NCBI GenBank assembly: GCA_903642225.1
Contig: CAHJWI010000001.1
Coordinates: 1 to 64,000 of the forward strand
Length of the DNA: 64,000 nucleotides
From: Acidobacteriaceae bacterium
GTDB lineage: Bacteria > Acidobacteriota > Terriglobia > Terriglobales > Acidobacteriaceae
Reading direction: 5' to 3'
The notes under the pieces were generated by a model that saw only the letters and a list, made by a program, of their open reading frames with translations, ran no database searches and was not told the origin of the DNA. Shown one piece after another: positions 1-64,000 of the stretch; within the stretch, counting starts at the first letter, position 1; each line of letters starts with the position of its first letter. Made by a program: the position numbers and the translations under genes.

Positions 1-165
1 CTGTACTGGGTCACACAGGCGCTGGCCATCGTGTATCCCGGCACTGCGTTCATGGATCCCGAGTTCGATACACCCCGCGCTTACCTGCTCGGTCTCCCGC
101 GCAGGCAACGATCGACATCCTTGCCCTATCTTTCATCGCTGTCGCCACGTATATGGCAGCTCTAA
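1..165 (+). pseudogene. Partial reading frame running in from the left edge, function unknown
   Basis: Frame 1 is open from the first base to a TAA at 163-165 and encodes about 54 residues beginning LYWVTQALAIVYPG. The first 25 residues look protein-like, while the second half is Ser/Leu/Arg-rich and looks like frame-shifted or decayed sequence. I do not recognise the family. The following DNA (truncated epimerase, no intact gene up to 1376) suggests this is the eroded end of a gene lying mostly outside the window. Confidence 0.25.
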
Positions 166-712
166 ATCATCTGTTTAGACGAAGGCCCCTGCTTCCGTCA
201 GCCCATTAGTGAAGGAGCACACCATGAGCACGCAGACTGAAGTCAAACCTCTTAATGGACCCTGATGCTGTTGGTTCTGCAGCCTACCTCAGGGTCCGCG
301 CCTCTTGGTGATCTCCGTCGTCCTGGCTCTTCGCACACGTTGACCGGTCTGACCGCAGTCTGACCGCAAAAGACAAGCCGCCGGAGGCGGACAGCTGCGC
401 GTGATCGAACCGCTGAAAGGCAGCGCCTTTCATGCCTGCCCCTTGCAAGCGAACCGTGTTCCACTATCATCAGGTGGAACATGGTTCCGATTGACTCAGC
501 GATAGCAGGGCGTCGGGTGGACGGCACTGAACGACTTCAACGGCACGCGCAGCGTACGTGAACCTGTTCGCCTTGCGCTTATCGGCCCAGACGGGCCTAC
601 GGGTACGTTTTCCGATGAGAACGGTCCCGTGCCATGGTGATCGGTAGGCATCCGTAACCAGACCGTGGCCCGCAAGAACGCTATGTAAAAACAGCAAAGA
701 CAGGACACATCC
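166..712. other. Gene-free stretch with remnant start and operator-like palindrome
   Basis: No convincing gene. A good ribosome-binding site (GAAGGAG at about 210-216) precedes an ATG at 223, but the frame closes after 13 codons, so it looks like the surviving start of a lost gene. The palindrome at 451-487 is listed separately. Reading frames on the minus strand here are Arg/Ser-rich and show no motif. Confidence 0.5.
451..487. promoter_or_regulatory. Imperfect inverted repeat, possible TetR-type operator
   Basis: Two 13-base arms, GAACCGTGTTCCA and TGGAACATGGTTC, are separated by 11 bases; they are inverted copies with a single mismatch. Arm length and symmetry are typical of operators bound by dimeric regulators such as TetR-family proteins. 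It lies about 225 bases upstream of the truncated epimerase at 713. No regulator gene survives nearby, so the assignment to TetR is inference. Confidence 0.45.
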
Positions 713-1015
713 ATGCGAGTTTTTCTTACCGGAGCTGCCGGCTTTATCGGTTCGGCAATCGTCTCTGAACACATCGATGCAGGACACGAGGTTTTGGGTC
801 TCGCACGATCCGAAGCAAGCGCGCAGGCTCTGGCCCGCTCGGGAGCCAAAGTTCAGCGTGGGAGTCTGGAGAATCTGCACACTCTGCGCAAACCCGCATC
901 TTCCGTCGACGCTGTGATCCACACTGCTTTCGAGCACGACTTCTCACAGTTCGCGGTGCATTGCGAGAACGACCGAACGGTGATCGAAGCCCTCAGTTCG
1001 GTGCTGGTGCCCTGA
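713..1015 (+). pseudogene. Truncated NAD-dependent epimerase/dehydratase (extended SDR)
   Basis: The 100-residue product starts with a Rossmann dinucleotide-binding motif (VFLTGAAGFIGSAIV), followed by the region typical of atypical extended SDRs (GLARSEASAQAL, then DAVIHTAFEHDF). Extended SDRs are normally about 280-330 residues. This one stops just after the third beta-alpha unit and lacks the catalytic YxxxK segment and the substrate domain. No continuation is visible in other frames downstream. It is therefore a C-terminally truncated remnant that cannot be an active dehydrogenase. The palindrome at 451-487 may have been its operator. Confidence 0.7.
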
Positions 1016-1376
1016 ACGTACCGAACTATTGCCGGACCGTAAAGTAGCGAAGACGTTGAATTTCGTTCTCCGAATCAAAAAGGCCCCGAACCAGGGCTTC
1101 CGAATTCAACCACTTAACCTGGTCTTCCGAAAAGTTTGGTAATAGAGGTTGAATCCGTCAACATACACGTAGGTTCACTTCACAACCGCACCTGTCCTGA
1201 AAGACTAAAGAAACGGTATAACCGTTTGGTGGGCTTCCACGTACACAGAATCGTGCCTACTCCCCTACAGTGGCAGTTCCCCGCTCTCGCTCGCCTAAGC
1301 GGCTTTTCTCATGAGTTCCCCTGACTGCCGGACGTCTGACGCTTAACCGTCCCATTGCTGATGCAAACCTTGCTGC
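1016..1376. other. Gene-free stretch between epimerase remnant and GH31 gene
   Basis: About 360 bases without a credible gene. A 62-codon frame at 1136-1324 has no ribosome-binding site and no recognisable motif. Two similar short segments (CAGGGCTTCCGAA near 1097 and CTGGTCTTCCGAA near 1120) may be a degenerate duplication. I see no clear terminator for the GH31 gene that ends at 1377. Confidence 0.4.
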
Positions 1377-3887
1377 TCACCGATTCGCGTATTGCGAAGC
1401 GACCATGCCGTCCAACTTAACCTGAAAGTTAGCTGCTCGGAACCACAGGTGCAGCTCGCCCGACGCAGGGTTCCACCACCACTGGCTCGCTCGCTTGCCG
1501 TCCGCTGCTTTTGTGTATGGGGCAAAGGGCTTGTCATCCAGTCGCACCGAAGTGGGTATGCGGCGGCTACGCACAATGACCTCATAGTCGCGCGTGGTAT
1601 TGCTTGTCCCTGCTATTTCGACCATCTCTCCTTGCTGATGGAGCGTCGCTCGCGTGCCGTTCGGTAAGGCGAATTCTCCGTGTGAGTATCCAGTCTCTGA
1701 TATAAAACATTTCCACACCAGGGAAGTCTCAAGCAGCCGCTTGTCATACCAGTCCCATCGAGCCGCTTCATCTTCCGGCTTAAAAGGCAGGATTGAGCCT
1801 GCCTTGACCAAGATGGGGATGTTATCTGAACCGGCAGTTACTATGTTGTCTTGACCTCCTCTCAGCAAATCGCCTGTCCAATAGTTCACCCATTCACCCG
1901 GTGGCGTGTACAGAACCCTCGTGCCGGAGGGAGACACAACGGGCGCGATCAGCAGTTCTTTGCCCAGCAAATACTCATATTCCGCCGCGACACTACGGGC
2001 ATCGTTCGGGTACTCGAGTCCTGGCTGGCGCATGATCGGCACGCCGGTTCTATGAGCTTCCGCACCATACGTTGCAAAGTAAGGCAGCAGCGTGCTGTGC
2101 AGCACGGCGTAGCGGCGAAAATGAGCCGTCGTGTCAGAGTCTGTCCAAATGTTAAAGCTGCGGTCCGGTTTGTTCCAGACATGATCGCGCATGATGGGTG
2201 TAAGTGCACCGAACTCCACCCAACGCATCCATAGGTCGCGCGAATCGCCGGCACTCATAATGTCAGGTCCCCAATTTGAGAAGCCGGACATACCTGCAGT
2301 AATGCCAGCCGTCACCACGGACGGCAAGCCATAGTCGCGCGACCAGTCAGCCGATTGGTCGGCACCCCATAGCACGGGACTCCACGCCTGCGAGCCCGGC
2401 GCACCCGAGCGAGAGAATGAGACCACATCGGGGTTCGCTGCCTGAGCGGCTTGCGTCGTGCCCATGTGGTACAGCAATGGATAGAGTTCACTCATCGTCT
2501 TGCCATTGCCGACCTGAAACTTATCGCTGTCGCGTACCCACTCGCCGAAGTCTTCCATCCACCCGTCGAAGCCGTCGTCTCGCACAGCGCGCGTGATCAT
2601 GTCCTGCCACCAGTCCGCAGCAGCAGGGTTCGTGAAATCCACATTTGCCGTCCGGACTTCTTCAAATCGCGGACCTGCCGGGGTGCCATTCGCATCCACC
2701 ATGAAGTAGTTGTCGGCGACTCCCTTGGCATAAAGTGCGCTCGGCTGCGGGTAGGGCAGCAGGTCTTTACGGACATATGGGTGCACGTAGGCCAACACGT
2801 GAAAACCCATGCCATGCACCGTGTCAGTGAACGTCCTGGCTTCGCCATAAAAGCTGCTAAACCAGAACGGCCATCCAAGATTGTTCTGCTCATCCAGCAG
2901 GTCGAATACCCACAATGCGCTCGCAGGCACACCATCTACGCGCAGCCGATGCGCGTAGTCGAGCACCGCTCCTTTGCCCTGCAATGAAGTGATCCATGGC
3001 CCATATGCCCACAGTGGCAATTCCTGTGGTCTTCCTGTCAGACCTGTATAGGCAGTAATTACATCTTTGGGACTTGGTTCAGCAAACAGATAGATCGAAA
3101 CAGCATCGGTGGACGCTTTCACAGAGACTGCGCTGTCCGCTTCATTTACAGAGAAATGCGTATCGAACGCCGTGTCCATATAGAGCCCAAGCCCACCCGG
3201 CGTATAGAGAAAAGGTATGCCCATGTACACCCAGTTGTGCCCCGGCTCACCATAGCGATCCTGCGGCCGTAGATCCAGTTGGGTACCTTTGAGAGCCGTC
3301 TGCCAGAAGCGTTCACCCAACCCGAAATAGGGACCACCACCCTCCACACGAAACTGCAGCTCCGGCGACGCGTCCGCCGGTTTCGCGGCTTCGCGAACAT
3401 CTAGTCGCGCAAGGCCGCTTTCCAGCAGAGTTAACGTGATCGCTCCATTGGTGCACTGGCCGCCATCGGATAAAGTCCAGGTGTTTCCAGTCCGACGCAC
3501 AGCCGTCCCCTTACCCGCGCATGGGGGCAGAAGAAACACCCATTCGCTCCCGCTGCTTGCGTTGTGAATCGTCAAGCGGCCCAGAGTCTTCTCAAACGCA
3601 AACTTCACCGCAGGCGTACTCAGCTTGATCGACTCAGGTGATTCTTCCATCTGCACCTGCAGCGTCGGGTTGGGCAGCGGACTCTTCCCCGTTGCGATTA
3701 CGAGAGGCGACGGATAGGGCTGGTGAAGTTGGTCGAGTATCTGCCGGTACCGGGGAGACGCTGAAAAGCGAGTGGTAGACGAACTCTGATCTACTCCTTG
3801 CTTTTGGGCGAGTGCGCTTGAGGGAACAACAATCGCAAGCAGAAGACTTGCCAAACCTAACGTGCCAAATTGCGAACAGTGACGCAC
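1377..3887 (-). CDS. Glycoside hydrolase family 31 enzyme (alpha-glucosidase/alpha-xylosidase type), exported
   Basis: About 836 residues. The start is a GTG at 3887, because AGGAGG lies six bases upstream and a signal peptide follows (LASLLLAIVVPSSALAQ). An ATG further upstream at 3950 has no such support. The GH31 barrel is clear: nucleophile Asp in GWMEDFGEW (about residue 446) and acid/base Asp in WGADQSADWS (about residue 510). The segment DQSADWSRDYGLPS resembles the sulfoquinovosidase (YihQ) side of GH31, but the specificity loop reads LLDEQNNLGWPFW. GH31 enzymes hydrolyse alpha-linked glycosides with retention. It is the third gene downstream of the TonB receptor, after a 545-base gap, and probably acts in the periplasm on imported oligosaccharides. 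The substrate is not determined. Confidence 0.9.
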   Translation of the reverse strand: MRHCSQFGTLGLASLLLAIVVPSSALAQKQGVDQSSSTTRFSASPRYRQILDQLHQPYPSPLVIATGKSPLPNPTLQVQMEESPESIKLSTPAVKFAFEKTLGRLTIHNASSGSEWVFLLPPCAGKGTAVRRTGNTWTLSDGGQCTNGAITLTLLESGLARLDVREAAKPADASPELQFRVEGGGPYFGLGERFWQTALKGTQLDLRPQDRYGEPGHNWVYMGIPFLYTPGGLGLYMDTAFDTHFSVNEADSAVSVKASTDAVSIYLFAEPSPKDVITAYTGLTGRPQELPLWAYGPWITSLQGKGAVLDYAHRLRVDGVPASALWVFDLLDEQNNLGWPFWFSSFYGEARTFTDTVHGMGFHVLAYVHPYVRKDLLPYPQPSALYAKGVADNYFMVDANGTPAGPRFEEVRTANVDFTNPAAADWWQDMITRAVRDDGFDGWMEDFGEWVRDSDKFQVGNGKTMSELYPLLYHMGTTQAAQAANPDVVSFSRSGAPGSQAWSPVLWGADQSADWSRDYGLPSVVTAGITAGMSGFSNWGPDIMSAGDSRDLWMRWVEFGALTPIMRDHVWNKPDRSFNIWTDSDTTAHFRRYAVLHSTLLPYFATYGAEAHRTGVPIMRQPGLEYPNDARSVAAEYEYLLGKELLIAPVVSPSGTRVLYTPPGEWVNYWTGDLLRGGQDNIVTAGSDNIPILVKAGSILPFKPEDEAARWDWYDKRLLETSLVWKCFISETGYSHGEFALPNGTRATLHQQGEMVEIAGTSNTTRDYEVIVRSRRIPTSVRLDDKPFAPYTKAADGKRASQWWWNPASGELHLWFRAANFQVKLDGMVASQYANR

Positions 3888-4432
3888 CGGTGTCCTCCTG
3901 CAGCAGCATTGCAGAGACCCATTATGATCTTCCAAGAACCAGCCTCGCAATCCCCACGAATAGCAGCCCGTGAGGAGGCCACTCAGTCGACGAACGAAGA
4001 GCTATGTTGGTATTTAGCAAGCCTGCCAACACCAGCTCCGCAGGCCGCATCATCAGTCACTACCTACCTTCAGCATCGCGACTTTCATTTGGAACGTTGA
4101 AGATATGCGCCGAGCACTGGACCTAAGTTTAGTCGACATAGGTCCGTAGTGTCAGGCTGACGCAGCGCAGCGAAAGCCAGTGTTGGACGTCGAGCTGCTT
4201 GCGTCGTTCTAGGTACGCGCCGCAACACGGTATCGATTGCAGTACGAGGCGTGCATAGGAAAGATCCGCGACGCATTGACCTACCTGCGGAGAATTCGTG
4301 CGCACAACAGCCTGTATCACCAGCGGAGTCTACGGTCGCGCAAGGATGATTCCTGTGCGCTCTATGGAAGACTTAAAGCCCACAAACATACTTCTCCCAC
4401 AAACAAGAAGCCCAGGTCATCATCTGTTCTTT
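3888..4432. other. 545-base gap between TPR gene and GH31 gene
   Basis: No gene is supported; frames of 60-120 codons on both strands are low-quality and lack ribosome-binding sites. The 3' side (about 3885-3900) carries the GH31 ribosome-binding site. A 7-base perfect inverted repeat sits at 4119-4145. The gap is long for co-transcribed genes, so GH31 may have its own promoter here. Confidence 0.45.
4119..4145. repeat. Inverted repeat upstream of the GH31 gene
   Basis: Perfect 7-base arms, GGACCTA and TAGGTCC, with a 13-base spacer, located 232 bases upstream of the GH31 start. It could be a regulatory site or a chance palindrome; the arms are short and the spacer shows no stem-loop quality, so evidence is weak. 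Confidence 0.3.
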
Positions 4433-5935
4433 CTATCGCGGAATCGCGTACTTGTTCTCGCCGGCTTCGTACAATCTGTACCGATCAGGCCCTTGCTGGT
4501 CGGTCGCTTTGAGTTCTTTCAAACGATTGGCAAAGGTCGCGACCTCGCGGGAGTCGCCGTTGCGGCGCGCAACCATCATCAATCGAAAGACCGCCTCTTG
4601 ATCAGCGGGGTCTGTACGGAGCGCGGCGCGCGCAGCCTCCGCTGCTTGCGGCAGATTTCCGGCTAGGAACTCCTGCCCGGCAATGATGTCCCACGCTCCC
4701 ACGAGCTTGGGATCGAGTGAGACTGCCTTGCGGGCATAGGTGAGACAATCAGCCGCCTGCGCTGTTCCGGAAGCAGCACCCACTTTAACTATTTGCGCGG
4801 CCATGTAGTTGAGGTAGGCACTCTCAGGTGCCAGAAGCAACGAGCTCTTCACTTCCTCCAATGCTTTCGGCAAATCGTGCTGCTGAATGGCAGCTATACC
4901 CTGCGCTTCCCGTCCGAAACTTTGTTTGGGGTCGAGTCGATTCGCCTCATTGAAGTCTCGCTCACCACCACCAACATCCCCGACCTGCATGAGCAGAACT
5001 CCTCGCGCGGTGTAAAGTGCAGCGGCTTTCGGCAACTGACGTAAGCCCACGTTCAACATGGTCAAGCCAGCATGAGGTGAGTTGTGGTCTAAGCTTATTG
5101 TGGCAAAGTCAATGTAGTTCTGCGGCTCCTTCGGGTTTGCCTCGATTGCCTTCCGGAGAAGTTCAACGGCAGCAGGAGTTCGGCCGACTCTTTCGTACAA
5201 AGCCGCCGCGAGCGTCATCGCAGGCCCATCTTGCTCATCCAGCAGAGGCTTCAGAGTCTCAAGGGCTGCCTCGCTCGCTCCACGCTTGTGTTGCAGTGCA
5301 GCCAAGTTGTACCGTGCCCAATTGTCTGCCGGCCACCGAAGCAGGGTGGCCGTTAGGACCCGTTCACAGTCATCCAATTTCTGTAATCGCGCGAGCGTGT
5401 CGGCATAGGTGTCCAAGCCTTGCTCATTGTTCACCAAGGTTGCTTCTGCCTTGGCAAAGTGCCCGGCTGCAAGTGTGTAGTCACCCGCGCGATACGCGAG
5501 AACAGCTGCCATCCCATTGGCATTCGGCTCGTCAGGTAGCTGCTCCAGCAGCTGTTTCAGGTATGGCTCCACACTGGCTGGCTCATGCCTGTAAAGCAAC
5601 TCACAAGCGCCTTCAAGCGCCGGCACGTACTTCGGATTGGCGGCGAGCGCGCTCTGGAAAGAGCGCAGGGCATCTTCCTCCTTGGCCAGTTGCCTTTCTG
5701 CCAATCCTTTGAGGGTCAACAGCCGGACGTCCTTCGGTGAACTCCGCAAAGCTGCCTTCACATCGCGCAGAGCTTCGACTGGCTTTCCAGACCGAAGCTC
5801 CTCCGCGATGCTGTTCATCGAGGGCGCTTGCGCATACGTCCCATTTGCGCCCAGACAGACGATGCTGAACGCAAACGGGACTTGAACGAGTTGAACTTTG
5901 AACCGTGAAACCGCACCGCGTTTGAGTGTATGCAA
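4433..5935 (-). CDS. Exported tetratricopeptide-repeat protein
   Basis: About 500 residues starting at a TTG. An N-terminal hydrophobic signal segment (VPFAFSIVCLGANGTYAQ) is followed by many TPR-type helix pairs, such as AEELRSGKPVEALRDVKAAL and RSFQSALAANPKYVPALEGA, continuing to the end. TPR proteins are protein-protein interaction scaffolds, and no catalytic domain is visible. The gene begins 14 bases after the TonB-dependent receptor stop and is almost certainly co-transcribed with it. Such TPR proteins commonly accompany acidobacterial TonB receptors, but the partner is unknown. A periplasmic location is inferred from the signal peptide. Confidence 0.85.
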   Translation of the reverse strand: MHTLKRGAVSRFKVQLVQVPFAFSIVCLGANGTYAQAPSMNSIAEELRSGKPVEALRDVKAALRSSPKDVRLLTLKGLAERQLAKEEDALRSFQSALAANPKYVPALEGACELLYRHEPASVEPYLKQLLEQLPDEPNANGMAAVLAYRAGDYTLAAGHFAKAEATLVNNEQGLDTYADTLARLQKLDDCERVLTATLLRWPADNWARYNLAALQHKRGASEAALETLKPLLDEQDGPAMTLAAALYERVGRTPAAVELLRKAIEANPKEPQNYIDFATISLDHNSPHAGLTMLNVGLRQLPKAAALYTARGVLLMQVGDVGGGERDFNEANRLDPKQSFGREAQGIAAIQQHDLPKALEEVKSSLLLAPESAYLNYMAAQIVKVGAASGTAQAADCLTYARKAVSLDPKLVGAWDIIAGQEFLAGNLPQAAEAARAALRTDPADQEAVFRLMMVARRNGDSREVATFANRLKELKATDQQGPDRYRLYEAGENKYAIPR

Positions 5936-5949
5936 AGAGCCACCGAACC

Positions 5950-8900
5950 TTAAAAGTTCAGCCTTGCGCCTACGTCCATGTTGCGAGGAGTGTACTGCTG
6001 GTTTGACCGTCCAAAGGTCCCACTACTGGCATTTCCATCCACACCGTACAAGTTAACGCGATTGAATAGATTGAACGCGTCAAGCCGAAGTTCCAGCGTC
6101 ACACCCTCTCGCAGGGTGGTCACTTTCTTCACGTCCAAGTCCCACTGAGCAAAACCCGGGTTCTGAAATGTGTTCGGAAGCTCATTTCCCTCCTGGCCGA
6201 GCACCGGCAGGGAGAAGTTGCCGCATGGTTGACCGACCGTACCGAAAGCACCACCACACGTAGAAGCTCCAGAACCGTTCGTTGCGACGCTAGCGGGAAA
6301 GACTCCCATAAGATAATCGTTGCGTGAGCGGTGGATGGAGGGGTTGACAATATTGGGAAAGTCGTAATTGTTCCCATCCCCGTTAAAGTCTCCACTGCGC
6401 GGGTTGAGGCTGGTAACCCGGCCTTGCGCATCAATTGTGGCTGGCTGGAATGATTGGTTTGTATAGACCGTAAACCGCTGGCCTTGCTGAAGAATTGCGG
6501 TTCCAGCCAGGGTGAACCCGTTCGTGAGCCGGCTGACAAAGCCGTTTGTTCCCACGCCTGGAAGTACATAGCTATACCCCAACGAGAATCGGTTAGGCAC
6601 ATCCCAATCTGACCTGCTGTAGAAATGCTCGAAGTCGTTCGTGGGATAGTTGCCCCAATTATCCATAGATCGGCTGTAGGTGTACGAACCCGTGACAAAG
6701 CCGCGAGAGGTGATGCGACCTTTGACTCCGGTAACTAAAGCGTTGTAATTCGAGTGAGCAAGATTGCGGCCGAACGTAATTGCTCCAAAGCTGGGGTTCA
6801 GGCGATTCGGTGACGATCGGTATTTCCCGGACGTTGCGCCCGGCGTTTGCTGATAAAGATCACCGTCGAAGCGGTTGATGTCGGTGCCGTAGATCGTGGC
6901 CGTCGTACTCCCACCGCCTGTGACCAGATTGTTCGAAATGGACCCTACATAGCCGACGGTCGCCACAAATCCTGCACTCAACTGTCGCTCGACCGTGAGC
7001 GCGAAGTTCACCGTGTTTGAGGCGCCCGTGTTCCGGTCAATGCCCCCAATGTTGACCTGCTGGCCCGTAATGCCTCCCTGCGCGTTTAGCGGCTTGCCCG
7101 GGAAGGCGGGGTATGCGAACCCAGTTGGAGCAGTGGAACTCGTGCCAAGGCCGAAGATTGGTGCCGCGGTTGTGCCGTCGTTGAAGAATGTAGGAACCAC
7201 GTAGTTTGGCGGATTGCCGTTGAAAACGTCACCACCCTGTCCGAGCGTGGGACCATCATGGTAAAGCCCTACTCCTCCGTGCAGCGTGCTCTTCCCATCG
7301 CCGAAGATATCGAATGCGAAACCGGCACGCGGCGCGATTGCTCGAACGCTGCTTCCGTAAGCACGCTCGACGACCCGCAACGATCCAGTCGCTACCTGCT
7401 GGTCGAAGGTGGCTCCACTGCCGGGGAAGAAGTTGGCGTACTGTAAACCATCTTTACCGTAAGGATTGCCAAAATCGTCGTACCTCAGACCGAAGTTCAA
7501 CGTCGCGCGCTGGTTTATCTTCCAAGTGTCTTCAACAAAGCCACCGTAGGTCTTCGTCGCATAACCGTAATTGCCACTTGCGGGCTTCCCTGTGACTGGG
7601 TTGTACGCAAGGGACCCTTCACTGACCGGACGATCTTGTACTAAGTCCAAAATGTTGTTGAAGTTGAAGTTCGGCTGATTGTGCACGCCGGCGAATAACG
7701 CATCGCCGGTGTAGTAGATGCCATCTACGCCAAAGCGCAAGCTGTGGTTGCCAACGATGTGTGTCAGAACATCACGCCAGTGATAGTTCGTCTGAATGAA
7801 GTCGCCTTGGGCGAAACCAACTCCGTACCCGCTTACCCCGCTAACGCCTATTGCGGGTACCTTGAAGTCTCCAGTACGACTAGCTTCTCCTTCCACCCTT
7901 AAATACGCTGCGCTTGCCTCATTCAAGGTACTTGGTGTGAACGTGTGTGTTTCGTTCAACTGGTACGCCTGCGTTTGCGAGGTGCCGTCTGTGCTAAAAG
8001 CGGGCCGTGCATTCGGGGATCCAGTGTCCAGATGCTGCCGATACACCGTCCCATACAATCTGTCTTTGCTGAAGTATTTGTCGAGTCGCACGTTGTACTG
8101 TACTGCGTTCCGCGGGGACGAACTGCTGAAGTTGCCACGATCAATCACTGGAGTCGAACAGGGTAGGAAACTCGTACTGGCGGTATCACAAGCCTGTGCG
8201 GACCCAACGGGGAAGGCTTGTGCCGCGGTTTGTGCGACAGAGACGCTCGAAATGCCGCTTGCAGCGTAGTTCGACACAATTGCAGTGCCGACGGTATTGG
8301 GAAAAGCCGACTTTGCGAACTGGATAAAGGCTGGGTCTTCGAATGTAACCCCTGTGGGGTTGTTGGCCGCAACTGACCGAAGCGGTTCGATGGAGAAGAA
8401 GAAGAAGGCCTGGTGGTGTGGCACAATCGGTCCACCTACGCCTGCCGAAATGTTGTTGCTGTGATAGGGCTGATAGGTTCCAAAGTGCTGGCGCGAGATC
8501 AGGTATTGATTGGTGAAGTAGTCGCTGGCAAAGCCATGGATGCGGTCAGAGCCGGACTTTGTCGTGATGCTTGTCTGGATCGAACTGGCTCGACCATAAT
8601 CTACGTTGAAGGTATTGGTTTGGATCGCCACTTCCGAAATCGAATCGGGATTCGGTGTCAGATTCGTGACACCCGGTCGAACGCTGCTTGTGATGTCAAG
8701 ACCATCAATGACATACAAATTTCCGTTCGCTCCACGTCCGTTTGCACTGACATCGTTAGCAGCTTCTGTGTTGAAGTTGTCAGTTGTTGTGCCTCGTCCA
8801 CTCACGCCCGGCGCAAGCGTGATGAGCGTTACAAAGTTTCGTCCTGGTAGAGGCAGGTTGTCGAAGGCCTTGGTGTCCAGCGTGAGCTGGTTGCGAGTCT

Positions 8901-9372
8901 CCGCGATATTCAGCAGCGGCGCTTCAGTGGTGACAGTCACCCCCTGCGTCACGCCCTCCGCGCCGAGCTTCAACGCTACGTCGCGTGTCTCATTCGTGCT
9001 CAGGGTAATCGTCGCCTCAGCCTTGTTGAAGCCCTGCGCTACGGCTGTGACGCGATAGTTTCCGGGGGCTAAGCTGGGGAAGCGGTACACTCCGGAACCG
9101 TCCGTTGTTGCAGTCCGGCTTACATCCTTCTCAATGTTGAGCAGATCGACCTTTACGGACGGGATTGCAGCGCCCGTAGCGTCAACGATTGTGCCCTGGA
9201 TGTTTCCGCTGAACTGAGCCGGAAGCTGCACCGCGCCGACTACCGCGAGAAGGACGAGAAGAAACCCCTTTAAGGGGAGGTTAAGAGCCCGCCTCGCCCT
9301 GTTCCCGAGACATTCAAGCTTGAGGTCGGCGAAACTTTGCGATTGCACAATGGTCGATTGCTCAGGGGACAT
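5950..9372 (-). CDS. TonB-dependent receptor with carboxypeptidase-regulatory-like N-terminal domain
   Basis: About 1140 residues. The ATG at 9372 (MSPEQSTIV) is preceded by GAAAGG; a start 27 codons upstream would run into the operator region. After a hydrophobic signal segment (FLLVLLAVVGAVQLPAQ) comes a beta-sandwich domain (GNIQGTIVDATGAAIPSVKV, SGVYRFPSLAPGNYRVTA). A plug region (LYVIDGLDITSS) and a long outer-membrane barrel follow, ending in an aromatic C-terminus (MDVGARLNF). This Oar-like architecture is abundant in Acidobacteriota and imports large substrates, usually oligosaccharides, across the outer membrane using TonB energy. It heads the minus-strand operon with the TPR and GH31 genes. 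A cre-like site 26 bases upstream of its start suggests LacI-family control. Confidence 0.93.
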   Translation of the reverse strand: MSPEQSTIVQSQSFADLKLECLGNRARRALNLPLKGFLLVLLAVVGAVQLPAQFSGNIQGTIVDATGAAIPSVKVDLLNIEKDVSRTATTDGSGVYRFPSLAPGNYRVTAVAQGFNKAEATITLSTNETRDVALKLGAEGVTQGVTVTTEAPLLNIAETRNQLTLDTKAFDNLPLPGRNFVTLITLAPGVSGRGTTTDNFNTEAANDVSANGRGANGNLYVIDGLDITSSVRPGVTNLTPNPDSISEVAIQTNTFNVDYGRASSIQTSITTKSGSDRIHGFASDYFTNQYLISRQHFGTYQPYHSNNISAGVGGPIVPHHQAFFFFSIEPLRSVAANNPTGVTFEDPAFIQFAKSAFPNTVGTAIVSNYAASGISSVSVAQTAAQAFPVGSAQACDTASTSFLPCSTPVIDRGNFSSSSPRNAVQYNVRLDKYFSKDRLYGTVYRQHLDTGSPNARPAFSTDGTSQTQAYQLNETHTFTPSTLNEASAAYLRVEGEASRTGDFKVPAIGVSGVSGYGVGFAQGDFIQTNYHWRDVLTHIVGNHSLRFGVDGIYYTGDALFAGVHNQPNFNFNNILDLVQDRPVSEGSLAYNPVTGKPASGNYGYATKTYGGFVEDTWKINQRATLNFGLRYDDFGNPYGKDGLQYANFFPGSGATFDQQVATGSLRVVERAYGSSVRAIAPRAGFAFDIFGDGKSTLHGGVGLYHDGPTLGQGGDVFNGNPPNYVVPTFFNDGTTAAPIFGLGTSSTAPTGFAYPAFPGKPLNAQGGITGQQVNIGGIDRNTGASNTVNFALTVERQLSAGFVATVGYVGSISNNLVTGGGSTTATIYGTDINRFDGDLYQQTPGATSGKYRSSPNRLNPSFGAITFGRNLAHSNYNALVTGVKGRITSRGFVTGSYTYSRSMDNWGNYPTNDFEHFYSRSDWDVPNRFSLGYSYVLPGVGTNGFVSRLTNGFTLAGTAILQQGQRFTVYTNQSFQPATIDAQGRVTSLNPRSGDFNGDGNNYDFPNIVNPSIHRSRNDYLMGVFPASVATNGSGASTCGGAFGTVGQPCGNFSLPVLGQEGNELPNTFQNPGFAQWDLDVKKVTTLREGVTLELRLDAFNLFNRVNLYGVDGNASSGTFGRSNQQYTPRNMDVGARLNF

Positions 9373-9397
9373 ATTTGGCCTTTCGGAACGGCATGCC

Positions 9398-9410
9398 GTA
9401 AACGTTTTAC
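9398..9410. promoter_or_regulatory. LacI-like operator upstream of the TonB receptor
   Basis: GTAAACGTTTTAC contains the AAACGTTT core of LacI/cre-type operators. Compared with the consensus TGWAARCGYTWWCW the 14 bases from 9397 match at 12 positions. It lies 26 bases upstream of the receptor start codon, where a repressor would block expression. A second, better match lies at 9641-9654 in the same divergent gap. Confidence 0.55.
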
Positions 9411-9612
9411 CGGAACTCAGCTTTACTACTTCGTCCGTGCAGCTGTCAATCACTTTGCTGAGGTGGCCAGCGGAACCGGTCAGTCCACGCTGGACTCAAT
9501 CGGGATTGGAATCCGAAAAGGCGTATTGCCGAGTGTCGTACGTAGTGCTTCGGCACAGGCCCGACCACCCAATGGGAATAGATTTCTGCAAAGGGCCGGC
9601 GGCGACTTTTCG

Positions 9613-9641
9613 TTGCGCAAGCTGTTCCGGCAGGCTATTAT
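9613..9641 (+). promoter_or_regulatory. Sigma-70-type promoter of the GH127 gene
   Basis: A -35-like TTGCGC (9613-9618) and a -10-like TATTAT (9636-9641) are separated by exactly 17 bases. They lie 57 bases upstream of the GH127 ATG. The cre-like operator starts at the last base of the -10 box, the usual position for repression by a LacI-family protein. Confidence 0.6.
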
Positions 9642-9654
9642 GTAAGCGTTTTCA
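9641..9654. promoter_or_regulatory. cre/LacI-type operator overlapping the GH127 promoter
   Basis: TGTAAGCGTTTTCA matches the LacI/CcpA-type consensus TGWAARCGYTWWCW at all 14 positions. It covers the expected transcription start of the plus-strand GH127 gene. Together with the weaker site at 9398-9410 it suggests that one LacI-family regulator controls both divergent transcripts. The regulator itself is not in this window. Confidence 0.65.
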
Positions 9655-9697
9655 AGTTGTGATTGCGACTGCCCTGATATTTGTTTCGGAGATTGCT

Positions 9698-11539
9698 ATG
9701 CCCAATGCCGGAAAATCTGACCGCCGCAACTTTTTGAAGAGAGCCGGCACCGTCTCTGCCAGTGCAGCGCTCGCGCCGTATTGTTGGCAGGCCGCCTTGG
9801 GGGAAGCTCGTGCTTCCTCGCAAACCAATTTGCCTGCGCCGCGCGTTCTTCTGTCACCGATGCCGTACAGTGCCGTGACACTCTCACCAGGCAAGCCCGA
9901 GCAGCAGCGCAAGGACACTGTCGCTGTGCTTTTCTCACTTAGCGACGACGAACTGCTGAAGCCCTACCGTGTGCGCTCCGGCAAGAACGCACCGGGCCGA
10001 GCCATCGGCGGCTGGTACGACGCTTATGCGTACTGCCCGGGGCACACCTTTGGGCAGTGGCTCTCAGCGTTTGCCCGCACCGCAGCGATCGACAACTCCG
10101 ACCCGATGCGTGCGCGTGTGCGCGGCCTGGTGGCCGGACTCGGCGACTCGTTCGACGCGAACGGCAGCTTTTTTAACGATGACAACCGCTTTCCGGCGTA
10201 CACGCTGGAAAAGCTGAACTGCGGCCTGATCGATGCCTACCAGTTCGGCGATGACAGGAACGCGGCAGAGGTGTTGCACCGGGTAAACGCACTTGCACAG
10301 CAACACCTGCCGGAAAAGGCGCTATCGCGTGCGGAGCAGAAAAAGCGCTCCACCCGCGACGAGACTTACACTTACGACGAGACGTACACGTTGCCGGAGA
10401 ACTACTTCCTCGCCTATCAGCGGACCGGGGACGCCTACTACCGCGAGCTTGGGCTCAAGTTTATGCACAGCAGCTTCCTCGACCCGCTTGCGCAAGGTGA
10501 GAACGTCCTGCCGGGCCTGCATGCCTACAGCCACCTGAACGCGCTGAACTCAGCCGCGCAGGCCTACCTTGTCACGGGTGACAAGAAGGCGTTGGCCGCG
10601 GCCGTGAACGGCTTTGACTTTGTGCAGCAGCAGAGCTTTGCCAGCGGCGGCTGGGGGCCGAACGAGGCTTTCGTCACCCCTGGACGTGGGGAGCTGGCAC
10701 AGAGCCTGCACAGCACGCACAACTCATTTGAAACACCCTGCGGCGCGTACGGCCACTTTAAAATCACCCGTTCGTTGCTCGCCATCACAGGGGACGGCAG
10801 GTATGGCGACTCGATGGAAGCCGTCATGTTCAACACCATTCTCGGCTCGTTGCCACTGCAGCCAGATGGCCGCACTTTCTACTACTCTGACTACAATTTC
10901 CAAGCCAAGAAGGTATATGTGGATGGAAGGTGGCCCTGCTGCTCCGGTACGCTGGCACAGGCGGCATCCGACTATCGCATCAATGCCTACCTGCATGGCG
11001 CGCGAGGGCTCTATGTGAATCTCTACACGCCATCGACAGTGCGTTTTGAAGACAGGGGCCTTCCCGTTGAACTGCAACAGAGCGGCGATTACCCGCTCGA
11101 CAGCGCCATCCACTTCGACATTCGTCCCGCGCATGCCGCGCGATTTGCGCTCTCCTTCCGCATCCCCGCATGGGCCGGCAACGGCGCGCGCATGACGCTC
11201 AATGGCAAGCCGCTGGCCGTACCCGCACCGGTGAGGGGGTTCAGCACGGTGGAGCGGGTCTGGGCCAAGCATGATCGCCTAACGCTGGAGATCCCGCTGC
11301 CGCTGAGAACACAGCCGATCGCTCCCGAAACGCCTAACATCGTCGCCCTGCTGCGCGGCCCCGTGCTGCTATATGGTCTCGGGCCTTCGGCGTCTGTGAA
11401 AGAGTCAGCTCTGCTTGCAGCGCGGCAAGTGAACCAAAGCCGCTGGATGGTGGAAACAGCTGCAGGTAATCGCGTCTTTGTTCCCTTCACGGCAATCTCA
11501 GGCGAGACGTATAGTCCGTATCACGTAGTCGTCAGCTAA
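9698..11539 (+). CDS. Glycoside hydrolase family 127-type enzyme (beta-L-arabinofuranosidase family), Tat-exported
   Basis: 613 residues. The ATG at 9698 has GGAG upstream and begins a twin-arginine signal (SDRRNFLKRAG). The (alpha/alpha)6 barrel core typical of DUF1680/GH127 is followed by the metal-ligand region ETPCGAYGHFK and then CCSGTLAQ and NLYTPS. The two adjacent cysteines, together with the Glu and Cys further upstream, correspond to the zinc site of GH127 enzymes, where one cysteine is the nucleophile. Here the Glu-Cys spacing (ETPC) is one residue longer than the ExC form I know. GH127 members release terminal beta-L-arabinofuranose, and the broader clan has other activities. It is transcribed divergently from the TonB receptor, probably in the same regulon. 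Confidence 0.85.
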   Translation: MPNAGKSDRRNFLKRAGTVSASAALAPYCWQAALGEARASSQTNLPAPRVLLSPMPYSAVTLSPGKPEQQRKDTVAVLFSLSDDELLKPYRVRSGKNAPGRAIGGWYDAYAYCPGHTFGQWLSAFARTAAIDNSDPMRARVRGLVAGLGDSFDANGSFFNDDNRFPAYTLEKLNCGLIDAYQFGDDRNAAEVLHRVNALAQQHLPEKALSRAEQKKRSTRDETYTYDETYTLPENYFLAYQRTGDAYYRELGLKFMHSSFLDPLAQGENVLPGLHAYSHLNALNSAAQAYLVTGDKKALAAAVNGFDFVQQQSFASGGWGPNEAFVTPGRGELAQSLHSTHNSFETPCGAYGHFKITRSLLAITGDGRYGDSMEAVMFNTILGSLPLQPDGRTFYYSDYNFQAKKVYVDGRWPCCSGTLAQAASDYRINAYLHGARGLYVNLYTPSTVRFEDRGLPVELQQSGDYPLDSAIHFDIRPAHAARFALSFRIPAWAGNGARMTLNGKPLAVPAPVRGFSTVERVWAKHDRLTLEIPLPLRTQPIAPETPNIVALLRGPVLLYGLGPSASVKESALLAARQVNQSRWMVETAAGNRVFVPFTAISGETYSPYHVVVS

Positions 11540-11788
11540 TCGGCCCCGGATCGCATTCGCTCATCGGTACCCGTCCCGTCTTGTACTGAACAAATCGACA
11601 CCTGTTTCTCACATGCAGCTGTTGTACTAAGGTCGGAATTGCCTACCACTTTACAGCCAGGGCCGAAGGGCTAGGCTTACGTTTTCGCAAAAGAGGGCTC
11701 TTCGATCAACAGAATTACATTCGTAGAGCACGCACATCTCTAGACACGCATTCAGCGGATGGTCGAGTCCTTCTGACAAGGAGCACCT

Positions 11789-12100
11789 TTGGCACGAATC
11801 ACCTACATTACACCGGATGGAAAACAGGTTGTTGTTGAGGCGTCAGGTGGGAGCCTGATGACGGCAGCGGTGCAGAATCAGGTCGACGGGATTGAAGGCG
11901 AGTGTGGCGGCGTCTGCTCCTGCGCCACTTGTCATGTTCATGTCGACGCAGCGTGGATCAGCCGGGTAGGTCCCGCCGGGGATGCAGAGGCAGCCATGCT
12001 GGAGTTGGAGGACGGCGTGAACAGTGCCAGCCGGCTTGGCTGCCAAGTCCCAATTCGGCCGGAGCTGGATGGCTTAACGGTGCGTGTGGTCGGCCGGTGA
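11789..12100 (+). CDS. 2Fe-2S ferredoxin (putidaredoxin type)
   Basis: 103 residues starting at a TTG, chosen because AAGGAG lies five bases upstream and the product then starts exactly at the family N-terminus (MARITYITPDGKQ). The cluster ligands are the Cys-x5-Cys-x2-Cys of CGGVCSCATCHV plus a distal Cys in RLGCQVP, as in putidaredoxin and adrenodoxin. An extra cysteine sits inside the loop. It carries electrons from the reductase encoded next to the P450 encoded third. Its stop codon overlaps the reductase start (GTGA), so translation is probably coupled. Confidence 0.93.
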   Translation: MARITYITPDGKQVVVEASGGSLMTAAVQNQVDGIEGECGGVCSCATCHVHVDAAWISRVGPAGDAEAAMLELEDGVNSASRLGCQVPIRPELDGLTVRVVGR

Positions 12101-13350
12101 CCCAAGCGGAACAGCACTGTGTGATCGTGGGTGGCGGGCATGCGGCGGCCCAACTGTGCGTTTCGCTGCGCCAGGCACAGTGGCCGGGACGCATAACACT
12201 GGTCTGCGATGAGCCAAGCGTCCCTTACCATCGCCCGCCGCTGTCCAAATCACAGCTGAATCCTGGTGCCGACTCGTCGCTGCAGCTGATCCGGCCAACG
12301 GATTTCTACGCAAAGCAGCAGGTGGGACTACGGCTCGCACAGACAGTTCGATCGATTGACCGGGAGAGACGCACGGTCGATGTCGGTCAGACGAAGCTCT
12401 CGTATGACACGCTTGTCCTGGCGACCGGCTCACTGAACCGCCGGCCGCCGATCACAGGCATTGAACTCCCCGGCGTCTTTTCGCTTCGAACCGCCGCCGA
12501 TGCCGAGGCGCTCCGCGCTCAGGTCCAGAACGCTCAGCACGTGGCGGTGATCGGGGCTGGCTTCATCGGTCTGGAAGTGGCATCCGCGCTCAGGAAGATT
12601 GGCTGCAACGTAACTGTTCTCGAGATGGCCAATCGCGTGCTGTCCCGCGTTACGTCCCCCGCCGTCTCCACTTATTTTGAATCGCTCCATCGCGAGCATG
12701 GCGTTGCTCTGCGGACGGGCGTATCCATCTCAATGATTCAGGAGAAAGAGGGTCAGCTCACCCTTCTTGAGGGCGACCATTCGCTTGTTTGCCGAGCTGA
12801 CCTCATCGTTCTCGGCGCGGGAGCGAGACCGAACGATGATCTTGCCCGGCTTGCCAACCTTGAAGTGAACAACGGCATTCTTGTGGATGAGGCGAATCGA
12901 ACGTGCGACCCGGCCATCTATGCGATGGGTGATTGCTGCAACCAGTTTAGACCGCTCTACCAAACCCGACTGAGGCTTGAGTCCGTTCAGAACGCCACCG
13001 ATCAGGCGAAGATCATCGCCGCAGCGATCTGCGGCTTGCCCCTCCCGGCTGAGACGCTACCGTGGTTCTGGTCCGATCAGTATGACGTAAAGCTGCAGAT
13101 CGCCGGTGTTTCCGCGGGTTACGACCAATGCGTACTGCGAGGTGTTGCTGAGCCCGGCTCATCGTTCTCTGCCTGGTATCTAAATCAAGGTCGGCTCATT
13201 GCAGTTGATGCAATCAATGACCCTCGTGCTTACGTCGTAGCCAGCAAGCTTATCCTTCGCAGTGCGCGACCTTCTCTGCAAATCCTCGCCGATCAGGACC
13301 GTGACCTCAAGGAACTTCTCCTATCCGGAACAAAGACATATGAAGACTGA
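12097..13350 (+). CDS. FAD-dependent ferredoxin reductase (putidaredoxin reductase type)
   Basis: 417 residues from a GTG that overlaps the ferredoxin stop. It has an N-terminal FAD-binding GxGxxA motif (VIVGGGHAAAQL), a central NAD(P)H-binding motif (VAVIGAGFIGLEVASAL) and the second FAD motif (IYAMGDCC), followed by the C-terminal reductase domain. This is the standard architecture and length for reductases that pass electrons from NAD(P)H to 2Fe-2S ferredoxins in class I P450 systems. The last 11 bases overlap the P450 gene. Confidence 0.93.
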   Translation: MTQAEQHCVIVGGGHAAAQLCVSLRQAQWPGRITLVCDEPSVPYHRPPLSKSQLNPGADSSLQLIRPTDFYAKQQVGLRLAQTVRSIDRERRTVDVGQTKLSYDTLVLATGSLNRRPPITGIELPGVFSLRTAADAEALRAQVQNAQHVAVIGAGFIGLEVASALRKIGCNVTVLEMANRVLSRVTSPAVSTYFESLHREHGVALRTGVSISMIQEKEGQLTLLEGDHSLVCRADLIVLGAGARPNDDLARLANLEVNNGILVDEANRTCDPAIYAMGDCCNQFRPLYQTRLRLESVQNATDQAKIIAAAICGLPLPAETLPWFWSDQYDVKLQIAGVSAGYDQCVLRGVAEPGSSFSAWYLNQGRLIAVDAINDPRAYVVASKLILRSARPSLQILADQDRDLKELLLSGTKTYED

Positions 13351-14512
13351 ACGTGATCCCTTTATTCAAAAACGTCAGGAAAGCGGCGTCGAGTACATGC
13401 GAGCCGAAGGGCAGGAAATGCCCCTGGTTCTTCGCCTACAGGACGTGCGGAAGATTTGTAAAGACTGGAAGACGTTCAGCAACGACGATCCCTTTATGAT
13501 CGTTCCGCACTCCGAAGCAAACGTCCGCTCGGTCCGGCAATATCCGATCGAGACAGATCCCCCGGACCACACAGATTACCGCGCGCTGGTTGAACCATTC
13601 TTCCGCCGGCCCAATGATGCCAATTACCAAGTCAGCATGCAGCACCTGGTGGATGAGGTCCTCGCTGCGGCTGCCACCCCGGACTGCGTTGACGCGGTGA
13701 GTGACCTGGCCTTGCCGCTCCAGTCCCGGTCGCTCGCTCGCCTGCTGAATGTGGACGACAGCGAAGCAAAGCTTTGGATCAGCTGGGGTACACACGTCTT
13801 TAAAGAAGGTGACGGCATCTCCAAGGGCGCTGAACTAAGCAGCTACATCCGTGAGAAGTTTGAGGCGGCCGAGGGCTCCGACGCAGACGATTTCTTCAGC
13901 GTTCTGAACCGGGCAGATTTCCAAAGCCGTAAGCTGACACTTGAAGAAAAGCATGGTTTCGCCAACATGGCGTTTGCAGGCGGTCGCGATACACTGATCC
14001 ACACCATTTCGAGCATCATCGCCTACTTCGCCGCCCACTCGGAGAGCTTGGAGTTTCTGCGGGAGGATCATGCGCGCATCATCACGGCCACGGAAGAATT
14101 TGTCCGCTATGTCAGCCCGCTAACCGCAATCGTCCGCACCTGTCCGCACGGCGCAAAGGTGCTCGATGCGGTGATCGCTCCAGGTGGCCGCGTAGGTCTT
14201 TGCTGGCCCTCCGCAAATCGTGACGAAACCGCCTTCACACAACACGATGAGGTCGTTCTGGATCGCTCGCTCAATCCTCACGTCGGGTTCGGATTCGGCA
14301 TCCATCGATGCCTGGGCGCAGCGCAGGCTCGGCTCATCATTCGCAGCCTCCTTGAATCGCTCTGCAATCAGATTGAAGCTATCAAGCTGATCGAAGCCAT
14401 TCCTGAAGTTGAACAGGAATCTTCCTTTGAAAGAAAGGTCGGGTATAAACGTCTGCTCGTTTCATTCATACCTAGGGTTCCGCGTGCTCTTCGTCCTGGA
14501 CTGGCTGCGTAG
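13340..14512 (+). CDS. Cytochrome P450 monooxygenase
   Basis: 390 residues from the ATG at 13340, inside the end of the reductase gene. P450 hallmarks are in order: I-helix oxygen-binding motif AGGRDT, K-helix ExxR (EEFVR), and the heme-binding loop FGFGIHRCLGA with the axial cysteine at about residue 324. The protein is soluble, lacks a membrane anchor, and is of normal bacterial length. With the two upstream genes it forms a complete class I system of NAD(P)H, reductase, ferredoxin and P450. The substrate cannot be inferred; no biosynthetic or catabolic partner gene is adjacent. Confidence 0.95.
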   Translation: MKTERDPFIQKRQESGVEYMRAEGQEMPLVLRLQDVRKICKDWKTFSNDDPFMIVPHSEANVRSVRQYPIETDPPDHTDYRALVEPFFRRPNDANYQVSMQHLVDEVLAAAATPDCVDAVSDLALPLQSRSLARLLNVDDSEAKLWISWGTHVFKEGDGISKGAELSSYIREKFEAAEGSDADDFFSVLNRADFQSRKLTLEEKHGFANMAFAGGRDTLIHTISSIIAYFAAHSESLEFLREDHARIITATEEFVRYVSPLTAIVRTCPHGAKVLDAVIAPGGRVGLCWPSANRDETAFTQHDEVVLDRSLNPHVGFGFGIHRCLGAAQARLIIRSLLESLCNQIEAIKLIEAIPEVEQESSFERKVGYKRLLVSFIPRVPRALRPGLAA

Positions 14513-15341
14513 CTAAGCGGTCAACAGGTCTTCTGCAGCTCTCGACTCCAGATCATGAAGAAATTAACTGTGTTCGGAATAACTGTTCTGCGTCCACCTC
14601 AAGCGTTCCTCTAACCGTCCTGGATTAAGTGATTCATCCTTCGTGCCGGAGTGTTGGATCTAGTCCTGCCTTCAGGGGTTCGCCCGGCTTCGGGGTCTCC
14701 AGCTTTCCGGCCAAAGCTGCTTGCTATCTCGGGTCTCTTCCGCTGCCGCGCATTCGAAAAGAAATTGCGGCTGTGAGATCCAGGTGTGCGAGCAGTTGGG
14801 GTTCGTGCCAATTCTTAGAGGTGTCACTCGAAGGTTGTGGGGGGATCGCCTTCGATCGCTGAACGATACTCCTGTTCGGGCCAGTGCCTCTTTGAACTGG
14901 GCAACAGGAGCGCATCAGGTAGAAGTCAGTTCACAGAGAGCATTCTCGATGAGAACACTGCGTTGCAGGTGCTGTACGACGGACCGAGCGCTTATGCGAT
15001 TTTGTCGTAACACTCGACCTCAAGTTTGCGGTCAGCTACCAGCTTCCTCTTGAGAGCCAGACTAAGTCTCAGAGCCGCCTCGATACTGAGATCTAGTGAA
15101 CCACATGCTTGCTCGACACTGTTCATCTGACCCTCTCCCGTGTAGCGGAACACTGTCGGAGCATCAAGTCATCTTCATAGAATCAGCTTGAACCATGAAG
15201 CCAGGGTACATCACGGTGGACAAAAAACTGCTTGTCTGGCTCCGGATCGCAGGGGTGCAACGGGACAAACTGGACCCATATCCACTCGAGTTTGCCCCTC
15301 TCTCTCTCTCTCGACTACCAGGGATGCGCGAGGAGCCGTTC
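14513..15341. other. 829-base gene-free stretch between P450 and mnmE
   Basis: Both flanking genes end facing this gap. Several 60-110 codon frames exist on both strands, but none has a ribosome-binding site, a recognisable motif or consistent composition. A CT microsatellite lies at 15298-15312. I see no RNA gene. The size is unusual in an otherwise dense region and may represent decayed genes. Confidence 0.45.
15298..15312. repeat. CT dinucleotide microsatellite
   Basis: Fifteen bases of alternating C and T (seven CT units plus C), located 30 bases beyond the mnmE stop codon. It could vary in length by slippage but is not inside a supported gene. Confidence 0.8.
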
Positions 15342-16793
15342 CTACTTGCCGATGCAGAAGGTAGAGAAGATCCTTTCCAGAATGTGGCTGGGCAGCGTTG
15401 AACCCGTTAGAGTGTCCAACGTTTCGAGTGCTCTGTACAGATCAAGCAGAACAACTTCGTGAGGCATGCAGGTCTGAGTCGCGCTTTGCCCGTCTGCGAG
15501 AGCCTGTACGGTGGACTGAGCTGCTGCATGTTGGCGGGCGTTTGTTAACGTCCCTGCGACTGCATGGGTGTTTGTTCCACGTACAAGTTTTGCAATCTCA
15601 TCCTCAATCTGTTGTATGCCCTCCCGCGTCACGGCCGATGTCAGGATCGATAGTCCAAAATACCTGGGTAAATCGGATTCCTGCTCTGCACCACCTAAGT
15701 CGCCACTTACATTCGTGGGTAAGGTACTCTGCACCGCACATCGTTCAAACCGCTCACGTGCCTCAGGTTCTAAAAGATCTGCTTTGTTCAACACAGTTAT
15801 CCGAGGACAGCCAGAGACAGCAATTGCATCCATCTCCAAACGTGAAGGCGTCGGCCCGCTCGCATCCACGACGTGCAGTATGAGGTCCGCTTCTGCAACA
15901 CTCTCCCAGGTGCGCTGCACGCCCAGGCGCTCCACTTCATCTTCCGTCAAACGTATGCCGGCCGTGTCAACCAACTGCACCGGCACACCTGCAACTACCA
16001 GGGCTTCGCTGACTGTATCTCGAGTCGTCCCCGCGACTGAGGTCACAATGGAACGATCTCTCCCAAGCAGGCGATTGAACAGCGAGCTCTTGCCCGAGTT
16101 CGGCTTCCCGACGATGGCTAACTTCATGCCTTCGCGTACCAGCCGGCTCCGCCCAAAGCTGGCTTCCAGTTCGCGCATGGGTCGCAAGAGCAGCTCGATG
16201 CGCTCACAGAGAACGTCATTGGATACGACAGGGAGATCGTCTTCCGCAAAGTCAATGCCTGCTTCCAGCATCGCGATCAAGTGAACCAGAGACTCCTTCA
16301 GCGGTGTCACCTCGCGAGCCAGTGAACCCCCAATCTGTTCCGCAGCCAATCGAGCCTGGCCCAACGTCTGTGACTCAATCAAGTCGCGCACTGCCTCAGC
16401 AGCAGACAGGTCAAGGCGACCACGAAGAAACGCTCGCTCGGTAAATTCACCGGGGCGCGCGAGCCTTGCACCATACCGGACCGCTAGCGCAACAACCGCC
16501 TGTTGCACCACCGGCGATCCATGAGTGCTGATCTCCACAACATCTTCCGTCGTATAACTGTGGGGTGCGGCAGACCAGGTAAATACCGCGTCGTCGATCA
16601 ACCCACCATCTTCATCAACGACCGTGCCGTGATGCGCATGGTGGCTCACCGGCTCTTTGCGAAGAGAAACAATCCGCTGACCGATCGACAGAGCTGCCGG
16701 GCCAGACAGCCGAACCACGGCAATGCCACCGCGACCCGGCGGTGTAGCGATCGCAACAATGGTGTCGGACTCGAGCTGTGCGGGCGTGAACAA
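15342..16793 (-). CDS. mnmE: tRNA uridine-5-carboxymethylaminomethyl modification GTPase MnmE
   Basis: 483 residues from a TTG start (FTPAQLESDTIVAIATPPGR) with GAAGGTG five bases upstream. The N-terminal folate-binding domain contains GRGGIAVVRLSGP. The inserted G domain has the P-loop GKPNSGKSS, switch region TTRDT, DTAG and NKAD. The C-terminus ends in the MnmE signature CIGK, whose cysteine is required for activity. With MnmG it modifies the wobble uridine of certain tRNAs; mnmG is not in this window. Gene order with jag, yidC, yidD, rnpA and rpmH is the classical origin-associated arrangement. Confidence 0.97.
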   Translation of the reverse strand: MFTPAQLESDTIVAIATPPGRGGIAVVRLSGPAALSIGQRIVSLRKEPVSHHAHHGTVVDEDGGLIDDAVFTWSAAPHSYTTEDVVEISTHGSPVVQQAVVALAVRYGARLARPGEFTERAFLRGRLDLSAAEAVRDLIESQTLGQARLAAEQIGGSLAREVTPLKESLVHLIAMLEAGIDFAEDDLPVVSNDVLCERIELLLRPMRELEASFGRSRLVREGMKLAIVGKPNSGKSSLFNRLLGRDRSIVTSVAGTTRDTVSEALVVAGVPVQLVDTAGIRLTEDEVERLGVQRTWESVAEADLILHVVDASGPTPSRLEMDAIAVSGCPRITVLNKADLLEPEARERFERCAVQSTLPTNVSGDLGGAEQESDLPRYFGLSILTSAVTREGIQQIEDEIAKLVRGTNTHAVAGTLTNARQHAAAQSTVQALADGQSATQTCMPHEVVLLDLYRALETLDTLTGSTLPSHILERIFSTFCIGK

Positions 16794-16861
16794 GAAAGCA
16801 CCTTCAATCGTGGCGTCGACTGACGAAAGCTGGAAGCGCCCGCTTCGAAATGATCGGCTGA

Positions 16862-17428
16862 CTACCGCGTGCGGAAACGACGTGCAATCTCGTCAGCGCG
16901 GCTGCGCGTGTCAGGGCGAGTCTCTATCCTGGACGGCGCGTCTTTCGGGTACAGCACGACAAATCGACGGCCACCCTCTCCGCTGGACTCCGTGCGTAAA
17001 TCAATGTGCTTTTTCAGCAACAGATGAAGCAGCCGACGCTCACGCGAGCTCATCGGGTCAAAGCTGAAAGGGCGCCCGTGCTCGCTCACATACCGTGCAC
17101 CACCTTCAGCAATCTCCCGTAGATCTGCTGCGCGCTCAGCTTTGAAGCCGAGCGCGTCAAACGAGATACGGTCGTGCTCCTCTGGCTCTAGCCCGATAAT
17201 TTTGGCCGCTAGATGTTCCATCGCGCGTAAGGTCTCGCCGTCGCGCTCCAGAATCAACTCGGCATCGGGACCAGTCAGATCGACGTAAATAAGGCGGTCT
17301 TCCAACCCATCAGGGTCGGCCGCTCCGGCTCCCGCAACGATCCGGTACTTCAGGCGCAAGCCGCCACTGGTAGTCAGCAGCTTCAAAAATTCTGCAGTTT
17401 GCGATGCCGCTTTGGCAAGGTCTTTCAT
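16862..17428 (-). CDS. jag: Jag/KhpB-type RNA-binding protein (KH and R3H domains)
   Basis: 188 residues. The central segment (IYVDLTGPDAELILERDGETLRAMEHLAAKI) fits the KH-II domain of Jag/SpoIIIJ-associated proteins. The C-terminal part with SERGRPF-like VSEHGRPFSFDPMSSRERR matches an R3H single-strand nucleic-acid-binding domain. The N-terminal Jag_N domain of Firmicutes homologues seems absent. It lies directly downstream of yidC, as in many phyla, and probably binds RNA; the exact role is not known from sequence. Confidence 0.85.
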   Translation of the reverse strand: MKDLAKAASQTAEFLKLLTTSGGLRLKYRIVAGAGAADPDGLEDRLIYVDLTGPDAELILERDGETLRAMEHLAAKIIGLEPEEHDRISFDALGFKAERAADLREIAEGGARYVSEHGRPFSFDPMSSRERRLLHLLLKKHIDLRTESSGEGGRRFVVLYPKDAPSRIETRPDTRSRADEIARRFRTR

Positions 17429-17599
17429 GATGAAGCAGGTCCTGCGACCCGCACAGGGTCTGAGTTAATTGTACCCACAGCACGCCTCCTCAGAAGCCTG
17501 TCAACGGCACTACAAGTGAATCCCCGTGCGGGCGGCTGTTACACGGGGATAGCCCAAGCTGTTAAGAGTACGTGCCCGGAGTCGGCTATGTTTTGACCA

Positions 17600-19420
17600 T
17601 TAGCGGCGGCTGGATGCAGTACGTCCCTGGATGGTCTTACCAGGTCCGGCGCTCTGCTTCTTCCGCGCACGCTTCGCGGCAATCTCGCGCATCTCCCGGC
17701 CAAGCGGACTCTGGTTCATGGCGAACTGCATCAGCACCATCAACACGTTGCCGACGCACCAGTACAGGCCCAGGCCCGATGCATAATTCCAGGTGATGAA
17801 CAGCGAAAAGGCCGGCATCATGAAGGCCATCATCCGTTGCTGGGCAGGGTCAACACCCGGGCTCGGCATGTAGAACGACACCAGAAACTGCGAGACAACA
17901 AGGAAAATCGGCAGAATATGGTACGGGTCAGCGGCGGTAAGGTCATGCAGCCAAAACCAGTGCGCCTGCCGCAACTCAAACACCTTGGGAATGGTCGACA
18001 GCATGGCAAACAGCAGCGGCAACTGAATCAGTGTCGGGATGCAGCCACCCCACATGCTCACGCCGTTTTCCTTCTGCAGCGCCATAATCTCCGCGTTCAT
18101 GTCCGCGCGCTTGGGGTCGGTCACCTTGTACTTGGCATACTTCGCCTTTACCGCGTCCATCTGCGGCTGAATGCGCTGCATCTTCAGCGCCGACTTCATC
18201 GTCAGGATGCGCAGCGGAATTAGCACCGCATTGATAATGAGCGTAAGCACCACAATCGCCCAGCCCCAGTTGCTCGCCAGGTGGTCGTGTACCCAGTACA
18301 GCGACACGAACAGCGCCTTCGCAATAGGGCCAAAGAAGCCAAAATCCAGCATCGGCTCAAGTGTTGCTGAAGAACCGGCAACCTGCACGGCGCGTAGCAC
18401 AGGAACCGACTTTGGACCGGCAAAGATTCGCACGCGGCTTACGCCTTCGGTAGAACCAACGGCGACGCCGGGCAGGGGCACATCCGCGCTCTTGCCAGAC
18501 GGCTTTCCATTCCGCTGCAACTTCTGCACGTCAATCTGGCGCGAGAACGTCACCGCTGTTCCGTTTGCCGCATCGTTCGGCAGCATCACGGCCGCGAAAT
18601 ACTGGTCGGCAACGCCGGCAAACTGCAGCGGGCTGTTCAGGGTTTCGCCACCAACAATCTTCTTGAACGCGGTGTGCTCTTCCTTGCCGTCGCGCATCGT
18701 CTCAAGCGTCGTTGCGTTGTAGTCCAGCGCCTGCTCCTGATCCCCAAATCCTCCAGGCCACGACAACAGCGCACGAACGGGTGCGCCGTTCCGAAGCACA
18801 GAAATCTCTGAGCCGATCACGTAGGTTTCATCGAAACGAAAGGTCTTCGTCACGTCGAAGCCATTCTGGGCGTAGTGGAAGCTCAGGGTCTGCGGTGCCG
18901 CTAGCGTGCCGCTGCCGGAGGAAACAAATAGCGCTGTGTTCAGCCCGTCGGTCAGTGCCTGGTCATAGGTATGCAACGACAATGGATATCCATAGTGCTG
19001 GGCCGCCGCACCGTTTACCAGGTCGAGGGGAGCCCCATATCGATCTTTCTGCCCTTTCAAAATCCACGAGCGAACTGCCGCTCCCTTGGTCGAGAACACG
19101 ATCCGGTACAGCTGGTTTTCGACGGTGACGGTGCTCTCTGCCGATCCAACAACCACCGGCGCTGCCGTTTGCTGCACAGCCTGCGCGTTGAACGCAGCGG
19201 TACTGCCCGTGGGTGAAGACGGCGTCACCGGCTGGGGTGCACCATTCGCCCCCTGCTGCGTCGTCGACGCGGTTGCGGTGGGCTTCTGCAACGCTTCCGT
19301 CTTGCGGCTGCGATAGAACTGCGACGCGGCAAATACAACAACCATTGCCAGCATGGCGTACAGCAGGAGCTTGTTTTCGGAGCCGCCGCCGCTCGCGTTG
19401 GGATTACGAATTTCTGCCAA
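17600..19420 (-). CDS. yidC: Membrane protein insertase YidC
   Basis: 606 residues from a TTG start preceded by AGGAAG. An N-terminal transmembrane anchor (LLLYAMLAMVVVFAASQF) and a Pro/Thr/Ala linker lead into the large periplasmic beta-supersandwich domain (about residues 80-360). The five-helix 60KD_IMP core follows (WGWAIVVLTLIINAVLIPLR, WGGCIPTLIQLPLLFAM). This is the Gram-negative form of YidC, which inserts and folds inner-membrane proteins alone or with SecYEG. The basic C-terminus (KRARKKQ) is common in ribosome-binding YidCs. Confidence 0.97.
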   Translation of the reverse strand: MAEIRNPNASGGGSENKLLLYAMLAMVVVFAASQFYRSRKTEALQKPTATASTTQQGANGAPQPVTPSSPTGSTAAFNAQAVQQTAAPVVVGSAESTVTVENQLYRIVFSTKGAAVRSWILKGQKDRYGAPLDLVNGAAAQHYGYPLSLHTYDQALTDGLNTALFVSSGSGTLAAPQTLSFHYAQNGFDVTKTFRFDETYVIGSEISVLRNGAPVRALLSWPGGFGDQEQALDYNATTLETMRDGKEEHTAFKKIVGGETLNSPLQFAGVADQYFAAVMLPNDAANGTAVTFSRQIDVQKLQRNGKPSGKSADVPLPGVAVGSTEGVSRVRIFAGPKSVPVLRAVQVAGSSATLEPMLDFGFFGPIAKALFVSLYWVHDHLASNWGWAIVVLTLIINAVLIPLRILTMKSALKMQRIQPQMDAVKAKYAKYKVTDPKRADMNAEIMALQKENGVSMWGGCIPTLIQLPLLFAMLSTIPKVFELRQAHWFWLHDLTAADPYHILPIFLVVSQFLVSFYMPSPGVDPAQQRMMAFMMPAFSLFITWNYASGLGLYWCVGNVLMVLMQFAMNQSPLGREMREIAAKRARKKQSAGPGKTIQGRTASSRR

Positions 19421-19665
19421 GTGCTTCCTCTTATTCGGGGCTGTTTAAACCTTGCCTGCGACCAACGCCAGGCAAATGTTGTATAAGCTGCCTGGGGCGT
19501 CATGCTGCCCGGAGCGTCGTGCCTGCCCACATTCATTGTAAGTGCCGATAGGTGCAGGCACGCTGGCCTATCCTGCTTTCCGGCGATCCCGGATGTTTTC
19601 CCGGCGAACTAAACTTTCACCACTGGGCTGTTACGCTTATGCAACCTGTAGAGTCTGGAGAGTTC

Positions 19666-20194
19666 ATGCTCTGTTCTCGTTTGCACCTCGGATGCCTGTT
19701 CTGTGTAGCGGCCCTGGCTCCCATGCCGGCATCTACACAAACGGCCTCTGACAAAGCCGGCATCCTGCACACCGTCGATCTGCAATACGAGTACTTCGAG
19801 CAGCGGAACGCAGCGGCCTACGGCGGCCTGTTCACAACCGGCGGCACCTTCATTTCCATGCCGGGGCTAAAGATCGACGGACGTCGCGACATCATCGACG
19901 CGAATGCCAAATTCTTCGTCTACATGAACGTCGACAAGACACGAATGCTCTAAAAGCCCCCGCATCAAATTTGTCGATTTGCGCACCGCAATCGTCTACA
20001 GCCCTTGGAGCGGCCTGTGGATGAGGGGCGAAACCCAGGAGCAGTCGGGCTATCTCATCATGGTGCTCCGGAAGGCTGGCAAAGAGTGGCAGATCAATTC
20101 CGCCACCAACGCGGCCAACGCTATGGGAGCCAGAGATTTCGACCTCGTGGACTACGACCCACGAGACCCCAAGTGGAGTGGCAAAGCTCAATAG
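19666..20194 (+). pseudogene. Frameshifted NTF2-like (SnoaL/DUF4440-type) secreted protein
   Basis: The ATG at 19666 has GGAGAG upstream and a signal peptide (LHLGCLFCVAALAPMPASTQ). The frame encodes VDLQYEYFEQRNAAAYGGLF and ends at a TAA at 19951. The next frame (+1) then continues without interruption as SPRIKFVDLRTAIVYSPWSG through LIMVLRKAGKEWQINSATNA to a TAG at 20194. Both parts together form one NTF2-like fold of about 175 residues with a helix, then beta-hairpins ending in the WQI strand typical of DUF4440. It lies on the opposite strand inside the yidD-yidC gap. It is either a recent pseudogene or contains a sequencing error; recoding at CTC TAA is a remote possibility. Confidence 0.7.
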
Positions 20195-20213
20195 ATCGAC
20201 GCGCCGCTTGCCC

Positions 20214-20429
20214 TCAGCGCAGGGGAACCTGGTCGAGACCGCCTTTGCTGAAAGGATGGCACCGCGCAACACGTCTCACGGCAAGCCACGTCCCGCGTAC
20301 AAGGCCAAAACGAGCAACGGCAACTTCAGCATACTCGGAACAGGTCGGCACATACCTGCACCCACCTACACCGAAACCATGCAGCACCGGCGACACAATA
20401 TACCGGTATAGCCGGAACAGAAAGCCCAT
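20214..20429 (-). CDS. yidD: Membrane protein insertion efficiency factor YidD
   Basis: 71 residues with the YidD signature: [16 protein letters not shown], then [11 protein letters not shown] and [19 protein letters not shown]. It is a small inner-membrane-associated protein that helps YidC-dependent insertion. It starts three bases after the rnpA stop. In most genomes yidC follows directly, but here the frameshifted NTF2-like gene lies between them on the other strand. Confidence 0.95.
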
Positions 20430-20432
20430 CTG

Positions 20433-20939
20433 TCAGGACCCGGTCTTCACGGCATTATTCGGCTTTTTCGGCGCTGGCTTGTTCTTCGACACACCCTTGC
20501 GTTCCCTGAGAGGTGTCGGACTCTGGGGCTTGTCGGCCAGCTTGCGAACCGTCTGGAACGCCTGTGCCACCTCTGACTCCAACTCCGCCCAACTCAAGGT
20601 CAGGTACGTGCGGCGGGGATGCAGCACGACATCCACCGGCAAATCGCTCAACAACCCGGCCTGCCGGCGGACAGCCTCCCGCAACCGCCGCTTGATGCGA
20701 TTCCGATCGTGCGCCTTGCCCAGCACCTTGCCTACAGTCAAACCAACGCGAGGGCCTTCCGGAGGCACAGGCACATTCTTTTTGAGCTCCGCTAACGGCA
20801 CCCGCTTCGCGAAGAAAAAGCTCATCTCCTTCGCATAGTGCTTGCGTGCCACCTTGTATACGGCCTGAAAGTCCGCATGGCGGCGAAGCCTAAGCTGACC
20901 TGCGGGTATAACAGAGAGATTCATCGGCAACGGCTGCAT
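20433..20939 (-). CDS. rnpA: Ribonuclease P protein component
   Basis: Up to 168 residues; the start could be the ATG at 20939 or that at 20924 (MNLSVIPAGQLRLRR). Neither has a strong ribosome-binding site. The RnpA signature is clear: RVGLTVGKVLGKAHDRNRIKRRLREAVR, shortened here, with conserved basic residues that bind the catalytic RNA and the pre-tRNA leader. An unusual basic tail follows (ERKGVSKNKPAPKKPNN). It is part of the rpmH-rnpA-yidD transcript. Confidence 0.95.
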   Translation of the reverse strand: MQPLPMNLSVIPAGQLRLRRHADFQAVYKVARKHYAKEMSFFFAKRVPLAELKKNVPVPPEGPRVGLTVGKVLGKAHDRNRIKRRLREAVRRQAGLLSDLPVDVVLHPRRTYLTLSWAELESEVAQAFQTVRKLADKPQSPTPLRERKGVSKNKPAPKKPNNAVKTGS

Positions 20940-20955
20940 TCAGCACTCAAGCAGG

Positions 20956-20981
20956 GAAGGGCAGACCGAAGTCTGCCCTTC
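20956..20981 (-). other. Stable hairpin between rpmH and rnpA
   Basis: A perfect 11-base stem (GAAGGGCAGAC paired with GTCTGCCCTTC) closes a TTCG loop on the minus-strand transcript, giving a C(UUCG)G tetraloop, an exceptionally stable type. No T-tract follows, so it is not a typical intrinsic terminator. It sits 17 bases upstream of the first possible rnpA start and may set the rpmH:rnpA ratio by attenuation, RNA processing or mRNA stability. Confidence 0.65.
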
Positions 20982-21035
20982 TTGAAAGACGGTATTGCTC
21001 CTCGGCCACTGATGGCGAAGCACGGAACAAACAAA

Positions 21036-21191
21036 CTAGTCGCGGAAGCCGGCAGAGACGGCGATCTTGTGACGACCCTTGGCGCGACGGCGGTTCAACA
21101 CATTCTGACCGGCCTTGGTCTTCATGCGAGTCAAAAAACCGTGGGTCTTGGCGCGGCGGCGGCGATTGGGCTGAAATGTACGCTTTGGCAT
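21036..21191 (-). CDS. rpmH: 50S ribosomal protein L34
   Basis: 51 residues, [20 protein letters not shown] and so on to [13 protein letters not shown], near-perfect for L34. The ATG at 21191 has AGGAG nine bases upstream. L34 is a component of the large subunit near the exit tunnel. It heads the rpmH-rnpA-yidD-yidC series. dnaA, often divergent from rpmH, is replaced here by an S53 protease gene. Confidence 0.98.
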
Positions 21192-21231
21192 GGAAAATGA
21201 TCTCCTGCTGGGGAAGGGCTCTGCTACACCC

Positions 21232-21299
21232 TTGTCCTGAGCTGTAATGTGAATGTCCGGGTACCGGCGCTCTGATGGCACCAGCCACGCTCAGGACAA
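21232..21299 (-). promoter_or_regulatory. Possible structured 5' leader of rpmH
   Basis: Perfect 11-base inverted arms TTGTCCTGAGC (21232-21242) and GCTCAGGACAA (21289-21299) are 46 bases apart, 41 bases upstream of the L34 start. The enclosed segment includes a second near-palindrome, CCGGGTACCGG (about 21257-21267). The transcript could fold into a long stem with an inner hairpin, like a ribosomal-protein leader. No known leader class is recognised; function is inference. Confidence 0.5.
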
Positions 21300-21364
21300 C
21301 CTCTCCAGCATACCGCAAAATTTACAGACGCACCATTGTTGAGTGGACCATGGTGCAATCTACG

Positions 21365-24229
21365 CTATTGCACAACCAACGTAAAGTTCGTCGTGGCCGT
21401 CACACTGCCACCTGGGTACGACTGCGCCGTAATCACATAGTTGTACGTCCCTGCATTACTGGGCGTAGTCGGTGTAGTGCTTAGCGGTGCCGTTCCACTC
21501 CCACAGCCGAGAGCACCCAGTGTCGCCATCGTCAAGCCAGCTGCCAGCAAACCACCGGCGAACGTTCGCCTCCGTCGCAGCGCGACTCCGCCCAGCAAAA
21601 ATCCGCCGAACGCAAAAGCAGCCCATGGGCGCGACCGCAAAGCCGAGTCATTCTGCGCAGTCAAAATCCCCTGCGACGCCGTACCCACCGAAGCGCTGCC
21701 ATTACAGGTGCTGGTCAACGACTGGTACGTGAACGGTGCCGTTACAGTGCTGCGAGCGGCAATGCTCGTATCCAGAAACACAGTGTTGCTGGAGCTCGTC
21801 TGATCCCCGTTTCCGCCAATGAAACAACCAGCAGCCGCACTCGATCCAGTTGCCGGCGCAATGCTGAACAACACCAGACCAGAGTAGTTTGACGACGAAA
21901 GAACAATACTTGAAGTCCCGGTCTTACCCGACACCACGGTCAAAGTCGACGACGGCGTCAGCGAAAGTGCAAAGGTGCCCGTAGCGGCTCCTGTCACAAA
22001 CGTCACCGACGTCGTCGCCGAAGCGTAACTTCCATCTCCGCTATACGAAACGACAAGCGTGTGTGTCCCGGCAGCAAGCGCAGACGTGGTCAGAGTGTAG
22101 CTGTACCCTCCGGAAGCAAGTGTTGCCGCCGTCGCGGTGCCACCGTCCACAGCCAACGTCACCGTACCCGTCGGGGTTGTGCTTGTGCTTGTACCACCCA
22201 CCGTAATGGTGAACGTGGCCACAATGGCGGTTTGCGTAGCAAGCGATGCGACCAGGGTCGGCGTTTGCGCGCTCGGATTTGCAGATGCCGTCACTGCCGA
22301 CGAAAACGCCGCCATGTTCACGGAGCCAAGTCCCGTGGCTTGGTCGTACCCCGAGCCAGTTAGAAATCCCACCACGCCGTTTACGCAACCCGTAGTGCCT
22401 GCCAGGCATGGCACCTGGTTGCTGCCGGAGACGACATCGTTAAACACCGCCGCATTGCTGCTTGCCAGCGAGTACAGCAGCGGATTCACATTGCCCAGCC
22501 GCACGCCGCCATTCGCCTGCTCCACAATTGCCAGCAATCCTGCAAAACTGGGCGCGGCAAGGCTCGTACCAGCCACCGCCAGCGCGCTCGTGGTTGTCGT
22601 GGTGCACTGGCCCGTGTACGTCGTTCCGCTTTCGACACTCGTGTAGGTGGGATCCGCGGTGCAGAAAAAGTACGGGTCGTGGCCTGACGCAGAGAACGCC
22701 ACATCAGGAACATCGCGCGCATTGTCGGCGGGAACACCTGTGCCCCCCTGCCACAGCGGCTTGCTGAAGATGGCACTCGCACCACCGCCGCCGGAGTAGA
22801 TCGTTCCCGATGAACTTTCATTCCATGCAGCCTCTGGGATATAGCCAAGAGCCGAACCACGCTGGCTGTTGTTCGTCGCGCTCCAGTATGTGCCTCCTCC
22901 ATCCACCAGCACAGTACCGCCGACGCCGGTAGCATAGGGCGAACTCGCCGGATAATTCACTTGCGCGCCATCATACGCAAGCGGAGACGTCGAGATGTCG
23001 CAACCTGCCGCGCCGGAATCTCCGCTAGAATTCACAAAAGTCTGCCCCTGCGCACTGGCCTGCCGCAGAAATGGCTCAACGGTATACACCGACGTAACAC
23101 CTTCAGCAGCCTCACACGCCCCGTAACTCATGGTGATAATCTGGCCGGCGTTCGTTGTGATCGCGTATTCCAAAGCCGTAATCACGTCCGGGTTTCGGAT
23201 GGACCCGCTTCCATCGCCGGTATACACAAAGTTGATGGTGGCACCGGGCGCAACCCCACCAGCAAACTCCAGATCGGCTTCCGACTCGGACTCATCGATC
23301 GTATACACGGTTGACACACCGGAGTTTGGTACCAGTGTTAGTACGGGCGCCTTCACTGCCTGACCTGTAAGTGTCTGGAAATAGCCCAGCTGCGCCGTGT
23401 TCACGGCTGTCTGGCCAATCACGGCAATGGTGACACCCGCTCCCGTATAGCCGGAGCTGACCAGCGAATTTGCACCGTAAATCTGACGCACATCGTACGG
23501 CACAAGTTCATGAATGGTCGCACCGAAAGTGCCGGTACCTGTAAGCTCCCCCGACTGCCGGGCCTGGAGCTCTGCCGGCGTTAAGGTACGCTTCACCACG
23601 TGCGGTTCCATCCGGTAGCTGTTCAATCCCTGCACGCCGCTGATCACATCGCGAAAGGCAGATGGCACCGACGGCACCGAAGTATTGCTGAAGAACGTCT
23701 GCCCGTTACGTTGATACCGGCTAAAACGCGTCCCAAACGCACTCTGCGCCGCTGCAGCCGTACCGGTGAACTGGATCAGATTACGGCTCGCACTCACACC
23801 CACAACAGAAAACCCCTGCGACACGAGCCAGTTACGCAGCACCTGCACATCCTGGTCAGACACGCCAAAGCTGGTACCAAACTGCGCTGGCGTCAGCCAC
23901 TGGTGATAACGCGCCGACGCGGGGTTCTGCTGATCCAGCAGCATCTGGTCCAGAGCCGCATTCTGCTGCGCACTGGGCGCAAGTACAAGTGACATCAAGC
24001 CCAGTTCGGCATTGCCGGACACCTCCCCCAGCGCAGTCGATACCTGCAGCCGGCGAGACACCACCTGGGGCAGCGTAGCCCGCGACGTCAGCGAAACATC
24101 TGACCGCAGCCGGTTCGGCAACTCGGTGGCATGTAGTAGCGGAGCGGCCACAGCGAGTATAGGCAGCAGGGCAGTGGTGGAGCGAACACGCGAAAGAATC
24201 ATCGGCACGACGTTTCCTGTTCCAGACAT
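21365..24229 (-). CDS. S53 family (sedolisin/pseudomonalisin-type) serine-carboxyl protease with Ig-like repeat
   Basis: About 954 residues. A signal segment (TTALLPILAVAAPLLHA) is followed by the pro-kumamolisin activation domain (about 45-200). The catalytic domain has the Glu-x3-Asp pair (ESEAD), the oxyanion Asp in NSSGDSGAAGC and the catalytic serine in AGTSLAAPSFAG. A bacterial Ig-like domain (FTITVGGTSTSTTPTGTVTL) and a hydrophobic segment with basic residues (GGVALRRRR) come near the end, and then a lipobox-like LGALGCGSG. S53 proteases work at acidic pH, fitting an acidic-soil habitat. The ATG at 24229 was chosen; an internal ATG at 24202 is possible. Confidence 0.92.
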   Translation of the reverse strand: MSGTGNVVPMILSRVRSTTALLPILAVAAPLLHATELPNRLRSDVSLTSRATLPQVVSRRLQVSTALGEVSGNAELGLMSLVLAPSAQQNAALDQMLLDQQNPASARYHQWLTPAQFGTSFGVSDQDVQVLRNWLVSQGFSVVGVSASRNLIQFTGTAAAAQSAFGTRFSRYQRNGQTFFSNTSVPSVPSAFRDVISGVQGLNSYRMEPHVVKRTLTPAELQARQSGELTGTGTFGATIHELVPYDVRQIYGANSLVSSGYTGAGVTIAVIGQTAVNTAQLGYFQTLTGQAVKAPVLTLVPNSGVSTVYTIDESESEADLEFAGGVAPGATINFVYTGDGSGSIRNPDVITALEYAITTNAGQIITMSYGACEAAEGVTSVYTVEPFLRQASAQGQTFVNSSGDSGAAGCDISTSPLAYDGAQVNYPASSPYATGVGGTVLVDGGGTYWSATNNSQRGSALGYIPEAAWNESSSGTIYSGGGGASAIFSKPLWQGGTGVPADNARDVPDVAFSASGHDPYFFCTADPTYTSVESGTTYTGQCTTTTTSALAVAGTSLAAPSFAGLLAIVEQANGGVRLGNVNPLLYSLASSNAAVFNDVVSGSNQVPCLAGTTGCVNGVVGFLTGSGYDQATGLGSVNMAAFSSAVTASANPSAQTPTLVASLATQTAIVATFTITVGGTSTSTTPTGTVTLAVDGGTATAATLASGGYSYTLTTSALAAGTHTLVVSYSGDGSYASATTSVTFVTGAATGTFALSLTPSSTLTVVSGKTGTSSIVLSSSNYSGLVLFSIAPATGSSAAAGCFIGGNGDQTSSSNTVFLDTSIAARSTVTAPFTYQSLTSTCNGSASVGTASQGILTAQNDSALRSRPWAAFAFGGFLLGGVALRRRRTFAGGLLAAGLTMATLGALGCGSGTAPLSTTPTTPSNAGTYNYVITAQSYPGGSVTATTNFTLVVQ

Positions 24230-24351
24230 CAAAGCTCTTGGGACTGGAAACGTCCCGACTCTTTGGACGCACAGGATATCGCGTCAGAGTACAGGCGGGG
24301 TGGAGAAGTTTGATGAAGTCGAATGCCGCTTTGGGAAAGTTCTGAGAACAG

Positions 24352-25245
24352 CTAGCCAACGTAGCCTGGCCGACCAAGCCACCCGAGTGCCTGCGTTAGC
24401 CATTGCTTTTGTCCCTTGCGATCGACGATCGCATCCAGAAATCCATGACTCAGCAAGAACTCCGACCGCTGGAACCCCTCCGGCAGCTTCTGCCGTATCG
24501 TCTGCTCGATGACACGGGGCCCGGCAAAGCCGATCAGTGCACCGGGTTCCGCCACATTCAGGTCGCCCAGCATCGCAAAGCTCGCCGTCACACCACCGGT
24601 CGTCGGGTCCGTCATCAGGCTGATGTATGGCACGCCCGCCTGCGCCAGCCGTCCCAGCGCGGCCGAGATCTTGGCCAATTGCATCAGGCTCGCGATCCCC
24701 TCCATCATCCGCGCTCCACCGGACGCTGAGACGATCACCAATGGATGACCCGTTTCGCGCGACCGGTCCACGGCTCGAGCAATGGTTTCTCCCACCACTG
24801 CCCCCATGGACCCGCCGATAAAGCCATACTCCATTACCGATAGCACCACCGGGTGTGGGCCGATACAGCCAATTGCATTCACGATCGCGTCGTTCAGCCC
24901 CGTCTTTTTTTGCGCTTCAGCAAGTCGTCGCTTATAGGGCTTCAGGTCCGTAAACTCCAGCGGATCGGTCGAGCGCAGGTCCAAATCGATCAGGCTATAG
25001 CCGGGCTCCAGCAACAAAGCCACCCGAGAACGAGCATCCAGCTTGAAGTGGTAGCTGCAGTGCGGGCACACATGCGCATTGGTCTCCAGCTCCGCCCGAA
25101 AGATGGGTTTGCCGCATTCCGGGCACTTTACCCACAAACCTTCGGTGCGTACAGATCCGTTCTTCCGTGGGTCCGTCGGGTCAGCAGGCGGAACCGCTGA
25201 GGCTTCGATGCCGATGGAGCCGTTCTGTCGTTTAAACCAGCTCAT
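24352..25245 (-). CDS. accD: Acetyl-CoA carboxylase carboxyltransferase subunit beta
   Basis: 297 residues from the ATG at 25245 (MSWFKRQNG), the usual AccD start; a frame extension of 15 codons upstream is not expected in the family. The N-terminal four-cysteine zinc finger is CPECGKPIF to HVCPHC. The carboxyltransferase core includes VIVSASGGARMMEG, PYISLMTDPTTGGVTASFAM and IGFAGPRVIEQT. With AccA it transfers carboxyl from biotin to acetyl-CoA, the first step of fatty-acid synthesis. It is divergent from the EAL-HDOD gene. Confidence 0.97.
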   Translation of the reverse strand: MSWFKRQNGSIGIEASAVPPADPTDPRKNGSVRTEGLWVKCPECGKPIFRAELETNAHVCPHCSYHFKLDARSRVALLLEPGYSLIDLDLRSTDPLEFTDLKPYKRRLAEAQKKTGLNDAIVNAIGCIGPHPVVLSVMEYGFIGGSMGAVVGETIARAVDRSRETGHPLVIVSASGGARMMEGIASLMQLAKISAALGRLAQAGVPYISLMTDPTTGGVTASFAMLGDLNVAEPGALIGFAGPRVIEQTIRQKLPEGFQRSEFLLSHGFLDAIVDRKGQKQWLTQALGWLGRPGYVG

Positions 25246-25384
25246 CCCGTCGCCTTTCAGTGTAACCCCCCTTTGCTCTCCATTCAGCACCGGACGCGTA
25301 GGCGGCTGCCTGCCGGCTCAGCCTTTGCTCCGCTTCAACTGTTCGCCTTCCTTGCCGATGAAGCAGCTAAGGATCTGCCCACCC

Positions 25385-26629
25385 ATGCCCCAATGGCTTG
25401 AACAATCGCAGTCGCGCGAGAATGCAGAACACTTTTGCCGCTTTGTTGCGCGTCAGCCCATCCTCGACCGTTCGCGACACACCTTTGGCTACGAGCTGCT
25501 CTTTCGCACCGGGTGGGAGAATCGCTTCTGCGCCGACGGCGAGCTTGCCTCGCGCCACATCATTGACAACGCCGTCTCGTTTGGCATGGATTCCCTCGTA
25601 GGGCAGTCCGTTCCGTTTGTCAATTGCACGCGAGATCTATTGCTCAAAGGCCTGCCCACACTGTTGCCTAGTAGTACAGTGCTTGAACTGTTGGAAGACA
25701 TCGAGGTCGACGAGGATTTGATGACGGCGTGCAAGCAGTTGTGTGCGCAGGGCTACAAGCTCGCCCTTGACGACTATGACTTCGGCGATCAGTGGGAGCC
25801 GCTCATGGGCTATATCAGCTACGTCAAAGTCGATTTCCGCACCACAACATCACCCCAGCGTCGAGATCTGCTGCGCCGGTTGCGCTTCCATTCCCTCCTT
25901 TTTGTTGCAGAAAAGGTAGAAGACGAAGCGGAGTTCAAGCTCGCCATGGACGAAGGCTTTCACCTTTTCCAGGGCTACTTTTTCACTAGGCCGGTCGTAC
26001 TTGGCCGTCCGGCGCTCACCACCATCATCAATCGTTTTCGTTTTGTAGCAGAGCTCAGCAAGCCCGTCTTCAACGCAACGGAAATCACTCGCTTTCTCAA
26101 GGAAGAGCCGACCATTACCTACCGCCTGCTGCGGCTCGCCAACTCCGCCGCCGTCGGTGTGCGTGAGCCTTTGACCAATCTCCGAACAGCCCTCGCTATG
26201 ATCGGCGAGGAGCAGTTCCGCAAAATGGCCTTTGCCGCCATGACAAGTGAGCTGTGCGGCACCCAGACGTTGGAAACTCTCCAATTCGTTCTGCAGAAGG
26301 CTCGCTTTTGCGAACTCATGGCTCCTGACCTCAATATGGACAGCACCGAACTTTATCTCTTCGGCATGATCGCCGTCCTGCAATCCACGCTTCACCTCTC
26401 CAGCGCAGACCTGGCCGAAACACTCAAGCTGCGGCCGCAACTCGTGGCAGCCCTGCAGGGCGACACCAACGACTACCTACTGCTGCTGAGCCTGTTTGAC
26501 GCCCACAGCAGCGGCGACTGGACAACCCTGAGTAAGGTTGCAGCCCAGCTCGGCCGCCGCGAAGAAACCGTCAGTGCGCGTTGTCACGAGGCTCAAATCT
26601 GGGCGCAAGGCATCATGGCAGTCGCTTGA
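25385..26629 (+). CDS. EAL and HDOD domain signalling protein (YuxH type)
   Basis: About 414 residues from the ATG at 25385, with AAGGA about ten bases upstream; an ATG at 25358 is the alternative. The N-terminal half is an EAL-type fold with YELLFR in place of EALxR, FVNCT, LELLED, LDDYDFGD, VKVD, AEKVED and QGYFF. Most metal and substrate positions are kept although the motifs diverge. The C-terminal half (about 210-414) is HDOD, with ITYRLLRLANSAAVG and IGEEQFRKMA. Such proteins are c-di-GMP effectors or phosphodiesterases; activity is uncertain. The GGDEF gene follows 106 bases downstream on the same strand. Confidence 0.87.
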   Translation: MPQWLEQSQSRENAEHFCRFVARQPILDRSRHTFGYELLFRTGWENRFCADGELASRHIIDNAVSFGMDSLVGQSVPFVNCTRDLLLKGLPTLLPSSTVLELLEDIEVDEDLMTACKQLCAQGYKLALDDYDFGDQWEPLMGYISYVKVDFRTTTSPQRRDLLRRLRFHSLLFVAEKVEDEAEFKLAMDEGFHLFQGYFFTRPVVLGRPALTTIINRFRFVAELSKPVFNATEITRFLKEEPTITYRLLRLANSAAVGVREPLTNLRTALAMIGEEQFRKMAFAAMTSELCGTQTLETLQFVLQKARFCELMAPDLNMDSTELYLFGMIAVLQSTLHLSSADLAETLKLRPQLVAALQGDTNDYLLLLSLFDAHSSGDWTTLSKVAAQLGRREETVSARCHEAQIWAQGIMAVA

Positions 26630-26735
26630 ACTATGTGCCGGAGCTGCCCACACCTCTCCATTGGCACTCCAACAAAATCTAAGGTGGGCGACAAAGCTTG
26701 GCAAGTCTGCACGAACGGAAGGAGGCTGTACGTTG

Positions 26736-29700
26736 ATGATCAGGTTGCTGCGCACCACGTCGGTAGAGCCTCAAACAGTCTGCGTGCGCCCGCGGTCCGC
26801 CGCCGGGTCTTTCCTGCTTCTTGCCGCCGTGTGCATGGCATCTCTGCTCATGCCGCGCGCAGCCCTCGCCACTGTCCAAACCTCTTCCGCCGGTCTGGCG
26901 CAGTATGTCCAAACCAGCATCACAAGCCGCAGCGGCCTGCCCCAAAATTCTGTGCTCTCCATCGCGCAGACCAGCGACGGCTATATGTGGCTGGCCACGG
27001 AAGAAGGTCTGGTTCGCTACGACGGCAACCGCACCCGGATCTATGACAGGCGCTCCGACCCCATCCTGCAGGACAACTTCGTTCAGTCTCTCTCCGCAGC
27101 CCCGGATGGCAGCTTGTGGGTCGGAACGCGAGGTGGCGTGAATCATTACACTCACGGCACCTTCGTCTCCCATACCGACAATGGCGGACGGTATCTGGGA
27201 GACGTCCTCGCAGACACCCGGGGCAACGTCTGGGTGGCATCGGTCGGCGGCTTGTCCTCCGTCTCCCGGGACGGCCAAAAACTGCTCCCTTTCGCAGCCA
27301 TCCCCACTGGCACTGCCGTGCGCCAGATGGCCCTGGCCGGCGACGGCTCACTCTGGCTTGCCACCAGCACAGGTGTGTGGCACGTCAAAGACGGCGGTGC
27401 GCACCGCCACGGCGCGGTCGAAGGCCTGCCCGAATCGGAGGTCGAAGTTCTCACCGCTGCACGCGACGGCTCGTTCTGGTTCAGCACACCAACGGAGTTG
27501 TTGCATTGGAAAAACGGCCTGCTCAGCCGTCGCTCGGTCACCACAATCGTGCCTCGAGGACGCGTTACTGCGCTGCTCGAGGACAGCAGCGGGAAGCTCT
27601 GGATCGGCTTGGCCCAGGACGGCATCGCCACCCTCAGCGGGAAGTTCACTGAACGTTTTACCCAAACCAACGGCCTGCCCAGCAATGATGTCACCGCCCT
27701 GCGCGTCGACCGCGACAACAATCTATGGGTTGGCTTCAATGACGGTGGAGCCGTGCGGTTCCACTCAGGGCTCTTCCATACCTACGGAGACCGCGAAGGT
27801 CTCACTGCAAAGAGCGCCTGGGAAGCTCTCAGCATCAGCGACGGTTCGGTCTGGACATCAACGTCCCACGGAACCCTCAACCATCTCTTCCCAGACGGCC
27901 ACGTCGACGCGCTCACCGCTCAGGATGGTCTGCCTACCGGCCGGGTCTATTCCATGTTTGAAGACGTGGACGGCAGCATTTGGGCCGGCAACAATCTTGG
28001 CGATTTGATTCATGTCCAAGCAGCCCACAATTTAACCGTCTTCCACAACGCTCGCCATCCGCTGGACCCTTTGCGCTCCATCCTGCGTGGTCCCGGTGGT
28101 GAACTTTTTCTTCTCTATCAATCCAGATTCGGCCTTGAACACTTCCGCGACGGCACCTTCACCGTCGAACCACACAACATCCCCGGCCTGCCCACGGTCG
28201 CCGTTCGCGCGGCCGACACTTCCCTCTGGATCGGCACCAACCAGGGTGGCGTCTCTCATTGGAACGGACGGTTGCTCCAGGTCTTCGGCCCGCGCCAAGG
28301 CTTTCCCTCCGAGTTCGTCATCAGCATGGCCACAGATTCCCAAGGCTCCGTTTGGGTCGGCACCTCGCCCGGTGGCCTCAGCCTCCTCCGAAAGGATCGT
28401 GTCACCACCTTCACTCCGGAAAATGGCCTCTTCGACTACACCGTCGGTTCTGTCACCGACGACGGCAATGGAGCCCTCTGGATGACCTCGAATAAGGGCA
28501 TCTTCAAGGTCGAAAAGTCCGAGATGATCGACGTCGCAGAGGGCAAATCGACTGCCATCCACAGCATCGTCTATGGCCTCCCAGACGGCTTACGCAGCGC
28601 GGAGTGCAACTACAGCACGAACCCTTCCGCCTCCCTAGCCCACGATGGTAAGCTCTGGTTTGCCACCACGGAAGGTCTCGTCTCCGTGCACCCCTCCGCC
28701 AGCACCATACGCTCCAGCCAGCCCCACGCCATTGGGGAAGGAATTGTCGTCAACGGCAAAACCATGGCACCTCAGGCCGCAAGCACCTCCGCAGGTGCGC
28801 ACGACGTGGAATTCGACTTTGCCGCACCGGATTTTGCCGCACCGGAACGCCTGCATTTCCGCTACAAACTCAACGGTTTCGACCGCGACTGGATTGAATC
28901 TGGACCTCGTACCCAGGCCTTCTATACTCGCCTTCCACCAGGCAGCTACCAGCTGCTCGTGGAGGCTGAAGACGGCAGCGGATGGCCGGACAACCCAGCC
29001 ACCATGCTCCTGCTGATTCCACCGCACTTCTGGCAGACGACGTGGTTTTGCGTAGCCGGCGTACTGATCGCTGTTGTCCTCTGCTTTCTCCTCTATGAGG
29101 CACGCGTACTTGCGCTGCGTCGCGGCCAACAAAACCTTCAGGAACAGGTGATCGTGCGCACCGCAGAACTGCAGGAGGCCATGAGCGAGGCCAGAGCAGC
29201 GCACCAGGAACTCCAGGAGCTGGCCACCCGCGACAGCATGACCAGGCTCTGGAACCGCCATCAGATCCTCAACCTGCTCGGCAACGAGGCCAACCGCGCA
29301 GAGCGCGAAGGCCTGAGTCTATGCGTGCTCATGCTCGACGTCGACCACTTTAAATCCGTCAACGACAGCAAGGGACACCTCGCCGGCGACCGCGTTCTGC
29401 AGGCCGTAGCCAACGTCCTCATCGAGCAGACAAGACCATACGACTGCGCCGGACGCTACGGCGGAGAGGAGTTTGTCGTCTTCCTCTGCAACTGCTCGCT
29501 GGGAAATGCTGTAAGACGTGCCAATATGATCCGCAAAGCGATCGCGGACATCAACACCGAATGGAATGGATCTCCCACCCCCGTGACGGCCAGTTTTGGA
29601 GTTGCCCTGCACCAAAGCGGAAGGACCCTTGAAGCCGTACTGCAAGAGGCCGACGAAGCACTTTACCGGGCAAAGCAGAGCGGCCGGAACCGGGTGTGCA

Positions 29701-29813
29701 CTCTCGCTGAAATAAAGGTGGAGGAGCCATCCTCCCACGATGTCTTGCCAGCAGGGCCAGCCGTATTTGGCCCAACCGACAGACGCTCCACTCCGGTCAT
29801 CATGGGCGCTTAG
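26736..29813 (+). CDS. Membrane diguanylate cyclase with two-component-propeller sensor domain
   Basis: About 1025 residues. AAGGAGG lies upstream of TTG ATG at 26733-26738, and either codon may start. A signal segment (FLLLAAVCMASLLMPRAALA) precedes two seven-bladed Reg_prop propellers built from repeats such as QTSDGYMWLATEEGLVRYDG (about 55-720). A Y_Y_Y domain follows (FRYKLNGFDRDWIESG, LPPGSYQLLVEA), then one transmembrane helix (FCVAGVLIAVVLCFLLY), a coiled coil and a GGDEF domain. The active site reads GGEEF and an RPYD product-inhibition site lies five residues before it, so cyclase activity is likely. It probably senses a periplasmic ligand. It pairs with the upstream EAL-HDOD gene. 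Confidence 0.92.
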   Translation: MIRLLRTTSVEPQTVCVRPRSAAGSFLLLAAVCMASLLMPRAALATVQTSSAGLAQYVQTSITSRSGLPQNSVLSIAQTSDGYMWLATEEGLVRYDGNRTRIYDRRSDPILQDNFVQSLSAAPDGSLWVGTRGGVNHYTHGTFVSHTDNGGRYLGDVLADTRGNVWVASVGGLSSVSRDGQKLLPFAAIPTGTAVRQMALAGDGSLWLATSTGVWHVKDGGAHRHGAVEGLPESEVEVLTAARDGSFWFSTPTELLHWKNGLLSRRSVTTIVPRGRVTALLEDSSGKLWIGLAQDGIATLSGKFTERFTQTNGLPSNDVTALRVDRDNNLWVGFNDGGAVRFHSGLFHTYGDREGLTAKSAWEALSISDGSVWTSTSHGTLNHLFPDGHVDALTAQDGLPTGRVYSMFEDVDGSIWAGNNLGDLIHVQAAHNLTVFHNARHPLDPLRSILRGPGGELFLLYQSRFGLEHFRDGTFTVEPHNIPGLPTVAVRAADTSLWIGTNQGGVSHWNGRLLQVFGPRQGFPSEFVISMATDSQGSVWVGTSPGGLSLLRKDRVTTFTPENGLFDYTVGSVTDDGNGALWMTSNKGIFKVEKSEMIDVAEGKSTAIHSIVYGLPDGLRSAECNYSTNPSASLAHDGKLWFATTEGLVSVHPSASTIRSSQPHAIGEGIVVNGKTMAPQAASTSAGAHDVEFDFAAPDFAAPERLHFRYKLNGFDRDWIESGPRTQAFYTRLPPGSYQLLVEAEDGSGWPDNPATMLLLIPPHFWQTTWFCVAGVLIAVVLCFLLYEARVLALRRGQQNLQEQVIVRTAELQEAMSEARAAHQELQELATRDSMTRLWNRHQILNLLGNEANRAEREGLSLCVLMLDVDHFKSVNDSKGHLAGDRVLQAVANVLIEQTRPYDCAGRYGGEEFVVFLCNCSLGNAVRRANMIRKAIADINTEWNGSPTPVTASFGVALHQSGRTLEAVLQEADEALYRAKQSGRNRVCTLAEIKVEEPSSHDVLPAGPAVFGPTDRRSTPVIMGA

Positions 29814-29834
29814 ACCGACCCTCCTCCAGCAGAA

Positions 29835-29862
29835 AAGGCCCGGCAGAATTTGCCGAGCCCTT
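29835..29862 (-). terminator. Intrinsic terminator of dnaN (between convergent genes)
   Basis: On the minus strand, AAGGGCTCGGCA, a five-base loop and TGCCGGGCCTT form a strong GC-rich stem followed by TTTTC. It lies 20 bases beyond the dnaN stop codon. The plus-strand reading lacks a comparable T-run, so it serves dnaN better than the GGDEF gene. Confidence 0.75.
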
Positions 29863-29881
29863 CACCTTCCGACTCCGCCGC

Positions 29882-31105
29882 TCAAATGCGCATCGGCATC
29901 AGGATGTATCGATACTTCTGGTCTTCGTTTCCATCCTCAGGCCGCATCTGCCCGGCAGACTGCGAATCCTTGAACTCCAGCCGAACCTCACCGGTATTCC
30001 CGATCGCTTTCAGAAAATCGATCAGGTACGCAGAGTTGAATCCAACCATCAGCGGATCGTAGTTGTACGGCGTCTCGATAATGTCTTCCGACTCTCCGGC
30101 ATCGGTCGACGATGACGAGATGCGCAACTCGTTCTGCTCCAGCCGCAGCTTGATCGCACCCGATCTCTCGTCCGCGAACTGTGCCACCCGCTGCAGCGCG
30201 CCCATTAGGTCCGCACTGCGCACAATCACAAATTTGTTGTTATCCCGCGGCAGCACAGCCTCGTAGTTGGGAAACTGGCCCGTCAGCTTGCGGCTGGTCA
30301 GCACACGATTTGCCATTCGAAAGAACAGCGTCGTCTCATCATCCGCAAACTCGACGAAATCCGTCTCTTCCGTCGCAGCCGCACTGACATTTGCCAGCAA
30401 CGACTGCAACTCACCCAGCGCCTTACGCGGGATGAGCGTTTTCTTCTCGCCCGTCACACCGCTAAGGCTCTCGCCCATCCGCTCGATGTGCGCTAGCCGA
30501 TGGCCATCCGTGGCAACCATCGCCATGCTCTCCGGCTTCAACACCAGCAGCGCACCGTTCAGCGTATACCGACTTTCCTCAGACGAAATTGCGAAAATCG
30601 TCTTGGCCACCATGCCCCTCAATGCCGCCGCCGCAATCTTAACGGACCCCACGGCCGGGAACTCCGCCACCTGCGGAAAGTTCGCGCGCGCCATGCCCAC
30701 CATCTTGGTATTCGAACGCCCCGCCCGGATCTGCACCCAGTGGTTGTCCATCAGCTTTACGCTGATCTCCCCCTCGGGCAGCAGCCGAATGTAGTCGTAC
30801 AGCTTTCGCGCCGGAATCGTGCACGCACCCGGCTTCTTCACCTTCGCCGCGCAGCTTGTACGCAGGCTCTGGTCCAGGTCCGTGGCCGTAATTGTCAGCC
30901 GATCACCCGTCGCCTCGAACAGAAAGTTCGACAGGATCGGAATCGTGGTTTTGCGTTCGACAACCGACTGTGCGGCAGTCAACTCACGCAGCAGTTCGGC
31001 ACGTGACACCGTGATGTCCAAATTGCCGGTAGGAGCCGCTGCGGGGGTGGCATTTTCGGTCATGGCGCTAGCCTCTTCTGCGGGCGAGGTAAAAAAGGTG
31101 GACAC
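29882..31105 (-). CDS. dnaN: DNA polymerase III subunit beta (sliding clamp)
   Basis: 407 residues from a GTG at 31105 with GGAGG eight bases upstream. An ATG at 31063 (MTENATPAAAPTG) is an alternative giving 393 residues. The clamp core starts at LDITVSRAELLRELT and includes RKTTIPILSNFLFEA and IIPRKALGEL-like LIPRKALGEL. The C-terminus YILMPMRI matches the family end. The ring-shaped dimer tethers polymerases to DNA. dnaA, recF and gyrB, often neighbours, are not in this window. Confidence 0.97.
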   Translation of the reverse strand: MSTFFTSPAEEASAMTENATPAAAPTGNLDITVSRAELLRELTAAQSVVERKTTIPILSNFLFEATGDRLTITATDLDQSLRTSCAAKVKKPGACTIPARKLYDYIRLLPEGEISVKLMDNHWVQIRAGRSNTKMVGMARANFPQVAEFPAVGSVKIAAAALRGMVAKTIFAISSEESRYTLNGALLVLKPESMAMVATDGHRLAHIERMGESLSGVTGEKKTLIPRKALGELQSLLANVSAAATEETDFVEFADDETTLFFRMANRVLTSRKLTGQFPNYEAVLPRDNNKFVIVRSADLMGALQRVAQFADERSGAIKLRLEQNELRISSSSTDAGESEDIIETPYNYDPLMVGFNSAYLIDFLKAIGNTGEVRLEFKDSQSAGQMRPEDGNEDQKYRYILMPMRI

Positions 31106-31760
31106 GAATGAATCCTCCGGGGAACGACCTGGTTGACAGCACTGCTCACTTCAGAATCTGCGGCAGAACCATTTCGGCCTGCCACGAGTGTTTCCAAGCC
31201 TACCACCGTGCAGGGCGCAGGTGCATTGCTCGTAGCAGCCTGCAATCGCGGTTGGAATGTCCTGATCCTAACCGGGAACGTACCGGAGGAAAACGTGTCT
31301 GTTCTTAGTATTTCTCCGACTCCGGATTCTGAACCAACTGACCTCCTGATGGTTTCTACAACCATGAAGTTATTGAAGAAGGATTACTTGTTGTGGTGGT
31401 AGTTTCCGATGTAAATGTGGAGCGCCCTCCTAAACCCGTCATCCTGCAGGACTTACCAAGCATCTCTGTTTTAGAGAAACCGACATGCCTGAAGTGCAAA
31501 CACTGGACAACGCAACGCAGGTTGCTCCGACCGTCCCTTAATCTGCACGGTTTCCACAGCTATATCAGCCCATCAACTGCATAACTGACCTCGCAAAAGG
31601 CAAATCAGGCAAAAAGCTGCAGTGCGCCTCCATACAAGCAACCCGGCTTTCCACTGAGCCGCGCGCCCGCAGAGGAAAACCCGGGATATCCGCAACATCC
31701 ACCGCCAAAATGATCACAGAGGAAAGCCGGAGCCCAATCTCTTTCCGGACCCCGACCGAC
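31106..31760. other. 655-base gene-free stretch upstream of dnaN
   Basis: No supported gene; frames of 60-100 codons lack motifs and ribosome-binding sites. The dnaN promoter should lie at the left end. Because the gap adjoins dnaN I looked for DnaA boxes (TTWTNCACA). Only a weak partial match (TTTCCACAG near 31551) is present, so an origin is not supported. The sequence is somewhat less GC-rich by eye around 31300-31420. Confidence 0.45.
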
Positions 31761-32675
31761 TTACAAAACCAGCAGCAACACCTTGCCGCCGGCGCCGCCC
31801 TCGGCTACCGTCTGCGCATGCCCGACCTCCGCCAGCGCAAACTTTTCAGCAATCGGCAACACCAGTGTCCCCGCGACAAGGTCCTCGGCAAACGTCCGCA
31901 CACGCGGCGGATCAGGCAGCGCACCCACCCGCATAGTCCGTACAGTAGGGTTCAGCTCCGACCCCGCAGGCACCCCTACAACTGAAGCGAATACCCCGCC
32001 AGGCAGAACCTTGCTCAGCAGCTTTGAAGCCGTCTCGCCGCCCACCGTATCGGCCACCGCATCCACAAAGCCCAGCGTTTCCATCTGGTCCTTGTCGTCC
32101 AGCGCAACCACCGCATTGCATCCCAGAGCCTTTGCCGCCTCCAGCCCAGACTTCCGCACCCCGGCGATCACCTTCGCACCCAGCGTCTTTGCCGAATGCA
32201 CAGCACACCGCCCCACACTACCGGTAGCACCCGTCACCAGCACCGTCTGCCCCGCCTGCAACTGGCATCCCATCCGGATCAGTTGATCGCCTGTAACCGC
32301 CACCAGCGGCAGGCTCGCCGCATCCACGGTATCTAGCCCATCGGGAATGTGTGTGATGTCCGCGGCAGGCACGGCAACAAGTTCAGCGTACGTATTATTT
32401 GCCAGCGCCATCACGCGGTCGCCTACGGCGACACCGCCCACCCGGCTCCCGATCGCCCGCACAATCCCGCTCACATCCCGCCCCAGAATCGCCGGAAACG
32501 TCAGCGGAAACCGCTCCTTCGCCGCACCGGAGCGCATCTTCCAGTCCACCGGGTTCACACTCGCCGCAGCCACCGACACCAGCACCTGGTCGTCGGCAAG
32601 CTCCGGCTCCGCCGCATCCGTTACGTAATGAAGTTTGTCGACGCCGCCATACTCGTTCTGCACTACAGCTTTCAT
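31761..32675 (-). CDS. NADP-dependent quinone oxidoreductase-like protein (MDR superfamily)
   Basis: 304 residues from the ATG at 32675 (MKAVVQNEYGGVDKL). The N-terminal GroES-like domain contains VAAASVNPVDWKMRSG and GRDVSGIV. The Rossmann domain has VLVTGATGSVGRCAV. The zinc-ligand cysteines of alcohol dehydrogenases are absent, so this is the zinc-free quinone oxidoreductase branch. Such enzymes reduce quinones, enones or similar compounds with NADPH. The substrate is unknown, and no operon partner is obvious. Confidence 0.9.
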   Translation of the reverse strand: MKAVVQNEYGGVDKLHYVTDAAEPELADDQVLVSVAAASVNPVDWKMRSGAAKERFPLTFPAILGRDVSGIVRAIGSRVGGVAVGDRVMALANNTYAELVAVPAADITHIPDGLDTVDAASLPLVAVTGDQLIRMGCQLQAGQTVLVTGATGSVGRCAVHSAKTLGAKVIAGVRKSGLEAAKALGCNAVVALDDKDQMETLGFVDAVADTVGGETASKLLSKVLPGGVFASVVGVPAGSELNPTVRTMRVGALPDPPRVRTFAEDLVAGTLVLPIAEKFALAEVGHAQTVAEGGAGGKVLLLVL

Positions 32676-32743
32676 TGGGTCACCCGTGCGCAAACTGCGC
32701 CTCAGGTCAGATGCATGGAGCCCACGTCACAGCATCCACCCAG

Positions 32744-33259
32744 CTACACGTACGCCTTCCACTCATCGGCGGACGTCGCCGTGCGCTGCAACAGCAAAAA
32801 GCGGCTGCGCAGCGTCCGCCGGATAAACGGCTTCATCACGTAACGTGCAACCGGGTAGCCCGCCGGCCCAAACGGCAGTGTGTAGTGGATGGCATCGCTC
32901 AGCGTTGTGCCTCCATCCGGCATAGCGCTCATGTAGTGGTCATGGTAAAAACTCCGGAAACGCCCCCTCTCCTGAGTGTCCTGGAAGAACGCCTGCCGTT
33001 GCCCGTCCTCCACCGCGTGTGGTTCCTGGTACCCGGTGATCAGCGTCAGGTGGTGTTGCGGCAGGCCAAACAGCCAACCCTTCCAAAGCACGCGGCTCCC
33101 CATCGTCACATGGCCCGTCGTCACACCCTCCACCGGCGTAAAGCCAAGCGTCTGCTGCACCAGCGGCACCGACGTGGACAGCGCAAACATGCGTTCAAGC
33201 GGCGCGGCAATCGCAATTGTCTCGCGAATCACAATTGAATATTTGGAGTCCTGGACCAT
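32744..33259 (-). CDS. SRPBCC-family (START-like) ligand-binding protein
   Basis: 171 residues. The pattern (IRETIAIAAPLERMFALSTS, then GHVTMGSRVLWKGWLFGLPQ, TLITGYQEPHAVED, and FYHDHYMSAMPDGGTTLSD) fits the SRPBCC/polyketide-cyclase-like beta-helix-grip fold of CoxG/YndB-like proteins. These bind hydrophobic ligands; no catalytic residue can be assigned. It lies 68 bases upstream of the oxidoreductase in the same direction and may be co-transcribed. Confidence 0.75.
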   Translation of the reverse strand: MVQDSKYSIVIRETIAIAAPLERMFALSTSVPLVQQTLGFTPVEGVTTGHVTMGSRVLWKGWLFGLPQHHLTLITGYQEPHAVEDGQRQAFFQDTQERGRFRSFYHDHYMSAMPDGGTTLSDAIHYTLPFGPAGYPVARYVMKPFIRRTLRSRFLLLQRTATSADEWKAYV

Positions 33260-33402
33260 GGCCTAACTTAGTGTGCAGCCTGCCAGCTTACTTTGCTTAG
33301 CCAGACGCACACCAGAACGTGCCTGTGTCGCGCCGCGCAAAATCCAACCATCATCTTCCGCTCTGCACAGGTTTCCACACTCTGTCCCTTGCCGATCACC
33401 GG

Positions 33403-33516
33403 TAGCTTCAGCCCCGAGATAGCAGAAGCATCGCCCCAGGGGAACACCCGGCTTCAGCCGCCGAAATAGCTACGGAACGCCTCTGTCTCTGTAGACGCGG
33501 CTTTAGCCGCCGAGAT
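33403..33516. repeat. Three short palindromic repeat units (REP-like)
   Basis: Units at 33403-33420, 33449-33467 and 33498-33516 share a core (CGGCTTCAGCCGCCGAAAT in the second, CGGCTTTAGCCGCCGAGAT in the third; the first is degenerate). They are spaced 46-49 bases apart. Each core contains an imperfect palindrome around CGGCT-TAGCCG. They lie between the SRPBCC gene and the end of greA. The pattern resembles extragenic palindromic repeats found in several bacterial groups. Confidence 0.65.
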
Positions 33517-33530
33517 TCGACTCCAGACGC

Positions 33531-34004
33531 CTACAACGTAACCACGTCGTGAATCGTGAATAGCTTCAAGATCTCCATCTCGCGCTTCCCATTCGGCGTC
33601 ACCACAGTCACTGTATCGCCCACCTGTTTGCCCACAAGTGCCCGGCCAATTGGCGACGTCGTGCTGATCAGCCCTTTGGTCACATCGCTCTCCTCGCTGG
33701 TCACAAGCTTGTAGGTAATGTCGATGTCCTTTGTCTCGTCATGCACCACGATCGTTGACCCGAAACCAACCAGGTCATGCGGAATGTTATCCAGGTTCAC
33801 CAGCGACAGTTCACCCATCCGCTTCTTCAACTGGCCAAGCCGCGCGTTCACAAACTCCTGTCGCTGCTTGGCAGAGTGGTACTCGGCGTTCTCACTCAGG
33901 TCTCCAAGCGCAACAGCACGCTTGATCTCCGCCGGTAGTTCCGTCGTGAGCTCATATTCCAGAACCTTGATTTCTTCTTCCAGCTTCTTTGTGATGTGCA
34001 GCAT
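33531..34004 (-). CDS. greA: Transcription elongation factor GreA
   Basis: 157 residues from the ATG at 34004 (MLHITKKLEEEIKVLE) with GGAAAG upstream; an extended frame further upstream is not part of the family. The N-terminal coiled coil has the GreA signature GDLSENAEYHSAKQRQ, whose acidic tip enters the RNA polymerase secondary channel and stimulates transcript cleavage. The C-terminal FKBP-like domain has SPIGRALVGKQVGDTV. Length is normal. Confidence 0.97.
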   Translation of the reverse strand: MLHITKKLEEEIKVLEYELTTELPAEIKRAVALGDLSENAEYHSAKQRQEFVNARLGQLKKRMGELSLVNLDNIPHDLVGFGSTIVVHDETKDIDITYKLVTSEESDVTKGLISTTSPIGRALVGKQVGDTVTVVTPNGKREMEILKLFTIHDVVTL

Positions 34005-34204
34005 AGGGCGTCTGCTTTCCGGGAAAGTTGTGTGCGCGCTGCGGGAAAGCGGGCGAGTTCGGGGGGGCACCGCAACACCCTCCGGAACGCCCCCCATTAT
34101 ACCGAGCGTAATAGCAGGTGGAGTGGAGCGAGAGCCGGCCCACGTACAGCACCGGCCATCACAAAGGTTCATCTTAAAAGCAGGATCGCGCGCCCTTACC
34201 CGGC

Positions 34205-34831
34205 TCAGTTGCTCTCGCGAGCCTGTGACTGAGTGGTAGCAGGTGTTGTCGCCTTCAACACCTCGAGCCTGACGGAAGCGAGGCCGCTGCGCAGTATCCC
34301 GAGCTTCTGCGCCGCGGCAGACGACAGGTCGATTACGCGATCAGCGTTCAGCACGCCACGGTCATTGATGCGCACCACCACGGACCGCAGTGAGGCTGTA
34401 TCGGTCACCCGCACCATTGTTCCAAAGGGCAGCGTCCGGTGGCACGCGGTCATCTGCGCCTCGTCGAATATCTCCCCGGAGGCTGTGGTATGGCCATGCA
34501 GAACAGTTCCGTACCACGATGCGATGCCACGCAACTGGTTCATCGCAAAGGTGCGCAGCTGCGGGTGACGGCGCTTCGCAATGGTTGCCGCAACGGCCTG
34601 CGCCGCAGAAACCGGCGGCCGGGCCGGCGCCAATGGCTCTATATGGGCTGAGTGAAGGTGCTGAATGGTAGCGAATACCGCCGCCGCAGTTGCCACTCCG
34701 CATAGCGATAGCGCACACAACGCAAAGGCGACAACCTGATTTCGACACACCGCACGCAGCACAGCTTGGAACTCACGTACTGACGTTGCCGAAACACCGG
34801 AGAAAACTTGCGAAGCAATGACATTGGTCAT
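34205..34831 (-). CDS. rlpA: RlpA-like septal ring lytic transglycosylase
   Basis: About 208 residues from the ATG at 34831; a TTG at 34882 with AGAAGG upstream is an alternative. An N-terminal hydrophobic segment (VVAFALCALSLCGVATAAAV) suggests export or anchoring. The double-psi beta-barrel domain is clear: GIASWYGTVLHGHTTASGE, FDEAQMTACHRTLPFGTMV, VRINDRGVL and IDLSSAAAQKLG. RlpA proteins cleave peptidoglycan glycan strands lacking stem peptides. No SPOR domain follows, so septal targeting is uncertain. Confidence 0.88.
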   Translation of the reverse strand: MTNVIASQVFSGVSATSVREFQAVLRAVCRNQVVAFALCALSLCGVATAAAVFATIQHLHSAHIEPLAPARPPVSAAQAVAATIAKRRHPQLRTFAMNQLRGIASWYGTVLHGHTTASGEIFDEAQMTACHRTLPFGTMVRVTDTASLRSVVVRINDRGVLNADRVIDLSSAAAQKLGILRSGLASVRLEVLKATTPATTQSQARESN

Positions 34832-35032
34832 GGAGGAGCGTGTAGTGAGGACCGGGTCTTTACCGGCACGACTGCTGATCAAGCAGATACCTTCTAGCGA
34901 AGAAGCACAGGAGGAGCTTGCATTTGAGCAAGGTTCTATGTTGCTTTGAGTGCAGGGACATTCGTCGCTCCGAGCCTTGCACGATGCCCTTCCTGAAAGA
35001 AAAGCGCGCGCGGCGATGTTCCGGCTTCAGCG

Positions 35033-36421
35033 ATGTCTCTGAGCTCCCCTGTCTTCTTCGTCTTCTTTCTCTGTGTAATTGCGCTCTTTTGGGCGCTTGT
35101 TCGGTCTAGGAGAGCTCAGCAAGTGGTGCTGCTGCTGGCAAATCTCTTTTTCCTGGCCAAGTTCGGTCTCATTTATCTGTTGCTACCCTTGGCCGCAACA
35201 GCCGACTTCGCCTTTGGACGGGGTCTCGGGAAGCCAAACGGCTCACCCGGCTACCGCCGAACCTTGGTAAGTCTATCACTGCTGCTGAATATTGGCCTGC
35301 TCGTAGCCTTCAAAGGCCTGCCCCTCCTGCAGGGTGACCGCTGGGGCTGGCTCTTCACTCTGAGCCTCTCGTTCTACTGCTTTCAATCCATCAGTTACAC
35401 CATCGACCTGTACCGGGAAGACTCACAAGCGGAACCAAGCCTGCTCACGTATTTGTCGGCGGCACTTTTCTTTCCCGTCATTCTGGCCGGTCCCATACCG
35501 CGCACCGCAAAGCTTTTGCGGCAATGGGCAAAGCCGTTTGCGCTCAATCAGGAGGAGGCCGCCGCAGCCCTGCTACTCATCGGCACAGGCCTTGTCAAAA
35601 AGTTGCTCATCGCGGACTATCTGGCCGACAACTTCGTCAATCGCGTCTTCGACACGCCGACGCTCTACAGCGGTGCGGAAAACCTCTTGGCAGTCTACGG
35701 CTACGCCCTGCAATTGTTCTTTGACTTCTCCGGCTACTCTGACATAGCCATCGGCGCCGCTCTTCTGCTCGGCTTCACCGTCCCTGAAAACTTCCGCACG
35801 CCCTATCTCGCAATTAACCTGCAGGACTTCTGGAAACGCTGGCACATCAGCTTCTCCTCCTGGCTTACGGACTATCTTTTCGAGTCCCTGCCAAAAAGCC
35901 GGAGATTCCCTCCCATTACCTACGGCTACGCCTTCGTCCTCACCTTTCTGCTGGGCGGGCTATGGCACGGACTTACCCTGAACTTTCTGCTGTGGGGTGC
36001 CCTGCACGGCTTCGGTCTGTGGTGCTTTTACCTCCTTACCTTGTGGCGGCGCTCGCGGGGCGCTGCTTCCCGCAGGCAGGGCTCTGTGGCTGGCAATATT
36101 GCCGGTGCTCTGCTCACCTTCCACTTCGTCTGTTTCACCTGGATCTTCTTCCGCGCGCAGGACCTCACCACCGCAAAGCTCATGCTGCAGCAGATCGCCT
36201 CCCACACCGCCGGCGTCGAGAATGTAACCCCGCTTCTCGCCGTCGTGCTGGTCCTGGCCGCCCTGCTGCATTGCATACCCAACCAGTGGTTCACCGCCTG
36301 CGCCCGGTTCAGCGCGCGGATGCCATTCTGGGTGCAGGGTGCCGCACTTGCCGGTGTCGTCCTTGTCATCCAGGCATTGGCAGGCCACGGTTCGGCAGGC
36401 TTCGTCTACGGCAACTTCTAA
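35033..36421 (+). CDS. MBOAT-family membrane O-acyltransferase (AlgI-like)
   Basis: 462 residues with about ten to twelve hydrophobic helices from the N-terminus (SSPVFFVFFLCVIALFWALV). The AlgI/DltB-type MBOAT signature is present: QLFFDFSGYSDIAIG, NLQDFWKRWHISFSSWLTD and the conserved histidine in GGLWHGLTLNFLLWG. These enzymes move acyl groups across the inner membrane to a polysaccharide or teichoic acid. The SGNH gene follows after 67 bases, a pairing typical of O-acetylation of exported polysaccharide. The acceptor is unknown. Confidence 0.92.
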   Translation: MSLSSPVFFVFFLCVIALFWALVRSRRAQQVVLLLANLFFLAKFGLIYLLLPLAATADFAFGRGLGKPNGSPGYRRTLVSLSLLLNIGLLVAFKGLPLLQGDRWGWLFTLSLSFYCFQSISYTIDLYREDSQAEPSLLTYLSAALFFPVILAGPIPRTAKLLRQWAKPFALNQEEAAAALLLIGTGLVKKLLIADYLADNFVNRVFDTPTLYSGAENLLAVYGYALQLFFDFSGYSDIAIGAALLLGFTVPENFRTPYLAINLQDFWKRWHISFSSWLTDYLFESLPKSRRFPPITYGYAFVLTFLLGGLWHGLTLNFLLWGALHGFGLWCFYLLTLWRRSRGAASRRQGSVAGNIAGALLTFHFVCFTWIFFRAQDLTTAKLMLQQIASHTAGVENVTPLLAVVLVLAALLHCIPNQWFTACARFSARMPFWVQGAALAGVVLVIQALAGHGSAGFVYGNF

Positions 36422-36488
36422 ACGCTTACTGTACCTGGCAGTTTGCGGAACCATATTCATCGCTTCATCGTTTAAGGCTTACGAAACC

Positions 36489-38144
36489 ATGATCTCGTCC
36501 GGCAACATCATCACGCCAACGCCGCCGTCGTCAGCCAGCACCTCGGCGTTTCCACGCAAAACCGCGCTCGCCCTTGGCGTCGCCGTAGGCGTCCTGCTCG
36601 CAGCGCACTTCCTTCCAGGCAACACAAGAGGCCTCTCTCCGGCGATCCTGCCACAGGCCGCCACCCTGCGCTTCCCGCATGCACCCGTCGCCGTCGCAAT
36701 GCTGCCCCTCAGCGGCGAGCAGAAGAAGGAGCCGCAGAGTGGGGCTCAGCAGGTGGTCGGAGCAATCGGCGCGTCTGCATCGGTTCCGGCAGCGCATCGA
36801 GACATGCAGGCCACGTCCGCAGCCGTATCCGCCGCGCCGCAGGGCGGACCCACGCTGGTGGATGACAGCGCTGCACTTGGACCCTTTTTCGCCAGCCTTT
36901 GGAACCTTCAGCAACACAAGGTGCCGGAGGTGGTGACTGTACTGCACTACGGCGACTCGCCGACCACGGCCGACCTGATCACCGGTGACGTGCGCGCCCT
37001 GCTGCAGGAGCGCTTTGGCGATGCGGGACATGGCTTCAATTTGGGCGCGAAACCATGGGCGTGGTACGGCCACCGGAACGTGGACATCAGCGATAAGGGA
37101 TGGGCCTCGTCGCAGAAGGACGCGACCCCCGTGGGCAGGATGAAAGGGACCGTCTACGGTTTGGGGGGTGCGATCTTCGCCGGCAGTCTGGGCGCACAAA
37201 CCACGTACACCTTGCGCGATGTCGGCACCGCTCCGCAGACCGCAGTGGGGGTGGACTACCTGGCATTTGCCGGTGGTGGAACGCTGGCCGTAAGTGCCAA
37301 TGATTTGGTCGTGGCGACCGTGCAGACCGGTGACGGCGAGGGTCCTGTGCAACGGCTTGTGCCGCTGCCCGATGGAACGAAAGCCGTGCGGCTGACCGTG
37401 ACGGCCGGAACCGTGAAGCTCTTCGGCGTGGACTTTCGGCGGGGCAACATGGGTGTGGTGTATGACTCGCTGGGATTGAACGGGGCGACGACGACGGTGC
37501 TGTCGCGCACCTTCGACACCGGCGCGTGGGCGGCGGAAATGCAGGCGGCGAAAGCCTCCCTGATCGTGATCAACTACGGCACCAACGAAAGCCAGTTCGG
37601 CAACCTGGTAGACACCCTGGACAAGGAACTGCGCACCGCCATCCAGAAAACGCGCGTCGCCGCTCCGGGCGTCCCCATCCTTATCATGAGCCCCATGGAC
37701 CGGGGTGAGCGCGGCGGCCTCAACGATATCCACACCAACCCGCTAATACCCAGAATTGTCAGCATTCAGCAGCAGGTCGCCGCAGACGAGCACTGCGCTT
37801 TCTTCAACACCTACGCCGCGATGGGTGGCGACGGCACCATGGCCCGCTGGTACGCCGCAAAGCCGCGCCTGATCACGGCTGACCTGATCCATCCCACACC
37901 TCAGGGTGCAGAGTTCGTGGCCCAACTGATGGTGGGCGCACTGTATGGCGGGTACGACAGGTGGAAGGCGGAGCACGGGATCGGCGTGGTCAAAGTTCAG
38001 GACCCGGCGCAGGCAGCAGCGCAGCGCAGGGCAGACGCGGAGGCGAAGGAATCCGCCGCAGCGAAAGCCCGCGCGAACGCAAAATCCGCCGCTGTGCAGG
38101 CAAAGGCGCAGAAGCCGCAGGGCACCTCGCCGGTTCAGCGGTGA
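36489..38144 (+). CDS. SGNH/GDSL-like hydrolase or acetyltransferase partner of the MBOAT protein
   Basis: 551 residues from the ATG at 36489; AAGG lies eleven bases upstream. An N-terminal membrane anchor (ALALGVAVGVLLAAHFL) is followed by a low-complexity stretch. The SGNH domain has block I VLHYGDSPTTAD with the nucleophilic Ser, a Gly-Asn region in VINYGTNESQF, and the Asp-His pair in DLIHPTPQGAEF. The tail (about 505-551) is Ala/Lys/Gln-rich. In AlgI-type systems, SGNH proteins take the acyl group from the MBOAT protein and place it on the polysaccharide in the periplasm. The role here is inferred from context. Confidence 0.85.
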   Translation: MISSGNIITPTPPSSASTSAFPRKTALALGVAVGVLLAAHFLPGNTRGLSPAILPQAATLRFPHAPVAVAMLPLSGEQKKEPQSGAQQVVGAIGASASVPAAHRDMQATSAAVSAAPQGGPTLVDDSAALGPFFASLWNLQQHKVPEVVTVLHYGDSPTTADLITGDVRALLQERFGDAGHGFNLGAKPWAWYGHRNVDISDKGWASSQKDATPVGRMKGTVYGLGGAIFAGSLGAQTTYTLRDVGTAPQTAVGVDYLAFAGGGTLAVSANDLVVATVQTGDGEGPVQRLVPLPDGTKAVRLTVTAGTVKLFGVDFRRGNMGVVYDSLGLNGATTTVLSRTFDTGAWAAEMQAAKASLIVINYGTNESQFGNLVDTLDKELRTAIQKTRVAAPGVPILIMSPMDRGERGGLNDIHTNPLIPRIVSIQQQVAADEHCAFFNTYAAMGGDGTMARWYAAKPRLITADLIHPTPQGAEFVAQLMVGALYGGYDRWKAEHGIGVVKVQDPAQAAAQRRADAEAKESAAAKARANAKSAAVQAKAQKPQGTSPVQR

Positions 38145-38278
38145 AGTTCGGCACCGTTAGAGGGCCGGCGCGTTCGTCGGCCAGCGAATGTGCCATGAAA
38201 ATCGCTATGTCGCACACGTGACGAGCTGTTGTACGGAACAGTGGGAGTCGGCGTGCACGCATCTGCATCTCAACGTGC

Positions 38279-39469
38279 GTGCTGTTCGCCCTTAGCCTCG
38301 CAAGTGCTTTCACGGCGGTCGGTCCCGCCCTGCTCACCATGGTGAACCTGCGGGAGTATCGCGATCCACCGCTCCCCGACGAAGCGGCGCGGCCAGCGGT
38401 CACCGTTATTGTGCCGGCGCGTAACGAGGCGGCCGGCATTGCCGCCTGCGTTCAAAGCCTGTTGCGGTCGAGCGATGTCGCCCTGCGGGTTATCGTGGTC
38501 GACGACGCGAGCACCGATGCGACAGCTGTGATCGTGGGCGAGATCACCCATGCTGATCCCAGGGTAGAGCTGCTGGCCGGCGACCCGCTCCCTGTTGGCT
38601 GGAATGGGAAGCAGTTTGCCTGCTGGCAGGGAGCTCAAGTCTCGGGAGGTGCCGTCCTATGCTTTCTGGATGCGGATGTCAGGCTCGAGCCGGCGGCGCT
38701 TGCTCGCATGGCAGCGCTTCTGCTCCATGGCGATGGTCGCCGCGGTGCACCCGCGCAAACCGGCCTCGTTAGCGGATTTCCTCTGGAACAGACCGGCACC
38801 ACGCTGGAGTGGTTGCTGTTGCCGCTCATCCATTTCGTTCTGCTTGGCTTATTACCGATGTCGTTGGTCCGCACCACCACCAACCCCGGTTTCTCAGCGG
38901 GATGTGGCCAGTTCCTGATGGTCGAACGCTCCGCATACATGGCTGTGGGTGGACATGCCGCCATCCGCGAGACCATGCACGACGGGATCCGGTTGCCGCT
39001 GCTGCTGCGCAAACACGGCTTTGCCACGCGGCTTGCCGACCTGACACACCTGGCAAGCTGCCGCATGTACCGCTCCAACGCAGGGACGTGGAACGGCCTG
39101 GCCAAGAACGCCACGGAAGGCCTTGCCGCTCCCACAGCCATCGTGCCCATGACGCTGATCCTGGGGCTGGGCCAGGTCTTGCCTCTTCCGCTGCTCGTGA
39201 TCGCCATTACACGTTTCGTTCGTCGTCGGCAGACTGGCCTCGCGCTTACGCCAGGTGACGTTGCATCCGTCGCACTTGCGTCAGCTGCCGTTGCGCTTAG
39301 CTATCTGCCACGCGTGTTGGAGGCGCCACGATTTCGGCAGCGTCGCCGCAGCGCTGCCCTGCATCCCATCGGCGTAGCAACCCTGCTGGCGCTGCAGTGG
39401 TACGCCTTTGGACGCAAGCTGCTAGGTCGCCCTGCACAGTGGAAAGCCCGCACCTACATCGCCAACTAA
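38279..39469 (+). CDS. Membrane-bound family 2 glycosyltransferase (HpnB/CrtQ-like)
   Basis: 396 residues from a GTG, the first start after an in-frame stop; no strong ribosome-binding site. The GT-A fold is clear: VTVIVPARNEAAGIAACVQS, VVDDASTDAT, the metal-binding CFLDADVRLE, and FSAGCGQFLMVERSAY. One helix precedes the domain and two or three follow (LILGLGQVLPLPLLVIAI). The segment LPVGWNGKQFACWQGA resembles hopanoid-associated HpnB and carotenoid CrtQ transferases. The acceptor is unknown. It lies 134 bases downstream of the SGNH gene on the same strand. Confidence 0.87.
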   Translation: MLFALSLASAFTAVGPALLTMVNLREYRDPPLPDEAARPAVTVIVPARNEAAGIAACVQSLLRSSDVALRVIVVDDASTDATAVIVGEITHADPRVELLAGDPLPVGWNGKQFACWQGAQVSGGAVLCFLDADVRLEPAALARMAALLLHGDGRRGAPAQTGLVSGFPLEQTGTTLEWLLLPLIHFVLLGLLPMSLVRTTTNPGFSAGCGQFLMVERSAYMAVGGHAAIRETMHDGIRLPLLLRKHGFATRLADLTHLASCRMYRSNAGTWNGLAKNATEGLAAPTAIVPMTLILGLGQVLPLPLLVIAITRFVRRRQTGLALTPGDVASVALASAAVALSYLPRVLEAPRFRQRRRSAALHPIGVATLLALQWYAFGRKLLGRPAQWKARTYIAN

Positions 39470-39489
39470 ACGGGAGCACCTGCCCTGCT

Positions 39490-39495
39490 TATACT
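39490..39495 (+). promoter_or_regulatory. -10-like hexamer six bases before the start of the next gene
   Basis: TATACT is followed by six bases and then the ATG at 39502. Transcription from such a box would start at or next to the A of the ATG, giving a leaderless mRNA. No ribosome-binding site lies between the hexamer and the ATG. A clear -35 box is not seen. Confidence 0.4.
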
Positions 39496-39501
39496 GGCCG
39501 C

Positions 39502-40014
39502 ATGGAATTGTGTGTGACTGGGTACTCTCCTGATGGCCCTCGCTTCAAACACCTGTTTGGCAGGTACGTGGAGGGGTTCAGGCCTTGGACGCATTGTGAC
39601 AAAGGTTTCATTTCGAACCACGCGAAGGGTATCGCTCCAGATATGGAAGATGGTCCTGTTCTGTTAGAGGATCGTCTCTTCTACCTGTGTGGCGTGGCCG
39701 GACCCGATCCGAGTCGCACTCGTCCACAGGACGCGCGGTGCAGAACGAACGTGCACCTGGCCGTGCGACCGCGCAAGGGCAGTGTTGCCGCCGTGGGTTC
39801 CGTATTCGGAGCTACCTTTGTCATTAAAGATGCGGACGCCATCCCAATCCAGCCACCAAGTGCGGAGCTGCTGGCAGCCGTGCGCGAGTTTGACCTGCCG
39901 CCGGCACATTGGCGGTGCAAGAACTTCCAGTTCTGCTGGCAATATTTCAACGCCAGCGCAGATGACATTCGCGCACACCACGAGGTACGCACAGAGCGCC
40001 CGGCTGCCGTTTAA
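39502..40014 (+). CDS. Hypothetical protein
   Basis: 170 residues from the ATG at 39502 (MELCVTGYSPDGPRF). No signal peptide or membrane segment. It has several Cys and Trp residues (TNVHLAVRPRKGSVAAVGSV, HWRCKNFQFCWQYF) and a mixed alpha/beta composition, consistent with a folded soluble protein. I do not recognise the family. Its last four bases overlap the end of the convergent membrane-protein gene. A leaderless start is suggested by a TATACT box directly upstream. Confidence 0.6.
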   Translation: MELCVTGYSPDGPRFKHLFGRYVEGFRPWTHCDKGFISNHAKGIAPDMEDGPVLLEDRLFYLCGVAGPDPSRTRPQDARCRTNVHLAVRPRKGSVAAVGSVFGATFVIKDADAIPIQPPSAELLAAVREFDLPPAHWRCKNFQFCWQYFNASADDIRAHHEVRTERPAAV

Positions 40015-40451
40015 TTTAGGCGCCGTACCCAGACCAGCATCAGCGCCGCGCGTAGAGTCCACGCTGCTGTGCGTACCCAGTTCGTCGCAACCAGCCGTCG
40101 TGCACAGGCAGGCGAATACGCCCGCTGCAACCGGTCGTGCAACGGCACCTGCACCAACGCCGTAGACGCCCAGATTAAAAGGAGCATGCCGGCTCCAGAC
40201 CGGGCTTCGTTCGTCGAGATCACAGCCGGCCTGTATCGCTGTAACAGCAGTGTTGCCGCAGACGCAAGTTCCGCAAGCATTAGGGGTGCCACTACCCAGG
40301 TTGTCCGCGTGGCGTGTGCGCAGGCATAGACGGCAAAGCCGTCACGGCCAACACGTTCAAATAGCGGATAGTGCACCACCTGCACAAACCAGATGACGCC
40401 GAACATGGCGAGGGTGCTGAACACCTGCGCCGTAAAGACCAGGGCCACCAT
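40011..40451 (-). CDS. Small four-helix membrane protein of unknown function
   Basis: 146 residues with about four hydrophobic helices: FTAQVFSTLAMFGVIWFVQV, VVAPLMLAELASAATLLL, AGMLLLIWASTALVQVPL and a C-terminal one. A conserved-looking motif HYPLFERVGRDGFAVYACAH follows helix 1. The start codon overlaps the rmuC stop (TAATG), so it is translationally coupled to rmuC. I cannot assign a function. Confidence 0.75.
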   Translation of the reverse strand: MVALVFTAQVFSTLAMFGVIWFVQVVHYPLFERVGRDGFAVYACAHATRTTWVVAPLMLAELASAATLLLQRYRPAVISTNEARSGAGMLLLIWASTALVQVPLHDRLQRAYSPACARRLVATNWVRTAAWTLRAALMLVWVRRLN

Positions 40452-42010
40452 TACGCCTCGTCGGCTACTGCAGCCAGCAACGGAGCCACACTGGCGAGGT
40501 CTTCAAAAGCAGCGATCGGTGACACGTCCGTGGCTGGAAGCTCGGAGACGTCGCGAAGGTTGCGATGGATGGCGCGGGTGCGGACTCCGATCTCACCAAG
40601 CGTGTTCTGCACGGTGGTCACATTCTTTTCCACCTTCGACATGAGGGTTTCAAAGGTGCCGAATTCCTTTTTCACGCCGGCAAGAATGTTCCAGACCTCG
40701 CTTCCTTTTTTCTGAATGGCGAGGGTGCGGAAGCCCATCTGGAAGCTGGTGAGGATGGCCATGAAGCTGGAAGGTCCGGCGATGGTGACGTTGCAGGAGC
40801 TCTGCAGGTCGGTGTGCAGCGCAGGCCGGCGCATGACCTCGGCGTACAACGCCTCCGTCGGCAGAAACATCACGGCAAACGGCAGCGTTGTCGGCGGGTC
40901 GATGTACTTGCCGCAGATGCGCTTAGCCTCCGTACGGATGGCGCTTTCAAATGCACGTCCCGCACTCGCCTGCTCGTCCGGGGTGCCCTGCTCATAGGCA
41001 TGTTCCAGCCGCTCCCAATCCTCGCGTGGAAACTTCGCGTCAATGGGCAGCAGCACGTAGCCGCGATCGCCATCGGGGATCTTGAGCGCGAACTCTACCG
41101 ACTCGCTGGACCCCTGCTTGATGCGCGCGTTCTTCACGTACTGTTCCGGGGAAAACATCTGCTCAAGCTGCATGCCGAGCTGGAACTCGCCGACGATGCC
41201 CCTTGCCTTCACGTTGCTGAAGACCTTCTTCAGATCGCTGACGCCGGTGGCCAGCTCCTTCATCTCACCCAGGCCCTTTTGCACGTCGCCCAGGTGCGTT
41301 GTGACCTGGCCAAAGCTTTCGGTCAGCCGTGTGTGCAGCGTGGCCTGCAGCTTTTCGTCTACCGTCTCGCGCATCTGCTCCAGCTTGGCGGCGTTGTCGG
41401 TGTTCAGTTTCGTCAGGCGCTCTTCCATGCTTAGCCGCAGGCGCTCCTGGTGGCCATGCTGCGCTTCGCCCAGGTCGTGCAGCTTGCTTTGCAATGCGGT
41501 GCGCAACGCATCGTGGCTTTGAGTGTTTTTCGACCCGAGCTCGGTAAGCCTGCCATGCAGGGCATCGCGCGATTCCAAACCTGCGCGGCTGGTGTCCTTA
41601 AAGAACATCTCGAGATTCAGCGCAATGGTCTGCAATTCCGCATGCACCGCCAGGCGAAGCTGGTTGGCAGCGGTACTGTTATCAGCGCGTGAGCCATTCA
41701 GGCCGTCCGCCAGCGTTTTGCCCAATGTCGCAATACTGCGCATGACCTCGGCACGTAGCGCGACACTCGCTGCGTCCGCTTCGCGCCGACTGTACGCGGC
41801 GTCGTCGCTCGCCTCCCTGCGCAGGCTCTCAATACCGTTACGCAGAGCAGAGTCGGTCGCCTCAAAACGGCTATGCAGGGCGCTTAGCGCCTCTGGAAGC
41901 CGTGAGAGTCGCTCGTCCGGCAGCGCCGCTGCAGCGGGCTTGCGCAGCAATCGCACAAACACCAACAGAACTAAAACGACCTGCAAACCAACCACAACCC
42001 AGAGCAGCAC
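40451..42010 (-). CDS. rmuC: DNA recombination protein RmuC homologue
   Basis: 519 residues from a GTG with AAAGG upstream. An N-terminal transmembrane helix (LLWVVVGLQVVLVLLVFV) is followed by a long coiled coil (about 30-270). The RmuC domain then has GIVGEFQLGMQLEQMFSPEQ, LLPIDAKFPREDWERLEHA and ICGKYIDPPTTLPFAVMFLP. RmuC limits inversion rates and has a PD-(D/E)xK nuclease-like fold. It is the first gene of a two-gene unit with the downstream membrane protein. Confidence 0.93.
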   Translation of the reverse strand: MLLWVVVGLQVVLVLLVFVRLLRKPAAAALPDERLSRLPEALSALHSRFEATDSALRNGIESLRREASDDAAYSRREADAASVALRAEVMRSIATLGKTLADGLNGSRADNSTAANQLRLAVHAELQTIALNLEMFFKDTSRAGLESRDALHGRLTELGSKNTQSHDALRTALQSKLHDLGEAQHGHQERLRLSMEERLTKLNTDNAAKLEQMRETVDEKLQATLHTRLTESFGQVTTHLGDVQKGLGEMKELATGVSDLKKVFSNVKARGIVGEFQLGMQLEQMFSPEQYVKNARIKQGSSESVEFALKIPDGDRGYVLLPIDAKFPREDWERLEHAYEQGTPDEQASAGRAFESAIRTEAKRICGKYIDPPTTLPFAVMFLPTEALYAEVMRRPALHTDLQSSCNVTIAGPSSFMAILTSFQMGFRTLAIQKKGSEVWNILAGVKKEFGTFETLMSKVEKNVTTVQNTLGEIGVRTRAIHRNLRDVSELPATDVSPIAAFEDLASVAPLLAAVADEA

Positions 42011-42119
42011 GTATTCGCCTTTCCTTCACTGCTGAGCATACCGCAGAGAGGCGCATTCCAGGCAAGTATGCAGTAGGAAAAGCCCGGCAAATTGTCCGGC
42101 CTCCGGTGAAACGCAGCCC

Positions 42120-42437
42120 TTACTGTGGCTGCGGGTTGGGAGCGCCAGGAGCTGTGCCGCCTGTGGTGACCGGCGATGCCTGCATGTCGGTCTAATTGCG
42201 GCGCTTGTGGTGCTTTTGGTTGTGGTGTTGTTGGGTCCGGCGCCGCTATTGCTGGAGTTGTTGGTGCTGGCGCCGGCTCCGCTCTGGCTGCCGGTACCCT
42301 GGGTTGCAGTGCTCTGTGTGCCGTTGCTCTGCGTTCCGGTGCCGGCGTGCTGCTGCTTGGTCGGGTTTGTGCGAAGCCGAAGGTTGCTACGGCGCCCAGA
42401 GTGACGAGTGTTGTGATTCGGCGAGGCGCACGAGCAT
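42120..42437 (-). pseudogene. Broken gene for a small secreted low-complexity protein
   Basis: An ATG at 42437 follows AGGAG, though only three bases separate them. A signal-peptide-like segment RITTLVTLGAVATFGFAQT then appears in a second frame. A Gln/Gly/Ser/Thr/Asn-rich stretch (GTGTQSNGTQSTATQGTGSQ) appears in a third. A Pro-rich end (SPVTTGGTAPGAPNPQPQ) with a stop at 42120 lies back in the first frame. The segments join smoothly, with roughly one-base shifts near 42418, 42370 and 42190. Either the gene is decayed or this repetitive region contains sequencing errors. Function is unknown. Confidence 0.5.
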
Positions 42438-42806
42438 AAACTCCTGCTTTTTAGGACTCATAACAAACAGCAACCTGGTCCTGCGGTCATGGCTTCTTGT
42501 TGTAAGCGGCATCCTTCGGCGTACGCCAACCGCGGTAGGAAAACGCATTACATGCACCATAGGTGGTGCATCGATGGTGCGAACGGCACATGGCGCGTGA
42601 TTCCTGCGATGCCGTTGCTTTCCCCTGTCCCATATAATCGTCTTCTCAAGCACGCGCCCTTTGCTGTGCATGCTGGACACGCATTGCTTGCCGGCAGATG
42701 TGGGCTGCGTTTGTAGGAGCACGCGTTTTATCGATCTACGACGCGTCGTTTGGCCGCTACGGCAGGGCACAGGTTTTAGCCTCGTTACTGGGGCGTAGTT
42801 CGGTGG
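42438..42806. other. Gap upstream of bamA
   Basis: About 370 bases without a supported gene. It holds the inverted repeat at 42552-42571 and a TATAAT at about 42632-42637, which is a good -10 but has no matching -35 at 17 bases. This is the likely promoter region of bamA. Confidence 0.45.
42552..42571. promoter_or_regulatory. Perfect inverted repeat upstream of bamA
   Basis: ATGCACCA, four bases, TGGTGCAT form a perfect 8-base inverted repeat, with a third partial copy (ATGGTGC) at 42574-42580. The spacing is compatible with a dimeric regulator, about 60 bases upstream of the TATAAT. No regulator is identified. Confidence 0.4.
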
Positions 42807-45800
42807 GTGCCGCAGGTGCCCGCCAGCAGTGAGGATGGGCGTATCTTTACCGAAAAGCCGAAGGGCACCGTGAAGCCGAAGGGCGTTGCCCGTCAAAATC
42901 AGCAGAATACCGATGCGCATGGGCCAGCCCTGCGGATGCGGCCAACCACTCCGCGGGCAAAGCTGGCGATGCGCTCGGGTTGGGGTAGCCTCGCTGCCGC
43001 CGCCGTTCTTTTTGCGCCTCTACTACCAGCTTCCGCGATCTTTGCGCAGGCCGCCGCACCCACTTCTACTCTGCCTGCCGCCACTCCGTCACTGCCACTC
43101 TGCGCGCCGCAGGTCATCGGCAACCGCCGCATTCCGAAGGAATCGGTGGTGGCACGGCTGTTTTCCCACCAGGGTGACCAGTTTGACGCGGCCACCGTGG
43201 AACGCGACTTTAACCAGCTCTGGAATACCGGCTACTTTGAAGATGTCCGCATTGAGCGCGTCGACGCGCCCACCTGCACCCAGCTCATCGTGTATGTGCG
43301 GGAGAAGCCGACCATCGGCGAGATCACCTACAAGGGCCTGAACGCCGTCACCCAGAGCGACGTTCTGGAGCGCTTCAAGAAGGCTAAAGTAGGCATCTCC
43401 GTCGAGTCACAGTACGACCCGACCCGCATCAAGCGTGCCGAGGTTGTGTTGAAAGGGCTCCTCGCGGAGCACGGACACCAGTTCGCGACCGTCAATTACG
43501 AGATCAAGACCATTCCCCCGGCACGCGTCAACCTGACCTTTGTCGTCAAAGAGGGTCCCACCGTAAAGGTGGGCAACGTGCAGTTTGAGGGCAACGCCTC
43601 CATCCCATCGCGAATTCTGCGCGCGTCCATGAAGAACACCAAGCCCGTCGGTGTTCCGCACTCCATCGTTCTGGAAAACCTCTTTGCTCGAACTTTTGAC
43701 GCGACCAAGCTGGACGAGGATGTGGAGCGCCTGCGCCAGGCCTACCGCGAGCGCGGCTACTTTAAAATGCAGCCGGGTGAGCCCGCGACCCAGGTACGCA
43801 ACTCCGGCGGCATCAACCCCTTCACCCTGCGGCCCAGCACGGGCAAGCGGATCGACATCCATATTCCGGTGGATGAAGGTGAGAGGTACCGTTTGGGTGG
43901 TCTCACGTTTACCGGTTACGACAAGACCAAGTTCGCCGCGCCCGCCCTGCGCGGTCAATTTACCCAGAAGGACGGCGAGTTTTTCAATGCAACACTCTTC
44001 GGAAAGGGACTTGAGAATCTGCGTAAGGGCTTCGGTTCGGCCGGTTACATCAACATGGTGGCGCAGCCCGTGCCGCGATTCGACGAGGCCAAGAAAGAGA
44101 TCTTTCTGGACATCGACATTGATGCCGGGAAACAGTTCTTTGTCAGCCGCATCGAGTTCAGCGGCAACACCATCACACGCGACCGCGTGATTCGCCGGCA
44201 GCTACTGTTGGAAGAGGGTCAGCAGTACAACAACCAGCTCTGGGAACTGTCCATTCTTCGCCTGAATCAGCTCAACTACTTTGAAACGCTGAAGGCCGAG
44301 CAGGACAGCGAAACCCGCACCAACGCCGATGAAGGCACCGTCGACCTGCTGCTGAAGCTGAAGGAAAAGGGTAAGAACTCCATCGGCCTCAACGGCGGTC
44401 TATCCGGCCTTTCCGGCTCATTCATCGGGCTCAATTACGAGACCAACAACTTCCTCGGCCTTGGCGAAACCCTGTCCGTCAACGCCAATGTCGGCGACCT
44501 TTCGCGCAACATCACGCTTGGCTTCAATGAGCCGTATTTTCGCAACAAGCCGCTGAGCCTTGGCTTTCAGATCTTTGCGCAAAAGTATGACTTCAATCCG
44601 GCGAAGAGCTACGGTACAACCGGCGCCAGCGCAAACCTGAGCAACGCGCAGCAGTCGCTGCTCACCAACTACAACCAGTCTTCCACCGGTCTAACGGTCA
44701 ACCTGGGCTACCCGATTCGCCGGTCCTTCAAGCGCGTGGGTCTGTCGTATGCGCTCCAGCGTTCGAACATCACCACCTTCAACGACAACACGCGCAACGT
44801 CTTCCAGACGCTGAATTTCCGTAGCGGCATCCAGTCCAACAACGCGCTAAACGGCATTTTGTCGTCGATCATCACACCCAGCTTCAGCTACTCCTCCGTC
44901 GACCGGGCGCAGGGCGCGCACAGCGGTCGCGACATCAATATCGCGGTCCAGGTTGCAGGTGCCGGCGGCAACGTCAAGTATTTCTCGCCTGTTGCCAGCA
45001 TCCGGCAGTTCTACCCCATGAAGGGCCTGCGCATCAGCCGCGAAGGCCACAACGTGTTGGGTATCCGCATGCAGCTGGCGCACGTCCAGGGCTTTGGTGG
45101 CCAAGTAGCCCCTCCGTTTAACCGTTTCTACTCCGGTGGTGAGGCGGAACTACGCGGCTTCGACATCCGCTCCGGTGCGCCGTACACATTTATCCCCACA
45201 CGCGTCCTGTTCAATCTGACCAACCCGGATGGCACGACTGTTCCGCGCGATCCGTCGAACGCGCTCGACGGTAATCTGCAGGTCCCACTTCCCATTTACC
45301 GGCTGGTCCAGGTGGGCGGAGACACATCCTACACGGCGAACATTGAATACCGCATTCCAATCGCGCCGCAGGTTGACTTCGCTTTCTTCACAGACTTCAA
45401 CATGACGTATGACACGCTCGGCAGCCAGTTACGTCAGAGCGTGCTCGGTACGGCGCAGATCAACAGCCCGCTCTACGGTTGCCCCACAATCACAAACGGT
45501 GCCTGCTCCGGCGGCCAGCAGCTCACTTTCCCCACCCTGTTGCACACGGCCCACGGCACCAACGTGGTTCCGCGCATGTCGAACGGCGCGCAGATCTCCG
45601 TCATTCTGCCCATCGTCAACGCACCTTTCCGCATCTTCTACGCCTATAACCCCCTGCGGCTGTATGAATCCCTGCCGCAGCAGCTCGCCGTGCCCCTGTC
45701 CGGGACCAACAACTTCCGCTCACTGTTCCCGCAGGGTGCGGCCGGCGACTTTACCTACGCGCAGGCCTTGCAGCTCTACGGCGCCAACTACGTGTTGCGT

Positions 45801-45845
45801 GAACCGCGCAAGACGATCCGCCTGTCGGTGAGCACCACGTTCTAA
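42807..45845 (+). CDS. bamA: Outer membrane protein assembly factor BamA
   Basis: Up to 1012 residues from a GTG; ATGs at 42936 and 42969 are plausible because the signal peptide (LAAAAVLFAPLLPASAIFAQ) begins just after the latter. Five POTRA-like repeats follow (for example VARLFSHQGDQFDAATVERD and ISRIEFSGNTITRDRVIRRQ-like VSRIEFSGNTITRDRVIRRQ). The 16-strand barrel comes next, with GLGETLSVNANVG, the lid-loop motif RGFDIRSGAP and a C-terminal TIRLSVSTTF ending in Phe. BamA inserts outer-membrane proteins, including receptors such as the one at 5950-9372. Alone in its operon. Confidence 0.95.
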   Translation: MPQVPASSEDGRIFTEKPKGTVKPKGVARQNQQNTDAHGPALRMRPTTPRAKLAMRSGWGSLAAAAVLFAPLLPASAIFAQAAAPTSTLPAATPSLPLCAPQVIGNRRIPKESVVARLFSHQGDQFDAATVERDFNQLWNTGYFEDVRIERVDAPTCTQLIVYVREKPTIGEITYKGLNAVTQSDVLERFKKAKVGISVESQYDPTRIKRAEVVLKGLLAEHGHQFATVNYEIKTIPPARVNLTFVVKEGPTVKVGNVQFEGNASIPSRILRASMKNTKPVGVPHSIVLENLFARTFDATKLDEDVERLRQAYRERGYFKMQPGEPATQVRNSGGINPFTLRPSTGKRIDIHIPVDEGERYRLGGLTFTGYDKTKFAAPALRGQFTQKDGEFFNATLFGKGLENLRKGFGSAGYINMVAQPVPRFDEAKKEIFLDIDIDAGKQFFVSRIEFSGNTITRDRVIRRQLLLEEGQQYNNQLWELSILRLNQLNYFETLKAEQDSETRTNADEGTVDLLLKLKEKGKNSIGLNGGLSGLSGSFIGLNYETNNFLGLGETLSVNANVGDLSRNITLGFNEPYFRNKPLSLGFQIFAQKYDFNPAKSYGTTGASANLSNAQQSLLTNYNQSSTGLTVNLGYPIRRSFKRVGLSYALQRSNITTFNDNTRNVFQTLNFRSGIQSNNALNGILSSIITPSFSYSSVDRAQGAHSGRDINIAVQVAGAGGNVKYFSPVASIRQFYPMKGLRISREGHNVLGIRMQLAHVQGFGGQVAPPFNRFYSGGEAELRGFDIRSGAPYTFIPTRVLFNLTNPDGTTVPRDPSNALDGNLQVPLPIYRLVQVGGDTSYTANIEYRIPIAPQVDFAFFTDFNMTYDTLGSQLRQSVLGTAQINSPLYGCPTITNGACSGGQQLTFPTLLHTAHGTNVVPRMSNGAQISVILPIVNAPFRIFYAYNPLRLYESLPQQLAVPLSGTNNFRSLFPQGAAGDFTYAQALQLYGANYVLREPRKTIRLSVSTTF

Positions 45846-45888
45846 CCCATCAGCAACACGTTGTAAGCATCACAGACCTGCACCAGAA

Positions 45889-45914
45889 AGGGACAGCTTC
45901 GGTGCTGTTCCTTC
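45889..45914 (+). terminator. Terminator-like hairpin after bamA
   Basis: AAGGGACAGC pairs with GCTGTTCCTT around a six-base loop (one G-T wobble), 44 bases beyond the bamA stop. The following CTT run is short, so termination strength is uncertain. Confidence 0.55.
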
Positions 45915-46135
45915 TTGGAGGGAGTTCCGGCGGTCACCTCCATCCGGAGCACCGTGTGGGATCCCCACCGCATCGCTGACTTTGCCGGTCATGCCTGTGA
46001 AAGACACGGTCCGAGGTCGTGGCCGTCGAAGCGTTTTGACCTGATGTACGTGTTCAGGCGCCTTGCAGGCGATTCGCCTATTCTTTCCAGCAGGCAGCGC
46101 AGCCGCTGCTCGGAAATGACAAAGCTGTAACGCTG

Positions 46136-46264
46136 TCACAGCTGCACCGGCGCACGCCCAAAGTCATGCACCAGCGCCGCATACGACACCGACAGGTTCA
46201 CCCGGTCGAAGTAGTTGACCAGCACCCCTACACCCAGCAGCAGACTAGTCGTCCAGCGGTAACG
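46136..46264 (-). pseudogene. N-terminal remnant of an MFS transporter
   Basis: The frame encodes RYRWTTSLLLGVGVLVNYFD followed by RVNLSVSYAALVHDFG, the first transmembrane helix and D-R signature of MFS transporters of the anion/cation symporter (phthalate/hexuronate) type. A stop follows within seven residues. No further MFS sequence is visible to 45846 in any frame. Intact members are about 400-450 residues, so this is a deletion remnant lying just downstream of the methyltransferase gene. Confidence 0.7.
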
Positions 46265-46338
46265 ATCAGGTGGATAGGGAATGCTACAGCCCCGGGCACG
46301 CGGCCAAGTGTAGCCGAGGGCAAGACCCCGGCATGTCA

Positions 46339-46992
46339 CTACCGCTGCACAAACACCAGGAAATAGTCTTGACCATCTGCCTTTGTGAAGTCGTAGTGCT
46401 CCACCTCGCGGAAGCCTGCGGCGCTCATCTCTTTCTCAAGCACAGCCTGGTTCAGCCCGTGGTCGCCACCGGTTCCGTTCCTGTCGATGATCCCAATGCG
46501 CGCGCCAGGCATCAGCGCGGGCTTCAGATTATTTAAGAACCTCCTTGGCTCCGCAATCTCGTGGTACACCTTCAGCAGCAGCACGGCATCGATAGAACCT
46601 GGCAGCAGCTTCGGATCGTCAGGCGTGCCAAGTGTCGGCTTCACGTTACTCAGCTGCTCCTTGATGGCGCGCCGCTCGATCGAACCGATGTATTGGGGGT
46701 TGATGTCCTCCGCATACACGATGCCGTTCACCCCCACGCGCCGCGCCGCGCGTACGGTAAACCATCCGCCACCCGCACCAATGTCCGCCACAGCCTTGCC
46801 CGGTGTAATGCGCAGGATGTCCATTACCCGGTCAATTTGCAGGTTCTTGGCACGGTCGGCGTTCTCAAAGATGCTAAGGTCGCCGGCATACGGGGTGCTC
46901 GTGGGGTGAGCCAAAGCCGGTTGCTGCGCCAGCATCATGGAGAAGGAGAGAGTCAGACTGGCAAGAACGGCGGTAGTGCGGCGAAGTCTCAT
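46339..46992 (-). CDS. Exported class I SAM-dependent methyltransferase
   Basis: 217 residues. A signal peptide (TTAVLASLTLSFSMMLAQQP, then ALA) precedes a Rossmann methyltransferase. SAM motif I is VADIGAGGGWFTVRAA, the acidic end of strand 2 is YAEDIN, and motif IV is IDAVLLLKVYHEI. The C-terminal strands are typical of UbiE-like folds. A secreted methyltransferase is unusual because SAM is cytoplasmic, although similar signal-bearing annotations occur in several phyla. The substrate is unknown. Confidence 0.85.
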   Translation of the reverse strand: MRLRRTTAVLASLTLSFSMMLAQQPALAHPTSTPYAGDLSIFENADRAKNLQIDRVMDILRITPGKAVADIGAGGGWFTVRAARRVGVNGIVYAEDINPQYIGSIERRAIKEQLSNVKPTLGTPDDPKLLPGSIDAVLLLKVYHEIAEPRRFLNNLKPALMPGARIGIIDRNGTGGDHGLNQAVLEKEMSAAGFREVEHYDFTKADGQDYFLVFVQR

Positions 46993-47043
46993 GGCAGTTG
47001 GACGCGCCGACGAGGCATCTCGTCCACCCAGGAGTGGCCGTCG

Positions 47044-48606
47044 CTATGGCACCTGCAGCGGGATGTTCAGCGTGCCAATGCGCTCACCTGTCGGATCCCA
47101 TGCCACCAGGTACAGGTATGTGTCGCCCCTCGCCAGGTCAACGTCCTGGTCAACCTGCAGCGGCGTGTTTGGCGCACGGCTGAGACTGGCCTCGTTCACC
47201 TCGAAGGTGCTCTGCCTCGCTTTGCGTGCCAGCGGCGTGCCATTGCGGTTCATGGCCAGCACACCCACTCCCACCGTAAGCTGAGATGCCTGCCCCGATG
47301 ATTGTCGCTGAAACGCCGTCGCCGGCAACGTGTAGTGGATGCGGTAACGCATGGTCCCTGCAGCGGGTGGTCCCACGATCTGAGGCCGCGGCAGTCCGGT
47401 GGCAAATGGCTCCACGCTGGCGCTGAAGATGATGGGCGCCCTCCGCACTGCTGGTGCCTCCTGAACCGTTTTGCCGCTGGCCAGCAGCCGTGTGCGTGGA
47501 GCCTGATCCGGTCGCAACACATGGGTATCATCAGCAAAGTATCCCTGTCTGTAGCTCAGGTGCAACGATCGCCCATCCGCGCTTACCCTGATTTTGTGCC
47601 ACTTGTTGTCGATCTGCAGGTTGGCCGGCATAAAGCTCAGGGTGTAAAAACTCTTGTCATTGCTCACGACATGTTGCGCTGCCTGCCAAAGGCCGTTGGT
47701 GTTGTAATACGCCACGCCGCCGGTTGCTGAAGCTACGTCCAGCATCAGACTTCGGCGGAAGAAGCCGGGGTCCGCCGGAGCCGGATTGCCATTGAGAAAG
47801 TCGGGGGAGTAAGGCTGATTGGACTGGTTGAAGTCATACGCCGCCGCGGTCGTCAGGCCACGAGCATCCACCGGGTACACGGCAATGCGTTCACTCTCCA
47901 GGGCGTCGAAGACGTCACGCGTATTCAGGTTCGGAACAAAAGAAAAGCCCGTCGAACCGAACGAAATCGGCGTTCCACCCGAAAACCACATCACGTTCTT
48001 CCGGCCCGGCAGTGGCTGCAGATCCACCGCAATTTGCCGAAGCGTTTCGAGCCCCGTTTGGCTCAGGGCACCCGCCAGGGCAAAGTGCGGCACTGATCTG
48101 TGGACCGCCGCAAGCAGGCGCGCACGATCCTCCGTAAAGTCCTGGATCAGCACGGACTGCGAGCCGGACCGCAGATACACCGCCAACGCCGTACCCCCCG
48201 GCATCTCTGCGATGAACCTGGCGAGTTGGTCGGCAAGAAACATCTGGTCCGGCAGGTCAAGCTGCACAATATCGATGACGACAATGTCCAACACTGGCGG
48301 CAAACGGGACGGATCGTTGGTATACACGCCGGGTGCCGTGGCAGCGGGGGTGGATGAAGACGTCTCATCTCCCGTGTGCTCTTCAAAAGCACCAATCGGC
48401 ACAAGCTGGCCATTGTCAAACAGGCGAAACGCCGTCACGGGCAGGCCGTGAATCGGGTTGCCCTTCCCGTCCTGCACCAGCACATCGGTGACCACGGCGC
48501 GAGCCGTCGTGCGCAAGGTATACGGAGCAGAGGGCGATGCTGCGTTCTGGGCAGCGGCAGACGTTGCACCAAGCACCATTAGAACTACGGCAACACACCG
48601 GCTCAT
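47044..48606 (-). CDS. VWFA-related acidobacterial domain protein, exported
   Basis: 520 residues from the ATG at 48606, with GGGAGG upstream; a long upstream extension of the frame has no signal peptide and is discarded. Signal segment: CVAVVLMVLGATSAAAQ. A beta-sandwich (VVTDVLVQDGKGNPIHGLPV) leads into a VWA-like domain (LDIVVIDIVQLDLPDQMFLA, MWFSGGTPISFGS). The metal-binding DxSxS motif is not conserved, which is common in this acidobacterial family (TIGR03436-like). A beta-rich C-terminal part follows. Function unknown. Confidence 0.88.
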   Translation of the reverse strand: MSRCVAVVLMVLGATSAAAQNAASPSAPYTLRTTARAVVTDVLVQDGKGNPIHGLPVTAFRLFDNGQLVPIGAFEEHTGDETSSSTPAATAPGVYTNDPSRLPPVLDIVVIDIVQLDLPDQMFLADQLARFIAEMPGGTALAVYLRSGSQSVLIQDFTEDRARLLAAVHRSVPHFALAGALSQTGLETLRQIAVDLQPLPGRKNVMWFSGGTPISFGSTGFSFVPNLNTRDVFDALESERIAVYPVDARGLTTAAAYDFNQSNQPYSPDFLNGNPAPADPGFFRRSLMLDVASATGGVAYYNTNGLWQAAQHVVSNDKSFYTLSFMPANLQIDNKWHKIRVSADGRSLHLSYRQGYFADDTHVLRPDQAPRTRLLASGKTVQEAPAVRRAPIIFSASVEPFATGLPRPQIVGPPAAGTMRYRIHYTLPATAFQRQSSGQASQLTVGVGVLAMNRNGTPLARKARQSTFEVNEASLSRAPNTPLQVDQDVDLARGDTYLYLVAWDPTGERIGTLNIPLQVP

Positions 48607-48658
48607 AGGCCTCCCTTCCAGCGCCCTGTCTGCGCGGAGTCTTACTCCGTCCGGCACT

Positions 48659-49870
48659 TTAGCCGCCAGTCTGTAACACCTGCGCTGCCTCCCAAGCAAT
48701 CTGTAAACTTTCGTGCGAGGGCATAGACCAAAGCGCAAGACGTGAAGACCCGGCCGACAGTAGAGCCTCGCCGCTTGTCGCCTTGTTGTTGGCAACTTCG
48801 TCCAGCTCAGCCCCGGCAAAGCGGAGACCTTCGCATACTGCCGCACGAATTGCCGGCGAGTCTTCCCCAATGCCAGCGCCAAACACAATCGCTTCTACCT
48901 GCGGCACAGCAGCAAGGTACGCGCCAACCGCCAGCCGAACGCGGTAGCTGAACATCTGCAGCGCCAGCCTCGCGGCTTCATCGTCACGCTTCGCCAACAC
49001 CCGCGTGTCCAGGTTTCCGCCGATGCCCTTCAGCCCGCTGTGTTTGTTCAGGATCTCCATCGCACCCTCCACACCGACGCGCTCTTTTCGCATAAGCAAC
49101 CCCACCAGCGCTGGGTCCACACTCCCGCTTCGGGTCCCCATCATCAAGCCTTCCAGCGGCGTGATCCCCATGGTCGTATCCACGCTTTTACCGTTACGAA
49201 TGACGCACGCCGACGATCCGCTCTCCAGGTGCAGCGTAATCAGCGAAACGTCCTCTACCCGCTTGCCTGCCAGTTCCGCGTACCGGGCCGCCATATACCG
49301 GTGACTCACCCCATGGAAGCCGAACTTTCGAAGGCCGTGCCGGTCGGCGATACCACGGTCTATCGGATAGCGCCACGCCACCTCCGGCAGGGTTCGATGA
49401 AACGCCGTATCGAACGTGGTCACGACCGGGAGAGAAGGCATTTGCCTGGCGACGCCATCTATTATTGCGAGAGAAGTCGCGTTATGCAGAGGGGCAAGCT
49501 CCTCAAGATCTTCGATCCGGCTCCGCACATCCTCGTCGTACAGCACTGCACCGGCAAAATGCATCCCGCCATGTACCACTCGCACGCCCACAGCCTGAAC
49601 CGTTGCAAGCACCTGCTTGCCTCCAATATCCCGGTGGTTTAGCCACTCCAACGCTTTTGCCGTTGCTGCTCTCATGTCGGCAACGCTGACCCGCTCCTCG
49701 TGCGCCGTGACACTGCCATCCATCACCGCAAGCGTCGCGTCGTCGCCAAAGTTCTCAATCGATGCACTGAGCCTGATTGCGCCGCCGCTCGCAGATGATT
49801 CGCGCGCCGACGCATCGATCACCTGAAATTTCAGAGAATTGCTGCCCGGATTAAAGACAAGCACGCGCAT
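48659..49870 (-). CDS. ackA: Acetate kinase
   Basis: 403 residues. Phosphate-binding motif VLVFNPGSNSLKFQV at the N-terminus, then TTFDTAFHRTLP, the signature GFHGVSHRYMAARYAE, HLESGSSACVIRNGKSVDTT and IVFGAGIGEDSPAIR. It interconverts acetate + ATP and acetyl phosphate + ADP. No phosphotransacetylase or phosphoketolase gene is adjacent. It diverges from tgt with only 59 bases between the two start codons. Confidence 0.96.
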   Translation of the reverse strand: MRVLVFNPGSNSLKFQVIDASARESSASGGAIRLSASIENFGDDATLAVMDGSVTAHEERVSVADMRAATAKALEWLNHRDIGGKQVLATVQAVGVRVVHGGMHFAGAVLYDEDVRSRIEDLEELAPLHNATSLAIIDGVARQMPSLPVVTTFDTAFHRTLPEVAWRYPIDRGIADRHGLRKFGFHGVSHRYMAARYAELAGKRVEDVSLITLHLESGSSACVIRNGKSVDTTMGITPLEGLMMGTRSGSVDPALVGLLMRKERVGVEGAMEILNKHSGLKGIGGNLDTRVLAKRDDEAARLALQMFSYRVRLAVGAYLAAVPQVEAIVFGAGIGEDSPAIRAAVCEGLRFAGAELDEVANNKATSGEALLSAGSSRLALWSMPSHESLQIAWEAAQVLQTGG

Positions 49871-49915
49871 CTGCAGTTCGATGCGCTCATGCGCGACTCG
49901 CGTTCGCGACTTCCT

Positions 49916-49921
49916 TACAAT
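49916..49921 (+). promoter_or_regulatory. -10-like hexamer just before the tgt start codon
   Basis: TACAAT is followed by eight bases and the tgt ATG at 49930. A transcript from this box would have a leader of at most one or two bases. An AGG lies in the short gap, but there is little room for a usual leader. Confidence 0.4.
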
Positions 49922-49929
49922 GAGACAGG

Positions 49930-51057
49930 ATGCCGCTTCGCTTTGATCTCCAGCTCACCCCCGGAACCGCCCGCCGGGGCACTCTGCACCTGCCACACGG
50001 CACCGTCCAAACTCCAGTCTTTATGCCAGTGGGTACCGCCGCAAGCGTGAAGGCTGTACCGCAACAGACCCTTGAGACCCTGGGCGCCGATGGACGCGGA
50101 GCAGAGATCATCCTCGCAAACACGTATCACCTGTATCTTCGTCCTGGGCATGAGCTCATCGCAAGGATGGGCGGCGTGCACAAGTTTATGAGCTGGGACC
50201 GTCCCATGCTCACCGACAGCGGCGGCTTCCAGGTCTTTTCGCTCGCAGCTTTGCGCAAAATTACGCCGGACGGTGTCGAATTCCGCTCTCATCTGGACGG
50301 GTCAAAGCATTTCTTCTCGCCAGAGCATTCCATGGACGTGCAAATCGCACTGGGTGCCGACATTTGCATGACCTTTGACGAGTGCACTGAGCACCCGGCC
50401 ACCTGGGAGCGTACCCGCAGCAGCATGGATCTGACGCACGCCTGGGCAGCCCGCTCACTCAACCATTTCCGCGCAAATGCCCATCGCGTGCCCTGGTTCA
50501 CCGAACGCGACGGCCAGCAGCAAAGCTTATACGGCATCGTGCAGGGAGGCATGTACACGGATTTGCGGGCAGAAAGTGCAGCCCGCCTCGTGGAGATGAA
50601 TTTTGACGGCTACGCGATTGGAGGCCTGGCCGTGGGTGAACCTAGGGAGATGACACGCGAAATCATTGAACACACCCTCGCGCTGCTCCCCAAAGACAAG
50701 CCACGCTACGTCATGGGCGTCGGCTATCCGGAGGAGATTCTGGAATATGCTCGCATGGGCGTGGACCAAATGGACTGCGTCCTGCCGACGCGCGCAGCTC
50801 GTCACGCCCTGTTGTTTACCAGCCAGGGTCGGTTAAATATCGGCGGCAAGCGGTTCGCCGAAGATGCTGGTCCGCCGGACCCAGCATGCACATGCTCGAC
50901 CTGCAGGCGTTACAGCCGGGCCTATCTCCGTCACCTCTTTCATACAGGCGAGCCGCTCGCAGCGACCCTGGCCAGCGTGCACAACCTGTCCTACTACCTC
51001 AATCTGTTGCGGCAGCTGCACGACGAGGTCAGCAGAGGCATGCCAACGCCGCTATAG
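49930..51057 (+). CDS. tgt: Queuine/preQ1 tRNA-guanine transglycosylase
   Basis: 375 residues. The general acid/base Asp lies in LTDSGGFQVFSL and the nucleophilic Asp in DQMDCVLPTRAARH. Base-specific residues lie in YGIVQGGMYTDLR, and the zinc site is CTCSTC plus the His in ASVHN. It exchanges guanine-34 for preQ1 in tRNAs with GUN anticodons. The downstream gene starts 37 bases later. Confidence 0.97.
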   Translation: MPLRFDLQLTPGTARRGTLHLPHGTVQTPVFMPVGTAASVKAVPQQTLETLGADGRGAEIILANTYHLYLRPGHELIARMGGVHKFMSWDRPMLTDSGGFQVFSLAALRKITPDGVEFRSHLDGSKHFFSPEHSMDVQIALGADICMTFDECTEHPATWERTRSSMDLTHAWAARSLNHFRANAHRVPWFTERDGQQQSLYGIVQGGMYTDLRAESAARLVEMNFDGYAIGGLAVGEPREMTREIIEHTLALLPKDKPRYVMGVGYPEEILEYARMGVDQMDCVLPTRAARHALLFTSQGRLNIGGKRFAEDAGPPDPACTCSTCRRYSRAYLRHLFHTGEPLAATLASVHNLSYYLNLLRQLHDEVSRGMPTPL

Positions 51058-51094
51058 CAAGGAATTCGTCAAGCTACCGTACACTCGACGTTGT

Positions 51095-51811
51095 ATGGCC
51101 TCCCGTCCGCGCATTGCAATTCCCGTTCCAACATCCTTCGATCCTGCCTACAACGCGCAATCCTGGCCGGAGTACGCTGCCGCGGTGGAACGAAGCGGTG
51201 CAGAACCCATCCGAGTTGAGTTGACATCAGATCCCGCAACCCTTGCGCGACATAGCTTTGATGGCATCCTCCTGCCCGGCAGCGGTGCGGACGTGAATCC
51301 CGAGGGGTATGGTCATCTGCGGCAGGAGGAGTCCGCACCTGCCGACCCCGCCCGAGAGGCCGTTGACAAGATTCTGCTCGAGCGGGTCGAAGTGGAGAAC
51401 CTTCCATTGCTGGCCATCTGCTTCGGACTGCAATCCCTAAACGTGTACAGGGGCGGCACCCTCATCCAACATTTGGTACCAATACCAGTCAATCATAGGG
51501 CTGGCCGGTCCGTTCAAGAAGCACATGCGATTCAACTCTCACCAGATACTAAACTGTACGCGATGAGGGAGCCCGGCGAGCCCACCCGAATGCTGATCAA
51601 CAGCAGCCACCATCAGGCCGTTGGGGCTGTCGGGTCGGACCTGGTCGTAGTTGCACGTTCCACTGAGGATGGAGTAGTGGAGGCGGTCGAAGATCCGTCG
51701 CACCGGTGGCTCGTTGGAGTCCAGTGGCATCCGGAGCGGACCTTCGATCACACACCCCTGTCACGCACCATCTTTCAGCACTTTGTCTCTGCCGCCGGCA
51801 CAGCGCGGTGA
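51095..51811 (+). CDS. Class I glutamine amidotransferase-like (gamma-glutamyl-GABA hydrolase type) protein
   Basis: 238 residues from the ATG at 51095. The nucleophilic Cys is in LLAICFGLQSLNV and the His-Glu in GVQWHPERTF. The oxyanion region is LLPGSGADVNPEGYG. This fits the peptidase C26 family (PuuD-like), which hydrolyses gamma-glutamyl amides; the exact substrate is not evident. Its TGA overlaps the GTG of rsmG, so the two are translationally coupled. Confidence 0.87.
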   Translation: MASRPRIAIPVPTSFDPAYNAQSWPEYAAAVERSGAEPIRVELTSDPATLARHSFDGILLPGSGADVNPEGYGHLRQEESAPADPAREAVDKILLERVEVENLPLLAICFGLQSLNVYRGGTLIQHLVPIPVNHRAGRSVQEAHAIQLSPDTKLYAMREPGEPTRMLINSSHHQAVGAVGSDLVVVARSTEDGVVEAVEDPSHRWLVGVQWHPERTFDHTPLSRTIFQHFVSAAGTAR

Positions 51812-52422
51812 ACGCTCTCACGGCACAGCAGATTCGTGCACTGCTGCTGCCGTATTGCGGCGAATCCCTTTCAGAAGTAACTATCCACAGGATGCAGGTC
51901 TACCTGCAGGTCTTTGAGGTGTGGAGCAAGCGAGTGAATCTCACGACCGTACGCGAACCGGAGCAGGTCATACAGCGCCACTTTGGCGAGGGGTTCTCGC
52001 TGGCTCGCTTGCTGCCAGCCGCGGAAGACGTGCTGGATCTTGGGTCCGGCGCCGGTTTCCCCGGTCTGCCGATTGCGCTGACCCTGCCAGACACAAGGGT
52101 GACGCTTGCAGAAGTCCAGGCGAAGAAAAGTGCCTTCCTGAAGGAGGTCGTCGCTTCTATGCAGATTCGCGTTGACGTGTGGCCGCGTAGAGCTGAAGAG
52201 CTCATCGGCAAGCGCCAGTTCAGTGCTGTCGCATTGCGCGCGGTCGATCACATGCCCAACGCCCTCAAAATTGCGGCGTGTCTACTCCGGCCGAGTGGCA
52301 CACTGGCTTACTTCGTGGGCCGACAAAACGTGCCGGAGCTGCCGGCCGCGGGCTGGAGTCATGTGAGGGAGGTGCAGGTGCCCGGCTCAAGTGGCCACAT
52401 CGTTATCGCCCAGCTTCAGTAA
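51808..52422 (+). CDS. rsmG: 16S rRNA (guanine-N7-527) methyltransferase RsmG
   Basis: 204 residues from a GTG overlapping the previous stop. SAM-binding motif [18 protein letters not shown], then [17 protein letters not shown] and [11 protein letters not shown]. It methylates G527 of 16S rRNA. rsmG next to parA-parB is the classical origin-linked arrangement, though mnmG, its usual upstream neighbour, is missing here. Confidence 0.96.
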
Positions 52423-52438
52423 CGTTCCACGTGGAACA
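52423..52438. promoter_or_regulatory. parS centromere site 1
   Basis: Sixteen bases with the perfect palindromic core GTTCCACGTGGAAC, one symmetrical substitution from the widespread parS consensus TGTTTCACGTGAAACA. It starts at the base after the rsmG stop codon and lies 78 bases upstream of parA. ParB should bind here, spread along DNA and mark the origin for segregation. Confidence 0.93.
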
Positions 52439-52454
52439 AGTCAAAGCCGATCCG

Positions 52455-52470
52455 TGTTCCACGTGGAACA
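52455..52470. promoter_or_regulatory. parS centromere site 2
   Basis: TGTTCCACGTGGAACA, a perfect 16-base palindrome with the same core as site 1. The two centres are 32 bases apart, about three helical turns, so ParB dimers would sit on the same face. It lies 46 bases upstream of the parA start and may also mediate autoregulation. Confidence 0.95.
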
Positions 52471-52516
52471 TTTGCCCCAGCATCCCCACTCCGATACTCT
52501 GCATGGAGTCCCACTC

Positions 52517-53368
52517 ATGAGCACCCCACCCGCAAAAGTCATTGCTGTCGTAAACCAGAAGGGTGGAGTTGGCAAATCCACTACGGCCATCAATCTCTCG
52601 GCGGCGCTGGCGCTGGAGCTCCTGCCTACCCTCCTTGTCGACTGCGATGCCCAGGCGAACAGCACCGGCGGCGTCGGCATCCCACGAGACGACTCGCGAT
52701 CGTCCACCTACGACGTCCTCCTGGGCGAATGCGCCGCGCAGGAAGCCATACTGCCAACCTCAGTCGATGCACTCAGCGTTCTCCCCGCCAGCAAAGCCCT
52801 GATCGGCGCTAACTTCGATCTAGCACAGCAGCCCGAACGGGAGTTCCGCCTTCGCAAGGCGCTCCAATCCGTCCGGAATGACTATCGCTTCATCATCTTG
52901 GATTGCCCGCCGTCCCTCGACCTGCTCACACTCAACGCCCTTTGCGCGGCAGACGGACTCCTCGTCCCCACTCAAGCCGAGTATTTCGCCCTTGAGGGTA
53001 TCAGCGAGTTAATGAACACGTTGGACCGCGTCTCCGCGAACTTTAATCCCGCACTCGGCTTGGAAGGTGTTCTGCTTACCATGTACGACCCCCGGACCTC
53101 ACTTACCCAGCAGGTCGCAGACAACCTCAAATCCTTCTTTGGCGAAAAGCTGTTTCAAGTAACGATTCCGCGCAACATACGCCTTGCGGAAGCACCCAGT
53201 CACGGCGTTCCCGTCATGATCTACGACCCCCGTTCGCGCGGAGCGGAGGCTTACCAGGAACTTGCGCGCGAACTCCTTCAGCGCAACAAGATCCAAAGCC
53301 CCCGACAAGTCCAGCAGCAGCGAACAGGTACCAAGCCGGAAATCCGCTTCTGGCCCTACAACAAGTAA
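52517..53368 (+). CDS. parA: Chromosome partitioning ATPase ParA (Soj)
   Basis: 283 residues from the ATG at 52517. The deviant Walker A is [16 protein letters not shown], Walker B lies in [16 protein letters not shown], and later motifs ([13 protein letters not shown]) fit the small chromosomal ParA family without an N-terminal DNA-binding domain. It forms ATP-dependent gradients on the nucleoid that move ParB-parS complexes. The parS pair lies directly upstream and parB follows after 11 bases. Confidence 0.97.
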
Positions 53369-53379
53369 AGGATCCAGTC

Positions 53380-54279
53380 ATGTCCGCAGCAACGCATCCC
53401 GCAACACCCGACCCGAAGCGCCGCGCCTTGGGTCGTGGCATCGAGTCGCTCCTGCCTGCCAGGACGCCAGCGGCTGCAACACCTACCGGCGAGGCGCTGC
53501 AGATCGACCTTGACGCTATTGAGCGCAACCCTTATCAAACCCGCTCCAGCTTCGACGAAGCCGCCCTGGGTGAGCTTGCCTTGTCCATAGCCGCGACGGG
53601 GGTTGTGCAGCCCATTGTCGTCAGGCTCATGGCTACCGGCAAGTACCAGCTCATCGCTGGCGAACGACGTTGGCTCGCATCGCGCCAGGCCGGCAAGCCC
53701 ACCATTCCCGCCGTTGTGCTTGCCGCCTCAGACGAGCAGACCATGGAAATGACAATCGTCGAGAACCTGCAGCGGGCAGACTTGAATCCCATGGAGCAGG
53801 CGCGCGCCTTTGAGCGTCTTGGCCGCGAATTCCATCAAACGCAGGACCAGATGGCCAAGCGCACAGGGAAAGACAGGGCCTCCGTGGCCAACTTTCTCCG
53901 CCTGCTTCGCCTGCCGCAAGTTGTTCAAAATCGCGTTGAAGCTGGTGAGCTCTCGTTCGGCCATGCGCGTACTCTTTTGGCGTTGGAATCTGACCAGCAA
54001 GTAATCGCTGCCGCACAGAAGGTGGCAGCACTTTCCATGTCTGTCCGTGCCACGGAAACGTACGTCAAAGGCTTGCTCGATCCCGAGCGCAAGCTGGGCA
54101 AAGCTCCCGAGCCGCCCAAGCCTGACGTAGATCCCAACGTAACGGCGGCACAGGTGCAGATACAGCGCGCCATCGGCCTCAGGACTTCTATTGAGGACAC
54201 GAACGGCAAAGGCCGCGTCATCATTGAATACGGTGGGCTTGAAGACTTCGACACGCTGCTAGAGGTCCTGACCCGATGA
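53380..54279 (+). CDS. parB: Chromosome partitioning protein ParB
   Basis: 299 residues. The basic N-terminus (KRRALGRGIESLLP) is the ParA-contact region. The CTP-binding ParB/Srx fold includes NPYQTRSSFDEAAL, GVVQPIVVR and the GERRxR-type motif GERRWLASRQAG. ENLQRADLNPMEQA and the helix-turn-helix (KRTGKDRASVANFLRLLRLP) give parS binding. A C-terminal dimerisation helix ends the protein (DFDTLLEVLTR). Its stop overlaps the start of the methyltransferase-like gene. Confidence 0.97.
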   Translation: MSAATHPATPDPKRRALGRGIESLLPARTPAAATPTGEALQIDLDAIERNPYQTRSSFDEAALGELALSIAATGVVQPIVVRLMATGKYQLIAGERRWLASRQAGKPTIPAVVLAASDEQTMEMTIVENLQRADLNPMEQARAFERLGREFHQTQDQMAKRTGKDRASVANFLRLLRLPQVVQNRVEAGELSFGHARTLLALESDQQVIAAAQKVAALSMSVRATETYVKGLLDPERKLGKAPEPPKPDVDPNVTAAQVQIQRAIGLRTSIEDTNGKGRVIIEYGGLEDFDTLLEVLTR

Positions 54280-55034
54280 TGCCGTCCTATCTGCGCGCTA
54301 CCGCCCTTGAATACCGATATCGCTACCTGGTGCACGGCCTCGTCTATACCCTGGGCCTGGCTGCGCCCTGGCATTCGCCGATCTGGGGCTGCCTGCAAAA
54401 TGGCAGCACCTGGTTTCTGGCTAGTAACTCCTCGGCAAAGCCCAGCTACCAAAACTTCGCCGTGGATTGGAATCTGATCCTTATTGGCATCCTGATCTTC
54501 GCCGTTGCGGGTGCCGCCCTCAGAGTCTGGGGAGCAGCGTACCTGGGCGCAAATACAGTCCACCGCGGAGCCATGGAAGGAGATCGAATGATAGCTACCG
54601 GCCCATACCGGTACACTCGCAACCCGCTCTATTTGGGAACCCTCCTCAACACAGTCGCAGTCTGCATGCTGATGCGTCCGGAAGCCGCAGTTCTTACATT
54701 CATCCTCATCCTGATCATCCAATTCCGGCTTATTGCCCGGGAAGAGCCGTACCTTCTGGATTCCCTGGGGGGTGCGTATCACTCCTACCTGCAGGAAGTG
54801 CCTCGTTTGTTGCCGAGCATTCGGCCACACGGCCCAGGCAATTACATCCGGCCAAACTGGAAACAGGGACTTGTAAGTGAGATTTACGTCATCGGCTGTG
54901 CCGTCAGCTTTGCGGCATTCGGCTGGTCGACGGGCTTTGCGTGGGAAACGACAATCCTGCACGTGCTCTCCGGCATTATCGTGGCGCTCGGCTTATCTGT
55001 CGTCTCCCGAGCTTTTACCCGACCGCGCACTTAA
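54276..55034 (+). CDS. Isoprenylcysteine carboxyl methyltransferase-like membrane protein
   Basis: 252 residues with about five or six hydrophobic helices. The ICMT/PEMT signature is ATGPYRYTRNPLYLGTLLN, with the downstream REEPYLLDSLGGAYHSYLQE containing a conserved Glu-Glu. These SAM-dependent membrane enzymes methylate lipids or other hydrophobic acceptors. The start overlaps the parB stop (ATGA), an unusual co-translation with a segregation gene. The substrate is unknown. Confidence 0.85.
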   Translation: MMPSYLRATALEYRYRYLVHGLVYTLGLAAPWHSPIWGCLQNGSTWFLASNSSAKPSYQNFAVDWNLILIGILIFAVAGAALRVWGAAYLGANTVHRGAMEGDRMIATGPYRYTRNPLYLGTLLNTVAVCMLMRPEAAVLTFILILIIQFRLIAREEPYLLDSLGGAYHSYLQEVPRLLPSIRPHGPGNYIRPNWKQGLVSEIYVIGCAVSFAAFGWSTGFAWETTILHVLSGIIVALGLSVVSRAFTRPRT

Positions 55035-55117
55035 CAACCTACTCGCTAACAATAAATACTTATCATTAGGAAGCCGGACAAGCAGGAGAGCTACTTCACT
55101 CATGCCGGCAAACCCGG

Positions 55118-56290
55118 CTAAAGCCTTGACTTGGCTTCCAGCACGCGTTCCAGGGCCTCCGCCGGCGTAGAACCCACTGCGCTCAGGTGACCCATCTTTC
55201 TTCCCCTGCGAGGCTTCAGCTTCTCGTAGAGGGTCAGCCGTACTCCCGTCACCGCCAGTGCGAGATCGAATTGCGGCTCGCGTTCCTTCTCCTCGTCATC
55301 CAGCCACACGTCCCCTAGCAGGTTTGAGATTGCAGCCGGCTGTATCAGCCCCACATCTCCCAGCGGCAGGTCGCACATCGCACGTATCGCCTGCTCGAAC
55401 TGTCCTGTTGTGCACGCGCGATCCGACCCGTGATAGCTGTTGTGTGGCCGCGGCGCGAGCTCGTTCACCAGCAACTCTCCGCTTGTCGTCACAAACATTT
55501 CCACTGCCAACAGCCCTTCCAGAGCGAACGTTTCGGCGATATCGCGCGCAATCTGTTCGGCCTTTGTCATCTGATCCTGATTAATGGAGGCTGGGATGAC
55601 GCTCCAGCTCAAGATTTGCCGCTCATGAAAGTTTTCCGCGGGCGGAAACGTTTTTATCTCTCCGCTGGGCGAGCGCGCCACCATCACGCTGATCTCGCGA
55701 TCAAGGTTCACGGCGGCCTCCGCCACACAGGCACCCTCGCCGACATCTTCCCACGCCTGTTGCAGATCAGCCGCGCTCGGCGGTGCGCTAAAACCGAGCT
55801 TCGCCTGACCGCGGCCATCGTATCCACCAGTGGCCGACTTCAGGAAGACCGGTCCAGCCATCTCTTTCATCACCGTCTCAAGCTGTTCCGGCGAACGCAC
55901 CGCACGAAATCTGCCCACCGGGAAACCATGCTTCAATAGCCAATTCTTCTGTTCAATTCGGTCCTGAATGACCGCCATCATCGCCGCACCCGGCCGCATT
56001 GGTGCCCAGCGTGAAGCCTCATCCAGGCTCACCACAGACACCTGCTCAATTTCCAGCGTCACCGCACCACATTCTCTCGCCAGCTGCGCGGCAGCCCAGC
56101 GATCATTCCATCCAGCCTCAATCACCTCATCGGCGATGTACCCGGCAGGGCACGCCGGGTCAGGATCCAGAACGTGCACCTTGTAGCCCATTGACCGTGC
56201 CGCAATGCCCATCATGCGCCCCAATTGCCCGCCGCCAAAGATTCCAAGTGTCGCCCCCGGCAGCACCGGCTTGCTCGTCTGCTCACTCAC
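55118..56290 (-). CDS. purK: N5-carboxyaminoimidazole ribonucleotide synthase
   Basis: 390 residues. The N-terminal segment [20 protein letters not shown] is the PurK signature. The ATP-grasp core includes [17 protein letters not shown], and the end contains [16 protein letters not shown]. It uses ATP and bicarbonate to convert AIR to N5-CAIR in purine synthesis. Its ATG overlaps the purE stop (56287-56290), so purE and purK form one translationally coupled operon. Confidence 0.97.
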
Positions 56291-56820
56291 GCCGTGGCTC
56301 CTGCTGCCTGGTCATCCGTTGCGTCCAGTGTTTCGTTCAGTACGGCACCTTCCCGTGCAGCGCGCCAGGCAGCCAGCCGATCGCCAAGCGCCGCGTCGGT
56401 CCCCGCCAGCATCGCGATGGCCAGCAACGCGGCGTTCACGGCACCCGCCTCTCCAATCGCCAGCGTACCCACGGGCACGCCCTTCGGCATCTGCACGATA
56501 CTCAGCAGTGCATCCATCCCTTGCAGTGGGGTCGCTGCGATCGGCACGCCAAGCACCGGCACAATCGACTTGGCCGCCAGCATGCCCGGCAGATGAGCCG
56601 AGCCGCCGGCACCGGCAATAATCACACGCAAGCCACGTTCCCGTGCCGTTGACGCGTACTCCCATAGCAGATCTGGCGTCCGATGCGCGCTCACCACCCG
56701 TGCCTCATGCGGAATCTTGAACTCCTGCAGGGTGCGCACCGCCGCGCACATCACCGCATAATCGCTCTTCGATCCCATGACCACGCCCACCATCGGCGCG
56801 GCCTTCGCTCCCTCAGCCAT
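56287..56820 (-). CDS. purE: N5-carboxyaminoimidazole ribonucleotide mutase
   Basis: 177 residues. Class I PurE motifs are [44 protein letters not shown] and PVLGVPI. It rearranges N5-CAIR to CAIR, the step after PurK. A TATACT box six bases before the ATG suggests a leaderless transcript. Confidence 0.97.
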
Positions 56821-56826
56821 TTAGCG

Positions 56827-56832
56827 AGTATA
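56827..56832 (-). promoter_or_regulatory. -10-like hexamer directly upstream of purE
   Basis: On the minus strand, TATACT is followed by six bases and the purE ATG. This places the expected transcription start at the start codon, as in a leaderless mRNA. No ribosome-binding site lies between. A candidate -35 (TTGATG) is only 14 bases away. Confidence 0.45.
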
Positions 56833-56925
56833 CCGAGTGCGCGGGTCATCAATCCAAAGCCGTACGGCACCGCGCACGAACCCACGCTACGCGTACGAAC
56901 GTGGATTCATGCCGGCCACGCGTTC

Positions 56926-57180
56926 CTACTTGGCCCAGATGCTCGCGTTTAAGCAGGCCACAACACCATCGATCACCAGCCCAAGTCCGCTTGCAAACTT
57001 GTCACCGTCCGCGATCGTCTTTGCCGCAATCGCGTCTGTCATCTTGATTGCTGCGCTCACCACGTCCAGAGCGGCACTCTTCTTCTGCGCACCAGTTTTG
57101 GCGCCATAGATCGACTCGATACCTTGGATCAAACTCGGCAGCAGCGCAACGCCTCTTAGAAATAGCTTCAAGAAATCCAT
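56926..57180 (-). CDS. Small hypothetical protein at the end of the phage-like module
   Basis: 84 residues with GAAGAAGGG directly before the ATG. It has an amphipathic N-terminal helix (FLKLFLRGVALLPSLIQGIE) and two further helices (AALDVVSAAIKMTDAIAAKT, LGLVIDGVVACLNASIW). I do not recognise it. Its position after the coiled-coil membrane protein, at the end of the structural cluster, would fit a lysis-region protein, but this is inference. It ends about 105 bases from purE. Confidence 0.6.
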   Translation of the reverse strand: MDFLKLFLRGVALLPSLIQGIESIYGAKTGAQKKSAALDVVSAAIKMTDAIAAKTIADGDKFASGLGLVIDGVVACLNASIWAK

Positions 57181-57224
57181 CCCTTCTTCTCCCTTACGAT
57201 CCGCATCCAGCGGGGTGTTCTGCC

Positions 57225-57440
57225 TTACTTCTTCAAGTAATCCAATCCAACGTGGAACACCGTGAGCGCGACGCTCATAAAGCCGCCGACGCCCTTCATC
57301 CGTTGCACGGTCCGCTCGTGCCGTTCCACGCGCTCTTCCAGGTGCGTCAGTCGCCCTGGCTGGCCCACCCCGATCAACGCATGCACCTGCGTCTTCAGTG
57401 CACTCAGGTCGCTCAGAACCTGCGCTTCAAAATCTGTCAT
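57225..57440 (-). CDS. Holin-accessory-like (XhlA type) coiled-coil membrane protein
   Basis: 71 residues with GGGAGG upstream. A predicted coiled coil (LSDLSALKTQVHALIG, then LTHLEERVERHERTVQRMKG) is followed by one C-terminal transmembrane helix (GGFMSVALTVFHVGLDYL). This topology matches haemolysin XhlA and similar phage holin-accessory proteins. No endolysin gene is visible beside it. Confidence 0.6.
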   Translation of the reverse strand: MTDFEAQVLSDLSALKTQVHALIGVGQPGRLTHLEERVERHERTVQRMKGVGGFMSVALTVFHVGLDYLKK

Positions 57441-57461
57441 TTTCTACCTCCCTGCCTTTGC

Positions 57462-59561
57462 TTAGCTCGTTGGCAAATGTGTTACCACCACGCTTGATCG
57501 GGCCGAGTACACCGGCGGTGTCGACCCGTCATACATGCGCACGTAGAAGCGTTCATTAAATGCGGCCCGCGGCACGCTAAAGCTGCGCACCGGGCTCCGC
57601 AGCACCAGGTCGGCTGCTGTCGTTCCAAAGCCACCATCCCGCCGCCTCACCTCAAACCCGCCACCATTCGGTGCGGCCACTCCTGCGTCGATCTGCAGAG
57701 CCGTTGTTGTTGCACTCACAACCTGCGCACCGGCCAGGCTCACCACCGTACTCAAAGCAGCAACGGCCACCGGCACCGGAACATCCTTGGCAAGCGTGCC
57801 GCTGGTTTCGAATGAAAGTCCATTCGCCTTCCGCTGCGCAAACGTCACCTCAAACTGAACGATCTCCGGCCTGGCATGCCCGTCCGTCAACGTCACGCTC
57901 TCCACCGGAACCTGCAGCGCCCCGTGACCCGCACTTCCCGGCAACACTACCTGGTCTCCCGGCTGCACATCTGCCGTCTGGTGCGCGTTTACCAGGGTGC
58001 ACGTGCCGACGACACCTGTTGAGGAGCCGCCACCAAACGCCAGCAGCGCCTGCCCGGCAGCCACGCAGTCTGCAAGGCTTCGCGGCTGCGGCGACGTCAC
58101 AGCGCCTGACCACTGCGGCCACCCCGGCACACCTAGCAGCTGCGCATTCGCAATCGCTGTTGCGTTCTGCACCCGTGCAAACGACCGGCTGTCACGCCGA
58201 TACCGGACGGTAAATGTCTCCCCCTGGGCAGGCACACGGCCCGGCCAAAAGTGCAGGTCGTTGCCGCTCAGCGCAAAATCGGCACCGGTGTCCACGCTGC
58301 CGTCGCGGCGTGTCAACGTCTGCCCATTGGCCAGCGTGCTCACCACCCAGGCTGAGCCGCCCTGCTTCAGGCTGCAACCACCAGCACTCACCAGCAGGTC
58401 CACGCTGTTCACCGGCGCAAACGTGCACTGTGCCGGTGAACTGGCTAGCGCTCCGCTGTACAGCACCGTCGCCAGCGTGCTCGACGCAAGGCCCAGGTCC
58501 TGGATCTCCAGAACCACCTGTATCGGAGCCGATACCAGGCCACCGCCAAAGCTCTGCAACGTGCCGTTTACCAGTGCCTGGTAAGTGCCGAGCACCCGCT
58601 GCATCTCCGCGCAATGCACGCGCAGCCGCAGCGTATAGGTGTGCCCGGTCGCCCAGGTAAACGTTGAGCCCACCTCCACTCCGTTCACCAGCGCAATAAT
58701 GCTCTGCGCTCCTGCGGTTGCCTTCACACGAAAGCCGGCGATGCAGTTCGCAACCTGTACCAGACCGCTGTACAGGCCAACCAGCACGCCGTCGCTGCCA
58801 GCTTGCAGCGTTAACGCGCTCAGCTCTGCCGTTAGCGTCCCACCCATCTCTACGGGATTCGCGGCCTTCATCACAGTTTGGCCGTCATAGCCGTTGCCAC
58901 CGCTTACCAGCAGGCCGCCGCTTCCGAAACCAATGTGTGAACCCGGATCCACCAGCGTCCACACCTGCGAGCTGAACTGCGAGCCATCGAAGCTATCCTG
59001 CAGCAACGTTTCGCTTTCACCGCCCGGCCGGAACGGTGTGGCCACCAGCGCAAACGCACTCGTCGAACCATCCCCGGCAAACATCTCCGTCACGTAGCTG
59101 GTGGGCTCTTTCGCTCCGCTCACCGTCACGTCGATCGCAAGCACCCCAAGCTCCCCGGCACCCATTGCATGCAGCTTCACCGCATTGCTCTCCAGCGACA
59201 CGGCGTGCACTACGCTGCTCGCAGGCTGCAGCGACGTCGCGGCACTGTTGTGCAGCAGCCACGCGTCGTCTGCGGCCTCAACTTGCACCGTTTGAAGCTC
59301 ACCGGTAGCCGCAACCAGCGCGCCCGCAGTCGTGCCGCGCGTCACAAATCCTCGAAACAGGGTGATTCCGGCATCGCTGCTTACTGTGACAAAGCCCTGC
59401 ACGGCAGGCATTGCCAGACCACTACTCACCACGTCCAGCAACGCATGGCAGGTCGTCAACTTGCCACTCCCTCGAACAATCGTCAGCGGTCCCGTCGTTA
59501 CCACCGCAGCCGTGTAGCTCACCGGCCCGCTGCCGTCCAGGTTGTCAATCGTTAACTGCAT
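57462..59561 (-). CDS. Phage-like tail/receptor-binding protein with a lectin-like segment
   Basis: 699 residues from the ATG at 59561, with AAGGGGAGG upstream. The N-terminus (QLTIDNLDGSGPVSYTAAVV) and the C-terminus are beta-rich and repetitive, as in tail or baseplate proteins. A central segment (about 210-390) begins LLQDSFDGSQFSSQVWTLVD and contains GLYSGLVQVANCIAGFRV and YTLRLRVHC, like concanavalin/LamG-type beta sandwiches that bind sugars. It is the last large gene of the module. A tail tip or fibre role is inference. Confidence 0.6.
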   Translation of the reverse strand: MQLTIDNLDGSGPVSYTAAVVTTGPLTIVRGSGKLTTCHALLDVVSSGLAMPAVQGFVTVSSDAGITLFRGFVTRGTTAGALVAATGELQTVQVEAADDAWLLHNSAATSLQPASSVVHAVSLESNAVKLHAMGAGELGVLAIDVTVSGAKEPTSYVTEMFAGDGSTSAFALVATPFRPGGESETLLQDSFDGSQFSSQVWTLVDPGSHIGFGSGGLLVSGGNGYDGQTVMKAANPVEMGGTLTAELSALTLQAGSDGVLVGLYSGLVQVANCIAGFRVKATAGAQSIIALVNGVEVGSTFTWATGHTYTLRLRVHCAEMQRVLGTYQALVNGTLQSFGGGLVSAPIQVVLEIQDLGLASSTLATVLYSGALASSPAQCTFAPVNSVDLLVSAGGCSLKQGGSAWVVSTLANGQTLTRRDGSVDTGADFALSGNDLHFWPGRVPAQGETFTVRYRRDSRSFARVQNATAIANAQLLGVPGWPQWSGAVTSPQPRSLADCVAAGQALLAFGGGSSTGVVGTCTLVNAHQTADVQPGDQVVLPGSAGHGALQVPVESVTLTDGHARPEIVQFEVTFAQRKANGLSFETSGTLAKDVPVPVAVAALSTVVSLAGAQVVSATTTALQIDAGVAAPNGGGFEVRRRDGGFGTTAADLVLRSPVRSFSVPRAAFNERFYVRMYDGSTPPVYSARSSVVVTHLPTS

Positions 59562-59609
59562 CCCGCCCTCCCCTTGTAGTTTCTTCACCCTTCAGGGTCA
59601 TACTTTTCG

Positions 59610-59633
59610 ACACTTTGACAAAACTCAAAGTGT
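59610..59633 (-). other. Hairpin overlapping a stop codon in the phage-like module
   Basis: A perfect 9-base stem (ACACTTTGA with TCAAAGTGT, six-base loop) includes the stop codon at 59625-59627 of the upstream gene. It precedes the large tail-like gene by 49 bases. The short A/G tail is not a clean terminator; it could attenuate or protect the message. Confidence 0.55.
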
Positions 59634-60599
59634 TCGCATCGGCGCCGGCAGGTAGCTTCGAAAACACAGTACGGCCTCGCCGTCATTGGGATCTGTCACC
59701 GGCAACGCATGAAAGTTCGCACGCAGCCGCCACCGCTCCAGCCCCGCAGCTACAGAACTCTCCACCTCGCCGGTCCCGGGCGCGCTCTGCAACCGCGGGT
59801 AGTGCACCAGCACGCGGTCGCCCTGCACACCATCCATCACAAACAGTGCGCTCCACTCAGCGGCATAGCTGCCACCCAGCCGGTCCGTAAAGCCCAGCAA
59901 CACAGCCAGCTTCATGCCGACCGCAGGCGCACCTGCCAGCAATGGCGCAGCCAGCGTCACCTTCGTCGCGCCCGCGGCAGTAACCACGGCCACCACTCGC
60001 CCCACATTCAGGCTTACGCGGCGCACATAATCCACATTCCCGATCACGGCGGTGTTGCTCTGCAGGTACATTCCGGCAATACCGCTGCCGATCGCACCCG
60101 TTGCACCCGCATAGTCCACATCGACAGCGACAGCATCACCTACGCGCACGTTGCTGCCTGCAGCTAGCACCAGCACCGTCGCGGTCGATCCGCTCAGCAC
60201 TGGCAGTGCACTCTCTGCCGTGCCACCGGAATCGTCAGCACCTCCGCTCGTGCCACACCGCAGCAGGTTCATCCCCTGCGACCCGGAACTCAACAGCAGC
60301 GCCAGCTTGCTCCACGCACCAAACGTGCAGTTCACCGCCGCCGTCACCTTCGCCCGCCCGCGCGTTTTCACCACCGCCGGCGTCCCGCTCCAAACCTCGG
60401 CAAAACTCGTCTCGGCGCTGCGACTCACATCCAGCACCGTGCCCAGGCTTACCCACCCGGCGGGTGGCGCGCCCAAGGCAAAGCGCCCCTGCTGTGCCGG
60501 ATCGAACACTGCCGGAACACCGCCCTGCACCGCAGCAACAAACATCTGCACACTGCGAACCACTGGCGATGTTGCTGCACCTACCACACCAGCGCTCAT
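59625..60599 (-). CDS. Phage-like structural protein, possibly tail tube or sheath-like
   Basis: 324 residues from the ATG at 60599, with AAGGAG upstream. It is rich in Val, Ala, Gly and Thr with many short beta strands (AKVTAAVNCTFGAWSKLALL, AVGMKLAVLLGFTDRLGGSY), typical of virion proteins. It has no recognisable catalytic motif. Its start overlaps the preceding gene by four bases. I do not recognise the family; a major tail protein is the most likely role from position. Confidence 0.55.
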   Translation of the reverse strand: MSAGVVGAATSPVVRSVQMFVAAVQGGVPAVFDPAQQGRFALGAPPAGWVSLGTVLDVSRSAETSFAEVWSGTPAVVKTRGRAKVTAAVNCTFGAWSKLALLLSSGSQGMNLLRCGTSGGADDSGGTAESALPVLSGSTATVLVLAAGSNVRVGDAVAVDVDYAGATGAIGSGIAGMYLQSNTAVIGNVDYVRRVSLNVGRVVAVVTAAGATKVTLAAPLLAGAPAVGMKLAVLLGFTDRLGGSYAAEWSALFVMDGVQGDRVLVHYPRLQSAPGTGEVESSVAAGLERWRLRANFHALPVTDPNDGEAVLCFRSYLPAPMRTL

Positions 60600-61093
60600 A
60601 CCGGCTCCTTCCACGCAAACACGTCCACCGTTACCGCTCGAGCAACGCGGTCAGCAGTCATCGTCACCGCCCCAAACGAAGCATCGCTCCAAAACACGAC
60701 GGTGCCCATCGCCACCGCAGCTCCGCTGTCATACCTCTGCTTCAGCACCTGCTGCGGACGAAGCATACCGGCAAGCTCCACGTCCATCGCTTCCAGCACG
60801 CGGCCGCGGTCCATCCCCGCCAGCTCCGCACTTCCTGCCACCGCATACCTGATCTCACACCGGCCCCGCACCAGCGGCACAGCTTCACTCGCATCCACGG
60901 CGTGCTCCGTCCACCGCAGCACAAACGTCTCGTTTGCAACGGGGTCAGCACCCGCGGCCATCTCGTTCTCTTCCACCACGGCAGCCGGTCGTTGCGCCCC
61001 GCGCACCAGTGTCGTCCTATCGGGGTTTAGCACGGCCAGCCGATCACGCAGCGTGGTGTAGAACGTGTCTTTTGCATTTTGAAACGTGTCCAT
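60596..61093 (-). CDS. Small phage-like protein (tail completion or tail terminator candidate)
   Basis: 165 residues from the ATG at 61093, with GGGAGGGA upstream. The start MDTFQNAKDTFYTTLRDRLA and a mixed alpha/beta body (FVLRWTEHAVDASEAVPLVR, GTVVFWSDASFGAVTMTADR) fit the size and position of head-tail joining or tail-terminator proteins. The family is not recognised. Its stop overlaps the next start (ATGA), so the genes are coupled. Confidence 0.55.
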   Translation of the reverse strand: MDTFQNAKDTFYTTLRDRLAVLNPDRTTLVRGAQRPAAVVEENEMAAGADPVANETFVLRWTEHAVDASEAVPLVRGRCEIRYAVAGSAELAGMDRGRVLEAMDVELAGMLRPQQVLKQRYDSGAAVAMGTVVFWSDASFGAVTMTADRVARAVTVDVFAWKEPV

Positions 61094-61118
61094 CCTCGTC
61101 CATCCCTCCCGCTCGAAA

Positions 61119-61544
61119 TCAGCCCAGCTTCGGCGCAATAAGCAACAGGCGATAGAGGTAGGCACGCCCAAACACTGCACGCCGCTCCACTGCTTCCACC
61201 TGCAACACGCGGTCGCCCACAGCCGCAAACATTGCAGACCGCACAGCCGTCTCTACTGCATTTGGCGCCTCTACTCCCAGCGCCGTCTCCAGCGCGTCCG
61301 CGCTCAGGGTCACCAGTGTTTTTGCGCCGCGCTGTTGCACCAGCACCGGCTTTAACGTCACGTCGGCAAACTGCGGCGAACCAAGCCCCAGCTCTTCCGC
61401 ATCGCTGTCCCCCACCGGTGGCTGCGGCATACGCAACACCAGTACGTCATTCGCCAGTGTGCCCAGCAGCGAAGCCGCGGCCTCGCGTGCGCCCAGGCCC
61501 ATACCCGTCAGCCCCGCCGACACCATTCCATCGCCCGCGCTCAT
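61119..61544 (-). CDS. Small phage-like structural protein (neck/head-closure candidate)
   Basis: 141 residues. The ATG overlaps the stop of the connector gene (61541-61544). An Ala/Leu/Val-rich sequence with several predicted strands (DVLVLRMPQPPVGDSDAEEL, GRAYLYRLLLIAPKLG). No family recognised; its place between connector and tail genes suggests a neck role. Confidence 0.5.
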   Translation of the reverse strand: MSAGDGMVSAGLTGMGLGAREAAASLLGTLANDVLVLRMPQPPVGDSDAEELGLGSPQFADVTLKPVLVQQRGAKTLVTLSADALETALGVEAPNAVETAVRSAMFAAVGDRVLQVEAVERRAVFGRAYLYRLLLIAPKLG

Positions 61545-62188
61545 CCCAACCTCGCAGACAGGTATGGTCGTAGCACACGCTTCACCTCGTCATCCAGCAG
61601 CGAAGGCCCAAAATACTCCAGGTCCATCGCGTCGATGCTCTGTTTTTTCACATTCAGTGCGGGCGTCGCATTCGCATTCCTCACAATCTGCGCGCATGCA
61701 CTTTTTACCGGTGCAGGTGCTGCTGCAAACCCCGCCGTATACGTCACCTCTGCCTCGTCATACGGCACACCAAACAGGTTCGGCGGCAGCTCCACCTCGC
61801 CGTTGGCATACACAACCACGGTCGCGGGATCCATGCTCGTCCACGTCCCACTCAGGCCGAACACCTGTGCTGCCTGCTGCAACGGAGTAATGTCATACAC
61901 ATTCTGCGGCAGTAACGCCGTTGCATAGGTGCCGCCCATTCGCCGTGTGCGCACACGGCAGGCCGTCACTGCCGGCGCCACGCCGTCCACGCTTACCACC
62001 GGCAAATTTGTTAGCCGCACCGTCTGTCGTTCGCGGTTCACCCGCACACGTTCCACATAAGTGGTCACCAGCAGTGAAGGCCGCCGGCAAAACGCGTCGA
62101 TGATCCCGCTCGCCGCAGCCACCAACGCGTCCGACGTCTCCGCGCTCAACCCATACACGGCATATTCCGCCGGACTGAGATAACTCAT
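61541..62188 (-). CDS. Phage head-tail connector-like protein (gp6 type)
   Basis: 215 residues with GAGGAGAGG upstream. The N-terminus SYLSPAEYAVYGLSAETSDA and VAAASGIIDAFCRRPSLL fit the helical N-terminal part of gp6-like head-tail connectors, which begin with a helix pair containing ...AAs..Id.fc.r. The C-terminus has helices (VKSACAQIVRNANATPAL, SLLDDEVKRVLRPYLSARLG) like the end of such proteins. It follows the capsid gene after a terminator. Confidence 0.65.
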   Translation of the reverse strand: MSYLSPAEYAVYGLSAETSDALVAAASGIIDAFCRRPSLLVTTYVERVRVNRERQTVRLTNLPVVSVDGVAPAVTACRVRTRRMGGTYATALLPQNVYDITPLQQAAQVFGLSGTWTSMDPATVVVYANGEVELPPNLFGVPYDEAEVTYTAGFAAAPAPVKSACAQIVRNANATPALNVKKQSIDAMDLEYFGPSLLDDEVKRVLRPYLSARLG

Positions 62189-62237
62189 GCGCCTCTCCTC
62201 GATCGCAAACTAAATTTCGACACTCATCGAACAAAGA

Positions 62238-62273
62238 CGGCGCACCCTTCGACTCCTATCGAAAGATGCGCCG
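62238..62273 (-). terminator. Strong hairpin after the major capsid gene
   Basis: On the minus strand two 15-base arms (CGGCGCATCTTTCGA and TCGAAGGGTGCGCCG) pair throughout, with three G-U wobbles, around a six-base loop. It is followed by TCTTTGTT. It lies 45 bases beyond the capsid stop codon, so it probably ends or attenuates capsid transcription. Confidence 0.7.
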
Positions 62274-62317
62274 CACACTCAGCCACCATTACTCAAACAG
62301 CAAGCGGCCGCCCCGCG

Positions 62318-63289
62318 CTAGCGATCCACCAGCACCTGGTAATGCGCATAGTTGGAACCCTTCACCACCAGGCCACCAAACTTCACGACCACATACTGGC
62401 TTGCCAGCGAACCAGGCGTGCCCAGCTGGAACACTCGAGGGTTCGGATCGGTCAGCCAGTGGTACTCAATTAGGTCCTCCGTCACGATGTACGCCGGCAG
62501 CACGGCCGAACCGCTACCAGGAGTACCGGTATAGCCCAGCGTCCACTCCGGAATTAGTGGAATGTCGCCGGCCTGGGTCGACAGCATCTTCACGCTGACA
62601 CCGCCCTCGATCTCCTTTGTATTCAGCACCACGTTGAACGCAGTCTTCATCTCCCGATCGATTAGGTCAAGCAGCACCGGGTTGGCATAGATGGCTGTCG
62701 GCCGAACCGCGTAGTTGCTGTTGGCAACCATCAGCGCGATGGTCGACTTGAAGCCGTCCACAATGCTCTGAGTCGTACCGATCGTCACGGTATTACCGCC
62801 GTTGGCAATCTGCGATCCGGCACCGTAATACTGCACGCTGGTCGGCGTGCTCAGGCTGGTGTCCGCACCGTTCCACAGCGCCACGTCATGCGTGCGCATT
62901 ACGCCCTCAACCGTGTCGGCAAGGTCCTTTGCCTGCAGATACGCAAACTGCTTCTGCTGTGCACCCAACTCCATATCGAAGAGGTTGTAATTCAGCTGTG
63001 CCACCAGCGCCTTCAGCGGCACCGAACGCTCCACCCGGGTCGGCGAAACCACAGGAGGAACAATGTTGCGCGGGTCGACAAAGCCAGCCGCCAGCGAAGG
63101 CGAAGGTATGCCCGTCTCCTCAAAAAACCGCGACGGATGTCCGGTCGCGGGAACCTGCTTGATGCGCTGACCGAACACGCCACGCCGGCGAACAATGTCG
63201 GTAATCTCAGAGTTGTACTGCGGAACTTCAATCGCGCCCGGTCCAATGTAATCGGCGGCTGCGTGAATGTCCTTGAACTGTGCAATCAT
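62318..63289 (-). CDS. Phage-like major capsid protein
   Basis: 323 residues from the ATG at 63289, with GGGAGAAGAAG upstream. The sequence reads as a virion shell protein: an N-terminal arm (AQFKDIHAAADYIGPGAIEV), a long helix-rich segment (QLNYNLFDMELGAQQKQFAY, AKDLADTVEGVMRTHDVALW), a region resembling HK97-fold capsids (NPVLLDLIDREMKTAFNVVL), and C-terminal strands (SQYVVVKFGGLVVKGSNYAH). Assignment as HK97-type is inference. Flanking terminators suggest it is a separate, highly expressed unit. Confidence 0.75.
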   Translation of the reverse strand: MIAQFKDIHAAADYIGPGAIEVPQYNSEITDIVRRRGVFGQRIKQVPATGHPSRFFEETGIPSPSLAAGFVDPRNIVPPVVSPTRVERSVPLKALVAQLNYNLFDMELGAQQKQFAYLQAKDLADTVEGVMRTHDVALWNGADTSLSTPTSVQYYGAGSQIANGGNTVTIGTTQSIVDGFKSTIALMVANSNYAVRPTAIYANPVLLDLIDREMKTAFNVVLNTKEIEGGVSVKMLSTQAGDIPLIPEWTLGYTGTPGSGSAVLPAYIVTEDLIEYHWLTDPNPRVFQLGTPGSLASQYVVVKFGGLVVKGSNYAHYQVLVDR

Positions 63290-63346
63290 TCGCTTCTTCT
63301 CCCTGTTTGGTCCCTTGCGGAACCTATGTCTCAACCCAATACAAAA

Positions 63347-63368
63347 GGCGCAGCCACATGGCCACGCC
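63347..63368 (-). terminator. Terminator-like hairpin upstream of the capsid gene
   Basis: On the minus strand GGCGTGGCC, a four-base loop and GGCTGCGCC form a nine-base stem (two G-U wobbles), directly followed by TTTTG. It lies between the small scaffold-like gene and the capsid gene, about 55 bases before the capsid start codon. Confidence 0.65.
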
Positions 63369-63543
63369 CCTTCGTTTAACCGTTCTCAACACGCTGCAGC
63401 TGTCTCTGCACCTGCAGCGGAGAAGCCCTCGTCCGTCGCGGCAAACACCGGCCTTCCACATTCCGCACGCGGGTATGGTCAGGTGCCCCATCTTCACCGG
63501 CGTTCCTGCCGGTACAAGCGGGTTCCGCAACACCGGCGTCTTG

Positions 63544-63873
63544 TTACAGCAAACCCGCCCGCATCATGCCGGTCTTCACGGCAATCCGCTGCTCCACGCT
63601 CAAGCTCCCCAGCGCCGCATCCAGCGCAGCCGTGCGGTCCTGCGCGCCCTCGCCCTTGGCAGAGGCCGTCATCGCCTGCGACACAGCCGTCTTCCGTCCC
63701 GTCGGCGCTGCCTGCGCCGTCACGGTACGCATGTCCCCAATCGCTGCTTCCAACTCGCGCACACGCCGCTCCAAATCGTTGAACCGCGCATCATGCGTAC
63801 TGTTTGACGGCGCGTTCACAACGCCCTCCACTTCCGCCGCAATCACTGGTGCCACACTCATCTGCTCTTCCAT
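63544..63873 (-). CDS. Small phage-like protein with coiled coil, possible scaffold
   Basis: About 109 residues from the ATG at 63873, with GAGGAG seven bases upstream; ATGs at 63879 and 63888 are alternatives. A predicted coiled coil (ARFNDLERRVRELEAAIGDM) is followed by an Ala-rich stretch and a C-terminal helix (LSVEQRIAVKTGMMRAGLL). Size, helix content and position just before the capsid gene fit a scaffolding protein, but the family is not recognised. Confidence 0.55.
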   Translation of the reverse strand: MEEQMSVAPVIAAEVEGVVNAPSNSTHDARFNDLERRVRELEAAIGDMRTVTAQAAPTGRKTAVSQAMTASAKGEGAQDRTAALDAALGSLSVEQRIAVKTGMMRAGLL

Positions 63874-63897
63874 CGTCATGCTCCTCATCTCTTTACT

Positions 63898-64000
63898 TTA
63901 GGCCGTCCGCATAGCCGAACTGCACCGCGCAGGCATGCGCTGCATCGCCGGTGCCCGGTCCTCACCCGGCACCCGGCCAGGCCGCGACCCGGCACGTGCC
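63898..64000 (-). CDS. C-terminal end of an unidentified gene, cut by the right edge
   Basis: A minus-strand frame runs in from the right edge and ends at a TAA at 63898-63900, giving about 33 Pro/Arg/Ala-rich residues (ARAGSRPGRVPGEDRAPAMQ and a short tail). It would be the next upstream gene of the phage-like module. Low complexity and short length make this uncertain. Confidence 0.3.
   Translation of the reverse strand, partial: ARAGSRPGRVPGEDRAPAMQRMPARCSSAMRTA

Follow-up and report, generated by a model that had tools for sequence, protein, structure and literature searches.

Stem-loops at the extreme 5′-end are reported to stabilise the ompA and papA messengers of E. coli (Emory, Bouvet and Belasco in 1992 and related studies). 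The leader of rpmH described here resembles them in that a stem is predicted at the very start of the transcript, leaving one or two bases unpaired, and in the less structured ribosome-binding stretch that follows the stem. It differs in the great length of the enclosed domain, which ranges from tens of nt to about 100, and in the partner strand, which is a different one in the source species; its transcript start is a predicted one. The leaders of ribosomal-protein genes (L20, L31, S4, S15 and others) described in PMC7247131 likewise lie in the 5′ untranslated region of such a gene and belong to one lineage; in contrast to them, the rpmH leader has no convincing covariation, no likeness to rRNA at the level of words, no terminator and no clear sequestration. 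From the same phylum come the structured RNA candidates Acido-1 and Acido-Lenti-1, which PMC2864571 classes as not cis-regulatory, but no Rfam match to either was obtained in the window (the whole stretch of 64,000 nucleotides analysed) or in the loci of six congeners. Rfam 15 gave no family above the gathering threshold for these sequences, with a chance-level match at E ≤10. The preliminary description knew of no rpmH leader in this phylum, and Rfam and the searched literature agree with it: none appeared in titles or abstract openings, the phrase “rpmH leader” was not found by a literature search that covered few subscription papers, and term look-ups in the main texts of PMC7247131, PMC11109978, PMC2864571 and PMC2965389 met neither rpmH nor L34.

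The locus, the inverted repeat and the predicted promoter

The start codon of rpmH is at 21191 and a gap of 173 bases separates it from the upstream gene on the same strand (Table 1). Since this gene stops at 21365, positions 21192–21364 make up the entire intergenic region. Just as the preliminary description had stated, the two arms of the inverted repeat found there match in 11/11 bases, lie 46 bases apart and enclose an inner palindrome. The latter, CCGGGTACCGG (plus strand), forms a short hairpin in the predicted fold. When the intergenic region was shuffled by mononucleotides, a perfect repeat of at least 11 bases was obtained once in 1000 trials, and such a repeat is present in 3 of the 369 tiles of 173 bases covering the window, thus it is unusual yet not unique there.

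Table 1. Features of the rpmH region, with positions in the window
Feature	Position	Strand	Basis or remark
rpmH, ribosomal protein bL34, 51 aa	21036-21191	minus	Pfam PF00468, 72.7 bits
rnpA	20433-20939		Pfam; in the run after rpmH
yidD	20214-20429		Pfam; after rnpA
yidC	17600-19420		Pfam; after yidD
Gene with pro-kumamolisin activation domain	stop at 21365	minus	Pfam; upstream of rpmH
5′ arm, TTGTCCTGAGC	21289-21299	minus	Repeat search and congener comparison
3′ arm, GCTCAGGACAA	21232-21242	minus	Repeat search and congener comparison
GGACA element	21254-21258	minus	Kept in 11/11 long-leader congeners
Linker, TTCACATTACAGCTCA (consensus CACTTTACAGCTCA)	21238-21253	minus	Conserved among long-leader congeners
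GCAGGAGA, contains Shine-Dalgarno	21201-21208	minus	Invariant in long-leader congeners
Predicted −10, TATGCT	21307-21312	minus	Comparative alignment; TATACT in most relatives
Weak −35, TGGTGC	21330-21335	minus	Sequence, 17 bp upstream of −10; family consensus TTGCC-like
Predicted transcription start	21299-21300	minus	Comparison; 6-7 nt past −10

Other repeats were also seen in the window. Between rpmH and rnpA, a perfect 11-bp inverted repeat with a 4-base loop, GAAGGGCAGAC (20956–20981), is terminator-like or may be a processing hairpin, and it is missing from the list of the terminator scan. Two exact GTTCCACGTGGAAC palindromes (52424–52437 and 52456–52469), which we take to be parS-like, stand where a parA-like gene begins, with a parB-like gene next to it; both gene names come from reading translations only.

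L34 was present in all 19 genomes of the genus, in 98/101 relatives and in 290/299 genomes of the family. Altogether 258 rpmH upstreams were analysed, of which 245 were distinct, and 232 were left after removing L102 and L107–L119 (the retained row L105 is labelled Alphaproteobacteria); 80 loci were taken from named genomes. Because a strict consensus scan found no promoter in the window, the promoter assignment rests on comparison. The 165 distinct upstreams that contain exactly one TATACT have a TT(G/T)GCC-like −35 region and carry T, T and G at 7, 8 and 9 nt after TATACT in 90, 77 and 83%, respectively, and the distance from TATACT to TTG is exactly 6 in 109 of them, whatever the leader length. 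In the window, TATGCT stands seven bases ahead of TTGTCC, which places the predicted transcript start at the repeat's base. The location of the repeat in the 5′ untranslated region of rpmH, expected from the beginning, is borne out by this predicted promoter, which is conserved and lies upstream of the repeat, and the predicted start is not downstream of it. As the initial TTG is kept even without a leader hairpin, the 5′ arm may be fixed by promoter function alone. The initially transcribed TTGCC or TTGTC of the rpmH promoters of the family (e.g., 21294–21312) keeps a fixed distance from the −10 box also where no hairpin follows, and it echoes the TTGCC found in the −35 region.

A leader shared by part of one genus

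A long rpmH leader of 109 to 186 nt occurs in 11 of the 19 genomes of the genus (L001, L003, L005, L006, L007, L010, L011, L014, L015, L018 and L019, representing about seven lineages), while the remaining eight have short leaders of 38 to 70 nt with a different sequence. GTTGTCC at the predicted transcript start and CTCA at the end of the linker are invariant in all 11, and between the conserved blocks both length and content vary so strongly that the stretches no longer align. On a tree of L34 and RnpA the long-leader rows form one side of a branch (support 74/91), and the leader class requires a single change compared with a mean of 7.7 in shuffles. Scanning the genome of the source species for the 21-base block of GGACAT and the linker gave a single exact match, the one in the rpmH leader, and one site with three mismatches. 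Model R1, built on the 3′ parts of all 11 long leaders and therefore matching these by construction, found only one weak match more among the 19 congeners, and at E ≤0.05 it hit 8 of 250 family genomes, namely seven long-leader congeners and G159 (E 0.03). Judged by these comparisons, we conclude that the rpmH leader is real, conserved and lineage-specific; it is absent from the wider family and restricted to some members of a single genus. A conserved upstream reading frame was considered and rejected when the leaders were read by eye: the 14-codon frame of L003, which ends just before the Shine-Dalgarno sequence, is lost in its closest relative, L006.

The candidate leader proposed for rpmH is supported in so far as the congeners do have a conserved leader, but its exact 11-bp stem is found in only one of the 11, the source species. 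TGAGC after TTGTCC and GGACAA after GCTCA co-occur there alone among the 11 compared; L007 has TGAG without GGACAA, and the other nine have neither. The outer halves of the stem consist of the conserved bases TTGTCC and CTCA. The upstream GGACA is likely the ancestral partner of TGTCC and would still be its partner in the other ten congeners. A TGTCC–GGACA stem was seen in the full-leader folds of several congeners, and when the 5′ domain was folded alone, UGUCC or GUCCG paired with the GGACA region in 11/11, in domains whose ends had been chosen as complementary. In the source species, the partner strand appears to have been replaced while the 5′ arm is still predicted to be paired. Our verdict is that the striking repeat is probably a species-private version of the 5′-terminal stem. 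The case also shows how an eye-catching perfect repeat can belong to one species alone, the conserved element being the plainer one next to it.

Folding, 5′-end pairing and competing explanations

The predicted leader of the window (21192–21300, 109 nt) has a computed folding energy of −41.6 kcal/mol, and its main domain rests on the 11-bp helix. Its z was −2.91 (1/200 dinucleotide shuffles as good), an independent run gave −3.51 (0/200), and the mean pairing of P1, the predicted 5′-terminal stem with the TGTCC strand at the transcript start, was 0.93, an equally high value being predicted in 5/60 shuffles. Full-length folding of the 11 long leaders resulted in a mean z of −0.50, positive in four of them, compared with about −0.4 for stretches upstream of the promoter (11 values) and −0.46 for 43 other long leaders, i.e., apart from the source species the scores were no better than those of the controls. 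The separately folded 5′ domains and 3′ parts gave means of −1.05 and −1.14, and each was negative in 11/11.

Pairs were counted only on alignment A2, which covers the 3′ part, because alignment A1 places GGACA wrongly in several rows; in A2 the GAGC of L005 is off by two columns. Pairing was possible in 87.5% of the 88 cells of the 3′ part, compared with 84.2% in shuffles (30/500 equally high) and 43–66% in slid versions. The covariation that had been proposed as a check is thin in these leaders: compensatory changes are almost absent, the single pair changed on both sides belongs to the 3′ hairpin of one lineage (2/88 cells), RNAalifold gave no consensus pairs on the leader 3′ part, and the substitutions between sister species spared pairs no more than random placement does. 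P1 gives no covariation because it is invariant. Sequestration of the Shine-Dalgarno sequence by the linker (CUUU with GGAG) was rejected as a candidate, being present in some folds while accessibility is not below that of shuffles as a rule; in the source species the Shine-Dalgarno sequence is predicted to pair with the UUUUCC directly after it, not with the linker.

Pairing of the transcript start was compared in 197 leaders, mainly of Acidobacteriaceae, grouped into 107 clusters. The first bases were more paired than in shuffles in 73 clusters (Wilcoxon p 5e-6), and the excess was 0.139 at the 5′-end window versus 0.072 and 0.008 at two internal windows. The long leaders of the genus (nine rows, two near copies dropped) reached 0.715 versus 0.453 in shuffles and 46 long leaders of other genera 0.579 versus 0.491. 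The predicted 5′-end pairing is a modest family-wide tendency. A universal 5′ hairpin of the family was rejected, as 13 of 45 short leaders, a set selected by the A/U-rich follow-on element, have four matched 5′ pairs (G-U allowed), and with the P1 values given above for other genera the idea survives only as a tendency.

The leader combines conserved blocks, a single-lineage distribution and a computed 5′-end pairing above that of shuffles. Our tentative preference, held at somewhat less than even odds, is that its stem shields or insulates the rpmH messenger. Transcription would begin at, or just ahead of, the 5′ arm, so that the first bases, (G)UUGUCC, would form a 5′-terminal stem, their partner being GGACA in most congeners with a long leader and, over 11 bp, GGACAA plus GCUCA in the source species. 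Such a stem would keep the 5′-end of the messenger paired, may in this way protect it from 5′-end-dependent decay, and would set the ribosome-binding segment apart from a folded domain at the 5′-end. Protection or insulation ranks in our estimate before the lack of any RNA function, and the latter before a leader bound by a ribosomal protein.

If the leader had no function as RNA, which we consider possible but rather doubtful, its start would be promoter DNA, its 3′-end the Shine-Dalgarno sequence, the rest shared ancestry, and the repeat a product of chance. The fixed distance of TTG past TATACT at any leader length, the neutral sister-pair test, the ordinary folding scores of most members and the equally long repeats in three tiles of the window would all fit this. 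Two observations speak against it: GGACA and the linker have been kept amid stretches that are past alignment, and the 5′-end pairing exceeds both the shuffles in 73/107 clusters and the internal windows. Autoregulation, in which L34 or another ribosomal protein would bind the folded leader and repress the translation of rpmH, is unlikely. The element, which does lie upstream of a ribosomal-protein gene and has a conserved linker that a protein could read, is limited to part of one genus and missing from 8/19 congeners, and its interior is unconserved. Weak pairing of the linker with the Shine-Dalgarno sequence is predicted (mean probability at least 0.30 in 6/11), yet the accessibility of the latter is generally not below that of shuffles (ranks from 3/40 in L005 to 37/40 in L015), and the conserved words occur in the 23S locus of congener G005 at chance level in a word-level comparison. 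Nothing in the analysis points to the control by a ribosomal protein that the preliminary description had suggested by analogy.

Two readings appear more remote. A transcription factor might read GGACATnCACTTTACAGCTCA as a DNA operator downstream of the start, and a conserved block of 21 bases with one exact copy in its own genome would suit such a site; however, the block lies at widely differing distances from the promoter and from the start codon, it lacks the symmetry of a dyad, and the genome offers no second good site, all of which make an operator improbable. A transcription attenuator with terminator and antiterminator, which a folded leader heading a gene cluster might bring to mind, is hardly credible, since no terminator-like site was found in 20900–21450 and the 11 leaders, read by eye, have no long U tract past their hairpins.

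Separation of rpmH from dnaA

In none of the 11 long-leader congeners was dnaA found in the roughly 1.5 kb ahead of rpmH (1341 nt of sequence in the case of L015), while it lies there in all seven testable short-leader congeners; the eighth, L013, has only 398 nt of upstream sequence. In the genome of the source species, dnaA is about 120 kb away from rpmH. Since the tree contains a single event, this link is an association and not a proof, and in 92 other loci, 57 of them with DnaA, leader length showed no relation to dnaA adjacency (Mann–Whitney p 0.81).

A 19-bp dyad, TTGCACCRNNNNTKGTGAA, counted with a slightly looser pattern, occurs upstream of rpmH in 44/232 upstreams (e.g., L002, L042 and L151), with 0.0 expected from shuffles. 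It is also found just upstream of the relocated dnaA in L291 (the genome of the source species, L291:1965), L292, L295 and L296, and its distribution suggests an operator or origin element travelling with dnaA. The 7-bp inverted repeat GCACCAT...ATGGTGC across the predicted −35 region (21330–21356) starts like this dyad (TTGCACCAT), of which it may be a remnant.

As a speculation to which we give little credence, this could be the first leader that controls bL34, having arisen once in the branch of the genus where rpmH separated from dnaA and replacing what the shared rpmH/dnaA region had contributed. GCUCA would then switch partners, being taken by the 5′ arm in the source species (perhaps also in L007) and by a hairpin adjoining the Shine-Dalgarno sequence in most congeners, so that the leader could toggle between protected and translated states.

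If the leader is real, it would belong to rpmH, a gene without a leader in the literature searched, and would have arisen inside one genus after the neighbourhood of rpmH and dnaA had split. It would let one ask how the output of a ribosomal protein stays balanced once its gene has lost its old neighbour.
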